Assembly: GCF_944393015.1 (NCBI RefSeq)
Contig: NZ_CALXYQ010000007.1
Location: 1 to 64,000, forward strand
Reading direction: 5' to 3'
Length of the DNA: 64,000 nt
From: an uncultured Brachyspira sp.
GTDB lineage: Bacteria; Spirochaetota; Brachyspiria; Brachyspirales; Brachyspiraceae
The stretch's first letter is position 1. Each line of letters starts with the position of its first letter. Below are positions 1-64,000 of this stretch, piece after piece. The notes under the pieces were generated by a model, which had not been told where the DNA came from, did not search any database, and saw only the letters and a list, made by a program, of their open reading frames with translations. A program made the position numbers and the translations under genes.

Positions 1-1988
1 CTACCTTGAGATACGTTTCTTATACTTGTTGTATAACCGAACATCTCTGCAAGAGGTACTGTAGCATTAATAGATTTATAACCAGATTTATCTGTAAATC
101 CGTGAACCTGTCCTCTTCTTGAAGCTAAGTCGCCTATTATATCACCCATATAATCTTCAGGAGTTACAACTTCTACTGTCATCATAGGCTCTAACAAATA
201 AGGATCTGCTTTTTTACATCCGTCTTTGAATCCCATAGAAGCAGCAATTTTGAATGCCATTTCTGATGAGTCTACTGGGTGGAATGAACCGTCAAATGCT
301 GATACTACAACGTCAAGCATTGGATAGTTAGCAAGAACACCTGTATTCATAGATTCTACACAACCTTTTTCTACAGCTGGTATGTATTCTCTTGGTACTG
401 CTCCTCCAACGATTTCATTATTGAATTTGAATCCAGCATTAGGTTCATTAGGTCCGATTCTTAGCCATACATCACCGTACTGACCTTTACCGCCTGACTG
501 ACGTACGAATTTACCTTGTACCTCAACTGTTTTCTTAATACCTTCTCTATAAGATACTTGAGGACGTCCAACATTTGCCTCAACTTTGTATTCTCTTTTC
601 ATTCTATCACAGATGATTTCCAAGTGAAGCTCACCCATACCTGCGATGATTGTTTGGCCTGTTTCTTCATCAAAACTAACTCTGAATGTTGGGTCTTCTT
701 CAGCAAGTCTTGATAAAGCAATTGACATTTTATCTCTGTCGCCTTTTGTTTTAGGCTCTATAGCAACGTTAATTACTGGCTCTGGGAAGTTAATTGATTC
801 TAAGATGATAGGAGCATTTTCAGGACATAATGTATCACCTGTTGTAGTGTCTTTAAGTCCTACTGCTGCAGCTATATCACCGGCATATACTTGTTCAATT
901 TCTTCTCTCTTGTTAGCATGCATCTGAAGTATTCTTCCGATACGCTCTCTCTTACCTTTTGTAGCATTAAGTACATAAGAACCAGATTCTAATATTCCAG
1001 AATAAACTCTTAAGAATGCTATTTTTCCAACGTGTGGGTCTGTCATTATTTTGAATGCTAATGCACTGAATTTCTCATCATCAGCTATTTTTCTTTTTAT
1101 AACATTACCATCTAAATCAGTACCTTCCACTTCAGGCTTATCTATAGGAGATGGTAAATAATCAACTATTCCATTGATTAATACTTGAATACCTTTGTTT
1201 TTGAATGCTGTACCGCAGAACATTGGGAAGAAGTCAGCTGTTAATGTAGCTGTTCTTATAAGTCTTTTTATAGTAGGAACATCAATTTCCTCACCTTCAA
1301 AGAACTTATTCATAGCATCATCATCATATTCAACGATTGCTTCTAATAATGAATTTCTATATTCTTCTGCTTTTTCTTTTAATTCAGGTCTGATTTCTCT
1401 TTCTTCCATTTTCATGCCGTCTTCAGAAACCCAAATTATTTCTTTCATATTTACTAAGTCAACAACACCCTCGAAATTACTTTCTGCACCTATAGGTATA
1501 ACTATAGGGTGACTGTTAGCTTTTAATCTATCTCTAGTTTGATCTAAAACAGCGTAGAAATTAGCACCTATTCTATCCATTTTGTTAACAAAAATAGCTC
1601 TAGGGATTTTATAGTTACTTGCTTGTCTCCATACTGTTTCACTTTGAGGCTGAACACCACCTACTGAACAGAAAACACCTACTGCACTATCTAATACTCT
1701 TAAAGATCTTTCTACCTCAGCAGTGAAGTCAACGTGTCCCGGAGTGTCTATCAAATTGATTCTGTGACCATTCCAAAAACAAGTTGTTGCAGCAGAAGTG
1801 ATTGTAATACCTCTTTCTCTTTCCTGTTCCATCCAGTCCATTTCAGCTGCACCTTCATGAACCTCACCTAATCTATGTGTTTTACCTGTAAAGAATAATA
1901 TACGCTCACTTAAAGTAGTCTTACCAGCATCGATGTGAGCCATAATACCAATATTACGTGTGTTTTCTAACGAAATTTGACGTGCCAC
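1..1988 (-). CDS. fusA: Elongation factor G, C-terminus cut by window edge
   Basis: Translational GTPase that moves tRNA and mRNA through the ribosome after peptide transfer. Reading the minus strand from a GTG at 1988 gives an N-terminus with the P-loop AHIDAGKTT (about residues 18-26), then DTPGHVDF and NKMDR G-motifs, as in EF-G. An AAGGAG Shine-Dalgarno at 1998-2003, 9 nt upstream, fixes the GTG start. About 662 codons are present; the family is usually 690-700, so some 30-40 C-terminal residues (end of domain V) lie outside the window. It follows rpsG by 19 nt in the classical rpsL-rpsG-fusA order, so co-transcription is expected. High confidence; spirochaetes can carry a second EF-G, but the str-operon position favours the main translocase. 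Confidence 0.95.
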
Positions 1989-2007
1989 TTAAATATTCTC
2001 CTTAAAA

Positions 2008-2478
2008 TTACCACCTGAAGTGTGCGAACGCTTTGTTACCTTCAGCCATTCTATGAACTGTATCTCTCTTAGCTACTGCCTGACCTTTACCATCTATAGC
2101 GTCTACTATTTCATTTGATAAACGTTCTACCATACTTCTTCCGCCTCTTTTTCTAGAAGCATCTATAAGCCATGTGAATGCTAAAGAATTTTGTCTGTCT
2201 GGTCTTACATCAACAGGAACCTGATATGTAGAACCGCCAACTCTTCTTGATTTTACTTCTACACGAGGCTTAATATTTTCTATAGCTTCATTAAAAGCCT
2301 CTAAACCATCCTTACCTGTTTTTTCTTTAACTAAATCCATAGCTTTATAAAATATATTTTCAGCTTTACTTTTTTTACCGTCATACATTAGCTTATTTAT
2401 AAATTTACTAATAACAACGCTTCCATAAACTGGATCAGCATCTATTTTTCTAGTTTGTGCTCTTCTTCTTCTAGCCAT
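2008..2478 (-). CDS. rpsG: 30S ribosomal protein S7
   Basis: 156-aa S7, the primary 16S rRNA-binding protein that organises the 30S head near the exit site. The N-terminus [11 protein letters not shown], the [16 protein letters not shown] helix and the [14 protein letters not shown] hairpin are family hallmarks, and the length is normal for bacteria. It lies 14 nt downstream of rpsL and 19 nt upstream of fusA on the same strand, the standard str operon. In other bacteria S7 can repress this operon; I see no obvious S7 target structure in the short rpsL-rpsG gap. Nothing unusual. Confidence 0.97.
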
Positions 2479-2492
2479 ATTACTTTACTCCA

Positions 2493-2867
2493 TTAAGCCT
2501 TTGGTTTCTTAGTACCATATTTACTTCTAGCTTTCATTCTCTTTTCTACACCTGTAGCTTCACGGCTTCCGCGAACTATGTGATAACGACAACCAGGTAA
2601 GTCTTTGACCCTTCCGCCTCTTATAAGTACGCGGTTGTGTTCCTGTAATGTATGGTCTATACCAGGAATATAAGCTGTTACTTCCATACCGTTAGTTACT
2701 CTTACACGAGCAATTTTACGCATAGCTGAGTTAGGTTTTTTTGGTGTAGTTGTTGTTACACGAGTACAAACCCCTTCTCTTTGCGGACATTTCATTAATG
2801 CAGGCGACTTTGTTTTATTTATTATGCGCTTGCGACCTTTTCTTACTAATTGATTAATTGTAGGCAT
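2493..2867 (-). CDS. rpsL: 30S ribosomal protein S12
   Basis: 124-aa S12, the decoding-centre protein of the small subunit. The sequence starts [12 protein letters not shown] and contains [11 protein letters not shown], the TTPKKPNSA segment (site of streptomycin-resistance changes in other bacteria) and [15 protein letters not shown] choose the ATG at 2867 because an AGAGG lies 11 nt upstream; a TTG three codons earlier would be only 2-3 nt from that site. It is the first gene of rpsL-rpsG-fusA, so the operon promoter should lie in the roughly 500 bp of AT-rich DNA upstream. Confidence 0.97.
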
Positions 2868-3403
2868 AAAATACAAAACCTCTAATTCTTTATTTTTTTA
2901 CAAGCCAATCCGTTTCAAGGAATGACAATATTAATATTTTTTATTAAACTTCAAACACGAAACAGTATATCAACTGAGCAATTATAGTATTAAAACCTAA
3001 TTAATAGTGAGAAAAACATACTATACGCTTTAATCGCTTTTATGAAAGTGAGAGCATTATAAAGCAACTATACAAAAAAATCAATAGTATTTAATAGTTT
3101 TTTTACTATTTTTTAATATTTTCACTAATATTTTCTTATTATTAGTCGCTAATAAATACTTCAAATTTATCACTTTGCAATTATTATATTTTTTAACTTT
3201 TTATATTTTTTAAATAAAAAATTATTAAAATCAAATTAATTATATAATTAAATATAACATTTTTTTAATAAATTATATATATTTTCAAATTATAAAAACA
3301 ACATCTAAAATCTTAATTAAATGCAATATAATTCAATATAAAATATTGCAAAAAAATTATATTTATAGCATAATTACTATCAATAATATTTTAGGAATTA
3401 TTT
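2868..3403. other. AT-rich divergent intergenic region
   Basis: About 535 bp between the divergent str operon and hisIE. It must hold both promoters. It is very AT-rich with many A/T runs, so many TATAAT-like matches occur and I cannot single one out. A weak AGGA lies 7 nt before the hisIE ATG. I see no gene, RNA motif or copy of repeat families A or B. Confidence 0.6.
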
Positions 3404-4066
3404 ATGAACAATATAAATCAAAACGAAATATCAAAATTAAAATTCGATGATAAAGGTTTAATACCAGCCATAGTTATAGATTATTATACAAAAGAAGTTT
3501 TAACCCTAGCATATATGAACAAAGAAAGTCTTGAAATAAGCATCAAAGAAGAAAAGACTTGTTTCTATAGCAGAAGCAGACAAAAATTATGGAGAAAAGG
3601 AGAAACATCTGGAAATTATCAGCATATACAATCAATAAAAAGTGATTGCGATAATGATGCTTTAGTTATAGAGGTTATAAAAGATGGCCCTGCTTGTCAT
3701 ACAGGAAGCGAATCTTGTTTCTTTAATGAAGTGTTTTCAAAAGAAGATTATAAAGATTTTTCTATTGATAAACTTTATGAACTCATAAAGGGAAGAAAAA
3801 TTAATCAAACAGAAGGCTCATATACAACTTATTTATTTAATAGCGGAATAGATAAAATATTAAAAAAAGTAGGTGAAGAATGTACAGAAGTTATAATAGG
3901 TGCTAAGAATGACAGCAATAAAGAAACTATATATGAATTGTCAGATTTGCTTTATCATAGTTTAGTTTTAATGGTGGAAAAAGGCATTACCATTAATGAT
4001 ATAAAAAATGAATTAGCCAGCAGGTCTATAATAGATAAAAAAGAAAAACAAAAAAGTATGAAATAA
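3404..4066 (+). CDS. hisIE: Bifunctional histidine biosynthesis protein HisIE
   Basis: 220-aa fusion of phosphoribosyl-AMP cyclohydrolase (HisI, about residues 1-115) and phosphoribosyl-ATP pyrophosphatase (HisE, about 125-215), which catalyse steps 3 and 2 of histidine synthesis. HisI is recognised by FYSRSR, GETSGN, the metal-binding DCDNDAL and PACHTG with a further Cys; HisE by GSYTTYLF, the acidic GEECTEV helix and ELSDLLYH. The domain order and length are those of the usual fusion. ATG at 3404 follows AGGA by 7 nt. It stands alone: the upstream gene is divergent and the downstream operon encodes envelope proteins. No other his gene is in the window, so whether the pathway is complete cannot be judged here. 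Confidence 0.93.
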
Positions 4067-4444
4067 TACAAAATTCTAATACATAATATTTTTAACCCTA
4101 TAAAAATTTAATTATAAAAGAATCACTATTATACAAATATATACATAAAAAATTTTATTATATCACTAAAAATTACACAAAATATATGTTTTATTTTTCA
4201 TTTAAAACAAATTTAAATACAATTTTAATAAAACTAACATACATTATAAAATTTGTAATCAAAAAAAAATAGAAAATGTAAAATAAATATTGTGTTTTTT
4301 TAAAAAAAACTAAAAAAAATAACAAAAATGTAAAAAAACACAAAAAAATATATAAAAACATATAATTTAAAATTGTAATATTTTACTTAGTGATTTATAA
4401 TATTAAAATATTATAAAAAATATTTTAATTTATGGAAATATGCT
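4067..4444. other. AT-rich gap before envelope operon
   Basis: About 380 bp, almost entirely A/T, with long A runs around 4261-4350. It should carry the promoter of the seven-gene envelope operon starting at 4445. I see no gene, hairpin terminator or repeat-family copy. Confidence 0.5.
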
Positions 4445-4987
4445 ATGAAAACACTATCAATTATTTCACTTATATCTATAATTTTAATGATATCATGTAC
4501 AAAAGATTATGGAGTAAAGATTACTAAACCAGGAGCTGATTTAATACTTTCAAAAATGCAAAGCGGTAATTGGGCTGGTGCATCTGCTAATGGAAATAAT
4601 CTTACTATTAATGGAAGTACCGGTAGTCTTAACGGAAGCTACAATTTTGAAGAACCTGTATTAGGTATAGGCGGAATATACAAAGATAGTAATGGCGGAT
4701 ACATAATGGCTGCTCCTGCAGGAGATGAACTTTATGTTGTAAAAATGAATGATGAAGCTAAAAAAGCAGTAGATGCTATACTTGATGTTCTAGATAAAGA
4801 AGGCGGAGAAGCTGTTGTTGGAAATTTGGTATCTGCTATTATAGATAAAGGTGCTGATAAAATAGATTTAAGCAATTCTGATGAAATATTAAAAGGTACT
4901 AATTTACCTGCTGATAAAAAAGCTGAAATTGAAAGTATATTAAAAAATTCTCAAGGCGGATTCACTGCCGGAGAAGCTATTAAATAA
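4445..4987 (+). CDS. Putative lipoprotein, first gene of envelope operon
   Basis: 180-aa protein of unknown function. A hydrophobic signal ends in the lipobox LMISC (Cys about 18), so it is predicted to be a membrane-anchored lipoprotein. The mature part has a Gly/Asn-rich stretch at about 35-75 (repeated NG, SG and GG turns) followed by an acidic, helix-favouring C-terminal half. It leads a same-strand run of seven genes spaced about 3-34 nt apart ending at 9009, all with export signals, so a role at the cell envelope is inferred from context. I do not recognise the family. Confidence 0.8.
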   Translation: MKTLSIISLISIILMISCTKDYGVKITKPGADLILSKMQSGNWAGASANGNNLTINGSTGSLNGSYNFEEPVLGIGGIYKDSNGGYIMAAPAGDELYVVKMNDEAKKAVDAILDVLDKEGGEAVVGNLVSAIIDKGADKIDLSNSDEILKGTNLPADKKAEIESILKNSQGGFTAGEAIK

Positions 4988-5005
4988 AATATATTGGTTC
5001 TTATT

Positions 5006-5914
5006 ATGAAAAAAATTTTTATATTATTATCTGTTTTATTTTGTTTTAATGCCTATGCTTCTGCTAAAGGACTTCCTCTTTCTACAGAAGTAACAGGAGA
5101 GGATTACAGTTGGATAAAAGGAAGACAAATGATAAGCGTCAATTTAAATCCTGGCGGTGCTGTTTTTTATCCTTTATTATTCAATACTGCTGTAAATAAT
5201 GCTGCAAATCTAAGCGGATTAGCCGGCATCAATTTAGGAGATATCAATAAATATTTTGATTATGCTGATGCTAAAGGTTCTGCTTGGTATATACCTGCTA
5301 TTTCATATTCATTATTTGTTCATAATCAAATAGCCTTGGAAACAGGAATAGGTGTTTATTCAAGCACTTATGATTTGACTATAACAAAAGAAAATGCAGG
5401 AAAATTATTAGAAGCATTAGGACATGGAAGTTATACTAGTGTTGTTGGTAAAGATACAACTTTCAATGCATCATTTATATTTATGCCTGTAACATTCGGA
5501 GTAAAATTTTACGGGCCTAAAAGACAATTCTATAATGCATTTCGTTTCGGAATAGATGCTTTCTTCTATACTGTAACTACAGATAATGGACTTACTGGTA
5601 TAAAGACAGAGCATACAGTTCATGATGCTGCTTTATATATTTCTTATGAGTTGGGCTGGAATATAGAATTATTCCCTACTAAAGAATGGAGAGTAAAACC
5701 AACTATAGATATAGCGATACTTGAAATAGGATATTATGTAAGACCTTGGACTCAGAATGTATATAATACTGTAACAGGCGGGGTTACTTCTTTGACTGCT
5801 GGTTTCTCTGCATTCAATATTCCTGCTTGGAGCAGTTTCCCAGATTGGGCAAAATATCTTGCAAATATAAGATTTGCATTATTTCCTAGAATTGGATTTA
5901 GTTTAAGATTTTAA
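5006..5914 (+). CDS. Outer-membrane beta-barrel-like protein (paralogue 1a)
   Basis: 302-aa exported protein with signal peptide (MKKIFILLSVLFCFNAYASA) and a C-terminus ending in SLRF. A terminal Phe after alternating hydrophobic residues is the usual recognition signal of BAM-inserted barrels. The body alternates aromatic strands with Gly/Asn turns. I start at ATG 5006, the first codon of a normal signal peptide; a TTG four codons upstream is less likely. Its C-terminal third matches the next gene (WRVKPTIDIAILEIGY here, WEVRPFIDISLLDIGY there), so the two are paralogues. Possibly related to the variable surface proteins described in Brachyspira, but I cannot confirm this. Confidence 0.82.
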   Translation: MKKIFILLSVLFCFNAYASAKGLPLSTEVTGEDYSWIKGRQMISVNLNPGGAVFYPLLFNTAVNNAANLSGLAGINLGDINKYFDYADAKGSAWYIPAISYSLFVHNQIALETGIGVYSSTYDLTITKENAGKLLEALGHGSYTSVVGKDTTFNASFIFMPVTFGVKFYGPKRQFYNAFRFGIDAFFYTVTTDNGLTGIKTEHTVHDAALYISYELGWNIELFPTKEWRVKPTIDIAILEIGYYVRPWTQNVYNTVTGGVTSLTAGFSAFNIPAWSSFPDWAKYLANIRFALFPRIGFSLRF

Positions 5915-5926
5915 TGGGTTTGAATT

Positions 5927-6637
5927 ATGAATATAAAGAAAATTATCATTTTTATATCTGTACTAATTTTTACATCAGTAAATATAGTTAATGCTCAGGA
6001 TTATTTGAAGCATTCTTTAGGTATAGATTTTGGTACTACATTATTTGCTATGGGCACTATGCCTCTTATAACTGAACTAATATATAAAACTAAAGAAGGT
6101 GCCAGCGGTAAATTTTATGATGGTAAATTCGGAATAAGATTAACATATAACTATACTTATCTCCCTAAACAATCAATAGATGCTACATTAGGTTTTTATG
6201 CTTTTGATACTCATTATGGTGATTATTCTGAACCTGTTAGAGATGGTGCCGGAAATATTATAAACTCAGGTGCTATATCTAAGTTTTATAATGGAAGTAC
6301 AATAGCTATACCTGCTTCTATAGGAGTAAGATTTTACTTTAATAAAAGTAATACTCCTAGCGGTTTTTTCCTTCTTCCTAAAGTTGGTATGACTACATTG
6401 ATAGTTAATGGTAAAGAATTAAGATCTGATGGAACTACAAGATATAAAACTACTACTGTTTATGATTTCTATATATCCGGAGAAATGGGATTTAGAATAG
6501 ATTTATTTTCTCAAATGGGTAGTGATTGGGAAGTTCGTCCTTTTATAGATATATCTTTACTTGATATAGGATATTCTTTTACACCAGGCATAAGATTAAT
6601 ACCTCTTCCTAGATTAGCTATAGGTATATCTTTTTAA
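5927..6637 (+). CDS. Outer-membrane beta-barrel-like protein (paralogue 1b)
   Basis: 236-aa exported protein with a signal peptide ending near VNAQ and a C-terminus of GISF, again a terminal-Phe barrel signal. Tyr-rich strands separated by Gly/Asn/Asp turns run throughout. It shares the WEVRPFIDISLLDIGY region with the preceding gene but is shorter, the N-terminal barrel segment having diverged. It starts 13 nt after the previous stop, in the same operon. Surface exposure is inferred from the barrel features, not shown. Confidence 0.82.
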   Translation: MNIKKIIIFISVLIFTSVNIVNAQDYLKHSLGIDFGTTLFAMGTMPLITELIYKTKEGASGKFYDGKFGIRLTYNYTYLPKQSIDATLGFYAFDTHYGDYSEPVRDGAGNIINSGAISKFYNGSTIAIPASIGVRFYFNKSNTPSGFFLLPKVGMTTLIVNGKELRSDGTTRYKTTTVYDFYISGEMGFRIDLFSQMGSDWEVRPFIDISLLDIGYSFTPGIRLIPLPRLAIGISF

Positions 6638-6667
6638 TAATTGATAATGTTTTGTAAGGTTTTTAGT

Positions 6668-7333
6668 ATGAAAAAAATTTTATTAATATCAATAATAACT
6701 TGCTTTATGAGTTCATCTTTGTTTCCAATAATAGATGCATTTTATATAGCACCTAAAGTTATATATAATTTCAATGATTCTGGTTTTAAAAATCATAAGA
6801 ATCAGAACATTATAAATAATTATCTTGGAGCAGGTTTTTCTACAGGCTTTGACTTCTATAGATACCAGAGAAACATACCTTTGAGATTAGAATTAGAATA
6901 TACTTTCAAAGATGGTATGACTGGAAACTATCATGCAGGAAATATAGTAAAACAGTCTCAGCATTCTATATTAGCTGCAGCTTATTACAGCATGCATATA
7001 TATCATATAAAAAAGAGTGAATTAAGAACTGTTACAGCTGAAGAAATATATAGCAGAACTCCAATAATGTCTTTATATTTAGGACTATTAATGGGTACAA
7101 AAATAAATGCAAACACTTATGACAGATGGTTTGAAGAAAATGGAAGAGTTAAAGCTACTGTAACAGTGCCTAGCCCTACATTTGCAATAGGCGGTGCTGT
7201 AGGAGTTGACATATATGTTACTAGCTTCCTTAACTTGGATATAGGATACAGAATATTATATGGTTTGGATAGTGTTTTATCACATGAATTTGCTATAGCA
7301 GCAAGATTTCCAATACCAGACCTTAGGAAATAA
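6668..7333 (+). CDS. Outer-membrane protein with beta-barrel features (paralogue 2a)
   Basis: 221-aa exported protein. ATG 6668 begins a proper signal peptide (MKKILLISIITCFMSSS) and follows TAAGGT by 7 nt; an upstream in-frame start at 6641 would add an odd leader. Conserved blocks FYIAPKV, YLGAGFSTGFDFYR, PLRLELEYTF and a C-terminal LDIGYRILYGLD resemble opacity/P44-type eight-stranded surface barrels. The same blocks recur in the gene at 7609 (VYIAPKI, YIGGGFAVGYDLFR, PLRLDIEYMF), so they are paralogues separated by a small lipoprotein gene. Confidence 0.82.
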   Translation: MKKILLISIITCFMSSSLFPIIDAFYIAPKVIYNFNDSGFKNHKNQNIINNYLGAGFSTGFDFYRYQRNIPLRLELEYTFKDGMTGNYHAGNIVKQSQHSILAAAYYSMHIYHIKKSELRTVTAEEIYSRTPIMSLYLGLLMGTKINANTYDRWFEENGRVKATVTVPSPTFAIGGAVGVDIYVTSFLNLDIGYRILYGLDSVLSHEFAIAARFPIPDLRK

Positions 7334-7338
7334 TACTT

Positions 7339-7596
7339 ATGAAAAAAATAGCTTTATTATTATTAATATTGATTGCACTTGCTTCATGCCAAACATCAAC
7401 TATGATTATAATGCCGGTACAGAATGTTCAAATGCCTGCTTATCCTCCTCAAAGTCATTTAGGAGAAAAAAGCAAACTTAATTCTAACAGCTATTATAAT
7501 TTTAATAATAGTTTAGGTATGAATAGCAGTTTATTTAATAACAGTATTTTTAATACTAATAATTTACTTAGAAAAAATTTTGTTTATTTAAAATAA
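7339..7596 (+). CDS. Small lipoprotein
   Basis: 85-aa predicted lipoprotein. MKKIALLLLILIALASC is a textbook signal with the lipidated Cys at about 17. The mature part is short and Asn/Ser/Tyr-rich without detectable fold. It begins 5 nt after the previous stop and lies between two paralogous barrel genes, so it is certainly in the operon. It could be a barrel-associated accessory lipoprotein; that is inference only. Confidence 0.72.
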   Translation: MKKIALLLLILIALASCQTSTMIIMPVQNVQMPAYPPQSHLGEKSKLNSNSYYNFNNSLGMNSSLFNNSIFNTNNLLRKNFVYLK

Positions 7597-7608
7597 AAGG
7601 GTTGTTAT

Positions 7609-8247
7609 ATGAAACGATTAGTAATTATATTATTATTTTTTATTGTTGCCTTTTCAAGTAAAAGTCTTTCTGCAGCAATTTTCTCAGGTGTTTATATAGC
7701 CCCTAAAATTAATTTTAAACATGAGGCTCTAAATAAAACAAATAGATTAGAGTTAGGAAAACTTCCTTTCCTTGAAAAAAATAATTATATAGGCGGCGGT
7801 TTTGCTGTTGGATATGATTTATTTAGAAAAACTAGATTAGTGCCTTTAAGACTTGACATTGAATATATGTTTCATGGAGTAATTGGTAAAAAAGAAACTT
7901 GGATGCAAAGTATAATGGCAAGCGTATATTATGATATAAATATATTTTTTGTAAGAAATAATGAATTAGATAATCTTAGCACAAGGGCTCTTTACAGCAG
8001 AGTTCCTAATATGAGTATATATTTCGGATTATCTTTCGGAAACAGATTATATCAAATGCATCATGTTTATGATGATATAGGAAAAGCTCTTATAACTAGA
8101 AGTTCTTTTGCATTTGGAATTAATGCAGGTTTGGTGTATAATATACTTGATTGGTTTGCTTTGGATTTAGGATATAGGTATTTATTGGGATTTGGTTTCA
8201 GTGATGCTCATGAGGTGCTTCTTGGAGCTAGATTTACAATAAGGTAA
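7609..8247 (+). CDS. Outer-membrane protein with beta-barrel features (paralogue 2b)
   Basis: 212-aa exported protein, paralogue of the gene at 6668: signal peptide ending near LSAA, then VYIAPKINF, YIGGGFAVGYDLFR, PLRLDIEYMF, SIYFGLSFGNR and a C-terminal LDLGYRYLLGFG block ending in ARFTIR. The pattern fits a small eight-stranded outer-membrane barrel. GGGTTG precedes the ATG by a normal distance, and it is 12 nt downstream of the small lipoprotein gene. Substrate or ligand unknown. Confidence 0.82.
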   Translation: MKRLVIILLFFIVAFSSKSLSAAIFSGVYIAPKINFKHEALNKTNRLELGKLPFLEKNNYIGGGFAVGYDLFRKTRLVPLRLDIEYMFHGVIGKKETWMQSIMASVYYDINIFFVRNNELDNLSTRALYSRVPNMSIYFGLSFGNRLYQMHHVYDDIGKALITRSSFAFGINAGLVYNILDWFALDLGYRYLLGFGFSDAHEVLLGARFTIR

Positions 8248-8277
8248 GTAAATAATTGTATTTTAAGAAGGTTAATT

Positions 8278-9009
8278 ATGATAAAAAAATTTTTACCTTT
8301 AATATTTTTATTAATTTTTGCAGTTTCATGTTCTACTAATGACAAACATGTTGTGGTATTAGCTTTCAGTAAACAGCTTCATGCAGTACTTTATAATGAT
8401 AATAGTCAGGCTACAAAAACAGCTTCAAAAACATATACACAAGAAAATGATATTACAACTGTAGCAGATTCTATAAAAGAAAAAGAAGAATATAGAAATA
8501 ATCAAGAACAACAGATAATAGAAGAAAAAACAGAAGAAAAAGAACGCACAAATAACGATGTTATTGAAAAGGAAAAGCCTCAAATTATAAAGCAAACAGA
8601 AGTTGTAAAACAAGAAGATAATGAAATTCTTGTTACAGCTAATATAATAGCTTTTGATTTTGATTCTTATGAATTAAAAAATGAATATAATGAAGGCATA
8701 GATGAAATTTGTAAATATCTAAACAAAAATCAAGATATTAATCTAATCATCGAAGGACATAGCGACAGCAGCGGAGATTCTAATTATAATATATATTTAT
8801 CTGAAAATAGAGCAAAAGCTATATTTGATAAATTAGTGGATAAAGGTATAGATAAAGATAGACTTAGATATATAGGATATGGTTCTACTCATTCATCTGA
8901 ATATAATGATAAAGACAGAAAATGCCAATTCGTAATAATAAATAATTCAAATGAAGAGAAAGAATATAAAAAAGAAAATGAAACTGATATTATAAAATTA
9001 AAAAGATAA
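8278..9009 (+). CDS. OmpA-family lipoprotein (Pal-like)
   Basis: 243-aa lipoprotein ending the envelope operon. Signal with lipobox AVSC (Cys about 18); a Lys/Glu-rich, probably extended or coiled linker at about 60-115; then an OmpA C-terminal domain (about 120-225) with IAFDFDSYEL, IIEGHSDSSGD and YLSENRAKAI, the motifs that bind diaminopimelate-type peptidoglycan. It should tether the outer membrane to the cell wall, as Pal does. The linker lets the anchor and the OmpA domain be well separated. It starts about 30 nt after the previous gene. Strong domain assignment; whether it is Pal itself is uncertain because no tol genes are nearby. Confidence 0.88.
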   Translation: MIKKFLPLIFLLIFAVSCSTNDKHVVVLAFSKQLHAVLYNDNSQATKTASKTYTQENDITTVADSIKEKEEYRNNQEQQIIEEKTEEKERTNNDVIEKEKPQIIKQTEVVKQEDNEILVTANIIAFDFDSYELKNEYNEGIDEICKYLNKNQDINLIIEGHSDSSGDSNYNIYLSENRAKAIFDKLVDKGIDKDRLRYIGYGSTHSSEYNDKDRKCQFVIINNSNEEKEYKKENETDIIKLKR

Positions 9010-9155
9010 TATAGTAAATTATTTTTCACATTTTCTAATTTGTTCAAAAATATTTTTAACATAAACTTTATATTTAAAGTATTAAAATTTTCAACGTCTC
9101 AAAAGTTTTTAATTTAGAATATTTAAATGATTATTAATATCGCTTATTAATCTAA

Positions 9156-9497
9156 TATATACTGAAAATTTTTAAGTTTGTCAATTTTTATATTTTGTAA
9201 ATATATTATCAACTTTTTTGTCGCTCAAAAAAGTTGCAAAAACGCATATACTACAGCTTAATATTTTAAGAATACATGTTAAATGTAATATAATACAGTA
9301 ATTTTATGTCAAAAATCAGTTCTTCGCGAAATGTATCCGAGCCTGTCGAGGATATAGGTTCTCGCCTGCCGAAGGCACGCACAGCGAGGCGTACTTCCTA
9401 TGTGTCACGCCAAAGGCGGACTTCGTCTGGTTCTTTTTGCTGCGGGAAAAAGAACAACAAAAAAATTGACAAACTTAAAAATTTTCAGTATATACAA
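9156..9497 (+). mobile_element. Family A MITE-like element, copy A1
   Basis: About 342 bp with long terminal inverted repeats of roughly 33 nt: TATATACTGAAAATTTTTAA at the left, its complement TTAAAAATTTTCAGTATATA at the right, each followed inward by GTTTGTCAA/TTGACAAAC. The inside holds an AACTTTTTTG...CAAAAAAGTT hairpin at about 9211-9238 and a G+C-richer block at about 9320-9450 containing CGCGAA, GTATCCGAGCCTGTCGAGG and several palindromes. There is no transposase, so it would depend on one in trans. Both ends read outward as TTGACA-N17-TATATA, a promoter-like arrangement. A short open frame through the G+C block (9306-9581) looks like a by-product of composition. Confidence 0.8.
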
Positions 9498-9533
9498 TTT
9501 ATAAAGTATATTACAATCCGCTATAAATTATTT

Positions 9534-11798
9534 TTAACTTTTATACCAAGAAGGAGGATTACTTTCTATAGGAGAATTTGAAAAAGCATATTTCATATTA
9601 ACATTTTCTCCTAATTTCCAAGATTCTAAATCCTGATTGAAATTAATACAGTTATCAAATAAAAATGATATATATTTAATATTAGACATATTCCATTTAT
9701 CTAAAGGCTGATTGAAATTTGAAGCCCATTGAAACATTGAGGTTATAGATTCAGCATTACTCATATTCCAATCATTTAAAGGCTGATTAAAACTTTTTGC
9801 ATACCTAAACATAGCATCTGCATATTTTAATTTGCTTATATTCCATTTAGAAATATCCTGATTAAAAGAATATGCACTTTCAAACATAAAGCTCATAATT
9901 TCTACATTACTAACATTCCAATTACTTAAATCATTATTAAAAATAATACAATGTGAAAACATAAAATTCATATATTTCACATTAGAAACATTCCAATTAT
10001 TAAGAGGCTGATTAAATCTAGTACAGCCTTCAAACATATAAGCCATATCTTCTACTTTAGATACATTCCAATTTTCTATATTATGATTAAAATATACAGC
10101 TCCTTTAAACATATTATGCATATCTTCTACATTTGAAGTATCCCAAGTTTCAATACCGTCAAATTTTTTAACTTTTGAATTTTGAAATAATCCTGACATA
10201 TCAGTTATTAAGCTAGTATCTATTTTATCATATTTTACTTTTTCTTTTATTAGTTTTAATAATTCTATTTTGTTTTTAGGTTTATATTTTTCATTATCTT
10301 TTAATTCTATTTTTTTAGCTTTTTTATATTCTAATATAATACTCTCTTTATTTTCAATTAGTTCCTTTAATTCATCATAATAAGTATTTTCAAGTTTCTT
10401 TATAAAATCTTTAAGTTTATTATATTTCAAAACTTCTTTATAAACTTCTTTTATATTGCAGTTTTCAAGCATAGCTAAAAGTTTTTTTCTATTATTTCCT
10501 TTAGATAAAAAATAAATATTTAATATAGACTTAACATTCTTAAAAGAAGAAGCACCAGAAAAAATATCATCAATAAAGCAAGCCTCATTAATAATCCAAT
10601 TTTCTATAGATTTATTAAAACTTTCAGCACCGCTAAACATATATGACATATAAATTGCACTAAAAACATTCCAGCTTCCAATATCCTGATTAAAACTTTT
10701 TGCATTAAAAAACATATAGTTCATATATAAAACATTAGAAGTATCCCAATTATTTAAAGGCTGATTAAAATTATAAGCATTCTCAAACATACCAAGCATA
10801 TTTTCTGTTTTACTTACATTCCAATTATTAATATCTTGATTAAAATTTTTTGCCTCAAAAAACATACATTTCATATTTACTACGTTTGAAGTATCCCATT
10901 TATCTAATGGCTGATTAAAACTTTTACATTTACAAAACATATTGCTCATATCTTTTACATTGCTTGTATTCCAATTATTTATATCAGAATTAAATCTCTC
11001 TGCCTCTTCAAACATAGAACGCATATTTTCAACTTTAGAAGTGTCCCAATTATTTAAAGGCTGATTAAAATTTTCAGCACATTTAAACATGCTGTTCATA
11101 TCCGTAACATTAGAAACATTCCAATCATTCAAACTCTGATTAAAATTCTTACATCTCTCAAACATGCTATACATTTTAGTAACATTAACTACATTCCAAT
11201 TACTAATAGATTGATCAAAATTTTCTGCCTCAAAAAACATGCAGCTCATATTCTCAGCATTAGATACATTCCAACTATTTAAATCCTGATTAAATTTTTT
11301 ACATCCGCTAAACATTCCATACATATTTTTAACATTACTTACATTCCAATTATTCAAAGGCTGATTAAAAGATGATGCCCCATAAAACATAAAGCTCATA
11401 TTTTCAACATTGGATACATTCCAGCTATTTAAATTTTTATTAAACTTCTTGCAATCAAAAAATATACTATTCATATCTTTAACTTTATAAACATTCCAAT
11501 CACCTATATATTGATTAAATTCTTCAGCACCGAAAAACATACAAGCCATATTCTCAACATTAGATACATTCCATTTTGATATATCAATATTAAATGTTCT
11601 GCAATTAAAAAACATATCATGCATATCTATAACATTAGAAGTCTCCCAATTTTCAATACCGTCAAATTTTTTTCTTGTTGATTCTTTGAATAATATACTC
11701 ATATCAATAATTAAACTTGTATCTATATCACCCAAGTAAACATTATTATTTTCTACTAACTTTTGTAACTCTTCTTTTGTTTGAGGCTTGTATTTCAT
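9534..11798 (-). CDS. BspA-like DUF285 tandem-repeat protein
   Basis: 754-aa protein built almost wholly of about 24-residue DUF285 units of the type FNQPLNNWNVSNVKNMxxMF (Pfam 'Mycoplasma protein of unknown function', related to BspA-like repeats). I count about 23 Trp-containing units: 15 in the N-terminal part and 8 after residue about 504, separated by a Lys/Glu-rich helical linker (about 410-500). The second block repeats the N-terminal cap (KYKPQTKEEL... and KYKPKNKIEL..., each followed by IDTSLI-DMS), so the protein arose by internal duplication. No signal peptide or anchor is visible, unlike many surface BspA proteins. AAGGA lies 9-10 nt before the ATG. A binding or adhesion role is possible from family knowledge but unproven. 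Confidence 0.88.
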   Translation of the reverse strand: MKYKPQTKEELQKLVENNNVYLGDIDTSLIIDMSILFKESTRKKFDGIENWETSNVIDMHDMFFNCRTFNIDISKWNVSNVENMACMFFGAEEFNQYIGDWNVYKVKDMNSIFFDCKKFNKNLNSWNVSNVENMSFMFYGASSFNQPLNNWNVSNVKNMYGMFSGCKKFNQDLNSWNVSNAENMSCMFFEAENFDQSISNWNVVNVTKMYSMFERCKNFNQSLNDWNVSNVTDMNSMFKCAENFNQPLNNWDTSKVENMRSMFEEAERFNSDINNWNTSNVKDMSNMFCKCKSFNQPLDKWDTSNVVNMKCMFFEAKNFNQDINNWNVSKTENMLGMFENAYNFNQPLNNWDTSNVLYMNYMFFNAKSFNQDIGSWNVFSAIYMSYMFSGAESFNKSIENWIINEACFIDDIFSGASSFKNVKSILNIYFLSKGNNRKKLLAMLENCNIKEVYKEVLKYNKLKDFIKKLENTYYDELKELIENKESIILEYKKAKKIELKDNEKYKPKNKIELLKLIKEKVKYDKIDTSLITDMSGLFQNSKVKKFDGIETWDTSNVEDMHNMFKGAVYFNHNIENWNVSKVEDMAYMFEGCTRFNQPLNNWNVSNVKYMNFMFSHCIIFNNDLSNWNVSNVEIMSFMFESAYSFNQDISKWNISKLKYADAMFRYAKSFNQPLNDWNMSNAESITSMFQWASNFNQPLDKWNMSNIKYISFLFDNCINFNQDLESWKLGENVNMKYAFSNSPIESNPPSWYKS

Positions 11799-12039
11799 TA
11801 TTATGTTTCCTTGTTGTTTTTTATGATTCTATATTATTTTATATATTTTTCAATTTTAATACTAAATATAACAAATAGATTTTATATCAATTTGTTAATA
11901 TAATACTAAAGATTAATTATCGTATAACATTTCAATATAACATTTGTCTTTTTGCAACTTTGGCGAAGCCAAAAAGTTGATATAATTTTTTAATTTATCT
12001 AATAATATAATAATTTTACTTTTTTGATTTATTTTGAAG
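11799..12039. other. Intergenic DNA with a family A fragment
   Basis: AT-rich DNA upstream of the DUF285 gene. At 11945-11980 a TTTTGCAACTTT...AAAGTTG hairpin resembles the internal hairpin of family A elements, without recognisable A ends, so it is probably a decayed fragment. Otherwise I see nothing. Confidence 0.4.
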
Positions 12040-12240
12040 CCCCGCCCTTTCAATTTTATAGTATTAATTTCAATTAAAAATTTTATTTATATTAAAAGCC
12101 AAATTAGAAAAAGCACACCCGCCCAAGTGTTATTTAAATTTATAATGCTCACTCCGCACGCTGAATTGATTTTGATATATGATGTAAATTGAATTGATAA
12201 TTAAACTTATATTTTTAGATTTGCTCACCGTGCGTTAAAA
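12040..12240 (+). repeat. Family B nested-hairpin repeat, copy B1 (right end missing)
   Basis: Left outer block CCCCGCCCTTT (12040-12050), left middle block ACCCGCCCAAGTGT (12117-12130), left inner block CCGCACGCTGA (from 12154) and right inner block CACCGTGCGTTAA (12226-12238). The matching right middle and outer blocks are absent: the sequence runs straight into the argH terminator. It is thus a truncated copy lying between the argH terminator and the DUF285 gene. Confidence 0.7.
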
Positions 12241-12261
12241 ATCATGTAATAAAAAATGCAA

Positions 12262-12303
12262 TAAAAAAACAAGAGCACCATTTTTTTATAGTACCCTTGT
12301 TCT
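12262..12303 (-). terminator. Rho-independent terminator after argH
   Basis: On the minus strand an ACAAGGGTAC arm pairs, with a few G-U pairs, to a GTGCTCTTGT arm across a short A/T loop, followed by a run of Ts. It lies about 30 nt past the argH stop. Confidence 0.8.
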
Positions 12304-12330
12304 ATATTTTTTATTTACTTAATAATAAAT

Positions 12331-13719
12331 TTATCTTCCGTTTGATTTGAGCCACTCTTCGTTTATTTTTATTACTTCTAAAACAGCATTCTCACTAGGG
12401 CTTCCAATCATTGTCTTGTTAGAAACCTGAGCTTCTGGTGTTATACAAGCATAAATATCATCTTCAAAAAGATCAGACTCTTTTTTATATTCTTCTATTG
12501 AAAGAGTAGAAAGATTTTTATTGTTGTTTATTGAGTATACTACAAGACGTCCAGAAACAGCATGTGCATCTCTGAAAGGCATACCCTTTCTTACAAGATA
12601 ATCGGCAACCTCAGTAGCATTCAAAAATCCTTCATTAACAGAATTAAGCATATTATCTTTATTAACTTTCATTGTTTTTAATACATTAGGAAGTATTGAT
12701 AAACAATTCTTAACATTCTCTAAAGAATCAAATATACCCTCTTTGTCTTCCTGCATATCTTTATTGTATGCTAAAGGCAAAGACTTCATCACTGTCAATA
12801 TAGAAAATAAATTTCCGTAAACCCTTCCAGTCTTTCCGCGAATAAGTTCAAGTATATCCGGATTCTTCTTTTGAGGCATTAAACTTGAACCTGTTGTAAA
12901 CTCATCATCAAATTCTACGAATTTAAATTCAGAAGTAGAATATAATATCAGCTCTTCAGAAAAACGGCTTAAATGCATCATTATTATTGATAAAGCAGAT
13001 TCCACCTCAATAACAAAATCCCTGTCAGATACAGCATCCAATGAGTTAAGCATAACATTCTTGAAATTGAGTGTTTCAGCAGTTTTTTTGTTGTCTATCT
13101 TGTAAGTGGAACAAGCCAAAGCACCAGCACCTAAAGGCATAACATCTATTCTTTTATAGGCATCAGTCAATCTGTCAAAATCTCTTTTAAACATCTCAAC
13201 ATAAGCACCTAAATAATGTGCAAATGTTATAACCTGTGCCCTTTGAAGATGTGTATATCCGCTCATATAGGTTTTTGTATGATCTTTTTGAATGCTTACC
13301 AATGTAGAAATTAAATCTAATATTAAAGATTTCATATTCTCTACTTTGTTTTTTAAATGCATTCTCAAATCAAGTGCCACCTGATCATTTCTGCTTCTTC
13401 CAGTATGAACTTTTTTTCCTACTTCACCTACTCTATCGATAAGCCATCTTTCAACTTGAGTATGTATATCTTCTAATTCAAAATCAAATTGAAGTTTATT
13501 ATTTTCAATATCATCTAAAATCTGTTTTAGACCATTTATTATAGTTACGCTTTCTTCAAGAGGAATTATTGAGCATTCTCCAAGCATTTTTGCATGTGCT
13601 ATGCTTCCTAATATATCCTCTTTGTACATCTTACAATCGAAAGATAATGAGGAATTAAAATCATTAGCTTCCTTGTTAAGCTCTTTAGAAAAGCGTCCCC
13701 CCCATAATTTTTCTTTCAT
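12331..13719 (-). CDS. argH: Argininosuccinate lyase
   Basis: 462-aa enzyme cleaving argininosuccinate to arginine and fumarate, the last step of arginine synthesis. Superfamily motifs are intact: HTGRSRNDQ (about 105-113), GYTHLQRAQ with the catalytic-region His (about 154-162) and the mobile-loop signature GSSLMPQKKNPD (about 277-288). The length is normal. It starts 6 nt after argG on the same strand, so they form an argG-argH unit ended by a hairpin terminator. The Shine-Dalgarno-like GGGG lies inside the end of argG, suggesting translational coupling. Confidence 0.96.
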   Translation of the reverse strand: MKEKLWGGRFSKELNKEANDFNSSLSFDCKMYKEDILGSIAHAKMLGECSIIPLEESVTIINGLKQILDDIENNKLQFDFELEDIHTQVERWLIDRVGEVGKKVHTGRSRNDQVALDLRMHLKNKVENMKSLILDLISTLVSIQKDHTKTYMSGYTHLQRAQVITFAHYLGAYVEMFKRDFDRLTDAYKRIDVMPLGAGALACSTYKIDNKKTAETLNFKNVMLNSLDAVSDRDFVIEVESALSIIMMHLSRFSEELILYSTSEFKFVEFDDEFTTGSSLMPQKKNPDILELIRGKTGRVYGNLFSILTVMKSLPLAYNKDMQEDKEGIFDSLENVKNCLSILPNVLKTMKVNKDNMLNSVNEGFLNATEVADYLVRKGMPFRDAHAVSGRLVVYSINNNKNLSTLSIEEYKKESDLFEDDIYACITPEAQVSNKTMIGSPSENAVLEVIKINEEWLKSNGR

Positions 13720-13725
13720 AATTAA

Positions 13726-14946
13726 TTATTTTAACCCCATTTTTTTAGCTTGCTCTTTCATTAAAGCATTAACTTTCAAAGGCAATCCGAATAATGTTAT
13801 GAAGCCTTGAGCATCATGGTGATCATATAATTCGCCTGTAGTAAAGCTAGCTAAGCTCTGATTATAAAGTGAATAAGGAGAAGTAACACCAGCAGGTATA
13901 ATATTACCTTTGTATAATTTTAATTTTACTTTTCCTGTTACAGTTTGCTGAGTGCTATCAATGAATGCACATAAAGCCTCTCTTAAAGTAGTAAACCATC
14001 TTCCGCTATATACTAAATCAGTTAATTTATGAGAAACTACATGTTTGAAATATAATGTTTCTCTGTCTAAGCATAAATGTTCTATTTCTCTATGAGCAGC
14101 ATAAAGAATAGTGCCTCCTGGAGTTTCATATACGCCTCTGCATTTGATTCCTACTACTCTGTTTTCTAATAAATCAACTATACCAACTGCATGCTTTCCG
14201 CCTATCTCATTTAAGTATTTAACTAAATCAGAAGGAGAGAAAGTTTTTCCGTCTACTTTAGTTGGTATACCTTTTTCAAATTCTAATTCTACAAACTGAC
14301 CTTCATTAGGAGCATTCTCTATAGTGTTTGATAATTTAAGAAGTCTTTCATAATTAGGCATATTAGCAGGATCTTCAAGCTCTAATCCCTCATGTGATAA
14401 ATGCCAAAGGTTCTTATCTCTTGAATAAGAATCATCTTTCTTCATAGGAACTTCTATATTTCTGTCTTCCAAATATTTGATTTCTTCTTCTCTTGAAGAT
14501 ATATTCCATTCTCTCCAAGGAGCAATGATTTCAAAGTTAGGAGCTAATGCTTTAACAGTTAATTCAAATCTTACTTGGTCATTACCTTTTCCTGTAGCAC
14601 CATGAGCTATAGCAGTAGCACCTTCCTCCAAAGCAACCTCAACAAGTTTTTTTGCTATTAAAGGTCTTGCTGCAGAAGTACCAAGTAAATATTTATCTTC
14701 ATAAGTAGCTTCAGCTTTAACTATAGGATAAATATAATCTGTAACAAACTCATCTTCGCATTTAACTAATCTGTATTTTACAGCACCAGTTTTTAAAGCT
14801 CTTTCCTCTAAACCGTCAGTTTCTGTACCTTGACCAACATCTACACATACAGCGATTACATCATAATCATAATTCTCTTTAAGCCATGGTATAATAACTG
14901 TAGTGTCCAAACCGCCTGAATAGGCTAATACTAATTTTTTTTTCAT
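13726..14946 (-). CDS. argG: Argininosuccinate synthase
   Basis: 406-aa ATP-dependent enzyme joining citrulline and aspartate. The N-type ATP pyrophosphatase loop AYSGGLDTT is at about residues 8-16; [15 protein letters not shown]-like (here [15 protein letters not shown]) and [10 protein letters not shown] are further family blocks. Full length. AAGGGATTTATC precedes the ATG. It is first in the argG-argH operon; argF lies upstream on the same strand but is separated by about 600 bp that include a family A element, so it is probably transcribed separately. Confidence 0.96.
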
Positions 14947-15118
14947 GATAAATCCCTTATTATATAAGATATTTTTTTATTTATATTAAAAATCTTAAGT
15001 TTATTAATTTTTTATCGTTCTTTTTCCCGCCGCTTTATCAAATAAATACTTATCATTATTCCAACATCGCAAATGTACTTTGTAATGATAATATAATTTT
15101 ATAAATTAAAAAGTTTTG

Positions 15119-15506
15119 GTATATACTTAAAAAATATAGTTCGTCAATTTATATATTTTTATAGATATATTATCAACTTTTTTGCCGCACAAAAAAGTTG
15201 CAAAAAACGCAAGTGCTACAACCTTATATTATTACAATATATATTAAATGTGTGATAATACCTAAAATTTAGGTTACCCCTTGCCACAGGCACGCAGAGC
15301 GAAGGCGGACTTCGTCAAATGCAGTCTTTCGCGAAGCGTATCCGAGCCTGTCAAGGATATAGGTTCTTTGTGCCAATACCATACCTAAAGGTACTCCTTT
15401 AAGTCGCAGTACTTCCTTCAGTCACAAAAGAACTGGGGGTGTGGGGGCTAGTCCCCACAAATAAATCTAATTTTTTAACAAATTATAGTCATTTAGTTAT
15501 ATACTA
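15119..15506 (+). mobile_element. Family A MITE-like element, copy A2
   Basis: About 388 bp between argF and argG. Ends GTATATACTTAA and TTAGTTATATAC are diverged but still match family ends. Inside are the AACTTTTTTGCCGCAC...AAAAAAGTT hairpin (about 15173-15200), CGCGAAGCGTATCCGAGCCT (15331-15350) and a GTGGGGGCTAGTCCCCAC palindrome (about 15439-15460). The outward ends read TTAACA-N17-TATATA (right) and TTGACG-N16-TATATA (left). A further family A-like fragment (TTCTTTTTCCCGCCGC) lies just to the left at 15018-15033. No transposase. Confidence 0.7.
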
Positions 15507-15548
15507 CTTTCTAAATAGTAAAGTTGTATAATCAATTTAATATAAATA

Positions 15549-16490
15549 TTATTCTTTTACTATACTGCTCATTATAGCCATTTGAGCATGCATTCTGTTT
15601 TCTGCCTCTTCATAAATATATTGAGAATTCATATTGAATACTTCTTCGCTTATCTCCTCGCCTTTATGTGCAGGCAAACAGTGAAGTGCTATAGCTCCTT
15701 TATTAGCAAGATCAAATAACTCTTTAGTAAGAGTAAAGCCCTTAAATACATTAAGTCTTTCTTCTTTCTCTTTCTCCTGTCCCATAGAAGCCCATACATC
15801 TGTATAAACTACATCGGCTCCGCTTACTGCCTCTTTTACATCATTAACAATATCAACGCTGCAGCCTGTATTTTTTGCTATGTTCTTAGCTACTTCTATA
15901 GTTTTTGCATCCGGTTCATAACCTTTAGGAACTCCTACTTTAATATTAACTCCTAAAGATGTACAGCCTGTTAAAAGACTATTACATACATTATTACCAT
16001 CGCCTATATATGTTAATGTTAAGCCTTTCAATTTACCAAAATGCTCTTTCATAGTAAATAAATCTGCCATAATCTGACAAGGATGTGAAAGGTCTGTCAA
16101 AGCATTAATAACAGGCACTTTTGAATATTTAGCAAAATCTTCAACATCACTATGAGCAAAAGTTCTAATCATAATCAAATCGCAGTATCTTGAAATAACA
16201 TTAGAACTGTCTTCAATACTTTCTCTTTGTCCTAATATAATCTCATCTTGTTTTAATACAAAAGCATCTCCGCCTAATTTCTTCATTCCTATTTCAAAAC
16301 TTAAACGAGTCCTTAAACTAGGCTTTGAAAAATACATCACCATAGTTCTATTTTTCATTATATCAATTTCTTCTCTATTTCTTACCTTTGATTTTAACTC
16401 GAAGGTATAATCAATCAATGCTGATAACTCTTCGCTTGTAAAATCTTCCAAATTAATAAAATGTCTTCCTGATAAATTAACTTTTTTCAT
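15549..16490 (-). CDS. argF: Ornithine carbamoyltransferase
   Basis: 313-aa enzyme making citrulline from ornithine and carbamoyl phosphate. The carbamoyl-phosphate loop is S-L-R-T-R (58-62; the common form is STRTR), followed by HPCQ (136-139), the ornithine-binding DVWASMG (231-237) and HCLP with the active-site Cys (270-273). The SMG motif argues for ornithine rather than N-acetyl- or N-succinyl-ornithine as substrate. With argG and argH it gives ornithine to arginine; no early arginine genes are present here. It could be catabolic in principle, but no arginine deiminase or carbamate kinase is adjacent. Confidence 0.93.
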   Translation of the reverse strand: MKKVNLSGRHFINLEDFTSEELSALIDYTFELKSKVRNREEIDIMKNRTMVMYFSKPSLRTRLSFEIGMKKLGGDAFVLKQDEIILGQRESIEDSSNVISRYCDLIMIRTFAHSDVEDFAKYSKVPVINALTDLSHPCQIMADLFTMKEHFGKLKGLTLTYIGDGNNVCNSLLTGCTSLGVNIKVGVPKGYEPDAKTIEVAKNIAKNTGCSVDIVNDVKEAVSGADVVYTDVWASMGQEKEKEERLNVFKGFTLTKELFDLANKGAIALHCLPAHKGEEISEEVFNMNSQYIYEEAENRMHAQMAIMSSIVKE

Positions 16491-16698
16491 AATTTTTTCC
16501 CGTTTAAATTTTTATATTATTTTTTTGAGTAATACTATATATCGTTTTTATAATTTTGCAATATTTTTATTTTGATATTTTTTAAAAAATAAAATATATG
16601 AAAATACTTAATAGATATATTCAAAACTACAGATAAGCGTTTTAGAAGTTTAGTTATTATTTCAAAAATATATAAAAACTACAATCAAAACAAATTAA

Positions 16699-17646
16699 TT
16701 ATAATTTTTCTATTATATCAATACTTAAACCTGTTAATTCACTAATAAGTTTTACATCCATATTTTTATTTTTCATTCCTTTAGCTATTTCTATAGATTT
16801 GTTTATTTCACCTTCCTCTCTACCTTTTTCTATACCTATTTCAATTCCTTCTGACCTACCTTCTGCAAGACCTTGTTCCTTTGCTTTTTTCAAATCTAAC
16901 TCTAAACTTTTATCAAAAAAATATGAATCTATTTCTCTTTTTTTATATTTATCTATTACAGGACTATCATTAACAAAAGTATTACATTTCTTTTCTACTT
17001 CTTCAAAAATGGTATTTTCTTTTATAAGTATTGACATATCTTCCCCCTTAAAAAATTTTACCCAAGAAATAAATTCTTTATTAAGTTTTTCAAAATCTTT
17101 TATTTTAGTTATATCTGTTAAATTAAATTTAGGCAATTCAATGAAATGTAATTGACAATGATCTGTCAATATTTTATTGTTATTTAATTCTTTTAAAACA
17201 TAGCAACTATGAACCTCATCTGTTAATATAAAATTTGTAATATTTATACTAATAACTGCTTTTAATTCATCATAAATTCCGCCTCTGTTCAAACTGCTTG
17301 TGTAATTATAAGCCCAATAAAATAAAGCTCTTTTTACAAAATCTTCGTTTCCTCTAGCTTGAATCTCTATCAACACGGTTATTCCATTTTCGGTTGTAGC
17401 CTTTATATCAACTATAGATTCTTTTTCATCATAATTTTCTGCTATATTAAAAGGATTAAGTATTTCAATTTTTGAAAAAGTTTCAAAATCCAAATCTTTA
17501 AATACAGAATTAATAAAATGTAAAGCTATATATTCATTTCCAGTATGTGAAAATAGATAACGCACAAAATAATCATTAATCCTATTTAAATTATTTATTG
17601 TAATAGGTTCATTTAATATTTTTTTAAGCTTTTCTAAATCTTCCAT
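16699..17646 (-). CDS. Rpn-family PD-(D/E)XK nuclease (recombination-promoting nuclease/putative transposase)
   Basis: 315-aa protein of the PDDEXK_2/Rpn group. The nuclease core is seen in KESIVDIKATTENGITVLIEIQ (about 70-91: Asp, then E-x-Q), preceded by the typical NDYFVRYLF start and followed by RALFYWAYNY. The C-terminus carries a Glu/Gly-rich helix (GRSEGIEIGIEKG...) and a short LISELTGLSIDIIEKL tail typical of these proteins. Rpn proteins nick DNA and promote recA-independent recombination in E. coli. A paralogue is at 55195. A consensus sigma-70 promoter ends 7 nt before the ATG with no Shine-Dalgarno, so translation may be leaderless. Confidence 0.88.
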   Translation of the reverse strand: MEDLEKLKKILNEPITINNLNRINDYFVRYLFSHTGNEYIALHFINSVFKDLDFETFSKIEILNPFNIAENYDEKESIVDIKATTENGITVLIEIQARGNEDFVKRALFYWAYNYTSSLNRGGIYDELKAVISINITNFILTDEVHSCYVLKELNNNKILTDHCQLHFIELPKFNLTDITKIKDFEKLNKEFISWVKFFKGEDMSILIKENTIFEEVEKKCNTFVNDSPVIDKYKKREIDSYFFDKSLELDLKKAKEQGLAEGRSEGIEIGIEKGREEGEINKSIEIAKGMKNKNMDVKLISELTGLSIDIIEKL

Positions 17647-17653
17647 ATTTTTT

Positions 17654-17682
17654 ATTATAATAAAATGTTTTTAGTTTGTCAA
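17654..17682 (-). promoter_or_regulatory. Consensus sigma-70 promoter of the Rpn nuclease gene
   Basis: Minus strand: TTGACA (17677-17682), 17-nt spacer, TATAAT (17654-17659), both perfect. The ATG at 17646 comes 7 nt after the -10, so the predicted transcript would begin at or next to the start codon. The -35 lies in what looks like a collapsed family A end (TATATACTGAAAATTTT joined to GACAAACT at about 17673-17698). Confidence 0.75.
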
Positions 17683-17758
17683 AATTTTCAGTATATATAA
17701 AAAAAACGTATAACATAAAACTATGCCATACGTTTAATTAAGATATAAATATTCTATA

Positions 17759-18268
17759 TTAAACTTGCTTATTTACTAATACTGATAATTTCCTATTAAC
17801 AACATGTTCTTTGCCTTTGTTGTTATAGCCAACTTTTTTGCTTTCATTTAAAACTTCTTTCATATTTGCAAATAAATCTAAAGCTTCATCGAAAAGTTTA
17901 GGAGCTAATTTATTTAGATGTTTTAATCTAGCCATTAAAGTAACTAATTCAAGGCGTAAAGCTGATATTCTAGCTGTTTTATTCAATGGTATTCTTCTAA
18001 TAATATCAGATAATGTTGCTGTTTCTGATAAATGAGGGAATTTATTTAAAACTATCAAATCTATTACATTTTCTCTCATTTTTCTAAGCTCATTAGCTTC
18101 AGTCATTTTTTCATTTTGATGATCACAATATAAATGTATATCCTGTAATCTTGTATTGATTATAGAATTAACTTTTTTTTCTTCATCTTCTAATATTATT
18201 TTGTAAACTTCTATTTCTTTTGCTAAAAGAATCTCTATTTTTGTAAGTTCTTCGTATAAGTTAAACAT
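17759..18268 (-). CDS. FlgN-like flagellar chaperone
   Basis: 169-aa, largely alpha-helical protein. The heptad-rich N-terminal half (LYEELTKIEILLAKEIEVYKII...), the RENVIDLI segment and the flexible GYNNKGKE tail resemble FlgN, the export chaperone for the hook-filament junction proteins FlgK and FlgL. I start at ATG 18268, five nt after AGGTGG; a GTG three codons upstream overlaps that site. It is transcribed away from nearby genes and no other flagellar gene adjoins, although flaB is 8 kb away. Assignment rests on pattern, not on a catalytic motif. Confidence 0.55.
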   Translation of the reverse strand: MFNLYEELTKIEILLAKEIEVYKIILEDEEKKVNSIINTRLQDIHLYCDHQNEKMTEANELRKMRENVIDLIVLNKFPHLSETATLSDIIRRIPLNKTARISALRLELVTLMARLKHLNKLAPKLFDEALDLFANMKEVLNESKKVGYNNKGKEHVVNRKLSVLVNKQV

Positions 18269-18375
18269 AAATACCACCTTTAAGTTAAAGCAGATTAAAA
18301 TTATTAATCAGCTATGTGATAAATTATCGGCAGTTATTATGATTACTTAACATATTTTTTTTAAAAAATATTATG

Positions 18376-19674
18376 TTAATTTTCTACATCTATGGATTTT
18401 ATGGCTTCTATGCACATATCTCTATATTCAGGCTCAGAATAAGTGAACCAAGCAAGTAATGCGAGCTTTTTAGCTGCACAAGCTACTGTAATAATATGAT
18501 CATTATCTTCTAATTCTTTTTCATATACTATACTTTCTATTTTACCGCTTTGAGATTTGATATCAAGTTTTTCACCTTTATCTTCTCCGGCAATATCTAT
18601 TTGCTTTAGTACATATTCCATTATTACATCGATCTCTTCATTGGCAAAAGAGTAAACCTGCATAGCTATATATACATTAATATCTTTGAATTCTATTAAA
18701 GATTTATCATTTCTAAATACATTCATACGCATAGGCAGAATAATAGTAAATCCTGCTGCTATAGGGAAACGTGCCTTTTCAAGTCTGAAGCCTATTTGAA
18801 GAGTATCCTGCTGATGATGAGCAGTTTTTTTGCTTTCTATAAATTTAGCCAAATTTTCATCATCTAAATAATGAGCAATATCAATAAGAATGTCCCAAGG
18901 ATATTTTAATGAAGCATCTTTTTTATATGATTCCTGAAAAGCATACATAATTTTTTTATACATAGTCTTTTCTTTGTTATCAATAGCCTCTCTGAATGGG
19001 AAATAAAGCCAAATCATACTAATAAAGCTTTTAAACCAAAATTTAGCATTCATCTCTTCAATATCCCATAGAAAGAAATCTGCTGCTAAAGTTAATCTAT
19101 CCTCTTCACTAGCATCTATGAAGTCAGTAAACCAATTTTTACCCCAATATCCCAAAGAAGATAAAGCAAAATACTCTTTTTCAATTACAGGATAATTATA
19201 AGGCATAGATATCATAAAATTACTGAATCCATTATCATGATGAGTTATAAGCATTTTAGCATAATCAGCCAAAGAATTTACAAAAAACTTCTTTAAAGCT
19301 TCAAAATCCCTATTTCTAAAATAACCGCTAGGATCTTTATGAACTAAATCCTCTTTAAACTCTATATCAAGCCTTCTAGCTATTCTATCCAAAACACCTA
19401 CTATAAATCTATGATATCCGGCTCCAAAAGAACCTGTAGTTATAGTTATATATAAAGTATCTGTTTTAAACTCAAAATATATAGGGTCAGCAGAAGGGTG
19501 AAAAGAATATATAAGTGTGCTTCCGTCTTCTATTATAGAAAACTCAGAAATCATTACAAGCGGATTAATATTAACTTCGTTTAAAGAAGAAACTATCGCT
19601 TTAAACAATCTATCTTGGTTAGGAATAACCCTTCTATTATCAAATGTTGCTGACAGCAAAAATTCTACATTCAT
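18376..19674 (-). CDS. Conserved hypothetical protein
   Basis: 432-aa soluble-looking protein with no signal peptide or membrane segment. I do not recognise it. It is rich in aromatic residues and contains runs such as TITTGSFGAGYHRF and GYWGKNWFTDF. It ends about 100 nt before the FlgN-like gene on the same strand and begins divergently from the tRNA-Val gene. No strong ribosome binding site is visible before ATG 19674 (TAGAATT only). Confidence 0.7.
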   Translation of the reverse strand: MNVEFLLSATFDNRRVIPNQDRLFKAIVSSLNEVNINPLVMISEFSIIEDGSTLIYSFHPSADPIYFEFKTDTLYITITTGSFGAGYHRFIVGVLDRIARRLDIEFKEDLVHKDPSGYFRNRDFEALKKFFVNSLADYAKMLITHHDNGFSNFMISMPYNYPVIEKEYFALSSLGYWGKNWFTDFIDASEEDRLTLAADFFLWDIEEMNAKFWFKSFISMIWLYFPFREAIDNKEKTMYKKIMYAFQESYKKDASLKYPWDILIDIAHYLDDENLAKFIESKKTAHHQQDTLQIGFRLEKARFPIAAGFTIILPMRMNVFRNDKSLIEFKDINVYIAMQVYSFANEEIDVIMEYVLKQIDIAGEDKGEKLDIKSQSGKIESIVYEKELEDNDHIITVACAAKKLALLAWFTYSEPEYRDMCIEAIKSIDVEN

Positions 19675-19816
19675 TTTAATAAAATTCTACTTATTTTATA
19701 ATATTTACATTGTACTATAATAACATTTTTTATTATTTTAGCAATATATATTTGATAAAGTTTTATATACAAATACTAAAAATATAAATTTTAACACATT
19801 TTAACGATATAAACAC

Positions 19817-19844
19817 TTGACTTTTTTTAATGATATGCTATTAT
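19817..19844 (+). promoter_or_regulatory. Promoter of tRNA-Val
   Basis: TTGACT (19817-19822), 16-nt spacer, TATTAT (19839-19844), about 22 nt before the mature tRNA 5' end. Confidence 0.6.
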
Positions 19845-19866
19845 AAATACACATTTCAAAAAGAAA

Positions 19867-19939
19867 GGGCGATTAGCTCAGCTGGGAGAGCGGGTGCCTT
19901 ACAAGCACTAGGTCGGCGGTTCGAGCCCGTCATCGCCCA
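19867..19939 (+). tRNA. tRNA-Val (anticodon TAC)
   Basis: 73-nt cloverleaf. Acceptor GGGCGAT pairs with ATCGCCC; D arm GCTC...GAGC; anticodon arm GGTGC/GCACT with loop CTTACAA giving anticodon TAC, which reads GUA; T arm GGCGG TTCGAGC CCGTC. Discriminator base A; CCA is not encoded. It is a single gene, followed by a short C/T tract. Confidence 0.96.
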
Positions 19940-20087
19940 ATTTTTCCCCCTTTTACAAATAAATCTTTTTTGATAAATCTTCCTATTAAATATGATTTTT
20001 TTAACGATAATATATTTGAATTTAATATTAATACATGTTAATATTATGTAAACAAATAATTTTTTTATAGAGTAATGATAGAATAAT

Positions 20088-21176
20088 ATGACGGTTTTAC
20101 AATATGTTTTAGTAATAACAACAATACTAGCAGTACTGGCACTGATAAGCTTTATAATAAAGGCAGGATCTAAATATAAAATATTTACAATAGTTCTTAT
20201 GACAGTAATTGTATCATCTATATCTGCAGTAGGAATAATATATATAAATAATACAAAAGATATAATGTCCAGTTCTGATTTAAAGCAGATTCAGCTTGAA
20301 GAAGAGAAAAAGAGAATAAGAAAAGATATAATAATAAGACCAGGGGCAATAGAAACTATAGCTCTTCATTTAGCATATTCCAATAGAATATCCCCTCCTA
20401 CTATAAAAAATAGAGAATTAGGATTTTATTTAGACGGAATATGGTTTAACTGGGCTAATGGCAAACTTTTAACCGATGAAGATATGACTAATCAGGATAA
20501 TTATATACCTTTCGGATTTTATTCCTATACTGTAGATGGAATGCCTGAGGTACAGAAAGAAACTCCTGAAAGAACTAAAGAACTTCAGGAATATTACAAA
20601 AGAAGAGTTAATAATACAAAATATATCAATAATAAATTCTTAGATACTCTTTATGACGGAACAAGCGAAAGGAGTATGGTAAAGCATATAAGCACAAAAA
20701 GTATATTAGGATATAAAGTAAGAGTTCATGACTATGTATATGAACAGCTTTCTAATGTAAGCGTAGAAGTGAAGCTCATAGCTCAGACCAATCAGGAAGT
20801 TGAAAATTTCTTAGATTCTTTGAAAATAGTGAGCGGATATGTTTGGAAAATTATTTCAAAAAGTGCAAGCAGAAGCTATCATAGTTATGGTGTAGCATTT
20901 GACACTTTACCTAAAAAAAATAATGGTAAGCAAATATATTGGGCTTGGACTAGAGTTAATAATAAAGCTTGGTATGCTGTACCTTATGATAAAAGATGGC
21001 ATCCTCCTAAAGAAGTTGTAAAAGTATTTGAAAAATATGGTTTTATATGGGGCGGTAAATGGCATAATTATGACACCATACATTTTGAATATAGGCCGGA
21101 ACTCATCATATACAATAAAATTAAAAATGATGAAGATGCCACATATGAACTTATAGAAAAATACGGCATATTCTAA
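20088..21176 (+). CDS. Membrane-anchored M15-family peptidase (D,D-carboxypeptidase/VanY-like)
   Basis: 362-aa protein with two N-terminal membrane segments (about 5-25 and 31-53), then a long extracytoplasmic part ending in an M15 metallopeptidase domain. The zinc motif SYHSYGVAFD (about 263-272, His and Asp ligands) and the GGKWHNYDTIHFE block (from about 322, third ligand His about 332) are both present. Such enzymes trim peptidoglycan stem peptides or act as endolysin-like hydrolases. The next gene starts 23 nt later on the same strand and may be co-transcribed. Confidence 0.85.
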   Translation: MTVLQYVLVITTILAVLALISFIIKAGSKYKIFTIVLMTVIVSSISAVGIIYINNTKDIMSSSDLKQIQLEEEKKRIRKDIIIRPGAIETIALHLAYSNRISPPTIKNRELGFYLDGIWFNWANGKLLTDEDMTNQDNYIPFGFYSYTVDGMPEVQKETPERTKELQEYYKRRVNNTKYINNKFLDTLYDGTSERSMVKHISTKSILGYKVRVHDYVYEQLSNVSVEVKLIAQTNQEVENFLDSLKIVSGYVWKIISKSASRSYHSYGVAFDTLPKKNNGKQIYWAWTRVNNKAWYAVPYDKRWHPPKEVVKVFEKYGFIWGGKWHNYDTIHFEYRPELIIYNKIKNDEDATYELIEKYGIF

Positions 21177-21199
21177 AAATAATCTGCAGAGAAAATAAA

Positions 21200-22897
21200 A
21201 TGAATAATACTATATTCACTAAAAATATAGAGCTTTTAAATAAAAATAAATATAATTTTAGAGCTGTAAAAAAATTAATAGAATATAATGCAGCTAATAA
21301 TAAATATCAATTAAAGCAGGCTAAAAATGATTTGTTTGCTGTTATGTACAATAATAAACCTTTAACTTCTCTATATAATCCTATGGAAGAAGCTAAAAGA
21401 TTAATATCTCAATTCATAACAAACAACAATGAACATATAGGAATATTTTTATCTATTGCCTCATTCTTTCATATAGAATATTTTTTATCATTAAATGAAA
21501 ATAACAAAGCAATCATAATAGAGAAAGATATAGAAATAGTTAAGCTTATTTTAGAGAATTTAAAGCTTTCAAATCAAAATATATTAAAGAATACCATACT
21601 CATTCTAAATGAAGATTTAGAAAATATATTGGCATTCTTTAATTTTTATATGAATGATAATGATTCTAAAAAAATAGTTTATATAAGACATATAAGAGCT
21701 TCAAATATAGATGATGAAACAAGAGAATATTATGATAATGTTAATATATCGCTTGCCAACAGTATAAAAGAAAAATTAATGTCATTAACATCTAATTATT
21801 ATTTTGCTCCTGTATGGGCTAGAAATACATTATATAATATGCATTTCAATGAAGGATACTCGATAAAAACATTCTATAATATATTAAAAAGAGAAACACC
21901 TGTTTTACTAGTGTCTGCAGGAGCTTCGGCTGATGATTATATAGAAAATATTAAAGAATTATCAAAGACTCATTTTGTTATAGTATTATCGCATGCTTTT
22001 AATAGCTTAATAAAAAATAATATAAAGCCTGATGCTGTTGTATCTACTGACGGAGGTTTTTATTCATCGATACATTTAAAAGAACTTCTTAAAAAAGAAA
22101 ATGAAAATATAAATATATTTACTACTCATACAGCATATCCTTTTCCTCTCACTCATATAGAAAACAAAAGAATATTTTATTTCTCACATGATGAAAGTTT
22201 TGAGAAGATATTATACCCTATAAATGATGATGATAATAACAATATATATTTCTATATGGAAGGAAGTGTTATAATGCCTGCTTTAAGAATAGCATATATG
22301 CTCAATCCTAAATATATATTGCTTGCAGGATGTGATTTTTGCCATATTGATGATAAAACGCATTCTAAATATTCAAATGCTTCAGCCCATGATTATATTA
22401 ACAGTAGTAAATTAAAAACTTTTGAATCTGCTAAATATAAAAGGCTTAATGATAATCAAAAAATAAAATGCTATGATAATGTTTATAGAAATACTTCTTC
22501 ATCACTTTTGAGTTATAAAAATCATTTTGAATCTTTAATTCAGGAGATTTCTGAAACTACTGATATTTTCACTTTAACAACACAATCTGCAAGCATAAAA
22601 AATGTAAAAATATACAATTATAATAACTCAATATATAATAATAAAAGTATAGAAATTAAAAACTATTTAAAAGAAAATATAGATAAAGAAAAATTAGTGA
22701 AAGAATTAGATAATTTTATAAAAAACATTAACAAAGAGAATATCAATAAAGAGAATTTTAATAATAATATGAAAAATATTGCTGATATAATATCGCCTTG
22801 GCATGTTGAAAAATTTGAGAAATCTGTTATAAGCTATGAAGAATTAAAAAACTATATGAATAAATGGTACAATGATATAAAATCACTTATTTATTAA
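21200..22897 (+). CDS. DUF115/Maf-like protein (motility-associated glycosyltransferase family)
   Basis: 565-aa cytoplasmic protein. The core RETPVLLVSAGASADDYIENIKEL (about 230-255), the VLSHAFNSLIKNNIKPDAVVSTDGG block and LAGCDFCH are the DUF115 (6-hydroxymethylpterin pyrophosphokinase MptE-like) fold, which includes the motility-accessory factors that glycosylate flagellin with nonulosonic acids in Campylobacter and Aeromonas. The usual GPSL appears here as GASA. An Asn/Lys-rich C-terminal tail follows. With flaB 3.5 kb away, a role in flagellin or surface glycosylation is a reasonable inference. Confidence 0.78.
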   Translation: MNNTIFTKNIELLNKNKYNFRAVKKLIEYNAANNKYQLKQAKNDLFAVMYNNKPLTSLYNPMEEAKRLISQFITNNNEHIGIFLSIASFFHIEYFLSLNENNKAIIIEKDIEIVKLILENLKLSNQNILKNTILILNEDLENILAFFNFYMNDNDSKKIVYIRHIRASNIDDETREYYDNVNISLANSIKEKLMSLTSNYYFAPVWARNTLYNMHFNEGYSIKTFYNILKRETPVLLVSAGASADDYIENIKELSKTHFVIVLSHAFNSLIKNNIKPDAVVSTDGGFYSSIHLKELLKKENENINIFTTHTAYPFPLTHIENKRIFYFSHDESFEKILYPINDDDNNNIYFYMEGSVIMPALRIAYMLNPKYILLAGCDFCHIDDKTHSKYSNASAHDYINSSKLKTFESAKYKRLNDNQKIKCYDNVYRNTSSSLLSYKNHFESLIQEISETTDIFTLTTQSASIKNVKIYNYNNSIYNNKSIEIKNYLKENIDKEKLVKELDNFIKNINKENINKENFNNNMKNIADIISPWHVEKFEKSVISYEELKNYMNKWYNDIKSLIY

Positions 22898-23012
22898 AAT
22901 AATAATAATTTTTTATTTCTAATACTTTACAAAAAATTAACGAGAATTATAATTAGTAAACATAATATATAGTAAAATAAAATTATTAAAATACAGGAGA
23001 AGTAAAAAATAT

Positions 23013-23552
23013 ATGAAAAAAATTGTATTTGTGTTTATAATATTATTAACAATATCAATACAGGCATTCTCTGCTGCTGTAACAACACATTATAATAATT
23101 GGAAAATAAGAAGAATAACATATAACAATACTGATACAAAAACTGTTACAATGACTATAAAAAACAATAATAGTTTAGAGGTATATATAGCAGCTAGAAA
23201 TAATCAAGTCAGCGTAAGCATAAACTGGTATAAAGATAAAGTAGATGAAAATACTCCTGTAGTAGAATATAGTTTCAATAATTCACCTTATAAATCTGTA
23301 GAGCCTTTTATGAGATCTTCAAGTGATAATTTCGATATATTATACACAATATCACCTGCTTTCGGAATCATACAGGAGAAAGAAGTTATTGAGTTCTTAA
23401 GTAAATTAATAAACAGTAAAACTCTATCAATAAAACCTAATAGTGGCAGTCAGGCATATACTATTGATGTTACAGGATTAAAAGAGGCAATGCAGAAAAC
23501 TGATTTCTCTGGAACTCTATTAGAAAAATATAAGAGTCAGATATTAAAATAA
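23013..23552 (+). CDS. Secreted hypothetical protein
   Basis: 179-aa protein with signal peptide ending near AFSAA and no lipobox, so probably periplasmic. The body is beta-rich with many Asn/Thr/Tyr residues (KTVTMTIKNNNSLEVYIAAR) and a helical C-terminus. GGAGAAG precedes the ATG. Function unknown; it stands alone. Confidence 0.7.
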   Translation: MKKIVFVFIILLTISIQAFSAAVTTHYNNWKIRRITYNNTDTKTVTMTIKNNNSLEVYIAARNNQVSVSINWYKDKVDENTPVVEYSFNNSPYKSVEPFMRSSSDNFDILYTISPAFGIIQEKEVIEFLSKLINSKTLSIKPNSGSQAYTIDVTGLKEAMQKTDFSGTLLEKYKSQILK

Positions 23553-23576
23553 TAAAACTAAAAATTTTTACTTTAT

Positions 23577-23773
23577 CAACGCACGCAGAGCAAAACTAAA
23601 AATATAATTTTAATAATAATTCAAATTTTATTATATTATAAAATTCAGTTCATCGTGCGTTAAACGAATTTTAAATCTAATTAACACTTGGGCGGGTGCC
23701 AAAATTTATAATCAAGTTATAAATATAATTAATACTAAAATTCAAAATAAAGCAGAAAATTTTAAAGGGCGAG
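23577..23773 (+). repeat. Family B repeat, copy B2 (left arms missing)
   Basis: Inner pair CAACGCACGCAGAGCAAAAC (23577-23595) and CATCGTGCGTTAAAC (23651-23665), right middle block CACTTGGGCGGGTGCC (23685-23700) and right outer block TAAAGGGCGAGGT (23763-23775). The left outer and middle blocks are gone; the element abuts the end of the gene at 23013. It fills most of the 350-bp convergent gap. Confidence 0.7.
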
Positions 23774-23908
23774 GTATGTAAGTAATTCTTTAAAGTTAAT
23801 TTTATTCACTTCTATATTTAGAAAAATAATTAAACTATAAACATATTAAAGTTATACTGTACATAATAAATATTTTTTATAAGCACAATATAACTTTTAA
23901 ATAGAAAA

Positions 23909-24541
23909 TTAAAATCCTAATTCTTCATCTATAAATATAATATGTATTCTGTCTTTTATATGACATTTATTAACTATAATTGTATAAGAACATAATCTTT
24001 TTTCTATATCACAATTTTCCTCATCGCAAATCATATTTCCTGTACAGCAAGGATTATCTACTTTAAATCTTACCGAATTTTCTCCTGCTGCAATGCTTCT
24101 TACTCTTTTTACAGCATCTTCAACTGTATCACAAACCTTATTCCTTCCAACAATTAAAAATACTTTTTTAGGGCCATAAATAGTGGCAGCAACTCTGTTT
24201 CCGCCTCCGTCTGTTGATACTATGTCACCATTCTTTGTTATTGCATTAGCTGAACATAAATAAACATCACTGCTAAATGCTTTAATCTCTGCTTCAGCTT
24301 TTAATTCTTTATTATTTCTATCTACAAAATTTTTATAGTTTTTTAAATCCTCTAATATTCCCATTTGATTGACTGAAGTGCTTCCTCCGAAAGTAATAGT
24401 ATCATCTTCTTTAATAAGAGATAATACAAACTTTTTAGCCTTTTCTTTATTAGAAAAATAATCAAATGCAAAGCCTTTTTTATTGAATTTATCTTTTAAA
24501 ACTAAAGATAATTTTTGAAAATATTCTTCTTGTACTGTCAT
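23909..24541 (-). CDS. LUD-domain (LutC-like, DUF162) protein
   Basis: 210-aa protein covering the LUD domain found in lactate-utilisation LutB/LutC proteins. Visible blocks are TITFGGSTSVNQMGI, SSDVYLCSANAITKNGDIVSTDG and the GGGNRVAA / VFLIVGRNKV region. A Cys cluster near the C-terminus (NPCCTGNMICDEENCDIEKRLC, about 163-184) could bind metal or an Fe-S cluster. No lutA or lutB lies beside it, so lactate oxidation is not assured. GAGGG precedes the ATG. Confidence 0.82.
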   Translation of the reverse strand: MTVQEEYFQKLSLVLKDKFNKKGFAFDYFSNKEKAKKFVLSLIKEDDTITFGGSTSVNQMGILEDLKNYKNFVDRNNKELKAEAEIKAFSSDVYLCSANAITKNGDIVSTDGGGNRVAATIYGPKKVFLIVGRNKVCDTVEDAVKRVRSIAAGENSVRFKVDNPCCTGNMICDEENCDIEKRLCSYTIIVNKCHIKDRIHIIFIDEELGF

Positions 24542-24625
24542 AAAAAATCCCTCACTTATTTTTAAACTTTAATTTAGTATAGTACAAGTAATATTTTTTT
24601 CAAGTAAATAAAATTTTATTCTAAT

Positions 24626-24940
24626 CCCCCGCCCTCTATATTTTATTATTTAATTCAGACATTTTAACTTTATTATATTTACTAATTCAATTAGAAATTT
24701 TAACGCCCGCCCAAGATTTTTTTAAATTTTAAAATCTACAAACCGCACGCAGAGCAAAATTAAAAATATATGCTGATTTATAATTCAAATTTTATTATTT
24801 TTTTAAATTTCATTTACCGTGCGTTAAATAGATTTTAAATTTAATCATCACTTGGGCGTGAATGCTTTTTTATTTTGCATTAAAAAATATTTAAGGCTTA
24901 TAAAATGAAATAAAATCAATGAAGTATGGAGGGCGGGATA
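24626..24940 (+). repeat. Family B repeat, full copy B3
   Basis: 315 bp with all three block pairs: outer CCCCCGCCCTCTATA (24626-24640) with GGAGGGCGGGATA (24928-24940); middle CGCCCGCCCAAG (24704-24715) with ACTTGGGCGTG (24850-24860); inner ACCGCACGCAGAGC (24743-24756) with TTACCGTGCGTTAAAT (24814-24829). Between middle and inner blocks the flanks also pair (TTTAAATTTTAAAATCTA with TAGATTTTAAATTTAA), giving a long imperfect hairpin. The left half is almost identical to copy B4 on the other side of the intervening gene. Confidence 0.85.
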
Positions 24941-24967
24941 TGTAAAATAAATTTTAAGTAAAATACA

Positions 24968-24995
24968 TTGACATAAGTTATTTTTTTTTTACAAT
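24968..24995 (+). promoter_or_regulatory. Promoter of barrel gene at 25027
   Basis: TTGACA (24968-24973), 16-nt spacer, TACAAT (24990-24995), about 32 nt before the ATG and starting 28 nt after the end of repeat B3. Confidence 0.55.
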
Positions 24996-25026
24996 ATCTA
25001 TATCAGTTTTTATTTAGGTTATTATT

Positions 25027-25866
25027 ATGAAAATAGTATTATCAATTATATTAATTTTATTTAATATTAACATTTTATATTCAATAAGTCTTTATCCAGA
25101 AATTGGTATATTCATGAATATAGGAGGTTCACAAATTTTTACTAAAACAGAAGTAAATCAGAATGAATATTCATACCTAGTTGATTTCAAAACAATAAAA
25201 GGCGATATATTTGTAGATTTTGAAGCTATTTTTCAATTAGGTGTAAAAAATAATATTAATAATAATATAGTTACTGGCTTAACTTCTCTTTTAGAAATAG
25301 GATACAGCCCTTATATAATAAGCACAAAATATGAAGGTGAAAGTGATAGCAAATCTTATATATTCACTGATAGAGTTTATCTTTATAGTTTAGTTTTAGG
25401 AGCTTTAGAGAAAATAGTTTTTAACAATTTTTCTATAGGTATAGGAGCAGGTGTATTATTTCCAATATCTGGTTTTGCTGCATCTAATCATCCTAGGAAT
25501 ATAATATCAGTAATGCCTAGTGAAAATTTATCAATAATTTCACCATATAATAGTAAATTAGATTATGCATATATAAAAAAGCTATTTAAAGTTCCTGTTG
25601 CTCCGTATATAAAGATAACAGCAGAATATGCATTCAAGCCTTATAAAATGGATAATGCTGAAATGGATTTCGTACTTGGAGTATATTTGAATTATAACTT
25701 TGGTATGCAGTATGATGTTTCTGTATTGAATAGTAATATACCAAAGCAGGGAGATAATGGATTTATCATACCTGGTATATCTAGTAAAGATATGTTCTAT
25801 AAATATGATTATTCCAATTTAGATTTTGGGTTTACATTGGGTGTTTCTTTTAGAGCTTTAGAATAA
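25027..25866 (+). CDS. Outer-membrane beta-barrel-like protein, paralogue of the 52449 gene
   Basis: 279-aa exported protein. The signal peptide MKIVLSIILILFNINILYSI is followed by an alternating Tyr/Gly/Asp strand pattern ending in FGFTLGVSFRALE, which fits a barrel whose last strand is near the C-terminus. It is closely similar throughout to the gene at 52449 (shared FVDFEAIFQLG/FLDFEAVLQLG, GYSPYIISTKYEGES, VPVAPYIKITAEYAFKPYKMDNAEMDF). Identity extends past the stop into the terminator. The gene sits exactly between family B copies B3 and B4. Function unknown. Confidence 0.82.
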   Translation: MKIVLSIILILFNINILYSISLYPEIGIFMNIGGSQIFTKTEVNQNEYSYLVDFKTIKGDIFVDFEAIFQLGVKNNINNNIVTGLTSLLEIGYSPYIISTKYEGESDSKSYIFTDRVYLYSLVLGALEKIVFNNFSIGIGAGVLFPISGFAASNHPRNIISVMPSENLSIISPYNSKLDYAYIKKLFKVPVAPYIKITAEYAFKPYKMDNAEMDFVLGVYLNYNFGMQYDVSVLNSNIPKQGDNGFIIPGISSKDMFYKYDYSNLDFGFTLGVSFRALE

Positions 25867-25879
25867 TTTAATATTTGAT

Positions 25880-25918
25880 AAAAACCGTTATGATAGTAAA
25901 TATATCATGGCGGTTTTT
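25880..25918 (+). terminator. Terminator of barrel gene
   Basis: AAAAACCGTTATGATA pairs with TATCATGGCGGTTTTT (two G-U pairs) and is followed by AATTTTATT. The same hairpin is at 53299-53337 after the paralogue. Confidence 0.85.
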
Positions 25919-25932
25919 AATTTTATTCTAAT

Positions 25933-26248
25933 TCCCCGCCCTCTATATTTTATTATTTAATTCAGACATTTTAACTTTATTATATTTACTAATTCAATTA
26001 GAAATTTTAACGCCCGCCCAAGATTTTTTTAAATTTTAAAATCTACAAACCGCACGCAGAGCAAAATTAAAAATATATGCTGATTTATAATCATAATTTA
26101 AACAAAATATAAAATTTTACTCACCATGCGTTAAATAGATTATTAATCTAATCAAAACTTGGGTGGGTTCTAAAATTTTTAATTTAAGCTTAAAAAATAA
26201 TTAATATTATAATTCAAAATTAAATCAGAAAATTTTAAAGGGCGGGAT
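25933..26248 (+). repeat. Family B repeat, full copy B4
   Basis: 316 bp with outer TCCCCGCCCTCTATATT (25933-25949) and TAAAGGGCGGGAT (26236-26248), middle CGCCCGCCCAAG (26011-26022) and AACTTGGGTGGGTTC (26156-26170), inner ACCGCACGCAGAGC (26049-26062) and TCACCATGCGTTAAATA (26120-26136). About 155 bp of its left half matches copy B3 nearly base for base, while the right halves differ, pointing to a recent duplication or gene conversion. Confidence 0.85.
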
Positions 26249-26263
26249 TTATAAAAAGCCATA

Positions 26264-26313
26264 AAACAAAAAAATAGCCAGTCCCATTATAAAAATGAGA
26301 CCAGCTATTTTTA
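26264..26313 (-). terminator. Terminator of flaB
   Basis: Minus strand: AAAAATAGCTGGTCTCAT pairs with ATGGGACTGGCTATTTTT (three G-U pairs) across a short A/T loop, followed by further Ts. It begins about 27 nt past the flaB stop. Confidence 0.85.
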
Positions 26314-26339
26314 AATTAGTATGCTATAAACGTACTATA

Positions 26340-27197
26340 TCACTGAACTAAACGTAAAGCACCTTGGTTCATAGTATTAGCTTGAGCCAACATAGCTAAA
26401 TTAGCCTGACTTAAGATTTGGTCTTTAGCAAATTTAACAGAAGTTTCAGCCATATCAGTATCTCTGATTCTGCTTTCAGAAGCTGCAGTGTTCTCATAAG
26501 CGATCATCAAGCCTTGAGCAGTAAGCTCTAATCTGTTTTGGTAAGCACCAAGATTAGATCTTTGTTTAGAAACTTTCATTAAAGCTTCATCAACTAAACC
26601 TATAGCACTGTTAGCTTTGTCTATAGAAGAGATAGAAATACCATTACCTTCAGCAGTTTGTAATCCTAAAGCAGCAGCAGTCATAGTTCCTATATAAACT
26701 CTTCTTCTTTCATCCATGTTGGCACCCATATGAAACCACATAGAAGCAACAGGAGCACCGCCCTCATTAGGGTTAGCAAATCTACCAGTTAACATGTTAA
26801 GAGTATTGAACTGAGCTTGGCTAGCAATACGGTTAACTTCGTCTACTAACTGAGAAACTTCAACTTGAATAAGCATTCTGTCAGCATCAGTATAGATACC
26901 GTTAGCAGATTGTACAGCTAATTCACGAATTCTTTGTAAGATGTCTTGGCTCTCTTGAAGGTATCCTTCAGTAGTTTGAATGAAAGATATACCGTCTTGA
27001 GTATTTCTTTCAGCCTGACGTAAACCGCGGATTTGTGTTCTCATTTTTTCAGATACTGCTAATCCAGAAGCATCGTCGCCAGCTCTGTTAATTCTCATTC
27101 CAGAAGAAAGAGCAGCCATGTCTTTAGAAAGGTCTACGTTTCTAAATTTTAAAGTACGTTGTGCATTTATAGCACTAATGTTATTATTGATGATCAT
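26340..27197 (-). CDS. flaB: FlaB-type core flagellin
   Basis: 285-aa flagellin forming the core of the periplasmic flagellar filament. It has the conserved N-terminal D0/D1 ([54 protein letters not shown]) and the C-terminal D1/D0 ([24 protein letters not shown], ending LRLVQ) with a short central region, as in spirochaete FlaB. I start at ATG 27197 (MIINNN) because GGAGG lies 6 nt upstream; the ATG two codons earlier directly abuts that site. A sigma-28 promoter and a structured leader of about 235 nt with CsrA-like sites precede it. Which of the FlaB paralogues this is cannot be told here. Confidence 0.95.
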
Positions 27198-27199
27198 CG

Positions 27200-27212
27200 T
27201 CATCCTCCATGA
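27200..27212 (-). promoter_or_regulatory. Candidate CsrA site overlapping the flaB Shine-Dalgarno
   Basis: Minus strand TCATGGAGGATGA: TCAT pairs with ATGA, leaving GGAGG, the ribosome binding site, in the loop. A GGA in a hairpin loop over the Shine-Dalgarno is the classic CsrA target, and CsrA is known to repress FlaB synthesis in Borrelia and flagellin in Bacillus. Confidence 0.5.
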
Positions 27213-27225
27213 TATTTATTCAAAA

Positions 27226-27239
27226 AGGCATCCGTGCCT
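27226..27239 (-). promoter_or_regulatory. Second candidate CsrA hairpin in flaB leader
   Basis: Minus strand AGGCACGGATGCCT: AGGC pairs with GCCT (with an extra A/T closing pair possible), exposing ACGGAT. ACGGAUG fits the CsrA core consensus (ACANGGANGU). It lies about 14 nt upstream of the site over the Shine-Dalgarno, a spacing that would allow one CsrA dimer to bridge both. Confidence 0.5.
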
Positions 27240-27434
27240 AATTGGCAAAAAATATTAAAGAGAATTTAAGGTATTCCGACAATCTAAGTAACTATATGAA
27301 GTTGCCAAAATACCATTAAATTCTATATAATGGATATATTTACGCCAATAAATATATCCCTACAAATTATATGGTATCAACTAAGCAAATAGGGAGTTCG
27401 AGACCGCCAAATACTTGAACTCTCATTTTGCTAT
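27240..27434 (-). promoter_or_regulatory. Structured flaB leader
   Basis: If transcription starts about 7 nt after the sigma-28 -10, the flaB mRNA has a leader of about 235 nt. On the minus strand it folds GAGTTC...GAACTC (27397-27425 region), then a nested pair: ATACCATATAA with TTATATAG...TGGTAT enclosing GGGATATATTTA/TAAATATATCC (about 27330-27362). Such a leader is long for a flagellin gene. Confidence 0.45.
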
Positions 27435-27441
27435 ACAATAA

Positions 27442-27468
27442 TTTTCGGCCCTCTCGGCATAAAGTTTA
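27442..27468 (-). promoter_or_regulatory. Sigma-28 (FliA) promoter of flaB
   Basis: Minus strand: TAAA (27465-27468), exactly 15 nt, then GCCGAAAA (27442-27449). The FliA consensus is TAAA-N15-GCCGATAA, so one base differs. This is the class 3 flagellar promoter expected before a filament gene. Confidence 0.85.
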
Positions 27469-27713
27469 ATTTGGTTTAGCATTTTTTTCTCTTTTTTCTT
27501 AAAAAAAATCTAAAATAATCACTATACAATACATATACTACATAAAATATAAAAAAATTATAATTTATAGCTATTTATACCCAAAAATCATTCAATATAA
27601 TCATAAAAATAATATATATTCTACCTATTTTCTGATTTTTAAAGCATTATATTTTTTATTCTTTAATCATTTTATCAATTTTTTTTAAAATTTTTGATAA
27701 AATTTTATTCTAA

Positions 27714-28026
27714 CTCCCACCCTATAAGTTTTTTGCTATTTATAGTCTATAAAATATTAATTTGTTTGTTAATAATTTCTGTTATTTTAACTTCCCACCC
27801 TAATATTTTTTTAATTTTTGGCTCTTATACCGCACGCATAGCAAAATAATGAATATATGATCAATTATTAATTCAAATAATACTAAATATAAATAATTAT
27901 CTACCGTGCGTTGAGCAGATAAAAAATTTAAATAACGCTTGGGCGGGTGCTATAATATCTAAGTAGGTAGAAAAAGAAAATAAAGTATAAATTTTATATT
28001 AATGCCTTGAAGAATAAAGGGCGGGT
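27714..28026 (+). repeat. Family B repeat, full copy B5
   Basis: 313 bp: outer CTCCCACCCTATAAG and TAAAGGGCGGGTAT, middle CTTCCCACCCTAA (27791-27803) and CGCTTGGGCGGGTGC (27936-27950), inner ACCGCACGCATAGCAAAAT (from 27829) and CTACCGTGCGTTGAGC (27901-27916). It is followed after 32 bp by copy B6, forming a dimer with a palindromic junction. Confidence 0.8.
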
Positions 28027-28058
28027 ATGTAAATAAAGTTTTAAAACTTAAATACATT

Positions 28059-28262
28059 TGCCCACCCTCTAGGCTTAAAACTTTAATATGCAATATTAAT
28101 TTTTATTTCATTTGTCATCAAATTAGAATTTTTTAGCTGCCCACCCAAGTTTTATTTAAATTTATAGCATATACTACGCACGCATAATAAAATTAGGAAA
28201 TATAGTTCAAATGTAAATCTAAACTATGATATCTTATAAATTTTATTCACCGTGCGTTATAT
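28059..28262 (+). repeat. Family B repeat, copy B6 (right end missing)
   Basis: Outer TGCCCACCCTCTAGG (28059-28073), middle AGCTGCCCACCCAAGT (28136-28150), inner ACGCACGCATAATAAAAT (28175-28192) and TTCACCGTGCGTTAT (28246-28260). The right middle and outer blocks are absent. Together B5 and B6 fill most of the space between the divergent flaB and 28529 genes. Confidence 0.7.
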
Positions 28263-28452
28263 AAATCAAATTTAACAGAATATTTTCTAATTTTCATATA
28301 AAAATATTATATTTATAGCCAATTCTATAATATTTGTAAATATATTTTATACTAATTCTTTTTATGCAGCTAATTTATGTATTATATGTATTACAACAAC
28401 CTATTTTTAAATTAGTTTTGTAAATTTATTGTAAATTATTTGTAAATAAATA

Positions 28453-28480
28453 TTGCTTAATTTTTACATTCTGCTATAAT
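28453..28480 (+). promoter_or_regulatory. Promoter of PepSY-like gene
   Basis: TTGCTT (28453-28458), 16-nt spacer, TATAAT (28475-28480), about 49 nt before the ATG. Confidence 0.5.
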
Positions 28481-28528
28481 TATAAATGTAAAGAGAATTT
28501 ACAAACACCAACTGTAAGGAGATACAAT

Positions 28529-28909
28529 ATGACTAATAGCTTAAACCTTTTTATTAAAATTACACCTAGCCAATTACCTGAAAACATTAGAAGATTTATA
28601 ACTTCTAACTATAGTAAGGCTAAAATCGTTTATATTGATAAAGTGAAAGATCAATATGAAATAAAATTAAGTAACGGAACTTATATCAACTTCGACAAAA
28701 ACGGTGCTTGGAACTATATAAGCAGCGACGATAAATTATCAGAAAATATACTTCCAAAAACTATAGCAAACAAAATTAAAAACATAATGAAAAAATACAA
28801 TAATGCTTATGTATTTGAAATCAGCAAAAGAATAGAGTTCTACAGAGTAAGATTAACTAACTCTTTAGAAATATGCATAAAAAATAACGGTCAATTAATA
28901 ATGGCATAA
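28529..28909 (+). CDS. PepSY-like domain protein
   Basis: 126-aa protein made of two copies of a PepSY-like (DUF2874, BLIP-like) unit: LPENIRRFITSNYSKAKIVYIDKV...YEIKLSNGTYINFDKNGAWNYI, then ILPKTIANKIKNIMKKYNNAYVFEISK...YRVRLTNSLEICIKNNGQLI. Most members are secreted, yet no signal peptide is seen: the N-terminus MTNSLNLFIKITPSQ is polar after a good AAGGAG 7 nt upstream. It has its own promoter and terminator, so it is a single-gene unit. Function unknown; family members are often periplasmic inhibitors or binding proteins. Confidence 0.72.
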   Translation: MTNSLNLFIKITPSQLPENIRRFITSNYSKAKIVYIDKVKDQYEIKLSNGTYINFDKNGAWNYISSDDKLSENILPKTIANKIKNIMKKYNNAYVFEISKRIEFYRVRLTNSLEICIKNNGQLIMA

Positions 28910-28952
28910 CTTTTAAATAAACATTTTGTATCTCTCTAAAGTAATTAATAAA

Positions 28953-28990
28953 TAAGGCTTGAGTCTTTAATTAGATTCAAGCCTTTTATT
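28953..28990 (+). terminator. Terminator after PepSY-like gene
   Basis: AAGGCTTGAGTCT, 6-nt loop TTAATT, AGATTCAAGCCTT (13 bp with one G-U), then TTATTTTA. Confidence 0.9.
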
Positions 28991-29178
28991 TTACTATTTA
29001 TATATATTTTACACTATTATGTTTTTTATAATCCGCAGAATATTTAAAAATTAACATAATAAATTAAATAATACTAAACATTAACTTTAATCATACGATA
29101 AGTTTTAACTGCATTTTATGAATAAATTCATTGCAATTTTTTTACTATATTTTATAATTCGATTAGAGGTATAACTCA

Positions 29179-29463
29179 ATGCTTGAAAAAGTAAAAGATT
29201 TTTACAGAACGAAAAAGATTTTATTTTTCATAATTTTATTTGTTTGGTTATTATTAGTAGTAGTCTCTGGAGTATTAATAGGCTCTTGTTCAAGACCTAA
29301 AGTGATACCATTAACACCTGAAGAGGAAAATTCAAAAGCTATTAATATTCTTAAAGAAGACGAAGAAAAAATTTTAAAAGGCGAAATGCTATCTACAAAA
29401 GAAAATCTAAGTTTTGAAGATTTAGAACACTCAAGAAACTTTGTAGAAAGCCGAAAAAAATAA
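29179..29463 (+). CDS. Small membrane/lipoprotein
   Basis: 94-aa protein with a basic N-terminus, one hydrophobic segment (about 14-36) ending in VLIGSC (Cys 37), which could be a lipobox with an unusually long n-region or simply a transmembrane anchor. The rest is acidic and helical. It starts after AGAGGTATAACTCA and ends 22 nt before the TPR-protein gene, so the two form an operon ended at about 30808. Confidence 0.65.
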   Translation: MLEKVKDFYRTKKILFFIILFVWLLLVVVSGVLIGSCSRPKVIPLTPEEENSKAINILKEDEEKILKGEMLSTKENLSFEDLEHSRNFVESRKK

Positions 29464-29485
29464 TACTAACTTTTAGGAGAGAATT

Positions 29486-30748
29486 ATGCGTGTTTTTTTA
29501 TGTTCTTCTATAATGGCAATGTTCATTATAATTAATGCTGCATTCGCTCAGGAAACAATCACTGTACAGCCGGATGATAAAGTAGTAACTAATGCTTCTT
29601 CTGCCCGTGTAAAAAGCGGTCCTATAGAAGATGATTTAATTAAATCTGTATCTTTAGCTGAAAATACTCTTTTCTCAATAAAATTAAATGCTACTAATTT
29701 TGACAGATATATACGTATAACAAGCTATTCTACTAATCTTGATTTCGTAAGATTTACAAGAGATAAAACTAATGCTTTCCTTACTTTCAGAACATTAACA
29801 GCTGGTATAGGAAAACTTGATTTCCAAGTTGATAATGAAGAAAGCATCATAAGAAAATATTTCTATACAATAACTGTAACTAATAGTCAAGGCATAGCTT
29901 CTATGGAAACTAATGCTATATTAGACCCTGATAATGAAACTAACAATATGTCTACTAATAACATTATGACTAATGATGTTATGACTAATGATATGATGAA
30001 TACTAATAATACAGCTACTAATATGGTTAATACAAATGAAGCAGCTACTAATAATGCTCAAACTTCAATAATAAAAAAGCCAGCTGATAAGCCTGCTAAA
30101 GTAACTGAAACTAATCCTGAAATAGTAGCATTATTTAATTCAGCAGAAGAATTAAAAAATATTAAAGATTATGATAATGCAGTTAATGCCTACAGCAATA
30201 TAATAACTTCATATCCAAATTCTAAATATTCTGTATACAGCCATTTTAGAATAGGAGATATTTATAATCAAAAGAAAGACTATAATAATGCTTTTAATAT
30301 GTATAATGAGGCTTCAAAATTAAAAAATTCAGGTAATAATGAAAAAGCAGCTGCTATATATTCTATGGGCGTTATGAAGAAAGCTGAAAATAAACATGAT
30401 GAAGCTATTGTATACTTCAATGATGTAATGAATAATTACTCTCAAACTCCTTTATATGGAAATGCTGTTTATGAAATAGCTGACAGCTTAAAACAGCTTG
30501 GAAGAATATCTGAAGGTGCTGATATGTTAGAAAAATCTTTAGAAAAAAATGTAAAGTTTTCTAAACGCGGAGATTCTATACTTCTTTTAGCTGAAATATA
30601 TGAAAAAGGTGATAACAATATAAGAAATTTTGAAAAAGCTTATAAAACTTATAATCTATATTTAGCTGAATACCCTACTTCTTCTAAAGCTAAATATGCT
30701 AATGACAGAAAAAATTTCTTATCTCGTAATGCAGTTCATTTACAATAA
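29486..30748 (+). CDS. Periplasmic TPR protein
   Basis: 420-aa exported protein: signal peptide ending INAAFAQ, a beta-rich region (about 30-140), an Asn/Thr/Met-rich low-complexity linker (about 145-195, repeats of TNNxMTND type), then at least four TPR units (about 210-410) such as YDNAVNAYSNIITSYPNSKY, YNNAFNMYNEASK, HDEAIVYFNDVMNNYSQTPLYG and EKAYKTYNLYLAEYPTS. The tail resembles the CpoB/YbgF-type TPRs of envelope scaffolds. GGAGAGAATT precedes the ATG and a hairpin terminator follows. A scaffold role in the periplasm is inferred. Confidence 0.8.
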   Translation: MRVFLCSSIMAMFIIINAAFAQETITVQPDDKVVTNASSARVKSGPIEDDLIKSVSLAENTLFSIKLNATNFDRYIRITSYSTNLDFVRFTRDKTNAFLTFRTLTAGIGKLDFQVDNEESIIRKYFYTITVTNSQGIASMETNAILDPDNETNNMSTNNIMTNDVMTNDMMNTNNTATNMVNTNEAATNNAQTSIIKKPADKPAKVTETNPEIVALFNSAEELKNIKDYDNAVNAYSNIITSYPNSKYSVYSHFRIGDIYNQKKDYNNAFNMYNEASKLKNSGNNEKAAAIYSMGVMKKAENKHDEAIVYFNDVMNNYSQTPLYGNAVYEIADSLKQLGRISEGADMLEKSLEKNVKFSKRGDSILLLAEIYEKGDNNIRNFEKAYKTYNLYLAEYPTSSKAKYANDRKNFLSRNAVHLQ

Positions 30749-30769
30749 AATAATTAATTAAAAAAATAA

Positions 30770-30808
30770 TACCCTTTTAGAAATATAACTTTTCTAAAAG
30801 GGTTTTTT
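30770..30808 (+). terminator. Terminator after TPR gene
   Basis: ACCCTTTTAGAAA, loop, TTTCTAAAAGGGT followed by TTTTTATT. Confidence 0.9.
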
Positions 30809-30915
30809 ATTAAAAAATATCAATATACTTCGCAATATTCCAATAAAATAAATTCTAATACCATTTTTATTTTTATCGATAATTTAAACGATACATAATA
30901 CTCTGGAGTAAACAA

Positions 30916-32895
30916 GTGCCAAGATACGAGCAGCTTAAATCTAAATCTAAAAGTATTTCATATACAAGACAAATTAGAAATGAAAGCAAAGAAATAAATT
31001 TAAAAAAACCTATAATAATTTCAGCAGCTTTTATCATTGCAGCAGCTTTGATATTTACGGTTGTGAAAAAATATTCTCCTATGGTGGATATAGCAATAAA
31101 AGATTTCTTCTCTATAAATCATAAAGAAGCTTTAGTTTTGGAAAGTGATGGAATAACAGAGGATCAGAACAAAATGAGCTTCTTAAGCAATATACCATTA
31201 TTCAACTTCTTTATAAAAACTGATACAAATGAAACTCTATCTGTAATGGCCTATGAAACAAATTCTAAAATAGAAACATCTTTAGATATGATGTCAGAAA
31301 ACATTACAAATTCAAGTATAATAACAAAGGAATCCCTACTTCCTTTCTTTAATAATAGCGGAGTAAGTAATTCTATACTTTATGACAGCGGATATATAGA
31401 TTATGGCAACAATCATGAATCAGTAATATTATCAAACAATATGAATACATTAAATAGAATACCTGAAAATGATATTGTAAACGACAATGAAGAAAATATC
31501 ATTGTGGCAGATATTGAAAATACGCCTAATGCTGAAGAAGAAAAAACATATAATTATCTTGAGCAGATGATATTGGAAAATAGACAGAATGATAACACTC
31601 AGGATATTAAAACAACAAATATAATTACTAATAAGCAAAATAATACTGCAGCTAAAAAAAGTATATTTGATGATATCTTAAAACCAAAAGATAATACTAC
31701 CAAAAGAGAAACTACTACTATGAAGCCGGCATCAACTACTACTTTCAGTACAAGACCTCCTGCCAGCTATGTAGAAAACACCACTAAAAAAGATAATTCA
31801 AGTACAAATTATGATTTTAATATTGATAAATATTTAAACAATAATGATAATAAAGAAAATGTAATAAATAACAATCAAGTTAATAATAATACTATAAATA
31901 ATGATAGAAACATCAATAATAATAGAAAAGAAAATTTAAATAATAATATTAAAGAAAATATAAACAATAATACTGAAAATACTAAAAAAGATTTAAACAA
32001 CAATGCCGTGAATAATAATAATGTAACACAAAATAGAAAAGATATAATGCAGAAATCTGTTTATACTATAACTAATTCTTTGGATAAATCTAATATTGAT
32101 TATAACAGAGTAATAAATGATATGGTTAATCCAAATAATAATGTTGTAAGAGAAAACAATAATAATATAGTAAATGATAGTAAGGTAAATAATAATATTA
32201 ATAAAGAAAATAATAACAATTCAATAATAAATAAACCTTCAGAAGAAAAAAATAATATAAAAGAAAATAAAGAAAGCAATATAGTAAAAGATAATGAATT
32301 AAAAGATAATATAAAAGAAACTGCTAATAATATAATAAAGAATAACACAATAAAAAATAATAATACAGAATATAAAAAAGAAATTATTAAAAAAGCTCAA
32401 ACAGATATTAATAATTACAATATCAAAAAAGCTAATAATAATATAACAAGAGATTTAAAAGAGAGAAAACTTAAAGAAAACAGTAATGAAGGAATATATT
32501 TAGTTGAATACAGCGAATCAACAGGCTCTATAACATTAATATTCAGAGAAAGAAAATTTAATAATAAATCTTCTGTAGAGGAAGCTATAAAAGAATTATT
32601 AGTTGGTGCTACTGATGAAGAAAATAATAGAAATATAATAAGCTGCATACCTAAAGATACTGAACTGCTTGATATATTTATTGAGAATAATACAGTATAT
32701 TTAAACTTCAATGAGAATTTTGAATTTAATCCTTTAGGAAATGAAGGAACCATGGTACAGATTTATCAGTTTGTATATACAGCAACTCAATTTGAAGGTA
32801 TAGATAATGTTATATTCCTTATCAATGGACAATTAAATGAAACTATAGGTGCAGAAGGTGCTATAGAAAATATGCCTTTCAGCAGATTTGAGTAA
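30916..32895 (+). CDS. GerMN-domain protein with Asn-rich linker
   Basis: 659-aa protein starting at a GTG, 7 nt after GGAG. One membrane anchor (about 33-52) is followed by a very long low-complexity region (about 180-530) dominated by Asn, Lys, Asp, Glu and Ile (NNNxxN patterns), and then a C-terminal GerMN domain (about 535-650): SITLIFRERKF, SVEEAIKELLVGATDEE, VYLNFNENFEFNPLGNEGT and FEGIDNVIFLINGQ. GerMN was named in spore-forming bacteria (GerM), but occurs in many non-spore-formers as an extracytoplasmic domain. Many antisense open frames here come from the repetitive A/T composition. Function unknown; envelope location inferred. Confidence 0.78.
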   Translation: MPRYEQLKSKSKSISYTRQIRNESKEINLKKPIIISAAFIIAAALIFTVVKKYSPMVDIAIKDFFSINHKEALVLESDGITEDQNKMSFLSNIPLFNFFIKTDTNETLSVMAYETNSKIETSLDMMSENITNSSIITKESLLPFFNNSGVSNSILYDSGYIDYGNNHESVILSNNMNTLNRIPENDIVNDNEENIIVADIENTPNAEEEKTYNYLEQMILENRQNDNTQDIKTTNIITNKQNNTAAKKSIFDDILKPKDNTTKRETTTMKPASTTTFSTRPPASYVENTTKKDNSSTNYDFNIDKYLNNNDNKENVINNNQVNNNTINNDRNINNNRKENLNNNIKENINNNTENTKKDLNNNAVNNNNVTQNRKDIMQKSVYTITNSLDKSNIDYNRVINDMVNPNNNVVRENNNNIVNDSKVNNNINKENNNNSIINKPSEEKNNIKENKESNIVKDNELKDNIKETANNIIKNNTIKNNNTEYKKEIIKKAQTDINNYNIKKANNNITRDLKERKLKENSNEGIYLVEYSESTGSITLIFRERKFNNKSSVEEAIKELLVGATDEENNRNIISCIPKDTELLDIFIENNTVYLNFNENFEFNPLGNEGTMVQIYQFVYTATQFEGIDNVIFLINGQLNETIGAEGAIENMPFSRFE

Positions 32896-32904
32896 ATTTA
32901 ATAT

Positions 32905-33117
32905 GAGGTAGATTTCGTCGGTACGATTCATGAAAACACATATACTACAACTTAATATTTTAAAAATACATGTTTAAATGTAATATAAAACTATATATTT
33001 GTATAATAATAAGTAATCAGCCGCACGTATAGTTGGCATTTGATAAGATGAGACAGTACCGTGCGGGAAGGTGCCGCAGCTCGCAGTTGACAAACTTAAA
33101 AATTTTCAGTATATATT
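32905..33117 (+). mobile_element. Family A remnant, copy A3 (right end only)
   Basis: The block CATATACTACAACTTAATAT (32939-32958) corresponds to the interior of copy A1, and the right end TTGACAAACTTAAAAATTTT (33087-33106) CAGTATATA is intact; no left end is found. A G+C-rich stretch at 33020-33086 contains GCCGCACG/CGTGCGG, resembling the inner block of family B, so the two families may be mixed here. The right end supplies a promoter facing the rhodanese gene. Confidence 0.6.
33087..33115 (+). promoter_or_regulatory. Outward promoter in family A end, upstream of rhodanese gene
   Basis: TTGACA (33087-33092), 17-nt spacer, TATATA (33110-33115), about 70 nt before ATG 33185 and pointing at it. 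Every element of this promoter is part of the family A terminal repeat. Confidence 0.6.
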
Positions 33118-33184
33118 GATTTTTTATATATTTATGATAATATATATACCTATAGTATGTATATATAAAAAATAGGTGTTTATA

Positions 33185-33502
33185 ATGTTAAAATCTTTAA
33201 ATGTACAAGAGGCAGCTGATTTAATAAAGTCAGGTAATGATATAAAGCTATTAGATGTAAGAAGCAAAATGGAAGTTAATATGACAGGTGCAATAGAAGG
33301 AAGCATATTAATAGATTTAAATGATCCTAAAGCTGAAAATTTAGTTAATGGATTAGATAAATCAGAAAAATATCTTCTATATTGTGCTACAGGAGCAAGA
33401 TCTGAGGCATTAGCTCATTATATGGATAGAAACGGATTTAAAGAAATATATTATCTAATCTATGCCGGACATAGTCAATTAGCGATGGCCTTAAAGAAAT
33501 AA
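33185..33502 (+). CDS. Single-domain rhodanese-like sulfurtransferase
   Basis: 105-aa rhodanese domain. KLLDVRSKMEVNMTGAIEGSILI and the active-site loop YCATGARSEAL with Cys about 67 (CxxGxRS) are clear. Such proteins carry persulfide sulfur on the Cys. The ATG at 33185 lies 7 nt after AGG; a GTG three codons earlier is too close. It is a single-gene unit with its own terminator, possibly driven by a promoter supplied by a mobile-element end. Confidence 0.88.
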   Translation: MLKSLNVQEAADLIKSGNDIKLLDVRSKMEVNMTGAIEGSILIDLNDPKAENLVNGLDKSEKYLLYCATGARSEALAHYMDRNGFKEIYYLIYAGHSQLAMALKK

Positions 33503-33536
33503 TTAATAAAATATGATTAATTAATAAAATAATAAA

Positions 33537-33578
33537 GAAAGTTAGTATTCAAAAAAATCAAATACTAACTTTTTTTAT
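33537..33578 (+). terminator. Terminator after rhodanese gene
   Basis: AAAGTTAGTATT, loop, AATACTAACTTT followed by TTTT. Confidence 0.9.
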
Positions 33579-33626
33579 TATTATGCTCTATTTAATAATC
33601 GAAAAAATATATATAAAATATAATTT

Positions 33627-35216
33627 TTATTCTATATATGCGTAAAAAAATCTTCTTATTTCCAAAGTATCAACTAGAACATTTTTCAATTTAGGACTTT
33701 GCATAGAACAAGATGTATAATGATAAAGCGGAATAAAAGCCATATCCTCGCCTATAAGTTTATCTTCAGCCTTATGCATATTATCCATTCTTATTTTATT
33801 ATCAATAGTGTTTTTGGCCTCTAATATAAGTCTGTCATATTCAGGATCATTATACCCTACTCTATTTCCGGCACTTGTACTAACAAAAAGATCAGCAAAA
33901 GTCATAGGATCAAGATAATCTCCTATCCAATCAGCTCTGCATACTTCATAATTTCTTGTCTGTCTGTTCTTTTGAAATACGGCCCATTCTTCCTGAGTGA
34001 TAGTCATATCTATATTAAGATTCTCTTTCCACATCTGCTGAACTGCCTCTGCTATAGTAACCCCCATTCCTGGATTAGTTTTAAACTCCAATACTGGAAA
34101 GTTTGCTCCATTAGGATAGCCTGCTTCTTCTAAAAGTTTTTTGGCTTCTTCAATATTTGCTTTATAATCTTCTTTTTTAACGCTGTAATATCCGCCTCCA
34201 TTTTTTCTAAAGTCGCCGTCTACATCTTTTAAACCATAAGGTATGAAAGCAGCAGCAGGTATCTCTCCTGTTTTTGTTATATTTTCTACTATATAATTTC
34301 TATCTATAGCAAGAGCTAATGCCTTTCTTACTCTCTTATCTTTTAAAACTTCATTTGTATTATTCAAAGCATAATAGGCAGTTCCTAGAGAAGGTGTTAT
34401 AACTAAATAGCCTTCCTTTCTTAGTAAATCTATATCTGCAGTAGGAACTTTATATGAATACAATATAGAACCTTCTTTCAAAGCTGCATAAGCTGTAGAT
34501 ACATCAGAGAACATAACGAAATCTATTCTCTTAGCTATCATCATATCTTTGTTCCAATAATTAGTATTTAATTCTAAAGATATTATCTGATCAGGCTTTC
34601 TATCTATCATTCTATACGGACCATTACCTATATATGTTTTAGGAGAAAAAGTCCAATTATCGCTTATGAATTCTTCTCTTAAAGGTGAAAATATAGGAAT
34701 AGCTGCTAATTCCAAAAAGTAAGGTGTAGGACTTTCAAAATATACTTTTAAAGTTCTATCATCTAATGCCTCAACTCCAAGTTCTTCTGTTGATAATTCT
34801 CCTTTAAGAATTTTATCAGCATTTTTTACAGGTGTTATTAAAAAACTGTATGCCGATGCTGTATTAGGATCTGCTAATCTTCTAAAAGAATATACAAATT
34901 CATCAGCAACTACATTCTTACCATCAGACCATTTAGCATTCTCTCTTAAATGAAATGTAATGCTAAGTCCGTCTTTGGATATATCCCATCTTTCAGCAAC
35001 TCCGCCTATTATATTACCGTTTTCATCTTTTGAGGTAAGACCTTCAAATACATGAACTGCATAAATCATACTATCTATTGCCGATAAAAATGAAGGATCT
35101 ATACTTTGAGGTTCTGCCCCAATAGTTACCCTTATAGTTTCAACATAGCTTTTGTCATTACCACATGACAGCAAAAATAAACAAACTGTTATTAATAAAA
35201 AAATTATCTTTCTCAT
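33627..35216 (-). CDS. Oligopeptide ABC transporter substrate-binding lipoprotein (OppA-type)
   Basis: 529-aa SBP_bac_5 protein. Lipobox LLSC (Cys about 18) anchors it outside the inner membrane. Typical blocks: GAEPQSIDPSFL near the N-terminus, FHLRENAKWSDGK with VVADEFVYSFRR (about 95-115), KDKRVRKALALAIDR (about 300) and CRADWIGDYLDPMTF (about 430). It captures peptides for import; no permease or ATPase gene is nearby. It is a paralogue of the two genes at 36408 and 38028, from which it is separated by a plus-strand gene pair. Confidence 0.92.
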   Translation of the reverse strand: MRKIIFLLITVCLFLLSCGNDKSYVETIRVTIGAEPQSIDPSFLSAIDSMIYAVHVFEGLTSKDENGNIIGGVAERWDISKDGLSITFHLRENAKWSDGKNVVADEFVYSFRRLADPNTASAYSFLITPVKNADKILKGELSTEELGVEALDDRTLKVYFESPTPYFLELAAIPIFSPLREEFISDNWTFSPKTYIGNGPYRMIDRKPDQIISLELNTNYWNKDMMIAKRIDFVMFSDVSTAYAALKEGSILYSYKVPTADIDLLRKEGYLVITPSLGTAYYALNNTNEVLKDKRVRKALALAIDRNYIVENITKTGEIPAAAFIPYGLKDVDGDFRKNGGGYYSVKKEDYKANIEEAKKLLEEAGYPNGANFPVLEFKTNPGMGVTIAEAVQQMWKENLNIDMTITQEEWAVFQKNRQTRNYEVCRADWIGDYLDPMTFADLFVSTSAGNRVGYNDPEYDRLILEAKNTIDNKIRMDNMHKAEDKLIGEDMAFIPLYHYTSCSMQSPKLKNVLVDTLEIRRFFYAYIE

Positions 35217-35380
35217 AGAAATTACCCAACATCCAAAACGTTATGTTAACACAATATTTATACTCTAATATAAATATTTGTCAATAAATTAAATATTTTT
35301 TTTATAAACTTATTATAAATATTGATTTTTTTTATTATTATATTAATAGTAGTATAAATATATTTATAGAGGGTGAAATT

Positions 35381-36058
35381 GTGGAAGATATTATAAATAA
35401 TATAGAAGATAGTATAGTATATCAAGAAAGAGAAAAAGAATTAATAGATAGTTGGAAACAAATAAACGATCCTCTATATGATAAGATAATAGACGATTTA
35501 GAATCAATACCAGCATTGCAAAACCAAATAAAAGATTTAAATACAATTTTGGGAGAATTAGAAAAATCTAATGAAGAATTAAAATTATCTAATGAAAATT
35601 TAGAACATTCTAACAAAGAGTTAAAACTAACAATAGAAAAACTAAATAAGGAAAACTTAAAATTAAAATTATTAAATAATTTAGGATTATGCCAATATCC
35701 ACCATATATGGTTTCTGATATGATAAAAGAAGTATATAATATATATATATCTAGTCATAGAATAACTTCAATAGCAGAAGAACATAACTTTTTCAATAAT
35801 AAGAATATAGTTCTTAGAATACCAAGAAAAAAAGATAGTAAACAAAAATATTCTTCTACTGTAATTTTTTCTCTTCTTGGTGTCATAAAAACAATATCAA
35901 TAGTTAAAAAAACTTTATCATATAATATTGATAAAATGATAGAAAAAAACAAAAACAATGATAAAGAACCTATTAATGTAGAAAAATATATTGAAAACAT
36001 GAAAAATGGAATATTAGAAGATGAAGATTTGTTATACAAAATACGCAATTCAAAATAA
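35381..36058 (+). CDS. Coiled-coil hypothetical protein
   Basis: 225-aa protein starting at GTG 35381, 7 nt after AGAGGG. Residues about 45-100 form a strong coiled coil (repeats of the ELKLSNENLEHSNKELKL type). The C-terminal half is basic and partly hydrophobic (STVIFSLLGVIKTISIV), with PYMVSDMIKEVYNIY before it. It is not recognised. Its last codons overlap the start of a downstream reading frame (36021), so the two genes are translationally linked, as in toxin-antitoxin or phage-type pairs. It is inserted, on the opposite strand, between paralogous oppA genes, which suggests acquisition. Confidence 0.65.
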   Translation: MEDIINNIEDSIVYQEREKELIDSWKQINDPLYDKIIDDLESIPALQNQIKDLNTILGELEKSNEELKLSNENLEHSNKELKLTIEKLNKENLKLKLLNNLGLCQYPPYMVSDMIKEVYNIYISSHRITSIAEEHNFFNNKNIVLRIPRKKDSKQKYSSTVIFSLLGVIKTISIVKKTLSYNIDKMIEKNKNNDKEPINVEKYIENMKNGILEDEDLLYKIRNSK

Positions 36059-36328
36059 AGAAGAATTAACTAAAGATCCTTACTTATCTTTAGTTTTGAA
36101 TAGACTAGAAAAAGCAATAAAAAAGATCCAACTATAAAAAAATCTAGAAAATCTCCTCTAAAAATAGATGATGATAATAGTATAGATTTATATTATAGAT
36201 CTTGTCCGTCAAATTATCCTAATGTTATGTATGTTTATTTTATAGTTATACAAGATGAAATAAATATTATAAGTGTAATTAATGATATTGAAAATCCAGA
36301 TGATAATGAACAATTAAATTTATTTTAA
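36021..36328 (+). pseudogene. Toxin-like small protein split by a -1 frame change at A AAA AAG
   Basis: ATG 36021 opens a frame inside the end of the preceding gene (MKICYTKYAIQNKEELTKD..., 35 codons) that stops at 36135. At 36119-36125 the sequence A AAA AAG, in phase for -1 slippage, joins it to a second frame that continues for 67 codons to TAA 36326. The joined product would be 102 aa, with LYYRSCPS..VMYVYFIVIQDEINIISVIND resembling the beta-sheet core of RelE/ParE-like toxins (weak, by eye). Either a programmed -1 frameshift or a one-base indel in the A6 run explains it. I found no classic antitoxin; the upstream coiled-coil protein may be the partner. Confidence 0.5.
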
Positions 36329-36345
36329 TTTAAAATCTGATTCAT

Positions 36346-36377
36346 AAAAAAGAGGCTTATAATAAAGCCCCTTTTAA
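36346..36377 (-). terminator. Terminator of the OppA pair
   Basis: Minus strand: AAAAGGGGCTT pairs with AAGCCTCTTTT across a short loop, followed by TTATGAA. It lies 30 nt past the stop of the gene at 36408. Confidence 0.75.
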
Positions 36378-36407
36378 AATCAATAATATTTATAATTATT
36401 AAATTAA

Positions 36408-38006
36408 TTATTCTATATAACAGTAATTAAATTTATGTTTTCCTAAAGCATTATACACAACATTTTTTAATTTAGGACTAACCATCAAAGTATATGATCT
36501 ATGATAAAGCGGAATAAAAGGCATATCATCAATCAATAATTTTTCTGCATCCATCATATACTTCATTCTAACAGCAGGATCAGCAGTTTTTCTGGCATTG
36601 TTAACTAAAGTGTTGTAAGCAGCGTTATCGTATAAACCATAGTTGAATGTATTGCCTTTCACCATAATCTCAAGCATAGTCATAGGGTCTCTATAATCTG
36701 CATTCCAAGCCATAGAACCTATATCAAAGTTTCTTTCTAATAAATATTGAAGAACTAAAGGATATTCATCATTCTTTAATGTTACATCTATATTTAAATT
36801 AGATTTCCACATCTGCTGTATAGCTTCTGCAACTATTATATGAAGTCCAGGAGAAACTCTTATTTCTAATACAGGGAAACCCTCTCCGTTAGGATATCCA
36901 GCTTCAGCCATTAAAGCCTTAGCCTTTTCTACATTTGATGTATAATTATCAGTATCTATAAGTATTCCTGCTTCTTCTCTATAAGGACCATTAATACCAT
37001 CCATAGAAGGAGGAACAAAACCCTGAGCTGCTGCCTGTCCGCCCATAGTTACATTTGATACTAAATAATTTCTGTCAATTGCTAAAGATAAAGCCTGTCT
37101 TACTCTTTTATCTTTCAAAGCATTGTTTGTAATATTAAGAGATAAATAGAAAGTACCTACTCCGTCCTTAAGAGCAATATAATTTTCTGCTTTTAATTTT
37201 TCTATTTCACTAGAAGGCGGTTCTAATGCTGAAAAATGTATAGTACCTCCTCTAATTCCAGCAATAGCTGTATTAGGATCAGCCATAGAAATGAATTTTA
37301 ATTTCTTAGCAACTGTTTCATCATTATAATAATTAGTTCTAGCTTCAAAAGTGATGTACTCATCCATTACTCTTTCAGTCATTTGATAAGGACCATTACA
37401 TATATAAGTTTCAGGTGATAAAGTCCAATCATCGCCATACTGTTCTATAATATCCTTTCTTACAGGTGCAAAAACTGAAACTGTAGTCATAAACTCCAAG
37501 AAATAAGCAGCAGGATCAACAAGCTCTACTTGAAAAGTATGATCATCTATAGCTTTTACACCAAGTTCATTATAATCCATATTACCGGCATTAATCTCTT
37601 TAGCATTTTTTATTATTTCTAATAAAGAAGCATACTGTGCAGCAACATCAGGATTAACAACTCTTTTCCAGCTGTATTCAAAATCATATGCTGTTACAGG
37701 TTTACCGTCAGACCATAATGCATTAGTTCTTATATGAAAAGTATATGTTTTTCCGTCCTCTGATATATCCCAGCTTTCTGCCATACCGCCTGTAAGTTTT
37801 CCGTCAGCTCCTATTTTTGTTAAACTTTCAAATGGATGATACAACATAGCAGAAACAACATTCAAACTATTTAAACTAGGGTCTATAGTTCTAGGTTCTG
37901 CCCCCATATTAATTACTATAGCATCATTATTATTTCCTCCGCTTCCGCCGCATGACAGAATAAATAATGAAGCAGCCATCAAAAATACAGTCATTATTTT
38001 TTTCAT
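36408..38006 (-). CDS. Oligopeptide-binding lipoprotein (OppA-type), second of a pair
   Basis: 532-aa SBP_bac_5 lipoprotein, lipobox FILSC (Cys about 19). Family blocks: MGAEPRTIDPSLN, FHIRTNALWSDGKPVTAYDFEYSWKR, DKRVRQALSLAIDRNYLV and YNDAAYNTLV-like C-terminal segments. It follows the 38028 gene by 21 nt in the same direction and is strongly similar to it, so the pair probably arose by tandem duplication and is co-transcribed. Different peptide specificities are likely but cannot be read from the sequence. Confidence 0.93.
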   Translation of the reverse strand: MKKIMTVFLMAASLFILSCGGSGGNNNDAIVINMGAEPRTIDPSLNSLNVVSAMLYHPFESLTKIGADGKLTGGMAESWDISEDGKTYTFHIRTNALWSDGKPVTAYDFEYSWKRVVNPDVAAQYASLLEIIKNAKEINAGNMDYNELGVKAIDDHTFQVELVDPAAYFLEFMTTVSVFAPVRKDIIEQYGDDWTLSPETYICNGPYQMTERVMDEYITFEARTNYYNDETVAKKLKFISMADPNTAIAGIRGGTIHFSALEPPSSEIEKLKAENYIALKDGVGTFYLSLNITNNALKDKRVRQALSLAIDRNYLVSNVTMGGQAAAQGFVPPSMDGINGPYREEAGILIDTDNYTSNVEKAKALMAEAGYPNGEGFPVLEIRVSPGLHIIVAEAIQQMWKSNLNIDVTLKNDEYPLVLQYLLERNFDIGSMAWNADYRDPMTMLEIMVKGNTFNYGLYDNAAYNTLVNNARKTADPAVRMKYMMDAEKLLIDDMPFIPLYHRSYTLMVSPKLKNVVYNALGKHKFNYCYIE

Positions 38007-38027
38007 ATTTTTTCTCCTAACATTTTA

Positions 38028-39635
38028 TTATTTAATATATGAATAATTGAATTTATGTCTTCCCAAAGGATTCAATACTACACCCTGCAATTTAGGATTT
38101 TTCATAAAAGAATCTGCTCTATAATATAAAGGTATAATAGGCATTTCTTCCATAAGTATATTTTCAGCTTTAGCCATAGCAGCCATTCTTATTTTATTAT
38201 CTTCAGTTTGTTTTGCTGTTAATAAATTATCATCATATTCTTTATTAGCAAATCCTGTATGATTTACTCCGCCGCCGCTTGTCATAACATCAAGCATAGT
38301 CATAGGATCATTATAATCGCCAGTCCAGCCCATTCTAGCCATTTGATAATCTTTTTCTACCAAAGTTTGAAGTGTTATAGGAAACTCTTCCTGTACTAAA
38401 GATACATTAACATTTAAATTCTCTTTCCACATCTGCTGCAAAGCCTCTCCAACTAATACATAAATACCCGGAGAAACTTTTAATTCTATTACAGGATAAT
38501 TTGCACCGTCAGGATAACCTGCCTCAGCCATTAATGCTTTTGCTTTTTTTACATTATTCTCATAATCATTAACATTTATATATTCTTTATTCTCTTTTCT
38601 AAATGTGCTGTTTAATCCTCTTACTTCAGTAGGAACAAAAGCTCCTGCAGGAACCTGTCCGCCTTTAGTAACATTCTTTACTAAATAGTTTCTGTCTATT
38701 GCAAGAGATAAAGCCTGTCTTACTCTTTTATCTTCAAAAGCCTTATTAGTGATATTTAATTCTATATAATAAGTACCTATAGCATTATTTGCTACTATAT
38801 AACCTTCATTATTCAATTTTTCTATTTCAGCTGAAGGAGGCTCTAATGCAGAAAAATCTATTGTACCGCCTCTTATACCGGCAATAGCAGTATTAGGATC
38901 GCTCATAAGTAAAAAATTAATCTGTTTAGCTATTTGCTTATCAGCATCATAATAATTAGTATTGATATCAAAAACTATTTTCTCATCTATTACCCTTTCT
39001 TTCATCTTATAAGGACCGTTTCCTATATATGTTTCAGGAGTCAAAGTCCATTTATCTCCATATTGTTCTATAATATCTTTTCTAACAGGCATAAATACTA
39101 CTGTAGAAGCTATGAAGTCTATAAAATAAATAGCAGGATTTTCAAGCTGTACTTCAAATGTATAATCATCAATAGCTCTTACTCCTAAACTATTATAATC
39201 CATATTGCCCGCATTAATCTCTTTAGCATTTTTAACTATTTCCATCATATATGAATATTCAGCTGCAGTATTTGGATCAACAGCCCTTTTCCAAGAATAC
39301 TCGAAATCTTGTGCTGTTACAGGTTTGCCGTCAGACCATTTTGCATTCTTTCTTATATGGAATGTATATACCAAACCATCATCTGATATTTCCCAAGTTT
39401 CTGCCATACCTGGTCTTACATTATTATTTGAATCTATCTTTGTTAAACCTTCAAAAGCATGAAGTATATAAGATGATACAACATTAATAGAATTTAATGT
39501 AGGATCCATAGTCTTAGGTTCAGGTCCCAAATTTATAGATATAGATGGGACTGATTCAGTATTTGTTTCTGATTTTTTATTGCATGATATTATAACCAAA
39601 AACATCATTAAAAAAACAATCAATATTCTTTTCAT
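38028..39635 (-). CDS. Oligopeptide-binding lipoprotein (OppA-type), first of a pair
   Basis: 535-aa SBP_bac_5 lipoprotein, lipobox VIISC (Cys about 18). Blocks LGPEPKTMDPTLN, FHIRKNAKWSDGKPVTAQDFEYSWKR, EDKRVRQALSLAIDRNYLV and RMGWTGDYNDPMTM match its neighbours. First gene of the pair; the transporter core (OppBCDF) is not in the window, so these binding proteins must work with a permease encoded elsewhere. Confidence 0.93.
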   Translation of the reverse strand: MKRILIVFLMMFLVIISCNKKSETNTESVPSISINLGPEPKTMDPTLNSINVVSSYILHAFEGLTKIDSNNNVRPGMAETWEISDDGLVYTFHIRKNAKWSDGKPVTAQDFEYSWKRAVDPNTAAEYSYMMEIVKNAKEINAGNMDYNSLGVRAIDDYTFEVQLENPAIYFIDFIASTVVFMPVRKDIIEQYGDKWTLTPETYIGNGPYKMKERVIDEKIVFDINTNYYDADKQIAKQINFLLMSDPNTAIAGIRGGTIDFSALEPPSAEIEKLNNEGYIVANNAIGTYYIELNITNKAFEDKRVRQALSLAIDRNYLVKNVTKGGQVPAGAFVPTEVRGLNSTFRKENKEYINVNDYENNVKKAKALMAEAGYPDGANYPVIELKVSPGIYVLVGEALQQMWKENLNVNVSLVQEEFPITLQTLVEKDYQMARMGWTGDYNDPMTMLDVMTSGGGVNHTGFANKEYDDNLLTAKQTEDNKIRMAAMAKAENILMEEMPIIPLYYRADSFMKNPKLQGVVLNPLGRHKFNYSYIK

Positions 39636-39733
39636 AATAAGCCCTTAAATATATTATATAAATTTTATTCATGTTATATCATAAACTTCATAATGTCAAT
39701 AAAAAACTTCTTTATATAGTAATATTTTTTATA

Positions 39734-39762
39734 TTGACAAAATCAATAATATAAAATATTAT
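39734..39762 (+). promoter_or_regulatory. Sigma-70 promoter of the DUF3298 lipoprotein gene
   Basis: TTGACA (39734-39739), 17-nt spacer, TATTAT (39757-39762), about 35 nt before ATG 39798. Confidence 0.7.
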
Positions 39763-39797
39763 GTTTACTAACTTTTTTTAATTTTGGGAAAACAATT

Positions 39798-41051
39798 ATG
39801 ATTAGAAATATTCTCGCATTATCTTTTATACTTTTAATAATATCATGTTCAAATAATAAAAATAATAACAATAATCAAACCAATACTAATGCAATAGAAA
39901 CTCAAACCAATGAAACAAAAACAAATGAATTAAAACAAGCCGAAGAATCAAACAATAATAATACAAAAAATGATACTTCTTATACGCAAAAAAATATAGA
40001 ATGGATATCTCATCACTATTATATGAAAAATGATAAAGGAGATTTCTTTTCTGTATATTTAAATGACAGATGGCCTGATTATATAAATAGCGATTCTGAA
40101 TTAATGCCTAATTATGAAAAAATAAAGGCAGCTTTTAATTATAAAAATTTAAATGATATATATCAATTCTATGATAAAAACAGCATTCTTGATATAACAA
40201 ATAATAAAATATATGCAGAAGCTGAAAACGGCGACAGTATAGAAAGTACATATTCAAATATTACATCATTTAAAATGACTTCCAAATCATTAAATAGTTC
40301 ATCAAAAAATATAAATACAACTTCATTATTAAAAGCAGCAGTATATAACTATGCATATTCAGATGTTTCTGAAACTAATGAATATGGAAGTGCATCAACA
40401 TTCTCATATAAAGATTCTATATTTTTGCTTATACCTGATGACACTAACAAATTAGAAGTATATAATAAAATTTCTTTTGACATAAATGAAGGTTTCAATT
40501 TAAATAATATAAAAAGAAATGAAAATCTAGAATTTGAGGATAAAAAGGGAAGCATATCAAAATTATTTGAAAATAATATGAGTGATTTTTATAATGAATG
40601 GATAACAAATTCAACCTACAGCTATGAATCAAGTGAATCTATCAACATAACTTATTTTAATGATAAAACTATATCTATAAGAAGAACTTCAACACTATAT
40701 TTAGGCGGAGCACATGGAGTGTATAATAATTATAATTTAGTATATTCATTGGAAACAGGTGAAAAAATAGAAGTTACTGATCTGATAAAAAATTTTGATG
40801 ATAGTGAATTAAGAAGCATTATGAGAGATAAACTTTTATCGATAGAAGATAGAGATGAAGAAAGTTACTTAGTCCCTTTAGATGAAATAACTTTAGCTGA
40901 TACATCTTTTTACATTTATGCTGACGGAATACATTTCGTATGGCCTATATATACTATAACAGCTTATGTTTATGGTGAAACAGAAATAGTTTTTGACTTT
41001 GATGAAATTAGACCGTTCATAAAAGATGAATATTTATACATAATAGAATAA
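39798..41051 (+). CDS. DUF3298 (RsiV-like) lipoprotein
   Basis: 417-aa lipoprotein: lipobox LIISC (Cys about 17), an Asn/Thr-rich linker (about 18-60), and a C-terminal DUF3298 domain recognised by TLYLGGAHGVYNNYNLVYSLETGEKIEVTDLI (from about 305). In RsiV-type proteins this domain faces outward and can bind lysozyme; here there is no anti-sigma part and no sigma gene beside it, so only an envelope role is inferred. A consensus promoter precedes it and GGGAAAACAATT leads to the ATG. Confidence 0.78.
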   Translation: MIRNILALSFILLIISCSNNKNNNNNQTNTNAIETQTNETKTNELKQAEESNNNNTKNDTSYTQKNIEWISHHYYMKNDKGDFFSVYLNDRWPDYINSDSELMPNYEKIKAAFNYKNLNDIYQFYDKNSILDITNNKIYAEAENGDSIESTYSNITSFKMTSKSLNSSSKNINTTSLLKAAVYNYAYSDVSETNEYGSASTFSYKDSIFLLIPDDTNKLEVYNKISFDINEGFNLNNIKRNENLEFEDKKGSISKLFENNMSDFYNEWITNSTYSYESSESINITYFNDKTISIRRTSTLYLGGAHGVYNNYNLVYSLETGEKIEVTDLIKNFDDSELRSIMRDKLLSIEDRDEESYLVPLDEITLADTSFYIYADGIHFVWPIYTITAYVYGETEIVFDFDEIRPFIKDEYLYIIE

Positions 41052-41540
41052 TTTTTTATTATTGCTAGCGATAAATTTATTATTACTAATAAAAATTTGT
41101 TCACTTGCTATGCAAAGGCTCTGTCAAGTAAACTAGCCAGAGTCTCACAATTTTTATTTTAAATATTGTTAGAGAACAATTTCCTTCGTCAGTTATCAGC
41201 TGCTCGTTTATCACTTTAAAACTTATAATATTACTAATATTTAATTTTTTATTATTGCTAATAAAAATATTATAGAATACAAAATAAATAAAATACAAAA
41301 AGCGATCCGAAGCCTTTCCCTCATAAACACATGTATGTAGATTAATCTATTAGGTTAAGCCTTTATGGTTAGATGAGCATAGCAATAATTTATATAAAAA
41401 AACAGTAGAGAAAATGGGATGACAAGTGTAAATATTACAAAATGTATAAAATTAATTTACTGTTAACATTAAAAATTAAGGCTAATATTTCCGAAGATAT
41501 ATAATAAGAAATATAAAAATACATATAACAGAAGAAGACT
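41052..41540. other. 489-bp intergenic region, no gene recognised
   Basis: Between two plus-strand genes. 41125-41160 holds a CTCTGTCAAG...CAGAGTC hairpin and 41300-41400 is relatively G+C-richer (GCGATCCGAAGCC, GGTTAAGCC), but I could not fold it into tRNA, tmRNA, 6S, SRP or RNase P RNA. An RNA gene is possible but unsupported. No family A or B copy. Confidence 0.4.
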
Positions 41541-42692
41541 ATGGCTATAATAGAATTTAATATACCAACAAAAATAACATTCGGAGTTGATTCTCTTGAC
41601 TGCTTACCAGATACAATAAAGAAATACGGCGGAAGAACTGTATTGGTTACAGATGGAGCATCATTCAATCAAACCGGATTAATAGATCAAATAGTAAATA
41701 AACTTAATGACAGTTTTATCAATGTAATGGTTTATTCTGATATAAATTCTACAAGCACAAGCGATGCTGCAGATATCATTGCAAATTTGGTAAGATACAG
41801 CAGAGCAGAATCCATAGTAGCAGTAGGAGGATTCAAAATACAAAATACTGCTAAAGGAGCTGCAATTGTAGTAACAAACAGCGGCGAGGCTTCAGATTAT
41901 ATCAATGGACAGCCTGTATACCATAAACCTTTGCCTATTATAGCAGTGCCTACAATATTAGGTTCTTTATCTGAAATATCTACTGGAATGTGTCTTTATG
42001 ATAAATATGAAGAAGTAAATAAACAGAATAGCGAATCTAATGTATATGCTTCAAATTGTATCATAGACCCTACTTTATATGCAACAGTGCCTGTTAAATA
42101 TACTATAAGCAGTGCTCTATCAGTATTTGCATTATCATTCGACATATATATGAGCAATACTCTTACAAGCATAACAGAGCCTTTAATAGTGCATGCTATG
42201 AAGATAAGTATGCAGGGCTTAAAAAAACTTATAGCTGACAGTAATAATATAGATAATATAACAACTTTAGCAACTGCAAATATGTTATGTGCTACTTCAG
42301 CATGTCATAGCTCTTTAGGTGCTATAAGAGCTTTATCTATTGCTATAAACAGTGTATATGCAGTTAATAAATCTATGGTATGTTCTATATTGCTTCCGCA
42401 TATTATGGAATATTATATTACTGTTGCCCCTAATAAATATGTTGTGCTTTCAAATGTTATAGACGGAATAGATCCTGAAATGACACCTTTTGAAATTGCT
42501 AACCAATCTGCACAGCATATAAAGCAATTCCTTCATAATATAAATTTACCTACAAGACTTAATGAAATAAATATAGACAGAAGTAAATTTGATAAAGTTG
42601 CAGAATTAGCATTAAAATATCCAGGAATGGATCAGCTTCCTAGAACTATGAATTTTGATTCAATAATGACAATATTGGATCAGGCTTATTAA
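41541..42692 (+). CDS. Iron-containing alcohol dehydrogenase homologue lacking metal ligands
   Basis: 383-aa member of the Fe-ADH/DHQS-like fold. The start (IEFNIPTKITFGVDSLDCLP), TVLVTDG and LLPHIMEYY are typical. However the cofactor loop GGGS is GGFK (96-99), the PTTAGTGSE-type motif is PTILGSLSE (137-145), and aligning with FucO-type enzymes puts Ser194, Leu198, Arg263 and Lys277 where the metal ligands Asp, His, His and His should be. It is therefore probably a pseudoenzyme or has changed chemistry. The frame is full length and undamaged, so it appears to be maintained. It overlaps the convergent RNase H-like gene by 4 nt at their stops. Confidence 0.8.
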   Translation: MAIIEFNIPTKITFGVDSLDCLPDTIKKYGGRTVLVTDGASFNQTGLIDQIVNKLNDSFINVMVYSDINSTSTSDAADIIANLVRYSRAESIVAVGGFKIQNTAKGAAIVVTNSGEASDYINGQPVYHKPLPIIAVPTILGSLSEISTGMCLYDKYEEVNKQNSESNVYASNCIIDPTLYATVPVKYTISSALSVFALSFDIYMSNTLTSITEPLIVHAMKISMQGLKKLIADSNNIDNITTLATANMLCATSACHSSLGAIRALSIAINSVYAVNKSMVCSILLPHIMEYYITVAPNKYVVLSNVIDGIDPEMTPFEIANQSAQHIKQFLHNINLPTRLNEINIDRSKFDKVAELALKYPGMDQLPRTMNFDSIMTILDQAY

Positions 42693-43552
42693 TCTTCGCT
42701 TTTAGGAGCATATTTATAGGGCTTTTTGTGTAAAGCATCAATCAATTTCTTGTTAGGTTTATAATGATCTACTGAAGGTAAAGTCTTATATTCTAAAAGC
42801 TGACAATTATAACTTTCTGCATATTTGTTATATGCCAAACGAAGCAAATGCTCCAAATTAATAGTATCTAATAAATTATAATGTATCAATGAATCTATAG
42901 CTGTTTCATCTTTAGTATCTTGATAATAATTCCAAAGTAAAACAGCAGTATATCCATTAACTCCTTCCATATCATCACCTCTGGAAATGCCTACATCCTG
43001 CTCTATTTTTTTAAGTCCGCCTGTATATCCTAAATCTTTAAGTACAAAACGCAAATCTATTTGAGCAGATTTTATAGTAGTAGCAAAATATCTCTCCAAA
43101 AATGGTATATCAAAACAAGAACCATTAAAAGTTACAATTATAGAATAATTCTTTATATAATCTAAAAATTCATGCTCATTTCTGCCATGCACAAAAACTT
43201 TCATCTCTTTGCCGTCATAACAGCCTATAACTGTAACATGTGCTTTGGACGGTTTTATGCCCGTAGTTTCTATATCCAAAAATACAGTTTTATCCATAAG
43301 AAGAGGATAAAGTCTATATATTATTGAATCAGGAAATCTCTTTAAAAAATAACTATAATTTTTTGAATTATAATTATAAATAGATTTAGGAAGCTCATTT
43401 TTCAAAGCCTCCCTCATACTGCTAGGCATAGCATAATAATTTATATTATTTAAAGCATCTTCCCAATCAACGGCACCTTCTTGCCATAAAAGACTTTCTT
43501 TTTTAGGGCCTATACCTTCTATATGCTGAAATGTTTTCTTTATTAAATCCAC
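42689..43552 (-). CDS. RNase H-like 3'-5' exonuclease (YprB-type)
   Basis: 287-aa protein with a DEDD-type exonuclease domain (RNase_H_2, as in B. subtilis YprB). FLDIETTG (about 91-98) gives the first Asp/Glu pair, VTFNGSCFDIPFLE the second Asp, and YNLLDTINL the third. A short N-terminal region (HIEGIGPKKESLLWQEG) looks like a helix-hairpin-helix DNA-binding segment. It follows cysS by 22 nt on the same strand. Nucleic acid substrate unknown. Confidence 0.82.
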   Translation of the reverse strand: MDLIKKTFQHIEGIGPKKESLLWQEGAVDWEDALNNINYYAMPSSMREALKNELPKSIYNYNSKNYSYFLKRFPDSIIYRLYPLLMDKTVFLDIETTGIKPSKAHVTVIGCYDGKEMKVFVHGRNEHEFLDYIKNYSIIVTFNGSCFDIPFLERYFATTIKSAQIDLRFVLKDLGYTGGLKKIEQDVGISRGDDMEGVNGYTAVLLWNYYQDTKDETAIDSLIHYNLLDTINLEHLLRLAYNKYAESYNCQLLEYKTLPSVDHYKPNKKLIDALHKKPYKYAPKSED

Positions 43553-43574
43553 ACAATTCCTTTATTTTTTCTAT

Positions 43575-44993
43575 TTATTTTCTTTTCCATTTAACACCCT
43601 GAGGTGTATCCATTATCTCTATTCCCATAGACAATAACTGATTTCTTATCTCATCTGCTTTTTGATAATTCTTCTCTTTCTTAGCGAGAGTTCTTTCTTC
43701 TATTAATTTATTTATCTCATCTTCATTATCCGCTTTTTTATCAGTATCGCCTATATTAAAACAATTTATAATATTGTTTACTCTCTCTATAAATTTTAAT
43801 ATAGCATCTCTTGTACTCACATTAATAGAATCAAAAGATGTATTCACAGTTTTCACCAAAGTAAATAATACGCCAAGTGCCTCTGATATATTTAAATCAT
43901 TATAAATAGAGTCTGAAAACTTTTCATTAGAAACTTCTAACTCTTTTAATAAATTTTCATTAACTTCATTAGATTCGGTATTATTTATATCTTTTAGTCT
44001 GAATATTAAATCATTAACTCTATCAATAGCACTTTGAGATTGTTTAATTCCTTCAATAGTGAAATTTAATTGCTTTCTATAATGAGAGTTAATTAGTGAG
44101 TATCTTATAGCTTCAGGAGAAAGCCCTTTATCAAGCAAATCTCTTAAAGTATAAAAGTTGCCTTTAGACTTTGACATTTTCTCACCATCAACTATTAAAT
44201 GCTCACAATGAAGCCAATAATTAACGAACTTTTCATTGAAAGCAGCTTCATTCTGTGCTATTTCATTTTCATGATGAGGGAATTTATTATCAACTCCTCC
44301 AGTATGTATATCAAAATGCTTTCCTAAATATTTGCAGCTCATAGCAGAACATTCTATATGCCAGCCGGGTCTGCCCTTTCCAAAAGGAGAATCCCAATAA
44401 ACTTCGCCGTCATCTTCTGTATACGCTTTCCAAAGTACAAAGTCGCTTGCATTTTCTTTATCATATTCATCATTAAGAACGCGTCCTGAAGCTCCGTCTA
44501 ATAATTCCTGCTTATCCAAATTAGCCAATTCTCCATATTGAGGGAATGTACTTATCTTGAAATAAACAGAACCATCTGATTCATAAGTATGACCATTCTT
44601 TTTAAGAAGCTCTATAATATCAATCATCTCTTTTATATGATCTGTTGCTGCAGGGTTTACTGTAGCTTTTTTTATTCCTAATGTCTTTATATCTTCAAAA
44701 AATGCTTCTTTATATTTCTTTGTATAATCATTCAAAGATATATGATTTTCTTTAGAATTTTTTATAGTCTTATCATCAACATCAGTTAAATTCATTACAA
44801 GTTTAACATTATATCCGTAATCCTCTAATACTCTTCTAAGTAAGTCGCTGAATATATAAGCTCTAAAATTACCTATATGAGCATAGTTATATACTGTAGG
44901 TCCGCAAGAATACATACCAACTTCATTTGCATTGATAGGTTTGAACACTTCTTTTTCTCTAGTTAGTGAATTGTAAAATAGTATATCTTTCAT
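43575..44993 (-). CDS. cysS: Cysteinyl-tRNA synthetase
   Basis: 472-aa class I synthetase charging tRNA-Cys. CGPTVYNYAHIGN (about 30-42) combines a zinc Cys with the HIGH-type motif; WHIECSAM and HTGGVDNKFPHHENE supply further zinc ligands; KMSKSKGNF is the KMSKS loop. Normal length. First gene of a two-gene unit with the RNase H-like protein. No T-box leader is evident upstream. Confidence 0.96.
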   Translation of the reverse strand: MKDILFYNSLTREKEVFKPINANEVGMYSCGPTVYNYAHIGNFRAYIFSDLLRRVLEDYGYNVKLVMNLTDVDDKTIKNSKENHISLNDYTKKYKEAFFEDIKTLGIKKATVNPAATDHIKEMIDIIELLKKNGHTYESDGSVYFKISTFPQYGELANLDKQELLDGASGRVLNDEYDKENASDFVLWKAYTEDDGEVYWDSPFGKGRPGWHIECSAMSCKYLGKHFDIHTGGVDNKFPHHENEIAQNEAAFNEKFVNYWLHCEHLIVDGEKMSKSKGNFYTLRDLLDKGLSPEAIRYSLINSHYRKQLNFTIEGIKQSQSAIDRVNDLIFRLKDINNTESNEVNENLLKELEVSNEKFSDSIYNDLNISEALGVLFTLVKTVNTSFDSINVSTRDAILKFIERVNNIINCFNIGDTDKKADNEDEINKLIEERTLAKKEKNYQKADEIRNQLLSMGIEIMDTPQGVKWKRK

Positions 44994-45213
44994 ATTAACT
45001 TTTATTCCTTAAAATATAATTAACATTTTACTTAAAAGACTTTATTTGTCAAGGCATATTATTCATTTTTTATTATCATTGTCATGCTCAGATTTGGGGC
45101 CATCTATAGCAAACTACTAAAGTACATATTTACAAATAAAAAATTTAGCGGATGACATAGATTAAAATAAGATTTTTCTATTATAAAATATAAAAAATAA
45201 GTTTATTAATAAT

Positions 45214-45246
45214 AAAAAATCCCCTCTAAAATTTTTTAGAAGGGAC
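45214..45246 (-). terminator. Terminator downstream of the small-protein gene
   Basis: Minus strand: TCCCTTCTAA pairs with TTAGAGGGGA (one G-U), then TTTTTTATT. It lies about 65 nt past the stop of the 33-aa gene. Confidence 0.8.
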
Positions 45247-45311
45247 TATCAAATTTTATTTATAATAAATAAATAAAATAATTTTCTAAATATAATACTT
45301 AAATAATAAAA

Positions 45312-45413
45312 TCAAACTGCCTTGCTTTTTCTTATTACTACAGTAGCCTGCTCCTTATATTTAGATATTAGGCTTTTAAGGTCTTTTTTTACCTTGTCTT
45401 CTGTTTGTGTCAT
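45312..45413 (-). CDS. Small protein, 33 aa
   Basis: Minus strand from ATG 45413 to TGA 45312: MTQTEDKVKKDLKSLISKYK followed by 13 residues ending RKSKAV. It is very basic and probably helical. An unusually strong ribosome binding site (AAGGAGGAAT, 45419-45428) lies 5-6 nt upstream, better than those of most genes here, and the frame is 36 nt after the secreted-protein gene with a terminator behind. I do not recognise it. The ribosome binding site and position are the main support. Confidence 0.7.
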   Translation of the reverse strand: MTQTEDKVKKDLKSLISKYKEQATVVIRKSKAV

Positions 45414-45449
45414 TATTTAATTCCTCCTTGAATAATGAATAATGTTTTT

Positions 45450-46025
45450 TTAGAAGCTGCCGTCTCTCCAAACTTTAAAGTCCGGATAGTCCAATTTCTT
45501 GGATTTATCTTCATACCATTTGCATACAGCTGCTGACATATTAATAACATAAAAATTAAATTCTGTCTTCCAACCGTCATTTTTAAATTCAGCAAATGAT
45601 GGTATAAATTTATTATTAATAGAATTATATATATTATTCTGTGCTGATTCTGTAGGAATATTATTATCTTTGATAGCTATTCTCAATATTAAATGTATAG
45701 ACATGCATGATAAAGTAGATGTAATTCTGCTGTATTCATTGAACATTTCATCTCTTGTATAATTTGCTGCTAAAGTGTCCATCCATAATTTAATTATACT
45801 TCCTAATGCCTCTAATTGATCAGGTGTAGCATTTTTATTCATAATAATAGAAGCATAATTTTCTGCCAATTCCTGAAATGTCATAGTAGAATTTTCATCA
45901 GATATTGATATATCTGCAACATCTTCTATTTGCATAGATTTTACCATAGAAGCTGCATTATCCTGACTATAGGCATTAATAGATATAAAAATAAATAAAA
46001 CTAATAATAAATAGATTTTTTTCAT
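45450..46025 (-). CDS. Secreted hypothetical protein
   Basis: 191-aa protein with a signal peptide ending near NAYSQ and no lipobox, so probably periplasmic. The mature part is mainly helical, with TMTFQELAENYASIIM and DEMFNEYSRITSTLSCMSIHL. Not recognised. It probably forms a transcript with the 33-aa gene 36 nt downstream. Confidence 0.72.
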   Translation of the reverse strand: MKKIYLLLVLFIFISINAYSQDNAASMVKSMQIEDVADISISDENSTMTFQELAENYASIIMNKNATPDQLEALGSIIKLWMDTLAANYTRDEMFNEYSRITSTLSCMSIHLILRIAIKDNNIPTESAQNNIYNSINNKFIPSFAEFKNDGWKTEFNFYVINMSAAVCKWYEDKSKKLDYPDFKVWRDGSF

Positions 46026-46145
46026 AAAATATATTCCATTATAATTTTGTTTTATTTATTATCGTCATCAATTGATTTGACAATACATTTATTTTTCTTA
46101 TTTATTTTTTAATAGAAATCAATAAAATTTGATTATACTAAAAAT

Positions 46146-46180
46146 AAAAAAGGCCTGCCATTATAAGCAAGCCTTTTAAT
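46146..46180 (-). terminator. Terminator of the DUF2723 gene
   Basis: Minus strand: AAAAGGCTTGC, loop TTATAAT, GGCAGGCCTTTT, then TTATTTT. Confidence 0.88.
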
Positions 46181-46205
46181 TTTTTATATTATATTATATT
46201 ATAAA

Positions 46206-49200
46206 TTAATTATTGTTCATAGTACCTAAATACTGCATTATCTGAAGTCTTCTGCTTTCAACATCTTTATTCAAATTAGCTACAACATCATTACTAGCAG
46301 CTAAAGGCGACATTATTCTTCTGAAATCATTATAAATATTTAATGCCTCTATAATTTTATTTTGTTCTATATATATATGACCTATAGCATATAAAGCAAA
46401 TGCTCCGTCTTGAGTAAGCTCATTAGTATATTTTGAATATGTGCTTATAGCTTGATCATACATTTTATTGTTGAGATAAATATTAGCTAAATCGAACTCT
46501 AAGCCTCTTCTCTCATCTCTAGTTAAATCAGGCATTCTTAAAGTATCATTCAATATGCTTATAGAACTTGCTGTATCACCCAAATTAGCATAAAGTATTG
46601 ATATATCTTTATTAACACCTATTATATGTTCTTTGCTTCTAGCTCTCTTCTTGGCTTCTAATTTAGCCCATAAAGTTTCTTCTATATCCTGTCTGTTTTG
46701 ATATATATAATTAGCATAAGAAGAATAGCTTTCAAAAGTATCTTCTTTCATAGCCTGAGCTTTAAGATTATCAGCCTGCTGTCTTGTAGTTTTTAGCTGA
46801 GCATCTATTCTGCCAATAAATTGTTTTATTTGCTGATAAGTTTGATTCTGCTCTCTTGCAGCATCTCCCATATCTTTTCCTCTATGGAAAGTTTTTTCTG
46901 CTCTTTCAAGAGTTTCTTTAGCTTTATTTAAATATTCTGACTCTTTATCATAAGGAGTATCTTTTGAACGTGCTAAATATTCATAAGAAGCAGCTAAATT
47001 GAAATAAGCAGGATAAATAAGTTTTTCTAACTTTATAAGCTCTTCAAACATTAAAGCCGCTCTTTCATAATTGCCGTCCATAATAGCCTGATTTCCTACA
47101 GCAAAATATACATTGGACATATCAAAGCCTATTGTAAGCATTCTGTCTTCTTCTTGTTTCTTTAAATCCTGAAACTCTGCTATTTTTTGATTAGCTTCTA
47201 TCCTAGTGATACCATTTTTAGCAACATCGCCATTACCCATAAAGCCTAGCAATTTCTGATAAGTTTTTATTCTTCTATTATATAAATCTATTCTAGCTAA
47301 AGAATAAGAACTAACGAATATCTCTCTTGTTAGGAAGTCATAATGTGATATTTCTTCAGCAGTTCCCTGCATAGTATAGCTGTTCCAATAATCCTCTTCT
47401 GTTTTGAATTGAGGGAAAGGAAGTTCATACATTTTTACGAAAGTTATCTCTTCATTTCCGTCATATATATTTTTTCTTGCAACCGAAATTAAACCTTCAT
47501 CTAATAATGCATTTAAGTCCGCTGCTATTTTTTCATTCTCATAATCTCTTTTTAAATGCTCTTTAGCAATATCTTTATAGTCATTAACAGTAAGAACTTT
47601 AAAGAACTCTAATTCATCAACTAAAGCATATTTAATAGGCTGAACTTTGAATACCAAACCATAAGCTTTGAAATAATAATCTCCAAGCCTGTAAAGTCCG
47701 TCCCTTCTCCAAGCCATATAATAAGGTCTGCCTGATTCTATAAAGTCTTTATCAACAGCATCGCTAATATCTCCAAGCCATCTGCCGTCTGTTTTCATAA
47801 GGTTACCGTATATTCTTTCAAATACATTACCTTTCTGGTCATATATTTTCAAATCCGGTCTTCTTCTTTCTACCATAGTATAATATACAAGTCCGAATAC
47901 CTGGTTATCTCCTCCCTCTGTGGCAAATATTGCATTATCAGGAAGTGAGTTCATCATATTGTATGAATAGTCATGGTTACTAAAGTCTTTTGAGTTATTG
48001 TTACGGCTTAAATTCATAACGAATATAGGTATCATTATAATAAGTATCGCAGCAAGTGATATAGCATGATAAGGCTTTAATGCAGTATCAGCAGTTTCTT
48101 CTGAAGGCTTTTTCAATATATTTTTTATATTAGTATTGAAATATTCCATATACCACTGAATACCGAAACCTATTATTACAAGCATATATAAAGTTGCTGG
48201 TAAGAAGAAAACTTCAACAAATGATAAAGTTCTTACACTTGGAGGAGGATTAGTATATGCCATTAAAGATACGGCAAAACTCAAAAGTCCGAATACTGAG
48301 AATATACCTATAAACTTATTTTTCTTGAATATCTGGAATAATCCGGGTATTAAGAATAATAAGCCTAATACTGTTAATTGAGTTTTGAATATATTTATTA
48401 AAGCAGACACCTGTTCTGGATGAAGTATGAAGGCTGCAGCAATATCATTTCCTGAAGCTCCATACTGTTTTCTATGTATCATACTAAATAAATAGCTTAA
48501 ATTCTCCCAGCCTGAAGGTTCATTTAATTGTCCCCAGTTTAGAGGAGGCAATGCTCTAGCTCTTATAGGCATGTAAGCATATATCATAACGCCTACTGCA
48601 AGCATTAAAAGCATTTTATAATATGATATTGATATTCCTGTGATAAAGTCATTATCATTATTGAATTTATCTATTTTGCATAAGAAATATCTATATACTA
48701 AGCACCAAACAACTACTAAAAATAAAGGCCAGAATACTAAGAACATACCTTTATATAAAGTAGGATAGAATGGAGCTTTTAAATTCTGTATCATATCAGG
48801 TCTTAAATAAGAACCATTAGCAAGTGCTGTAAATATATCGCTCATTATATTCATATCAGCGAAAGGCTTGAATATTATAGAGAATATTGAATCATTTGAA
48901 GCTACTCCCGGAGGGAAATATAAATAAGCCTCATAATTCATAATAAATCTATAGTATCCGAAACCGCCTATAAATAACAACACTAAAAATACAAATATCG
49001 ATATAAATGAAGTTTCTATATGATTAATATATCTATCTTTATGTACCAAAAATAAAACAACGGCTATAAACAAAAGAGGAGCAAAAGCGAAAGGCAAAGT
49101 TACATGGTGATTTGCAAGTGCCACACCATACAAAAAGCCGAAAGCCATTAAATATTTATTTCCATAATAAGGTACTTCATCATTGGCATGCTTCCATACA

Positions 49201-49937
49201 TTTTCAAACCAGTAAACAAGTATTAAAAGCATAGAAGCTATTTGAAGTATATTCAAGCTGTAAACTTCTGCCATTGTAGCCTGTGCCCACATATTATCAG
49301 ATATAGCAAAAGCAATGCTCGCAAAAAGTGCAGGTATCTGTACTATAGGAGAGAATCCTCTTTCAACTCTATTTTGTCCTAATACTTTTACCATAATAAG
49401 ATAGAAGAAAATCATCGCTATTGCAGCACAAGTACCGGAAAATAAATTTGTTCTCCAAGCAATATTTCCAAAAGGTATATAAGTAAATAATTTGGACATC
49501 AAAGTATAGAAAGGATATCCCGGAGCATGCCCTACTCCCAAGAAGTAAGCAGCGGTTGTAAGCTCTCCGTTATCACCTGCTGAAAGTGAAGGAGTTAATG
49601 TAAATAAATACAAAAAGAATGTGAAAAGAAAAGCAGCAGCAGCAAATATAGCATCTATTTTTGAAAGATGATAAGGCTTTATTTCATATCTTTTGTAAAT
49701 AGGTTCTTGATTTTCTTTCTTAGAGAAAAATTTAGAAAGTATATTTCCGCCGTTTTCTTTATTTACTTTTTCTTTCTTATTAGTTTTTGTATTATTTTTT
49801 TGACTATTTTGCAGATTATTAATATATTCTTCTATTAACTCTCTGTCTTTTTCTAATTTTTTTGTAAGCTCATCAATGCTTTTATTTTTATAATTAGCTT
49901 TGATGTACTCTTTTTCCAGATGCGAAAGTTTTGCCAT
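46206..49937 (-). CDS. DUF2723 (GT-C fold) membrane protein with C-terminal TPRs
   Basis: 1243-aa protein. A Lys-rich, coiled N-terminus (1-70) precedes about a dozen membrane segments (about 95-660). The DUF2723 signature TLTPSLSAGDNGELTTAAYFLGVGHAPGYPFY (about 110-140), with the acidic GD-GE pair, marks a GT-C-like glycosyltransferase of the protein O-mannosyltransferase-related group. The large soluble C-terminal half (about 700-1240) contains coiled coil and TPR units (YERAALMFEELIKLEKLIYPAYFNLAASYEYL, MYDQAISTYSKYTNELTQDGAFALYAIGHIYIEQ). Family knowledge suggests transfer of lipid-linked sugars to exported proteins; this is inference. GAGGA lies about 9 nt before the ATG. Single-gene unit. 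Confidence 0.85.
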   Translation of the reverse strand: MAKLSHLEKEYIKANYKNKSIDELTKKLEKDRELIEEYINNLQNSQKNNTKTNKKEKVNKENGGNILSKFFSKKENQEPIYKRYEIKPYHLSKIDAIFAAAAFLFTFFLYLFTLTPSLSAGDNGELTTAAYFLGVGHAPGYPFYTLMSKLFTYIPFGNIAWRTNLFSGTCAAIAMIFFYLIMVKVLGQNRVERGFSPIVQIPALFASIAFAISDNMWAQATMAEVYSLNILQIASMLLILVYWFENVWKHANDEVPYYGNKYLMAFGFLYGVALANHHVTLPFAFAPLLFIAVVLFLVHKDRYINHIETSFISIFVFLVLLFIGGFGYYRFIMNYEAYLYFPPGVASNDSIFSIIFKPFADMNIMSDIFTALANGSYLRPDMIQNLKAPFYPTLYKGMFLVFWPLFLVVVWCLVYRYFLCKIDKFNNDNDFITGISISYYKMLLMLAVGVMIYAYMPIRARALPPLNWGQLNEPSGWENLSYLFSMIHRKQYGASGNDIAAAFILHPEQVSALINIFKTQLTVLGLLFLIPGLFQIFKKNKFIGIFSVFGLLSFAVSLMAYTNPPPSVRTLSFVEVFFLPATLYMLVIIGFGIQWYMEYFNTNIKNILKKPSEETADTALKPYHAISLAAILIIMIPIFVMNLSRNNNSKDFSNHDYSYNMMNSLPDNAIFATEGGDNQVFGLVYYTMVERRRPDLKIYDQKGNVFERIYGNLMKTDGRWLGDISDAVDKDFIESGRPYYMAWRRDGLYRLGDYYFKAYGLVFKVQPIKYALVDELEFFKVLTVNDYKDIAKEHLKRDYENEKIAADLNALLDEGLISVARKNIYDGNEEITFVKMYELPFPQFKTEEDYWNSYTMQGTAEEISHYDFLTREIFVSSYSLARIDLYNRRIKTYQKLLGFMGNGDVAKNGITRIEANQKIAEFQDLKKQEEDRMLTIGFDMSNVYFAVGNQAIMDGNYERAALMFEELIKLEKLIYPAYFNLAASYEYLARSKDTPYDKESEYLNKAKETLERAEKTFHRGKDMGDAAREQNQTYQQIKQFIGRIDAQLKTTRQQADNLKAQAMKEDTFESYSSYANYIYQNRQDIEETLWAKLEAKKRARSKEHIIGVNKDISILYANLGDTASSISILNDTLRMPDLTRDERRGLEFDLANIYLNNKMYDQAISTYSKYTNELTQDGAFALYAIGHIYIEQNKIIEALNIYNDFRRIMSPLAASNDVVANLNKDVESRRLQIMQYLGTMNNN

Positions 49938-50262
49938 TTAGTTATTTCCTCTTTTATTATAAATAGTTTTACATTATTTATTATATTTTGGATTATATGC
50001 GGCATAGAATTTATTTAAAATTGTACTTTTTCCCGCCGCAAAAAGTACCAAAAAGTGCAAAATTTGTATTATATTGAAGAACTTTACATAATATTTAAAA
50101 TTCTTTAATATTACAAATATAATCAAATATTATATAATAAAATCGCTTATTATTCAAGGATGTAAAAAATATATTTTTATCTCAATTATCTTTTAGTATT
50201 GAAATAATACTTGTTTTAAATTATAGTAAAACTATATTTATCAGTTATATTCAGGAAATAAA
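49938..50262. repeat. Intergenic gap with a family A fragment
   Basis: At 50020-50060 the hairpin GTACTTTTT-CCCGCCGC-AAAAAGTAC is followed by AAAAAGTGCAAA, matching the interior of family A copy A4 (AAAAAGAACCAAAAAGTGCAAG). No element ends are found, so this is a remnant. The remaining AT-rich DNA holds nothing else I can identify. Confidence 0.5.
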
Positions 50263-50748
50263 ATGAACTTCTTAAAAACGAATAGATTAACTATTATACT
50301 AATATTCATTATAATTTCTTATATATTTTATAATGAATTTATAAAAAATAATACCAATAAAGAAATTAACATTTATAATTTAAATTATATAGTAGAAGAT
50401 AACTATATAATAGAATATAATTATAATACAGACTCTGATATTGAATATCAAGACATAAGAAGATACAGAAGTGATGTTGATCTTGACCTTGAAGAAGATA
50501 GAGTATTTATTATGTTCATAGGTTCTCTGATCATAGGTTTTTTACTTAGTTTTATATTATTATCAAAAAATAGATTACCTAAAAAAGAATTAATTGCTGC
50601 CAAAATAATACTCATTGTATTTGTTATAATTACAGGGCTAATTATTTTTATAAATTATGAGAATATAAAAAACATATTGGAGTATTTATCTTTACCTATA
50701 GGTTTTATAATAGGCTTTGTATTGGCAAAATTAATATTTAAAAAATAA
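50263..50748 (+). CDS. Small membrane protein, paralogue of the 54105 gene
   Basis: 161-aa protein with an N-terminal membrane segment (about 9-24), an acidic, Tyr/Asn-rich loop (about 25-80; NYIVEDNYIIEYNY..., EYQDIRRYRSD) and three C-terminal membrane segments. The gene at 54105 has the same plan and shared features (IYN-NYI, I-x-x-x-EIRR/DIRR before the membrane part), so they are paralogues. Function unknown. CAGGAAATAAA precedes the ATG. Confidence 0.7.
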   Translation: MNFLKTNRLTIILIFIIISYIFYNEFIKNNTNKEINIYNLNYIVEDNYIIEYNYNTDSDIEYQDIRRYRSDVDLDLEEDRVFIMFIGSLIIGFLLSFILLSKNRLPKKELIAAKIILIVFVIITGLIIFINYENIKNILEYLSLPIGFIIGFVLAKLIFKK

Positions 50749-50779
50749 TATATTTACTTAAATTAAACTTTATTTTAAT

Positions 50780-50982
50780 TACCGCCCTTTAAGATTTGTA
50801 AGCCTATTTTTTATTAATAATCTTTATCTGTATTTAAAAGTTACATTTATAATTTTTAACCCCCGCCCAATTTTTTTTAAATTTATTATTCTATTACCGC
50901 ACGCAGAATTAAACTAAAAATATATATTTATTTATAATTCAAATTTTATCATTCTTTAAATTTCATTTACCATGTGTTAAAT
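50780..50982 (+). repeat. Family B repeat, copy B7 (decayed, right arms lost)
   Basis: Outer TACCGCCCTTTAAG, middle ACCCCCGCCCAA (50859-50870), inner TACCGCACGCAGAATT (50895-50910) and TTACCATGTGTTAAAT (50967-50982). The right inner block has changed to CATGTG and the right middle and outer blocks are unrecognisable. Confidence 0.6.
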
Positions 50983-51144
50983 CTAATCAAAGCCTAATAT
51001 ATATTATAATTAATCTTTCAGATAAATATAAAATACAATTTCATAAATAATAACAAAAAAGTAACTATATATTGAAAAATCAAACTATTAAAATATATTT
51101 TTATACTTTTTTATACATAAATATATTTTTATAGTAAATAAACA

Positions 51145-51173
51145 TTGACAAAAAATAAAACTCATAGTACTTT
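51145..51173 (+). promoter_or_regulatory. Promoter of the lipoprotein-barrel operon
   Basis: TTGACA (51145-51150), 17-nt spacer, TACTTT (51168-51173), about 32 nt before ATG 51205. The -10 is weak. Confidence 0.45.
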
Positions 51174-51204
51174 TTTTACAAAATATTATTTAAGAGGTTA
51201 TAAA

Positions 51205-52439
51205 ATGAAAAAAATTATTTATTTATGGTATTTTTGACAATTGTCAATTTTTGGGGATGTGCTAAAAATAACAATGTTACTGCTCCTTCTTCAAGTATTA
51301 AAAAAACTGAAATTTCGTTTTCATATTTAGATGATCAATATCAAATTTCAGAAAATAAAACCGATAATATTCTCATGAAAACAAAAGATATAGCAGAAAA
51401 TTTTTCTTTAATATCAAAAAAAACAGGAGAAAACGAATATACTGCTATAATAACTGATGAACAAAATAATATATCTGTTGCTATGGTATATAAAGATAAT
51501 AAAGAATTTCCAGATCATATTTCTTTTTCTAAAGATGATAATTTAATTAGAGGTACAGCTTCAGATCATGTTAATGGGGCATTTGATGTATTGTGGAGTA
51601 TGAATGGTATAGAAGAAGTTTTTTATAATATTAAATTATCTGATGATATATATAATTATAATAATATTTCTTCTTTAGATTCAAAAGAAAATTATCAGGC
51701 TAAAACTCTAATTATAAGTTTAAAAATATGGGATGCTATTAATAATTATGTTCAGGATAGTAATAATCAGCCTAAAGGAAGATTTTTCTTTTTTATTTTT
51801 GGAGTAATAGCAGCAGTTGCCGCAGTAACAGCTGCAACAGTAGCCGTATTCGTTACGGCATTAGTAGTAACAGCTGTAGTATTAACTATAGGAGCAATAG
51901 TATCTACTCCAGTTGTTCCGCCAGCAATAAAACCAAATCCTGAAAACCCTACTTCATATCCTGATATTTCTACTTTTAATGTATTATATAATGGGGAAAA
52001 AATAGATAATAATACTACATTTACAATAGATTATGATACAGGAGAGATAAATGTGAGAAAATCAGTTATGTTAAATCCTGAGTATTATAAGAATGCAAGA
52101 CTAACTTTAAATCTATCTCATTCTGGGGCTAAAAACTCTAATAATGAATTAGAAGTTTTTGTAAAAATGGATGGAAATCATGGAGATCCTATTTCATTAA
52201 TAAATGCTTATTATAAATTTTCATTAAATGGTACATCAGGAGTTATAGAAAGCTATGATAAGAGTATTTACCAAACAATAGATTTAAAAGCAGGTGAAAG
52301 TAATTTTATGACATTAAATATAGATAAGATAAATAAAACTCCAGATAATCTTAATAATGTGGTTTTAGATTTAATATTTAAAAATAATATAAAAATTTTT
52401 GGAAGAATGGGAAATAAATTTACTTTGCAAATAAATTAA
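51205..52439 (+). pseudogene. Putative lipoprotein, out of frame at an A7 run after the start codon
   Basis: The start with a Shine-Dalgarno (AAGAGG, about 8 nt before ATG 51205) reads only ten codons because of a frame change at the seven As of 51208-51214. With eight As the frame gives MKKNYLFMVFLTIVNFWGC, a normal lipoprotein signal, and continues for about 400 residues. Without that, translation would need ATG 51225, which has no ribosome binding site and lacks the basic N-terminus. The protein has a hydrophobic Ala/Val stretch (about 190-225) and beta-rich flanks; the family is not recognised. It is 9 nt upstream of the barrel gene 52449, whose paralogue at 25027 lacks this partner. Confidence 0.65.
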
Positions 52440-52448
52440 GGAATAGTT

Positions 52449-53285
52449 ATGAAATTTTTATTATCTGCTATATTAATTTTATTTAATATTAATATTTTAT
52501 ATCCAATAAGTTTTTCTCCTGAAATCGGCATATTTATGAATATAGGGGCTTCAAAAATTTTTACTAAAACAGATGTGGGATTAAAAAAATCAGATAAATC
52601 TTATTATCAATTTGGAATATACAGTGCATATTATGATACTATAAAAGGCGATATCTTTTTAGATTTTGAAGCTGTTTTGCAATTAGGTGCAAAATATAAT
52701 ATTAATAATAATATTGTTACTGGCTTAACTTCCCTTTTAGAAATAGGATATAGTCCTTATATAATAAGCACAAAATATGAAGGTGAAAGCGGAATTAATA
52801 ACTATATTTATACTGATAGAGTTATTCTTTATAGTTTAGTTTTAGGAGTATTAGAAAAAATAGTTTTTAATAACTTCTCTATAGGAATAGGGGGAGGATT
52901 GCTTATTCCTATAGCAGGCTTAGGAACTTCTAATAATATAGAATATGATAATAATTCATTAGTTATTCCATCAAAAAATAAATTAAGTTACTATGATATA
53001 AAAAGACTATTTAAAGTTCCTGTTGCTCCGTATATAAAGATAACTGCCGAATATGCATTCAAGCCTTATAAAATGGATAATGCTGAAATGGATTTTGTAC
53101 TTGGAGCATATTTAAGTTATAACTTTGGTATGCAGTATGATGTTTCTATATTAAATGAATATACACCACAGCAAACTATACCTCCGACTATAGGACTTTT
53201 TAAAGGTGATATATATCATAAATATGATTATTCCAATTTGGATTTTGGGTTTACATTGGGTGTTTCTTTTAGAGCTTTAGAATAA
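52449..53285 (+). CDS. Outer-membrane beta-barrel-like protein, paralogue of the 25027 gene
   Basis: 278-aa exported protein, start MKFLLSAILILFNINILYPI, same length and motifs as the gene at 25027 (GYSPYIISTKYEGES, KIVFNNFSIGIGGG, VPVAPYIKITAEYAFKPYKMDNAEMDFVLGAY, FGFTLGVSFRALE). Differences concentrate in presumed loops (about 40-60, 175-190 and 235-250), as expected for surface-exposed segments. AAGGA lies 6 nt before the ATG. The copy is followed by the same terminator and the same first bases of a family B element as its paralogue. Confidence 0.82.
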   Translation: MKFLLSAILILFNINILYPISFSPEIGIFMNIGASKIFTKTDVGLKKSDKSYYQFGIYSAYYDTIKGDIFLDFEAVLQLGAKYNINNNIVTGLTSLLEIGYSPYIISTKYEGESGINNYIYTDRVILYSLVLGVLEKIVFNNFSIGIGGGLLIPIAGLGTSNNIEYDNNSLVIPSKNKLSYYDIKRLFKVPVAPYIKITAEYAFKPYKMDNAEMDFVLGAYLSYNFGMQYDVSILNEYTPQQTIPPTIGLFKGDIYHKYDYSNLDFGFTLGVSFRALE

Positions 53286-53298
53286 TTTGATATTTGAT

Positions 53299-53337
53299 AA
53301 AAACCGTTATGATAGTAAATATATCATGGCGGTTTTT
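53299..53337 (+). terminator. Terminator of second barrel gene
   Basis: AAAAACCGTTATGATA with TATCATGGCGGTTTTT, identical to the hairpin after the paralogue at 25880-25918. Confidence 0.85.
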
Positions 53338-53350
53338 AATTTTATTCTAA

Positions 53351-53398
53351 TTCCCCGCCCTTTAGAATTGTTAATCTGTTTTGCTATTAAACTTTATT
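53351..53398 (+). repeat. Family B left-end fragment (B8a)
   Basis: ATTCCCCGCCCTTTAGAATT matches the left outer block of full B copies and occupies the same place after the barrel-gene terminator as B4 does at 25933. It is cut off by family A copy A4. Confidence 0.65.
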
Positions 53399-53714
53399 TA
53401 TATACTGAAAATTTTTAAGTTTATCAATTTTTTTATTGTTCTTTTTCCCGCCGCAAAAAGAACCAAAAAGTGCAAGTATAAAATTAGTACTAAATCATAC
53501 TAAAGTTGTCTTACATTTAAGATAATTTATTAAATTTAAGATACAATATAGCCTTTCGCGAAGCGTATCCGAGTTTATCGAGGATATAGCTTCTTTGGGG
53601 CACGCCAAAGGCACTTCCTTCGGTCGCAAAAGAAGTGGGGTATGGGGCAAAGCCCCATATATAAAAACAAAAATATAAATTTATTTTTGACAAAGGATAA
53701 TTGTTTAGGTATAT
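53399..53714 (+). mobile_element. Family A MITE-like element, copy A4
   Basis: About 316 bp. Left end TATATACTGAAAATTTTTAA then GTTTATCAA; right end TTGACAAAGGATAATTGTTT (53688-53707) AGGTATATA, a different inner sequence but the same TTGACA-N17-TATATA. Inside: TTCTTTTTCCCGCCGCAAAAAGAA hairpin, TTCGCGAAGCGTATCCGAG (about 53556-53574) and a TATGGGGCAAAGCCCCATA palindrome (about 53641-53659). It lies inside family B DNA, so the insertion is a nested one. Confidence 0.78.
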
Positions 53715-53739
53715 ATTAAAATTTTTGTTATCTTTTCAG

Positions 53740-53980
53740 CACCCGCCCTAGCTTTATTTAAAATTCAAAATTTACTAACCGCACGGTGAATAAAATTTTA
53801 TAGTTAATAAGATTTGAATTATAATCAAATTTATATTTTTAGCTTTGTTCTGCGTGCGTAGAAATACGCTACAAATTTAAAAAAATCTTGGGTGGGCAGC
53901 TAAAATGACAGATAATATTAAAAAGAAAAACAATACAAAAATGACAGTGATAATAAAAAGCCTAAAGTGTGGGCAAATGT
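53740..53980 (-). repeat. Family B repeat, copy B8b, reverse orientation
   Basis: Read on the minus strand: outer GCCCACACTTTAGG, middle GCTGCCCACCCAAG, inner TACGCACGCAGAACAAA and TTCACCGTGCGGTT, then right middle AGGGCGGGTGCTG. The core order identifies the orientation; its ends best match copy B6 in reverse. Confidence 0.65.
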
Positions 53981-54104
53981 AATTAAATTTTAAAACTTAT
54001 TTTAATAATACATTATATAGGTACTAACAAATAACTTGAAATAAAAATCAATTTATGATAAAAATGTATTAATTTGCTATAAGCATTTTTTTAAAGAGGT
54101 TTAT

Positions 54105-54683
54105 ATGAAGATTAGTATATTAGTGGTTGTAGTGATTATTATTTCTTTTATATTCTATACTGAAATGACAAAACATAATTATCATGTATCTAATACAATA
54201 GAAGAAAATGAAGAAAATAACATTTATAATGGAAACTATATAATAAGTAATAATGATATTATTTTAGAAAATAGTTATGATTTTAATAGTAGTATAGAAA
54301 CTAAAGAAATTCGCCGCAACTACTTCAGATGGAGAGATAGAGAGCATCCTAACGTAGATTTTGAAGAGGATTCAAAAGATTTATATGTTAGATTAATAAT
54401 AATATTTACGATGGGATGTGCTATTATAGGTGTTTTAATAGAGATAATCTTTTTTAGAAACTACTCTTATAAGTTTTATACTATTGTACTTGCAGTAATT
54501 CTTGTAATAAGTTCAGTTATTATTTATAAAATACATGAAAACTTAGCTATTTTTAATATGGCTGGAAGTACAGAAAGCATACTAGAATTATTAGCCTTCT
54601 TTTGCGGCGGTGTAATATCATTTGTAGGATTGTCAATTAGTAAATACCTTAGGGATAAGGATAATAAAAAAAATAATGAATAA
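54105..54683 (+). CDS. Small membrane protein, paralogue of the 50263 gene
   Basis: 192-aa protein with an N-terminal membrane segment, an acidic Asn/Tyr-rich loop (NIYNGNYIISNNDIILENSYDF, then ETKEIRRNYFRWRDRE) and three C-terminal membrane segments, ending in a charged tail. Same architecture as the 161-aa gene at 50263. AAAGAGGTTTAT leads to the ATG. Function unknown. Confidence 0.7.
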   Translation: MKISILVVVVIIISFIFYTEMTKHNYHVSNTIEENEENNIYNGNYIISNNDIILENSYDFNSSIETKEIRRNYFRWRDREHPNVDFEEDSKDLYVRLIIIFTMGCAIIGVLIEIIFFRNYSYKFYTIVLAVILVISSVIIYKIHENLAIFNMAGSTESILELLAFFCGGVISFVGLSISKYLRDKDNKKNNE

Positions 54684-54940
54684 TTATAAAGATTTAACGC
54701 TTGTGTGACTAATGCAGAAATTTTTGTTAGATTCATTTTGTGTGTGCATAAAAAATTATAAAAATATAGAAGTTGATAAAATTAATTAAATATACAAAAT
54801 TAATAGATTATATTTTTTGTCCTTATATTTTTTATTGTGTCTGTTTTCAATACTAATCCATAATTAATTGAAATTAGTTTATTTATACTGAAGAAAATAT
54901 ATATATGCCACCAAGCGAATATTAAAATTACAACTTCACT

Positions 54941-55136
54941 CAACGCACGTTTAGCCGATTTATTGATATAGTTCAATTTGTATTTATAATTTATTATTCA
55001 TAATATTGTTCAGCGTGCGGGCAGAAGCAATAAATTTAAATAATACTTGGGCGGGGGTTTTTAATATCTGTTATAACTAAAAGACAAATATATACTATAA
55101 CTGCAAAATAAAACTTTAAAGAATAAAGGGAGGGAA
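54941..55136 (-). repeat. Family B repeat, copy B9, reverse orientation, truncated
   Basis: Minus strand: outer CCCTCCCTTTATTC, middle CCCCCGCCCAAGTATT, inner CCCGCACGCTGAACAA and TAAACGTGCGTTGAG. The distal middle and outer blocks are missing. It closely parallels copy B1 (GCCCAAGTGTTATTTAAA...CCGCACGCTGAA). Confidence 0.65.
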
Positions 55137-55159
55137 TTAGAATAAAGCAAAAATATATT

Positions 55160-55188
55160 TTGACATTTATTAGTTATTTCATTATAAT
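55160..55188 (+). promoter_or_regulatory. Consensus sigma-70 promoter of the second Rpn nuclease gene
   Basis: TTGACA (55160-55165), 17-nt spacer, TATAAT (55183-55188), both perfect; ATG 55195 begins 6 nt after the -10, so the transcript is predicted to start at the start codon. Confidence 0.8.
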
Positions 55189-55194
55189 AGTATT

Positions 55195-56049
55195 ATGAGT
55201 GAAAAATATTTTAATGTATTGAATGATTATTTTATGCGTTATATGTTTGCTAAAGAAGGACATGAGCATATATTAAAAAATCTTATTAATTCTGTTAGAA
55301 TAGACTCTAATCAAGAACCTTTTGAACATATAGAAGTACTTAATACTTTTAATTTAAAAGAAAATGTATTTGATAAAGAATCAATAGCAGATGTTAAGGC
55401 AAAAACAAAATCAGGTGAAACTATCATTATAGAAATACAGAGAATAGGTAATCAATCATTTATATATAGAAGTTTATATTATTGGGCTAAAAATTATTTT
55501 ACAAATTTAAAATCTAAGGATATATATTCAGATTTAACACCTGTAATAAGTATTAATATTCTTGATTTTAATTTGATAAAAGGTATAGATAAGCCTCATA
55601 GCTGTTATTTTATTAAAGAGTTAGAAACTAATCATATATTAACTAATCATTTAGAGCTTCATTTTCTAGAGCTTAGGAAATTTAGTAATTCTTATAATTT
55701 ATATGAAGGTTTATCAGATTGGTTTGAGTTTTTAAATTCGAAAGATAAATTGGAGGATACTATGGAAATATTAGTAAAGAAAAATCCTATAATGAAAGAA
55801 GTATATGAAGAATATAATAAATTTGTAAAGAGTAATGATTTATATAATGGTTACAGTAATTATGAAAGAGATTACTTTAATGTTTTAATGCTTAATGAAG
55901 AGCGTATAAAGGGTATAGAGGAAGGAATACAAAAAGGTATAGAACAAGAAAAATATTCTCTAGCTAGAAATATGAAAAAAGAAAATATGGATATTAAACT
56001 TATAAGCAAACTAACAGGATTAGATGTTAAAGAAATAGAAAAATTGTAA
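55195..56049 (+). CDS. Rpn-family PD-(D/E)XK nuclease, second copy
   Basis: 284-aa paralogue of the gene at 16699: NDYFMRYMF, KESIADVKAKTKSGETIIIEIQ (nuclease core, about 62-83), RSLYYWAKNYF, HSCYFIKELE and the C-terminal IQKGIEQE...LISKLTGLDVKEIEKL tail. The start cannot be moved inward without losing the conserved opening, and no Shine-Dalgarno is present; the promoter spacing suggests a leaderless mRNA, as for the other copy. DNA nicking/recombination activity is family knowledge. Confidence 0.88.
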   Translation: MSEKYFNVLNDYFMRYMFAKEGHEHILKNLINSVRIDSNQEPFEHIEVLNTFNLKENVFDKESIADVKAKTKSGETIIIEIQRIGNQSFIYRSLYYWAKNYFTNLKSKDIYSDLTPVISINILDFNLIKGIDKPHSCYFIKELETNHILTNHLELHFLELRKFSNSYNLYEGLSDWFEFLNSKDKLEDTMEILVKKNPIMKEVYEEYNKFVKSNDLYNGYSNYERDYFNVLMLNEERIKGIEEGIQKGIEQEKYSLARNMKKENMDIKLISKLTGLDVKEIEKL

Positions 56050-56106
56050 ATTTAAGCATAGTAAACTAATTATAAAAAATGGCTAAATTAAAATTATTAA
56101 AATACC

Positions 56107-56730
56107 TTATTTTGATTTTCTCTTTTCAATTTTTTTAATTATATAAATAATTACAACTGTAGATAAAATGAAAATTAATCCTATAATTATATAATCTTTT
56201 AATGTAATGTCCCCAAATAAAACTGAAGGAAAAAGATTGTTATATCCTAATAATAAGTCAGCAATATTTCTTTGAGTAGATAAAGTTGATTGCAAATCAT
56301 TAGTATAATTATTTATAATGTTTTGATTATTGATAGCTGTAGCTGTAGTGGTATTAAAAAATGCTGCATATAAAAGTATAAGAAAAAATATCAAAGAAAC
56401 AATTAATGTCTTTTTTATATTATTTTCGTTTATATTGAATAATGCCGTTATAATACCAATTGCTATAAATATATATTCATAAGTATTTTCAATGTATTTT
56501 ATTATAAAAAATCCTGATACTCCAAAAAATGCTATTACTAATATTATAATTATTCCCAAACCTATACCATTACTATCACCAATGAATTCATCAAAGCTAA
56601 AATCTCCTTTAATCAAAAGTAATATTAAAAACACTATTATAAATGAGCATAAAAATAATGCCGACATTCTAAATAAATCATTTTCTGGTATGTTGATTTT
56701 GTATATTAAATTAAAAATAATATCTTTCAT
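56107..56730 (-). CDS. Multi-spanning membrane protein
   Basis: 207-aa protein with five or six hydrophobic segments (about 24-41, 58-76, 83-100, 105-125, 180-198) and a polar Asn/Thr-rich loop (about 127-165). Not recognised. ATATCTCCTTAATT on the plus strand (AAGGAGATAT on the minus) provides a ribosome binding site about 12 nt upstream of ATG 56730. It is downstream of, and on the same strand as, a series of decayed membrane-protein genes. Confidence 0.68.
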   Translation of the reverse strand: MKDIIFNLIYKINIPENDLFRMSALFLCSFIIVFLILLLIKGDFSFDEFIGDSNGIGLGIIIILVIAFFGVSGFFIIKYIENTYEYIFIAIGIITALFNINENNIKKTLIVSLIFFLILLYAAFFNTTTATAINNQNIINNYTNDLQSTLSTQRNIADLLLGYNNLFPSVLFGDITLKDYIIIGLIFILSTVVIIYIIKKIEKRKSK

Positions 56731-56780
56731 AAATATTTATAATATCTCCTTAATTATTAAATATCTTTGCGAGTAGTAGT

Positions 56781-57257
56781 TCATACTGCTATACTCAAAT
56801 ATTCTTTGGCAGTTATAATATTATCTTTTAAGATAATGAAAGCAAATATAGTAATTGCAATCCATATTTATGGAGAAAAATGAATTATCAACTTCTTCTT
56901 ATTTAATCCTTCTTTTTTTATTTTATGAATTGCTAAATTACAAAACAGAGCCGATGCAAAGCTAAGAAAAAACATAATCGTAACTCTAAAAAATAAACTT
57001 TCGGCAGTCCATTCAAATTTTCTGTAATGAAGACGGCTAGTAGTTATAAAATTTATAATTGAATTAAGTAAATCATGTTTTTTAGAATATTTAGCCATTG
57101 TTTCTGATTTATTATTTACTGAATCATACTTAGTTAATATCGTAGGGGCATTAATAATAAAGAGCATCAACAATATCATTATTGCCATAGTAGGTACAAT
57201 AAAAAGAATGTCTCTTATATAAATATTTTCTCCATTATGTTTTCTTTTTCTTATCAT
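56781..57257 (-). pseudogene. Small membrane protein with an in-frame stop
   Basis: From ATG 57257, 129 codons run to TAA 56868: a basic start, one membrane segment (about 20-42), a polar loop, and a second segment (about 90-110). The same frame stays open for about 28 more codons after the stop (IWIAITIFAFIILKDNI, then AKEYLSIAV) and matches the C-terminal membrane segment of the two related genes upstream (xxYLAFS). The stop is therefore probably a nonsense mutation that removed the last segment. The shorter product may still be made. Confidence 0.55.
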
Positions 57258-57284
57258 AATTGCCTTATATTTTACTCTATATAT

Positions 57285-57817
57285 TTATGAATATTTTTCT
57301 AAGAAAGTATCTAGTATTTTTCTAAAAAATATTGCACTAAATGCTAAATATTCTATTTTACTTTTAGCATTAATAACACATAAAACTGTTATAGTAATAA
57401 CATTTGCAAATAAAAAAAGTGTGAATAGCAAACTTTTTTATCCTCTTTCATTGTTCTGTAGAATTCCTTAATTTCATTCTTTGTATTTGGTATAATACCT
57501 GTAAATATAGCCAATATGGCATATAGCAAAGAAACTCTCATAAATATAGTATTAAAAAAAGCTTTTGACGTATAATATTTTATAAAGAAACTATTTTTTA
57601 TATATGTTGTCAAGTTCTCTTTCTTTTCTTCTTTTGATATATTTTTTAAATAAGTTGTTTCTAAATAATTTTTTATATTTATTTCTACTTCTTTTGCAAA
57701 TCCTATATTTGTATCTCTGTAAGAAAATAATATTATAAGAGCAGGAGGTATTATAATAGGTGAAAACAAAAATATTGCAAAAATTATTATAGATTTTGTA
57801 GATTCTTTTTTGCTCAT
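57285..57817 (-). pseudogene. Small membrane protein, frameshifted at a T7 run
   Basis: From ATG 57817, 142 codons run to a stop at 57389. Adding one base at the run of seven (57412-57418, As on the plus strand) opens a frame to 57285 giving HFFLFANVITITVLCVINAK and a KIEYLAFS block that matches the C-terminus of the gene at 58753 (REYLAFSGVIF). The N-terminus (SIIIFAIFLFSPIIIPPALI) also matches that family (VNVIALIIYIFLSCTIPPTA). So the full product would be about 177 aa with three or four membrane segments. Confidence 0.6.
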
Positions 57818-58163
57818 TTTTAAGCCTTTATATATATATTATGATTAGAAAAATATAAAGACAATACTTTTTTATTATAAAATAGACTTTTTATATAGGA
57901 AATAAAACTGTATTGTGTAAATTAATAAATGTCTAATTAAATAGCATTTTATTTTTCATAATCCTAAATATATTTTATTATATATGCTTTTTTTGTCAAT
58001 ACGGTATATATGTTTATTGAATTAGATATATTGTGTAAATTTGACTTAGTTTATTGTAAGCGTAAAATTAAACTATTAAAGAAAAAATTGCAGTAAATAT
58101 AAAAAGCAATAGAATTAATTTTATATATAAAAAAAATATAATTGTTAAAATAAAAAAATTTAG
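57818..58163. other. Duplicated intergenic segment
   Basis: AT-rich DNA upstream of the 57817 gene. 57985-58163 is nearly repeated at 59350-59525: both contain TTTTGTCAATACGGTAT, ATGTTTATTGAATTA, TTAGTTTATTGTAAGCGTAA, AAAAATTGCAGTA and AAAAGCAATAGAATTAATTT, and both run into a family A end. A third partial copy begins at 59948. Confidence 0.7.
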
Positions 58164-58438
58164 TATATACTGAAAATTTTTAAGTTTGTCAATCTAGGCA
58201 CTTTATATAAAATTATCTACTTTTTTGCCGCACAAAAAAGTAGCAAAAAACGCAATTACTAGAACTTTATATTAAATATATACTTATTAAATATGGGATA
58301 TAACCTAAATTTAGACTATAAATGCAGTTCTTTTGGTTCTTTTATACCAATAAAAGAACTGGGGTGCGGGGCAAAGCCCTGCAAATATTTTAAATTAAAA
58401 CAATTATTTTGACAAAATATAATTGTTTAGGTATATAC
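58164..58438 (+). mobile_element. Family A MITE-like element, copy A5
   Basis: About 275 bp. Left end TATATACTGAAAATTTTTAA with GTTTGTCAA; right end TTGACAAAATATAATTGTTT AGGTATATAC (TTGACA-N17-TATATA). Inside: CTACTTTTTTGCCGCACAAAAAAGTAG hairpin (about 58209-58235) and GTGCGGGGCAAAGCCCTGCA palindrome (58364-58383). It shares its last bases TATATAC with copy A6, so the two are directly tandem. Confidence 0.75.
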
Positions 58439-58745
58439 TGAAAATTTTTAAGGTTATCATTTTTATTCAACTTTTTCCAGCCGCATACGCTCTGCGGACT
58501 TCGTCAAAGTTTTTATCCTTCGGATACGCTATGCGAAAAACGCAATTGTTAGAACTTTATATTAAAAATATATGTATTAAATGTATGGTACAACCTAAAT
58601 TTAGACTACACCTTGCCACAGGCACGCAGAGCGTCGGTAAAAGAACTGGGGTATGACACGTCTGTACGCTTCGCAGCAAAGCCCCAGATATTAAAAACAA
58701 AATATAACTTTATTTTTTGACAAAGTTAAAAATTTTTAGAATACT
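58432..58745 (+). mobile_element. Family A MITE-like element, copy A6
   Basis: About 314 bp. Left end TATATACTGAAAATTTTTAA with GGTTATCA; right end TTGACAAAGTTAAAAATTTT then TAGAATACT (TTGACA-N17-AATACT). Interior G+C blocks GCCGCATACGCTCTGCGGAC (58481-58500) and CCACAGGCACGCAGAGCG. The outward right end lies 3' of the membrane-protein gene and so points antisense to it. Confidence 0.7.
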
Positions 58746-58752
58746 AATAAAT

Positions 58753-59303
58753 TTATGATATTTTCCTAATGATAATACAGGCTATAAAACCAAAAATCAC
58801 TCCGCTGAAAGCTAAATATTCTCTATTACTTTCCATATATATTGCTATTACTATTAAAATGAATGCTATTAATGCCAGAGTAATAAACACTACTAATATT
58901 GTTGTTATAGTCTCTCTAATATCTTCTTTTATTTTTATATCTTCATGATAATATTTTTGGGCTATAATTGCGGTAGTTGCAAGCGATAATACATAAGTCA
59001 GTGTATATACAATTAATACTCTCACACCAATAATTTTCAAATCCACTTTTGAGCCGCTATATTTAGATAATAAACTTCCTTTTAATAATATTGTTATTAT
59101 TTTTTGAAGTACTTCTTCTTTGTCAAAATTTGATGCATTAGTTTGTTTATTATTATCTATTATTTCTTTTTTTTCTTGTATATTTTTATCAGCCTTAGCA
59201 AAAAATGATATTGCAGTAGGAGGTATAGTACAAGATAAGAAGATATATATTATTAAAGCTATTACATTAACTTTGCTGTCATTTTTTTCTTTTTAATTTT
59301 CAT
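58753..59303 (-). pseudogene. Membrane protein of the same family, out of frame at a T7 run
   Basis: The long frame reads, on the minus strand, NDSKVNVIALIIYIFLSCTI... through VDLKIIGVRVLIVYTLTYVLSL to SNREYLAFSGVIFGFI and ends at 58753, but has no ATG. An ATG at 59303 (MKIKKKK) is one base out of phase because the run at 59282-59288 has seven Ts (plus strand) where eight are needed. Corrected length about 183 aa, four membrane segments. A GTG at 59046 could start a 97-aa C-terminal piece, without a ribosome binding site. The ATG also lacks a strong Shine-Dalgarno (AGAG only). Confidence 0.6.
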
Positions 59304-59349
59304 TTTTATTTAAGTACTCTTTAATTATCATATAAAGTTTTTCAATTCT

Positions 59350-59522
59350 AATGTATATAGTTTTTTTGTCAATACGGTATAGATGTTTATTGAATTATAA
59401 ATTGAGTTAGTTTATTGTAAGCGTAAAATAAAAGTATTAAACAAAAAATTGCAGTACATATAAAAAAGCAATAGAATTAATTTGATATATAAAAAACTAT
59501 AATTGTTAAAATAAAAAATTTA
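59350..59522. repeat. Second copy of the duplicated intergenic segment
   Basis: Near-repeat of 57985-58163 (same TTTTGTCAATACGGTAT, TTATTGTAAGCGTAA and AAAAGCAATAGAATTAATTT landmarks), again ending at a family A end. It shows that gene, upstream DNA and element were duplicated as a unit. Confidence 0.7.
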
Positions 59523-59720
59523 GTATATACCTAAACAACTATATTTTGTCAAAAATTATTTTATTATTTTTATTATTTGTGGGGACTAGCCCCACCGCTC
59601 TGCGTACTTCGTAACACCCCCACTTCTTTTGCGACCGAAGGAAGTACTGTTAAGTATTGCCACAAAGAAGCTATATCCTCGATAAACTCGGATACGCTTC
59701 GCGAAAGGCTACATTTTGTC
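59523..59720 (-). mobile_element. Family A element, copy A7, reverse orientation, partial
   Basis: Begins TAGTATATACCTAAACAACT (59522-59541) then ATATTTTGTCAA, the complement of the right end of copy A5, so it reads TTGACA-N17-TATATA outward to the left. It then shows GTGGGGACTAGCCCCACC, GCGACCGAAGGAAGTAC and CTCGATAAACTCGGATACGC TTCGCGAA in reverse. The other end is lost where it meets the gene fragment at 59735. Confidence 0.65.
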
Positions 59721-59734
59721 TTTAATTTTATGAA

Positions 59735-59895
59735 TTACATTACATTATATATTATTTCTTTTTTTTCTTTTATATTTTTATCAGCCATAGCAAAAAATGA
59801 TATTGCAGTAGACGGTATAATTAAAGATAAGAAGAGATATAGTATAAGAACTATTACATTATCTTTGCTGTCATTTTTTTCTTTTTAATTTTCAT
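59735..59895 (-). pseudogene. N-terminal fragment of the membrane-protein family
   Basis: Minus strand, about 53 codons: NDSKDNVIVLILYLFLSLII, PSTAISFFAMADKNIKEKKE and a short tail, nearly identical to the start of the gene at 58753-59303 (about 80% by eye), including the same seven-T run (59874-59880) that puts ATG 59895 out of frame. It breaks off next to family A copy A7. A relic of a tandem duplication. Confidence 0.7.
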
Positions 59896-60260
59896 TTTTA
59901 TTTAAGTACTCTTTAATTATCATATATAGTTTTTCAATTCTAATGTATATAGTTTTTTTGTCAATACAGTATATATGTTCATTTAATTAATCACGGGGTG
60001 CATATTTTTTTAATTTAATAAATATATAATAGATTTAAAATAACATAGCAAAATAACTTTAATTAAGAAATAAAACTTATTCATTAATTTTTTATTAATT
60101 TCTAATATAGGCAATATATGTGTTGTATGTATCATTATTACATTTTTATATATAGAAACACTATCGTTATTACAACAAAATTTGTAAATGAACAACATTT
60201 TTATATTGATTTATACCTCACATAAATATATTTTTATAAAAAACAAAAAATGGAGATATT
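59896..60260. other. AT-rich gap, partial third copy of duplicated segment
   Basis: 59896-59985 repeats the DNA upstream of 59303 (TAAGTACTCTTTAATTATCA, TTCAATTCTAATGTATATAG, TTTTTTTGTCAATAC). From 60000 on I see only AT-rich sequence with no gene; GGAGATATT at 60252-60260 is the ribosome binding site of the next gene. Confidence 0.55.
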
Positions 60261-61263
60261 ATGAAAGCTATTCAAATAAAAAAAATATTCAAAAGAAATA
60301 GATACAAATATTGCAGATATTCCTATGCCTGAGATTTCTGATAATGAAGTATTAATTAAAGTAAAGGCTGCAGCAGTAAATCCTCTTGAAATATTGATAT
60401 TAACAGGTGCAGTAAGACTTATACAGGATTATAAAATGCCTTTAACATTAGGCAATGAATGTTCTGGAGTAGTTGAAAGTGTAGGTAAAAATGTAACCGG
60501 TTTTAAAACAGGAGATAAAGTTTATACTCGTTTGCCTACATCAAAAATAGGAGCTTTTGCTAAGTATGTAGCAGTAGACAGTAAGTTTATATCTCTTATA
60601 CCTAAAGATTATGATTTTATTACATCTGCTGCAATACCTTTAACTGCCCTTACAGCATATCAAGCATTTAGAGAAGAATTAGAAGCAAAATCAGGACAAA
60701 CTATTTTAATAACAGGAGGTTCTGGAAGTTTTGGAGAGCTTGCCGTTCCAATTGCTAAATATTTAGGTTTAAATGTTATAGTTTCTGGAAGTGAAAGATT
60801 AAAAGAACATTTCATGAATTTAGGTACTGATAAATATATTAGTTATAATAAAGAAAATTACTCAAAATTAGTTTCAAATGTTGATCATGTTATAGATACG
60901 CTTGGTGCAAATGAATTTGACAAAGAATTATCAGTATTAAAAAAGGGTGGACGTCTTTTAAGTTTTAGAACCAGCCCCAACAAAAAGTTTGCTGAAGATA
61001 ATAAACTTCCTTTCTTCAAAAAATTATTATTTTCTCTTGCCGGTTCCAAATATGATAAAAAAGCTATGAAAGATCAAAAAGAATACCATTTTATGTTTGT
61101 GCGTGCTGACGGAGAACAGCTTCGTAAAATTACAAAAATTGTAGAAGATAAAAATATAAAGCCTAAAATATATTCTACTGTATTTAATATGGATAATGCA
61201 TCAGAAGCTTTAAGAACAGTTCTAAAAAAACATACAGACGGAAAAATAATAATATCCATCTAA
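60261..61263 (+). pseudogene. Zinc-independent MDR alcohol dehydrogenase/quinone oxidoreductase, frameshifted near the start
   Basis: A medium-chain dehydrogenase with the GroES-like domain (AAAVNPLEILILTGA, LGNECSGVVESVGKNVTGFKTGDKVY), the NAD(P) Rossmann loop GGSGSFGELA (about 145-155 of the full product) and a normal C-terminus. No catalytic or structural zinc Cys set is seen, as in quinone-oxidoreductase types. The ATG at 60261, 6 nt after GGAG, starts MKAIQIKK correctly, but the run of eight As at 60278-60285 throws it out of frame; seven As would give YSKEIDTNIADIPMPEISDN and full length (about 333 aa). Internal ATG 60325 lacks a ribosome binding site and would drop the first strands. 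Confidence 0.75.
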
Positions 61264-61280
61264 TTAGTTTTTATTGCTTT

Positions 61281-61482
61281 ACGCACGGTGTGCAGATTTT
61301 TATACATAATGAAAATTATAATTAAAAATAAGCAAATATTTATAATGTTATTATTCGTGCGGTGAATATATTTTTAAACTTAAATAAATTCAGGGTGGGT
61401 GTTAAAATAACAGGACAAAACTAAAAAGAAAGATAATACCAAAATAACAGTGAGTTTAAAAAGCCTAGAGGGGGGGCAAATG
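61281..61482 (-). repeat. Family B repeat, copy B10, reverse orientation
   Basis: Minus strand: outer TTTGCCCCCCCTCTAGGC (61463-61480), middle AACACCCACCCTGAAT (61388-61403), inner TTCACCGCACGAATAA and GCACACCGTGCGTAAAG. It is the right-hand partner of copy B11 in a dimer whose 28-bp junction matches the B5-B6 junction in reverse. Confidence 0.7.
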
Positions 61483-61510
61483 TAATTTAAGCTTTAAAAC
61501 TTTATTTACA

Positions 61511-61710
61511 TACCCCGCCCTTTATGCTTTATAATCTATTTTACAATTAAAATTTTATTTAAACTTTTTGCTTGATTAGAATTTTCAGTACCCGCCCAAG
61601 CTGTGATTAGATTTAAAAATTTATACAACGCACGTTTAACTGAATTTTATATATAATTTTAATTCGATTTATAATTAACTTATATTTATAATTTTATTTA
61701 GCGTGCGTAA
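61511..61710 (-). repeat. Family B repeat, copy B11, reverse orientation
   Basis: Plus-strand view: ACCCCGCCCTTTATGC (61512-61527), GTACCCGCCCAAGCTG (61588-61603), CAACGCACGTTTAACTGA (61625-61642) and TAGCGTGCGTAAAAAG (61699-61714). The distal middle and outer blocks are missing. Read in reverse it precedes B10 just as B5 precedes B6. Confidence 0.65.
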
Positions 61711-61722
61711 AAAGAATAAAAC

Positions 61723-61763
61723 AAAAATGCAATCACCCAAAATTGAAGCGATTGCATTTTTGT
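61723..61763 (+). terminator. Hairpin terminator between MDR gene and comM
   Basis: AAAAATGCAATC, 15-nt loop, GATTGCATTTTT followed by GTTTACTTTTTTT. It is 460 bp past the MDR gene with both B copies in between, so the repeats may have been inserted between that gene and its terminator. Confidence 0.75.
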
Positions 61764-61967
61764 TTACTTTTTTTCATATATTCTCTTAGTTTTATTATTT
61801 TATTATATAACAGTTTTTTGTCAATACCCTACACCCCTTTATTTGATTTTTTCATAATAAATAATTTGTTTTATAAAATTTAAAAAATATTACAAATTTC
61901 GGGCTTAAAATGATAAAAAAATTTGTTTAACTATATGTATATAAAAATTAATATAACGGAGTTTTAT

Positions 61968-63491
61968 ATGCATACAAAAATATATTCAGAAGCTCTTTAT
62001 GGAATAGAAGGAATACCCATTGTAATAGAAGTTAATATATCAGAAGGACTGCCTAAATTCGATGTTGTAGGCTTACCAGATCAGGCAGTAAATGAAGCAA
62101 AAGAAAGAGTAATTGCCGCAATAAATAATAGTGACAGATTTTTCCCGCCTAAAAGAATAACTATAAATCTAGCACCGGCAGATTTGAAGAAAACAGGAAG
62201 CATGTACGATTTGCCTTTCGCTTTGGGAATACTTTCATCAAGTGCCCAAGTATTTTTTTCTGACTTTATGGAAAAAACTATTATACTTGGTGAATTAGCA
62301 TTGGACGGAAGTGTAAGAGATGTGAAAGGAATATTCTCAATGCTTTTAAATGCTAAAGAATTGGGTATAACAAATGCTATAATACCATTTAATAATATGG
62401 AAGAAGCTAATATCATTGACGGACTTAATCTATATCCAGTAAAAACTTTGAAAGACGCAATAGATGCCATCGAAGGCAAAAAAGCCCCTATTGTATCAGA
62501 AGGTAAATTTAATTTTAACAGCGAAGAAAATGAAAATATAGACTTTTCAGATGTTAAAGGTCAGGAATATGCTAAAAGAGCAGCTATGATAGCAGCAGCA
62601 GGAGGACATAACTTTATAATGATAGGCTCTCCCGGATGCGGTAAAACTTTAATAGCAAAAAGAATACCTACAATACTTCCTCCGCTAACTTTTGAAGAAG
62701 CTTTGGAAGTTACAAAAATTTATTCTTCTTATGGGCTATTATCAAAAAATATGCCTATAGTAAAAAAACGTCCTTTTAGAATACCTCATCATACTTCTTC
62801 TTATGTAAGTTTAGTAGGAGGCGGAAGAAATATAAAGGCTGGAGAAATCACATTAGCACATAATGGAGTTTTATTTCTTGATGAGTTTGTAGAGTTTCAA
62901 AGCTCAGCACTTCAAACTTTAAGAGAACCAATGGAAGAAAAAACTATAACTATAAGCAGAGCAAATGGAAGCATTTCTTTTCCTGCTAACTTTACTTTGA
63001 TTGCCGCTATGAATCCTTGCCCTTGCGGATACTATGGAGATGAAAAACATACATGCAGATGTTCTGATATAGCTAGAAAAAAATACATTGCCAAACTTTC
63101 AGGTCCTATACTTGACAGAATAGATATATCAATAGAAGTACGTGCTGTTGAATATGCTAAAATGACTTCAAAAGCTGATGGTGAGAGTTCGGCCTCTATG
63201 CGTAAAATAGTTACTGAAGCTAGAAAAAAACAAGAAAAAAGATTCAAAGATAATGGACTTAAAATATTCTCAAATTCATCTATGGGTATAAAAGATACTG
63301 AAAAATTCTGCATATTAGATGATAAAGCTAAAAGCCTACTTAATATGGCTATGGAAAAATTTTCAATGAGTGCAAGAAGTTATAATAAAATCTTGAAAGT
63401 ATCAAGAACTATAGCCGACTTAGATGACAAAGATATTATAGGAGTTGATCATGTTACAGAGGCCTTACAGTACAGATTTAATTTAAATTAA
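61968..63491 (+). CDS. comM: ComM/YifB-family AAA+ ATPase (Mg-chelatase-like)
   Basis: 507-aa protein. N-terminal Lon-protease-like domain (about 1-170: YGIEGIPIVIEVNISEGLPKFDVVGLPD), then an AAA+ domain with Walker A GSPGCGKT (220-227) and Walker B VLFLDEF (301-307), a Cys-rich NPCPCGYYGDEKHTCRCS (about 343-360) and a C-terminal Mg_chelatase_C lid. In Haemophilus and Vibrio ComM is a hexameric helicase that promotes branch migration during natural transformation; homologues occur widely in bacteria without known competence. I start at ATG 61968, 7 nt after CGGAG, rather than 15 codons earlier. A terminator follows. Confidence 0.92.
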   Translation: MHTKIYSEALYGIEGIPIVIEVNISEGLPKFDVVGLPDQAVNEAKERVIAAINNSDRFFPPKRITINLAPADLKKTGSMYDLPFALGILSSSAQVFFSDFMEKTIILGELALDGSVRDVKGIFSMLLNAKELGITNAIIPFNNMEEANIIDGLNLYPVKTLKDAIDAIEGKKAPIVSEGKFNFNSEENENIDFSDVKGQEYAKRAAMIAAAGGHNFIMIGSPGCGKTLIAKRIPTILPPLTFEEALEVTKIYSSYGLLSKNMPIVKKRPFRIPHHTSSYVSLVGGGRNIKAGEITLAHNGVLFLDEFVEFQSSALQTLREPMEEKTITISRANGSISFPANFTLIAAMNPCPCGYYGDEKHTCRCSDIARKKYIAKLSGPILDRIDISIEVRAVEYAKMTSKADGESSASMRKIVTEARKKQEKRFKDNGLKIFSNSSMGIKDTEKFCILDDKAKSLLNMAMEKFSMSARSYNKILKVSRTIADLDDKDIIGVDHVTEALQYRFNLN

Positions 63492-63517
63492 TTTTAACAA
63501 CTAAAAAGTATGCAAAT

Positions 63518-63557
63518 AAAAAGAGTTTAACTTAATTAAAAGCTAAACTCTTTTTTA
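63518..63557 (+). terminator. Terminator of comM
   Basis: AAAAAGAGTTTA, loop, TAAACTCTTTTT then T. Confidence 0.9.
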
Positions 63558-63654
63558 AATTTTAAAATTAACAATAATATTAAAAATAATGTATACTTGC
63601 ACTTTTTTCTATGCGTACCTGTGATCGAAGAAAAATTTATGCATTGCATGTGGT

Positions 63655-63936
63655 ACTACATTTTATTCCATAGAGAATGAATTTAAAACTGCTCACCTAT
63701 ACCCTCATCTTCGTTCGGGTACGCTTCGCGAGGGCTTCCCGCACCATATTGCTAAACATTCAAGACAGTCAACTATAGGTGCGGATGATTACCCAATAAT
63801 TACCCATACTTATTATAAATAATAAAATTACCCTTTCATATCAGGGAATGAGTTTAAAAACGCTCTTCTAGATTTAGCAGAGCTCAAATTTTCCGAATCC
63901 AGTTTTCGTCCCCTTACGGGGAATGAGTTTAAAAAC
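63655..63936. CRISPR. Degenerate CRISPR-like repeats (edge of a possible array)
   Basis: Three related 35-nt units: 63655-63689 (diverged, ending GAATGAATTTAAAAC), 63827-63861 (TTACCCTTTC...GGGAATGAGTTTAAAAAC) and 63902-63936 (GTTTTCGTCCCCTTACGGGG then AATGAGTTTAAAAAC). The last two share the final 17 nt exactly and each has a central palindrome (CCCC-TTAC-GGGG; CCCT...AGGG). The spacer-like gap between them is exactly 40 nt; the first gap (137 nt) is not. A weakly similar TTTTTCATTC at 63981 could be another decayed repeat. Read on the minus strand the unit begins GTTTTTAAACTC and ends GACGAAAAC, which looks more usual. No cas gene is in the window. Confidence 0.45.
63690..63826. other. G+C-richer patch between CRISPR-like units
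   Basis: Contains GGGTACGCTTCGCGAGGGCT (63717-63736), similar to the CGAAGCGTA block of family A, and no gene. It may be an inserted family A fragment that separated the first degenerate repeat from the others. Confidence 0.35.
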
Positions 63937-64000
63937 ATTACATTTACATATACATTATCCTCACCAAAAATAAAAGAAATTTTTTCATTCATATTAATTT

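Follow-up and report, generated by a model that had tools for sequence, protein, structure and literature searches.

Insertion sequences of the IS630 / Tc1-mariner type and the MITEs derived from them duplicate a TA on insertion, and these MITEs are high-copy derivatives that carry no cargo and have terminal inverted repeats in common with the transposase-bearing insertion sequence. The repeat family described here, from a Brachyspira genome of 3.44 Mb (hereafter the own genome), is alike in these respects. It differs in that its left and right ends are clearly unlike beyond a common TTGACAAA and GTA, in a strong preference for TATATA, and in ends that are specific to the genus. The Correia elements of Neisseria (CREE, NEMIS), which also duplicate TA, may be regarded as the nearest functional analogue: by description, not by sequence, they too are short MITEs with more than 100 copies and promoter-like sequences. 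Two strong promoters are present on some Correia subtypes, and the copies lie mainly upstream of genes (PMC10969869), whereas the Brachyspira ends avoid gene starts. MITEAba12, BrickBuilt, QMITE1 and SonMITE_1 are further MITEs with sigma70-like promoters (PMC10969869). Sigma70-like motifs are present on the Brachyspira elements as well, but here the predicted -10 comes largely from the target site.

Full-text literature searches returned no description of a MITE from Brachyspira, and, as far as the searched literature shows, this is a previously undescribed family of the established IS630-MITE type. The end pattern is present in 22 of 26 Brachyspira genomes, with 0 to 263 exact sites per genome, and among 270 other genomes of the phylum a single one has it, at one site. 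Named records with the same ends are all from Brachyspira among the matches listed. With as many as 263 exact ends in one genome, the family offers a large natural series for asking when the ends of mobile elements turn into host promoters.

In our opinion, with a probability of about 0.87, the family consists of IS630-derived MITEs whose promoter-like ends are put together from the target site and the terminal repeat, a minority of them having been co-opted. The elements would be short and non-autonomous, would be moved by an IS630-family (Tc1/mariner-type) transposase, and would duplicate TA on insertion, preferably at TATATA targets. The outward-facing TTGACA-N17-TATATA would then be a composite of an inner terminal-repeat motif and the terminal GTA from the element, the duplicated TA, and the next two bases of the target. 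Its place in the terminal repeat would be the reason why TTGACA is kept. The original prediction gave the same motif a different meaning. It held that both boxes and the 17-nt spacing are kept while the spacer diverges, that this reflects selection for promoter function, and that the elements could switch on neighbouring genes from either end.

The repeat family itself does exist. The window, that is the whole stretch of DNA analysed, comprises the first 64 kb of contig C7 and contains seven exact TTGACA-N17-TATATA motifs, against 0.08 expected from shuffles; the own genome contains 173, against 4 for the reversed control. Two distinct inner sequences do occur, as predicted, and N17 is kept in both. 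They do not represent two families. Elements were collected across 0.46 Mb of the own genome and at 80 named Brachyspira loci. This gave 103 elements of 180-480 bp with two outward-facing ends each, and 90 of them pair a left end X (5'-TACTGAAAATTTTTAAGTTTGTCAA) with a right end Y (5'-TACCTAAACAACTATATTTTGTCAA), so the inner sequences mark opposite ends of a single asymmetric element. A third and rarer class of end, Z, has an X-like tip and keeps TATATA, mostly with TCGGCA in place of TTGACA. The interiors are rich in hairpins, with no common open reading frame seen in them; they have a common hairpin scaffold, and the differences between them are G+C-rich palindromic inserts. The copies in the window are as follows.

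9156 to 9494, no strand: atypical X+X element, both ends exact (motifs at 9156-9184, minus, and 9466-9494, plus); the right end is directed at the 3' end of the gene at 9534-11798, minus.
15120 to 15505, no strand: degenerate element; by direct reading, TTGACG with a 16-nt spacer on the left and TTAACA-N17-TATATA on the right.
32905 to 33115, plus: truncated element, left end gone, right X end exact (33087-33115, plus).
53399 to 53715, plus: X-Y element, TTGATA at the X end, Y end exact (53687-53715, plus).
58164 to 58437, plus: X-Y element with two exact ends (58164-58192, minus, and 58409-58437, plus); its TATATA at 58432-58437 is common to the next copy.
58432 to 58745, plus: tandem element, running from an X end (ATGATA) to an X-like end (TTGACA...AATACT).
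59524 to 59743, minus: exact Y end at 59524 (59524-59552, minus), other end not recognisable; the right boundary is an estimate, the duplicated flank resuming at 59744.

The claim that all seven listed starts carry TTGACA at a fixed distance thus holds for 9156, 58164 and 59524 only. It fails for the other four: 53399 has TTGATA, 58432 has ATGATA, 15119 has TTGACG and the shorter spacer, and 32905 is truncated and lacks its left end. The remaining exact motifs of the window are at the right ends of elements.

Some copies carry in their hairpins G+C-rich palindromic micro-inserts (e.g. TTTCGCGAAGCGTATCCGAGTTTATCGAGGATATAG) that are absent from others; examples are at 53547-53590, 15325-15362 and 59665-59705 of the window and at many related loci. 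They are possibly a smaller repeat nested within the MITE.

The mode of insertion can be read from empty sites in the closest relative, the sister genome G009, which is about 95% identical and was compared over about 0.63 Mb. At clean empty sites the insertion lengthens the TA run by exactly three units: a run of three becomes 3+3, 4+2 or 2+4, and a run of two becomes 3+2. This arithmetic fits a TA duplication together with element termini TAC...GTA, while the 4+2 and 2+4 splits exclude a duplication of 6-bp TATATA or 4-bp TATA. Of 237 non-tandem ends, 192 have TA as the next dinucleotide outside the duplication, and the preferred target is TATATA. Two bases of the apparent -10 TATATA are therefore from the element, two from the duplication and two from the target, which means that four of its six bases derive from the target site. 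An empty site is recognisable in the sister genome for 7 of 29 elements, hence movement has been recent relative to the divergence of the two genomes. In the window, the sister genome has an empty site for the element at 53399-53715 and lacks the element at 32905-33115, whose X end is directed at a rhodanese-like gene with its start 60-70 nt downstream. At the site of the element at 9156-9494, G009 has an additional X-Y element and another relative, G023, an X-Y element. At C1:172962 the elements of the own genome and of G009 are in opposite orientation, and the flanks differ as well.

Terminal repeats, TA duplication and empty sites in the sister genome all support the MITE nature of the family, and so does a parent IS630. 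In one related genome (G016:C8, about 1637821-1638880) a decayed transposase lies between an X and a Y end spaced by 1,060 bp; it matches NF033545 (IS630; E 1.8e-15), DDE_3 (E 4.8e-10) and HTH_33. Four further genomes (G024, G015, G023 and G021) have matches to the parent at contig tips, where an X or Y end is joined to an open transposase start or end; we infer that these tips are multicopy insertion sequences left unassembled. Judged by sequence resemblance, the elements are MITEs of this IS630-family insertion sequence. At the X-end tips, X is followed by TTGTCA-N17-TATAAT-N6-ATG and then the open transposase start (MDFNLTDEEIKFLKAFHKK...). At the Y-end tips, the last transposase codons (HLFEN-stop) take their stop TGA from TTGACA. 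In the parent, the conserved end 8-mer thus holds the transposase stop codon on the Y side and probably provides the -35 of an apparent inward transposase promoter on the X side; its coding role, and its probable promoter role, are independent of any outward promoter. It seems reasonable to suppose that transposase binding is what constrains the terminal repeat and that the MITEs are mobilised in trans.

An intact full-length parent was not seen, only the decayed copy and the tip fragments; an intact transposase gene is assembled in none of the 26 genomes and was not detectable in the own genome. Short transposase-end peptides used as queries gave weak matches only, and phage, plasmid and viral collections gave 0 matches. 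Two other candidates were discarded. A DDE_Tnp_1 (IS4/IS5-type) transposase is present in 4 of the 26 genomes and absent from the own genome, and long outward-facing end pairs in the sampled DNA, considered as autonomous copies, enclose ordinary genes. In a further species (G012) about 60 places encode a protein of 315-323 aa that is weakly matched by the N-terminal portion of the IS630 model; this is probably another insertion sequence that has expanded in that species.

Besides the lack of an intact transposase gene, a second observation counts against the MITE explanation. Adjoining copies often have one TATATA in common, and such tandem junctions in the own genome and related loci are X|Y in 43 cases, Y|Z in 6, X|X in 11 and Y|Y in 1. 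Random insertion would give about 50:25:25, so head-to-tail junctions are strongly over-represented, an excess for which simple random insertion does not account. Single common TATATA sequences and head-to-tail order are what one would look for if circular cassettes had been joined at a TATATA core by site-specific recombination, instead of DDE transposition. This we consider hardly credible, given that an IS630 transposase sits between the same X and Y ends and that target sites have no long arms in common beyond TATATA.

Having retained the MITE explanation, we return to selection for outward promoters. The tests of conservation and orientation drew on about 0.4-0.85 Mb of own-genome sequence and on related loci; genes in the tests are mechanical open reading frames of at least 80 aa. 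When ends are found by way of the element interior rather than through their own sequence, mean identity at X ends (n=294) is 78.2% for TTGACA and 76.2% for the spacer, and at Y ends (n=255) it is 84.4% and 82.6%. In 34 ends common to the sister genome, differences affect 14 of 204 TTGACA positions (6.9%) and 37 of 578 spacer positions (6.4%). The hexamer is thus conserved no more than the spacer, an outcome that the original prediction had named as grounds for giving it up. Orientation tells the same way: of non-tandem ends within 300 bp, 16 are directed toward a gene start and 37 toward a gene 3' end, whereas all intergenic TATATA sites, taken as the null, give 372 and 238 (p=1.7e-5, odds ratio 0.28). 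A larger set of ends gives 90 and 140.

General selection for driving neighbours is not supported, all three tests being against it. The geometry of TTGACA-N17 followed by a TATA-containing hexamer does recur at 173 places, and some ends completed to TATAAT lie 6-33 nt ahead of start codons, as would be expected if the terminal repeats were selected as outward promoters and generally activated flanking genes from both ends. We nevertheless regard such selection as very improbable: beyond the conservation and the depletion at gene starts, most of the -10 is supplied by the target, TATATA is unlike the TATAAT of native perfect promoters, and TTGACA has other roles in the parent insertion sequence. 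A target-site preference and a terminal-repeat constraint can, between them, mimic a conserved promoter. The ends may still have a mild general promoter activity on which selection does not act.

Insertion into a TATAAT box turns the gene-facing end into TTGACA-N17-TATAAT, and a minority of such ends may have been co-opted as promoters. That the elements could switch on neighbours is thus plausible for this minority, with predicted TTGACA-N17-TATAAT ends 6-33 nt before a start codon, and fails as a general property. About 0.85 Mb of sequence contains 16 TTGACA-N17-TATAAT sites. Of these, 15 face a gene start, many with ATG only 6-7 nt past TATAAT, a distance that suggests leaderless mRNAs in Brachyspira. 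Sites with this arrangement include the following.

55160 to 55188 of the window, plus: perfect TTGACA-N17-TATAAT, then ATG after 6-7 nt.
17654 to 17682 of the window, minus: the same.
Related loci L031, L232, L236 and L239: the same.

Among the 15 perfect promoters that face a gene start in this sample, 4 are formed by the end of an element that can be recognised, its interior being homologous too. One case is a gene at C3:138501, called birA-like from sequence resemblance, not from a family search. In the sister genome, where there is no element, it has what would be the original promoter, TTGATA-N17-TATAAT-AAAAAG-ATG; in the own genome an element lies within the TATAAT, giving TTGACA-N17-TATAAT-AAAAAG-ATG. 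The pair constitutes a directly testable before/after promoter replacement across two sister genomes.

This case encourages an addition to the MITE explanation, namely that insertion is self-compensating. Since TATAAT resembles the preferred target and the TTGACA of the terminal repeat is suitably spaced, an element that enters a host -10 would rebuild a consensus promoter, and its insertion would be tolerated or even favoured. The birA-like pair and the 4 element ends among the 15 promoters agree with it, and TATAAT-completed ends are commoner toward starts than toward 3' ends (6:28 against 2:79, p=0.008), although the numbers are small, the comparison was chosen post hoc and orthologous pairs were merged by hand. 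On the other hand, the empty site is available in one case only, TATAAT insertions are rarer than target availability predicts, and the ends as a whole avoid gene starts. We therefore hold the addition to be tentative and, at present, unlikely. Similarly doubtful is its wider form, in which the IS630 terminal repeat leaves the invaded -10 box in place, adds a consensus -35 at 17 nt and in this way repairs the promoter it breaks; element ends would over time have replaced a noticeable share of strong Brachyspira promoters. Within the MITE explanation itself, we suggest more modestly, from the arrangement of the motifs, that a minority of copies, lying in host TATAAT boxes, today serve the adjacent gene as its promoter.

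In three related species (G011, G013 and G017) an alcohol-dehydrogenase-like gene is preceded by two elements in tandem, retained at the same site (L199:5853-6147). An X end is there about 30-36 nt before the start codon and the element interior is conserved too; other species have a different leader at that place.

Another repeat family is scattered through the window; its copies, about 94-133 nt or longer, carry CGCACGCAGAGC-like and CCGCCCAAG motifs and lie at 23552, 24716, 26023, 50870, 53752, 61601 and neighbouring positions. Finally, the open reading frame at 9534-11798 (minus, 754 aa) contains many 75-nt (25-aa) repeats of the MFxxxxxFNxxLxxW type, as in BspA-like surface proteins, and related open reading frames are present elsewhere in the own genome.
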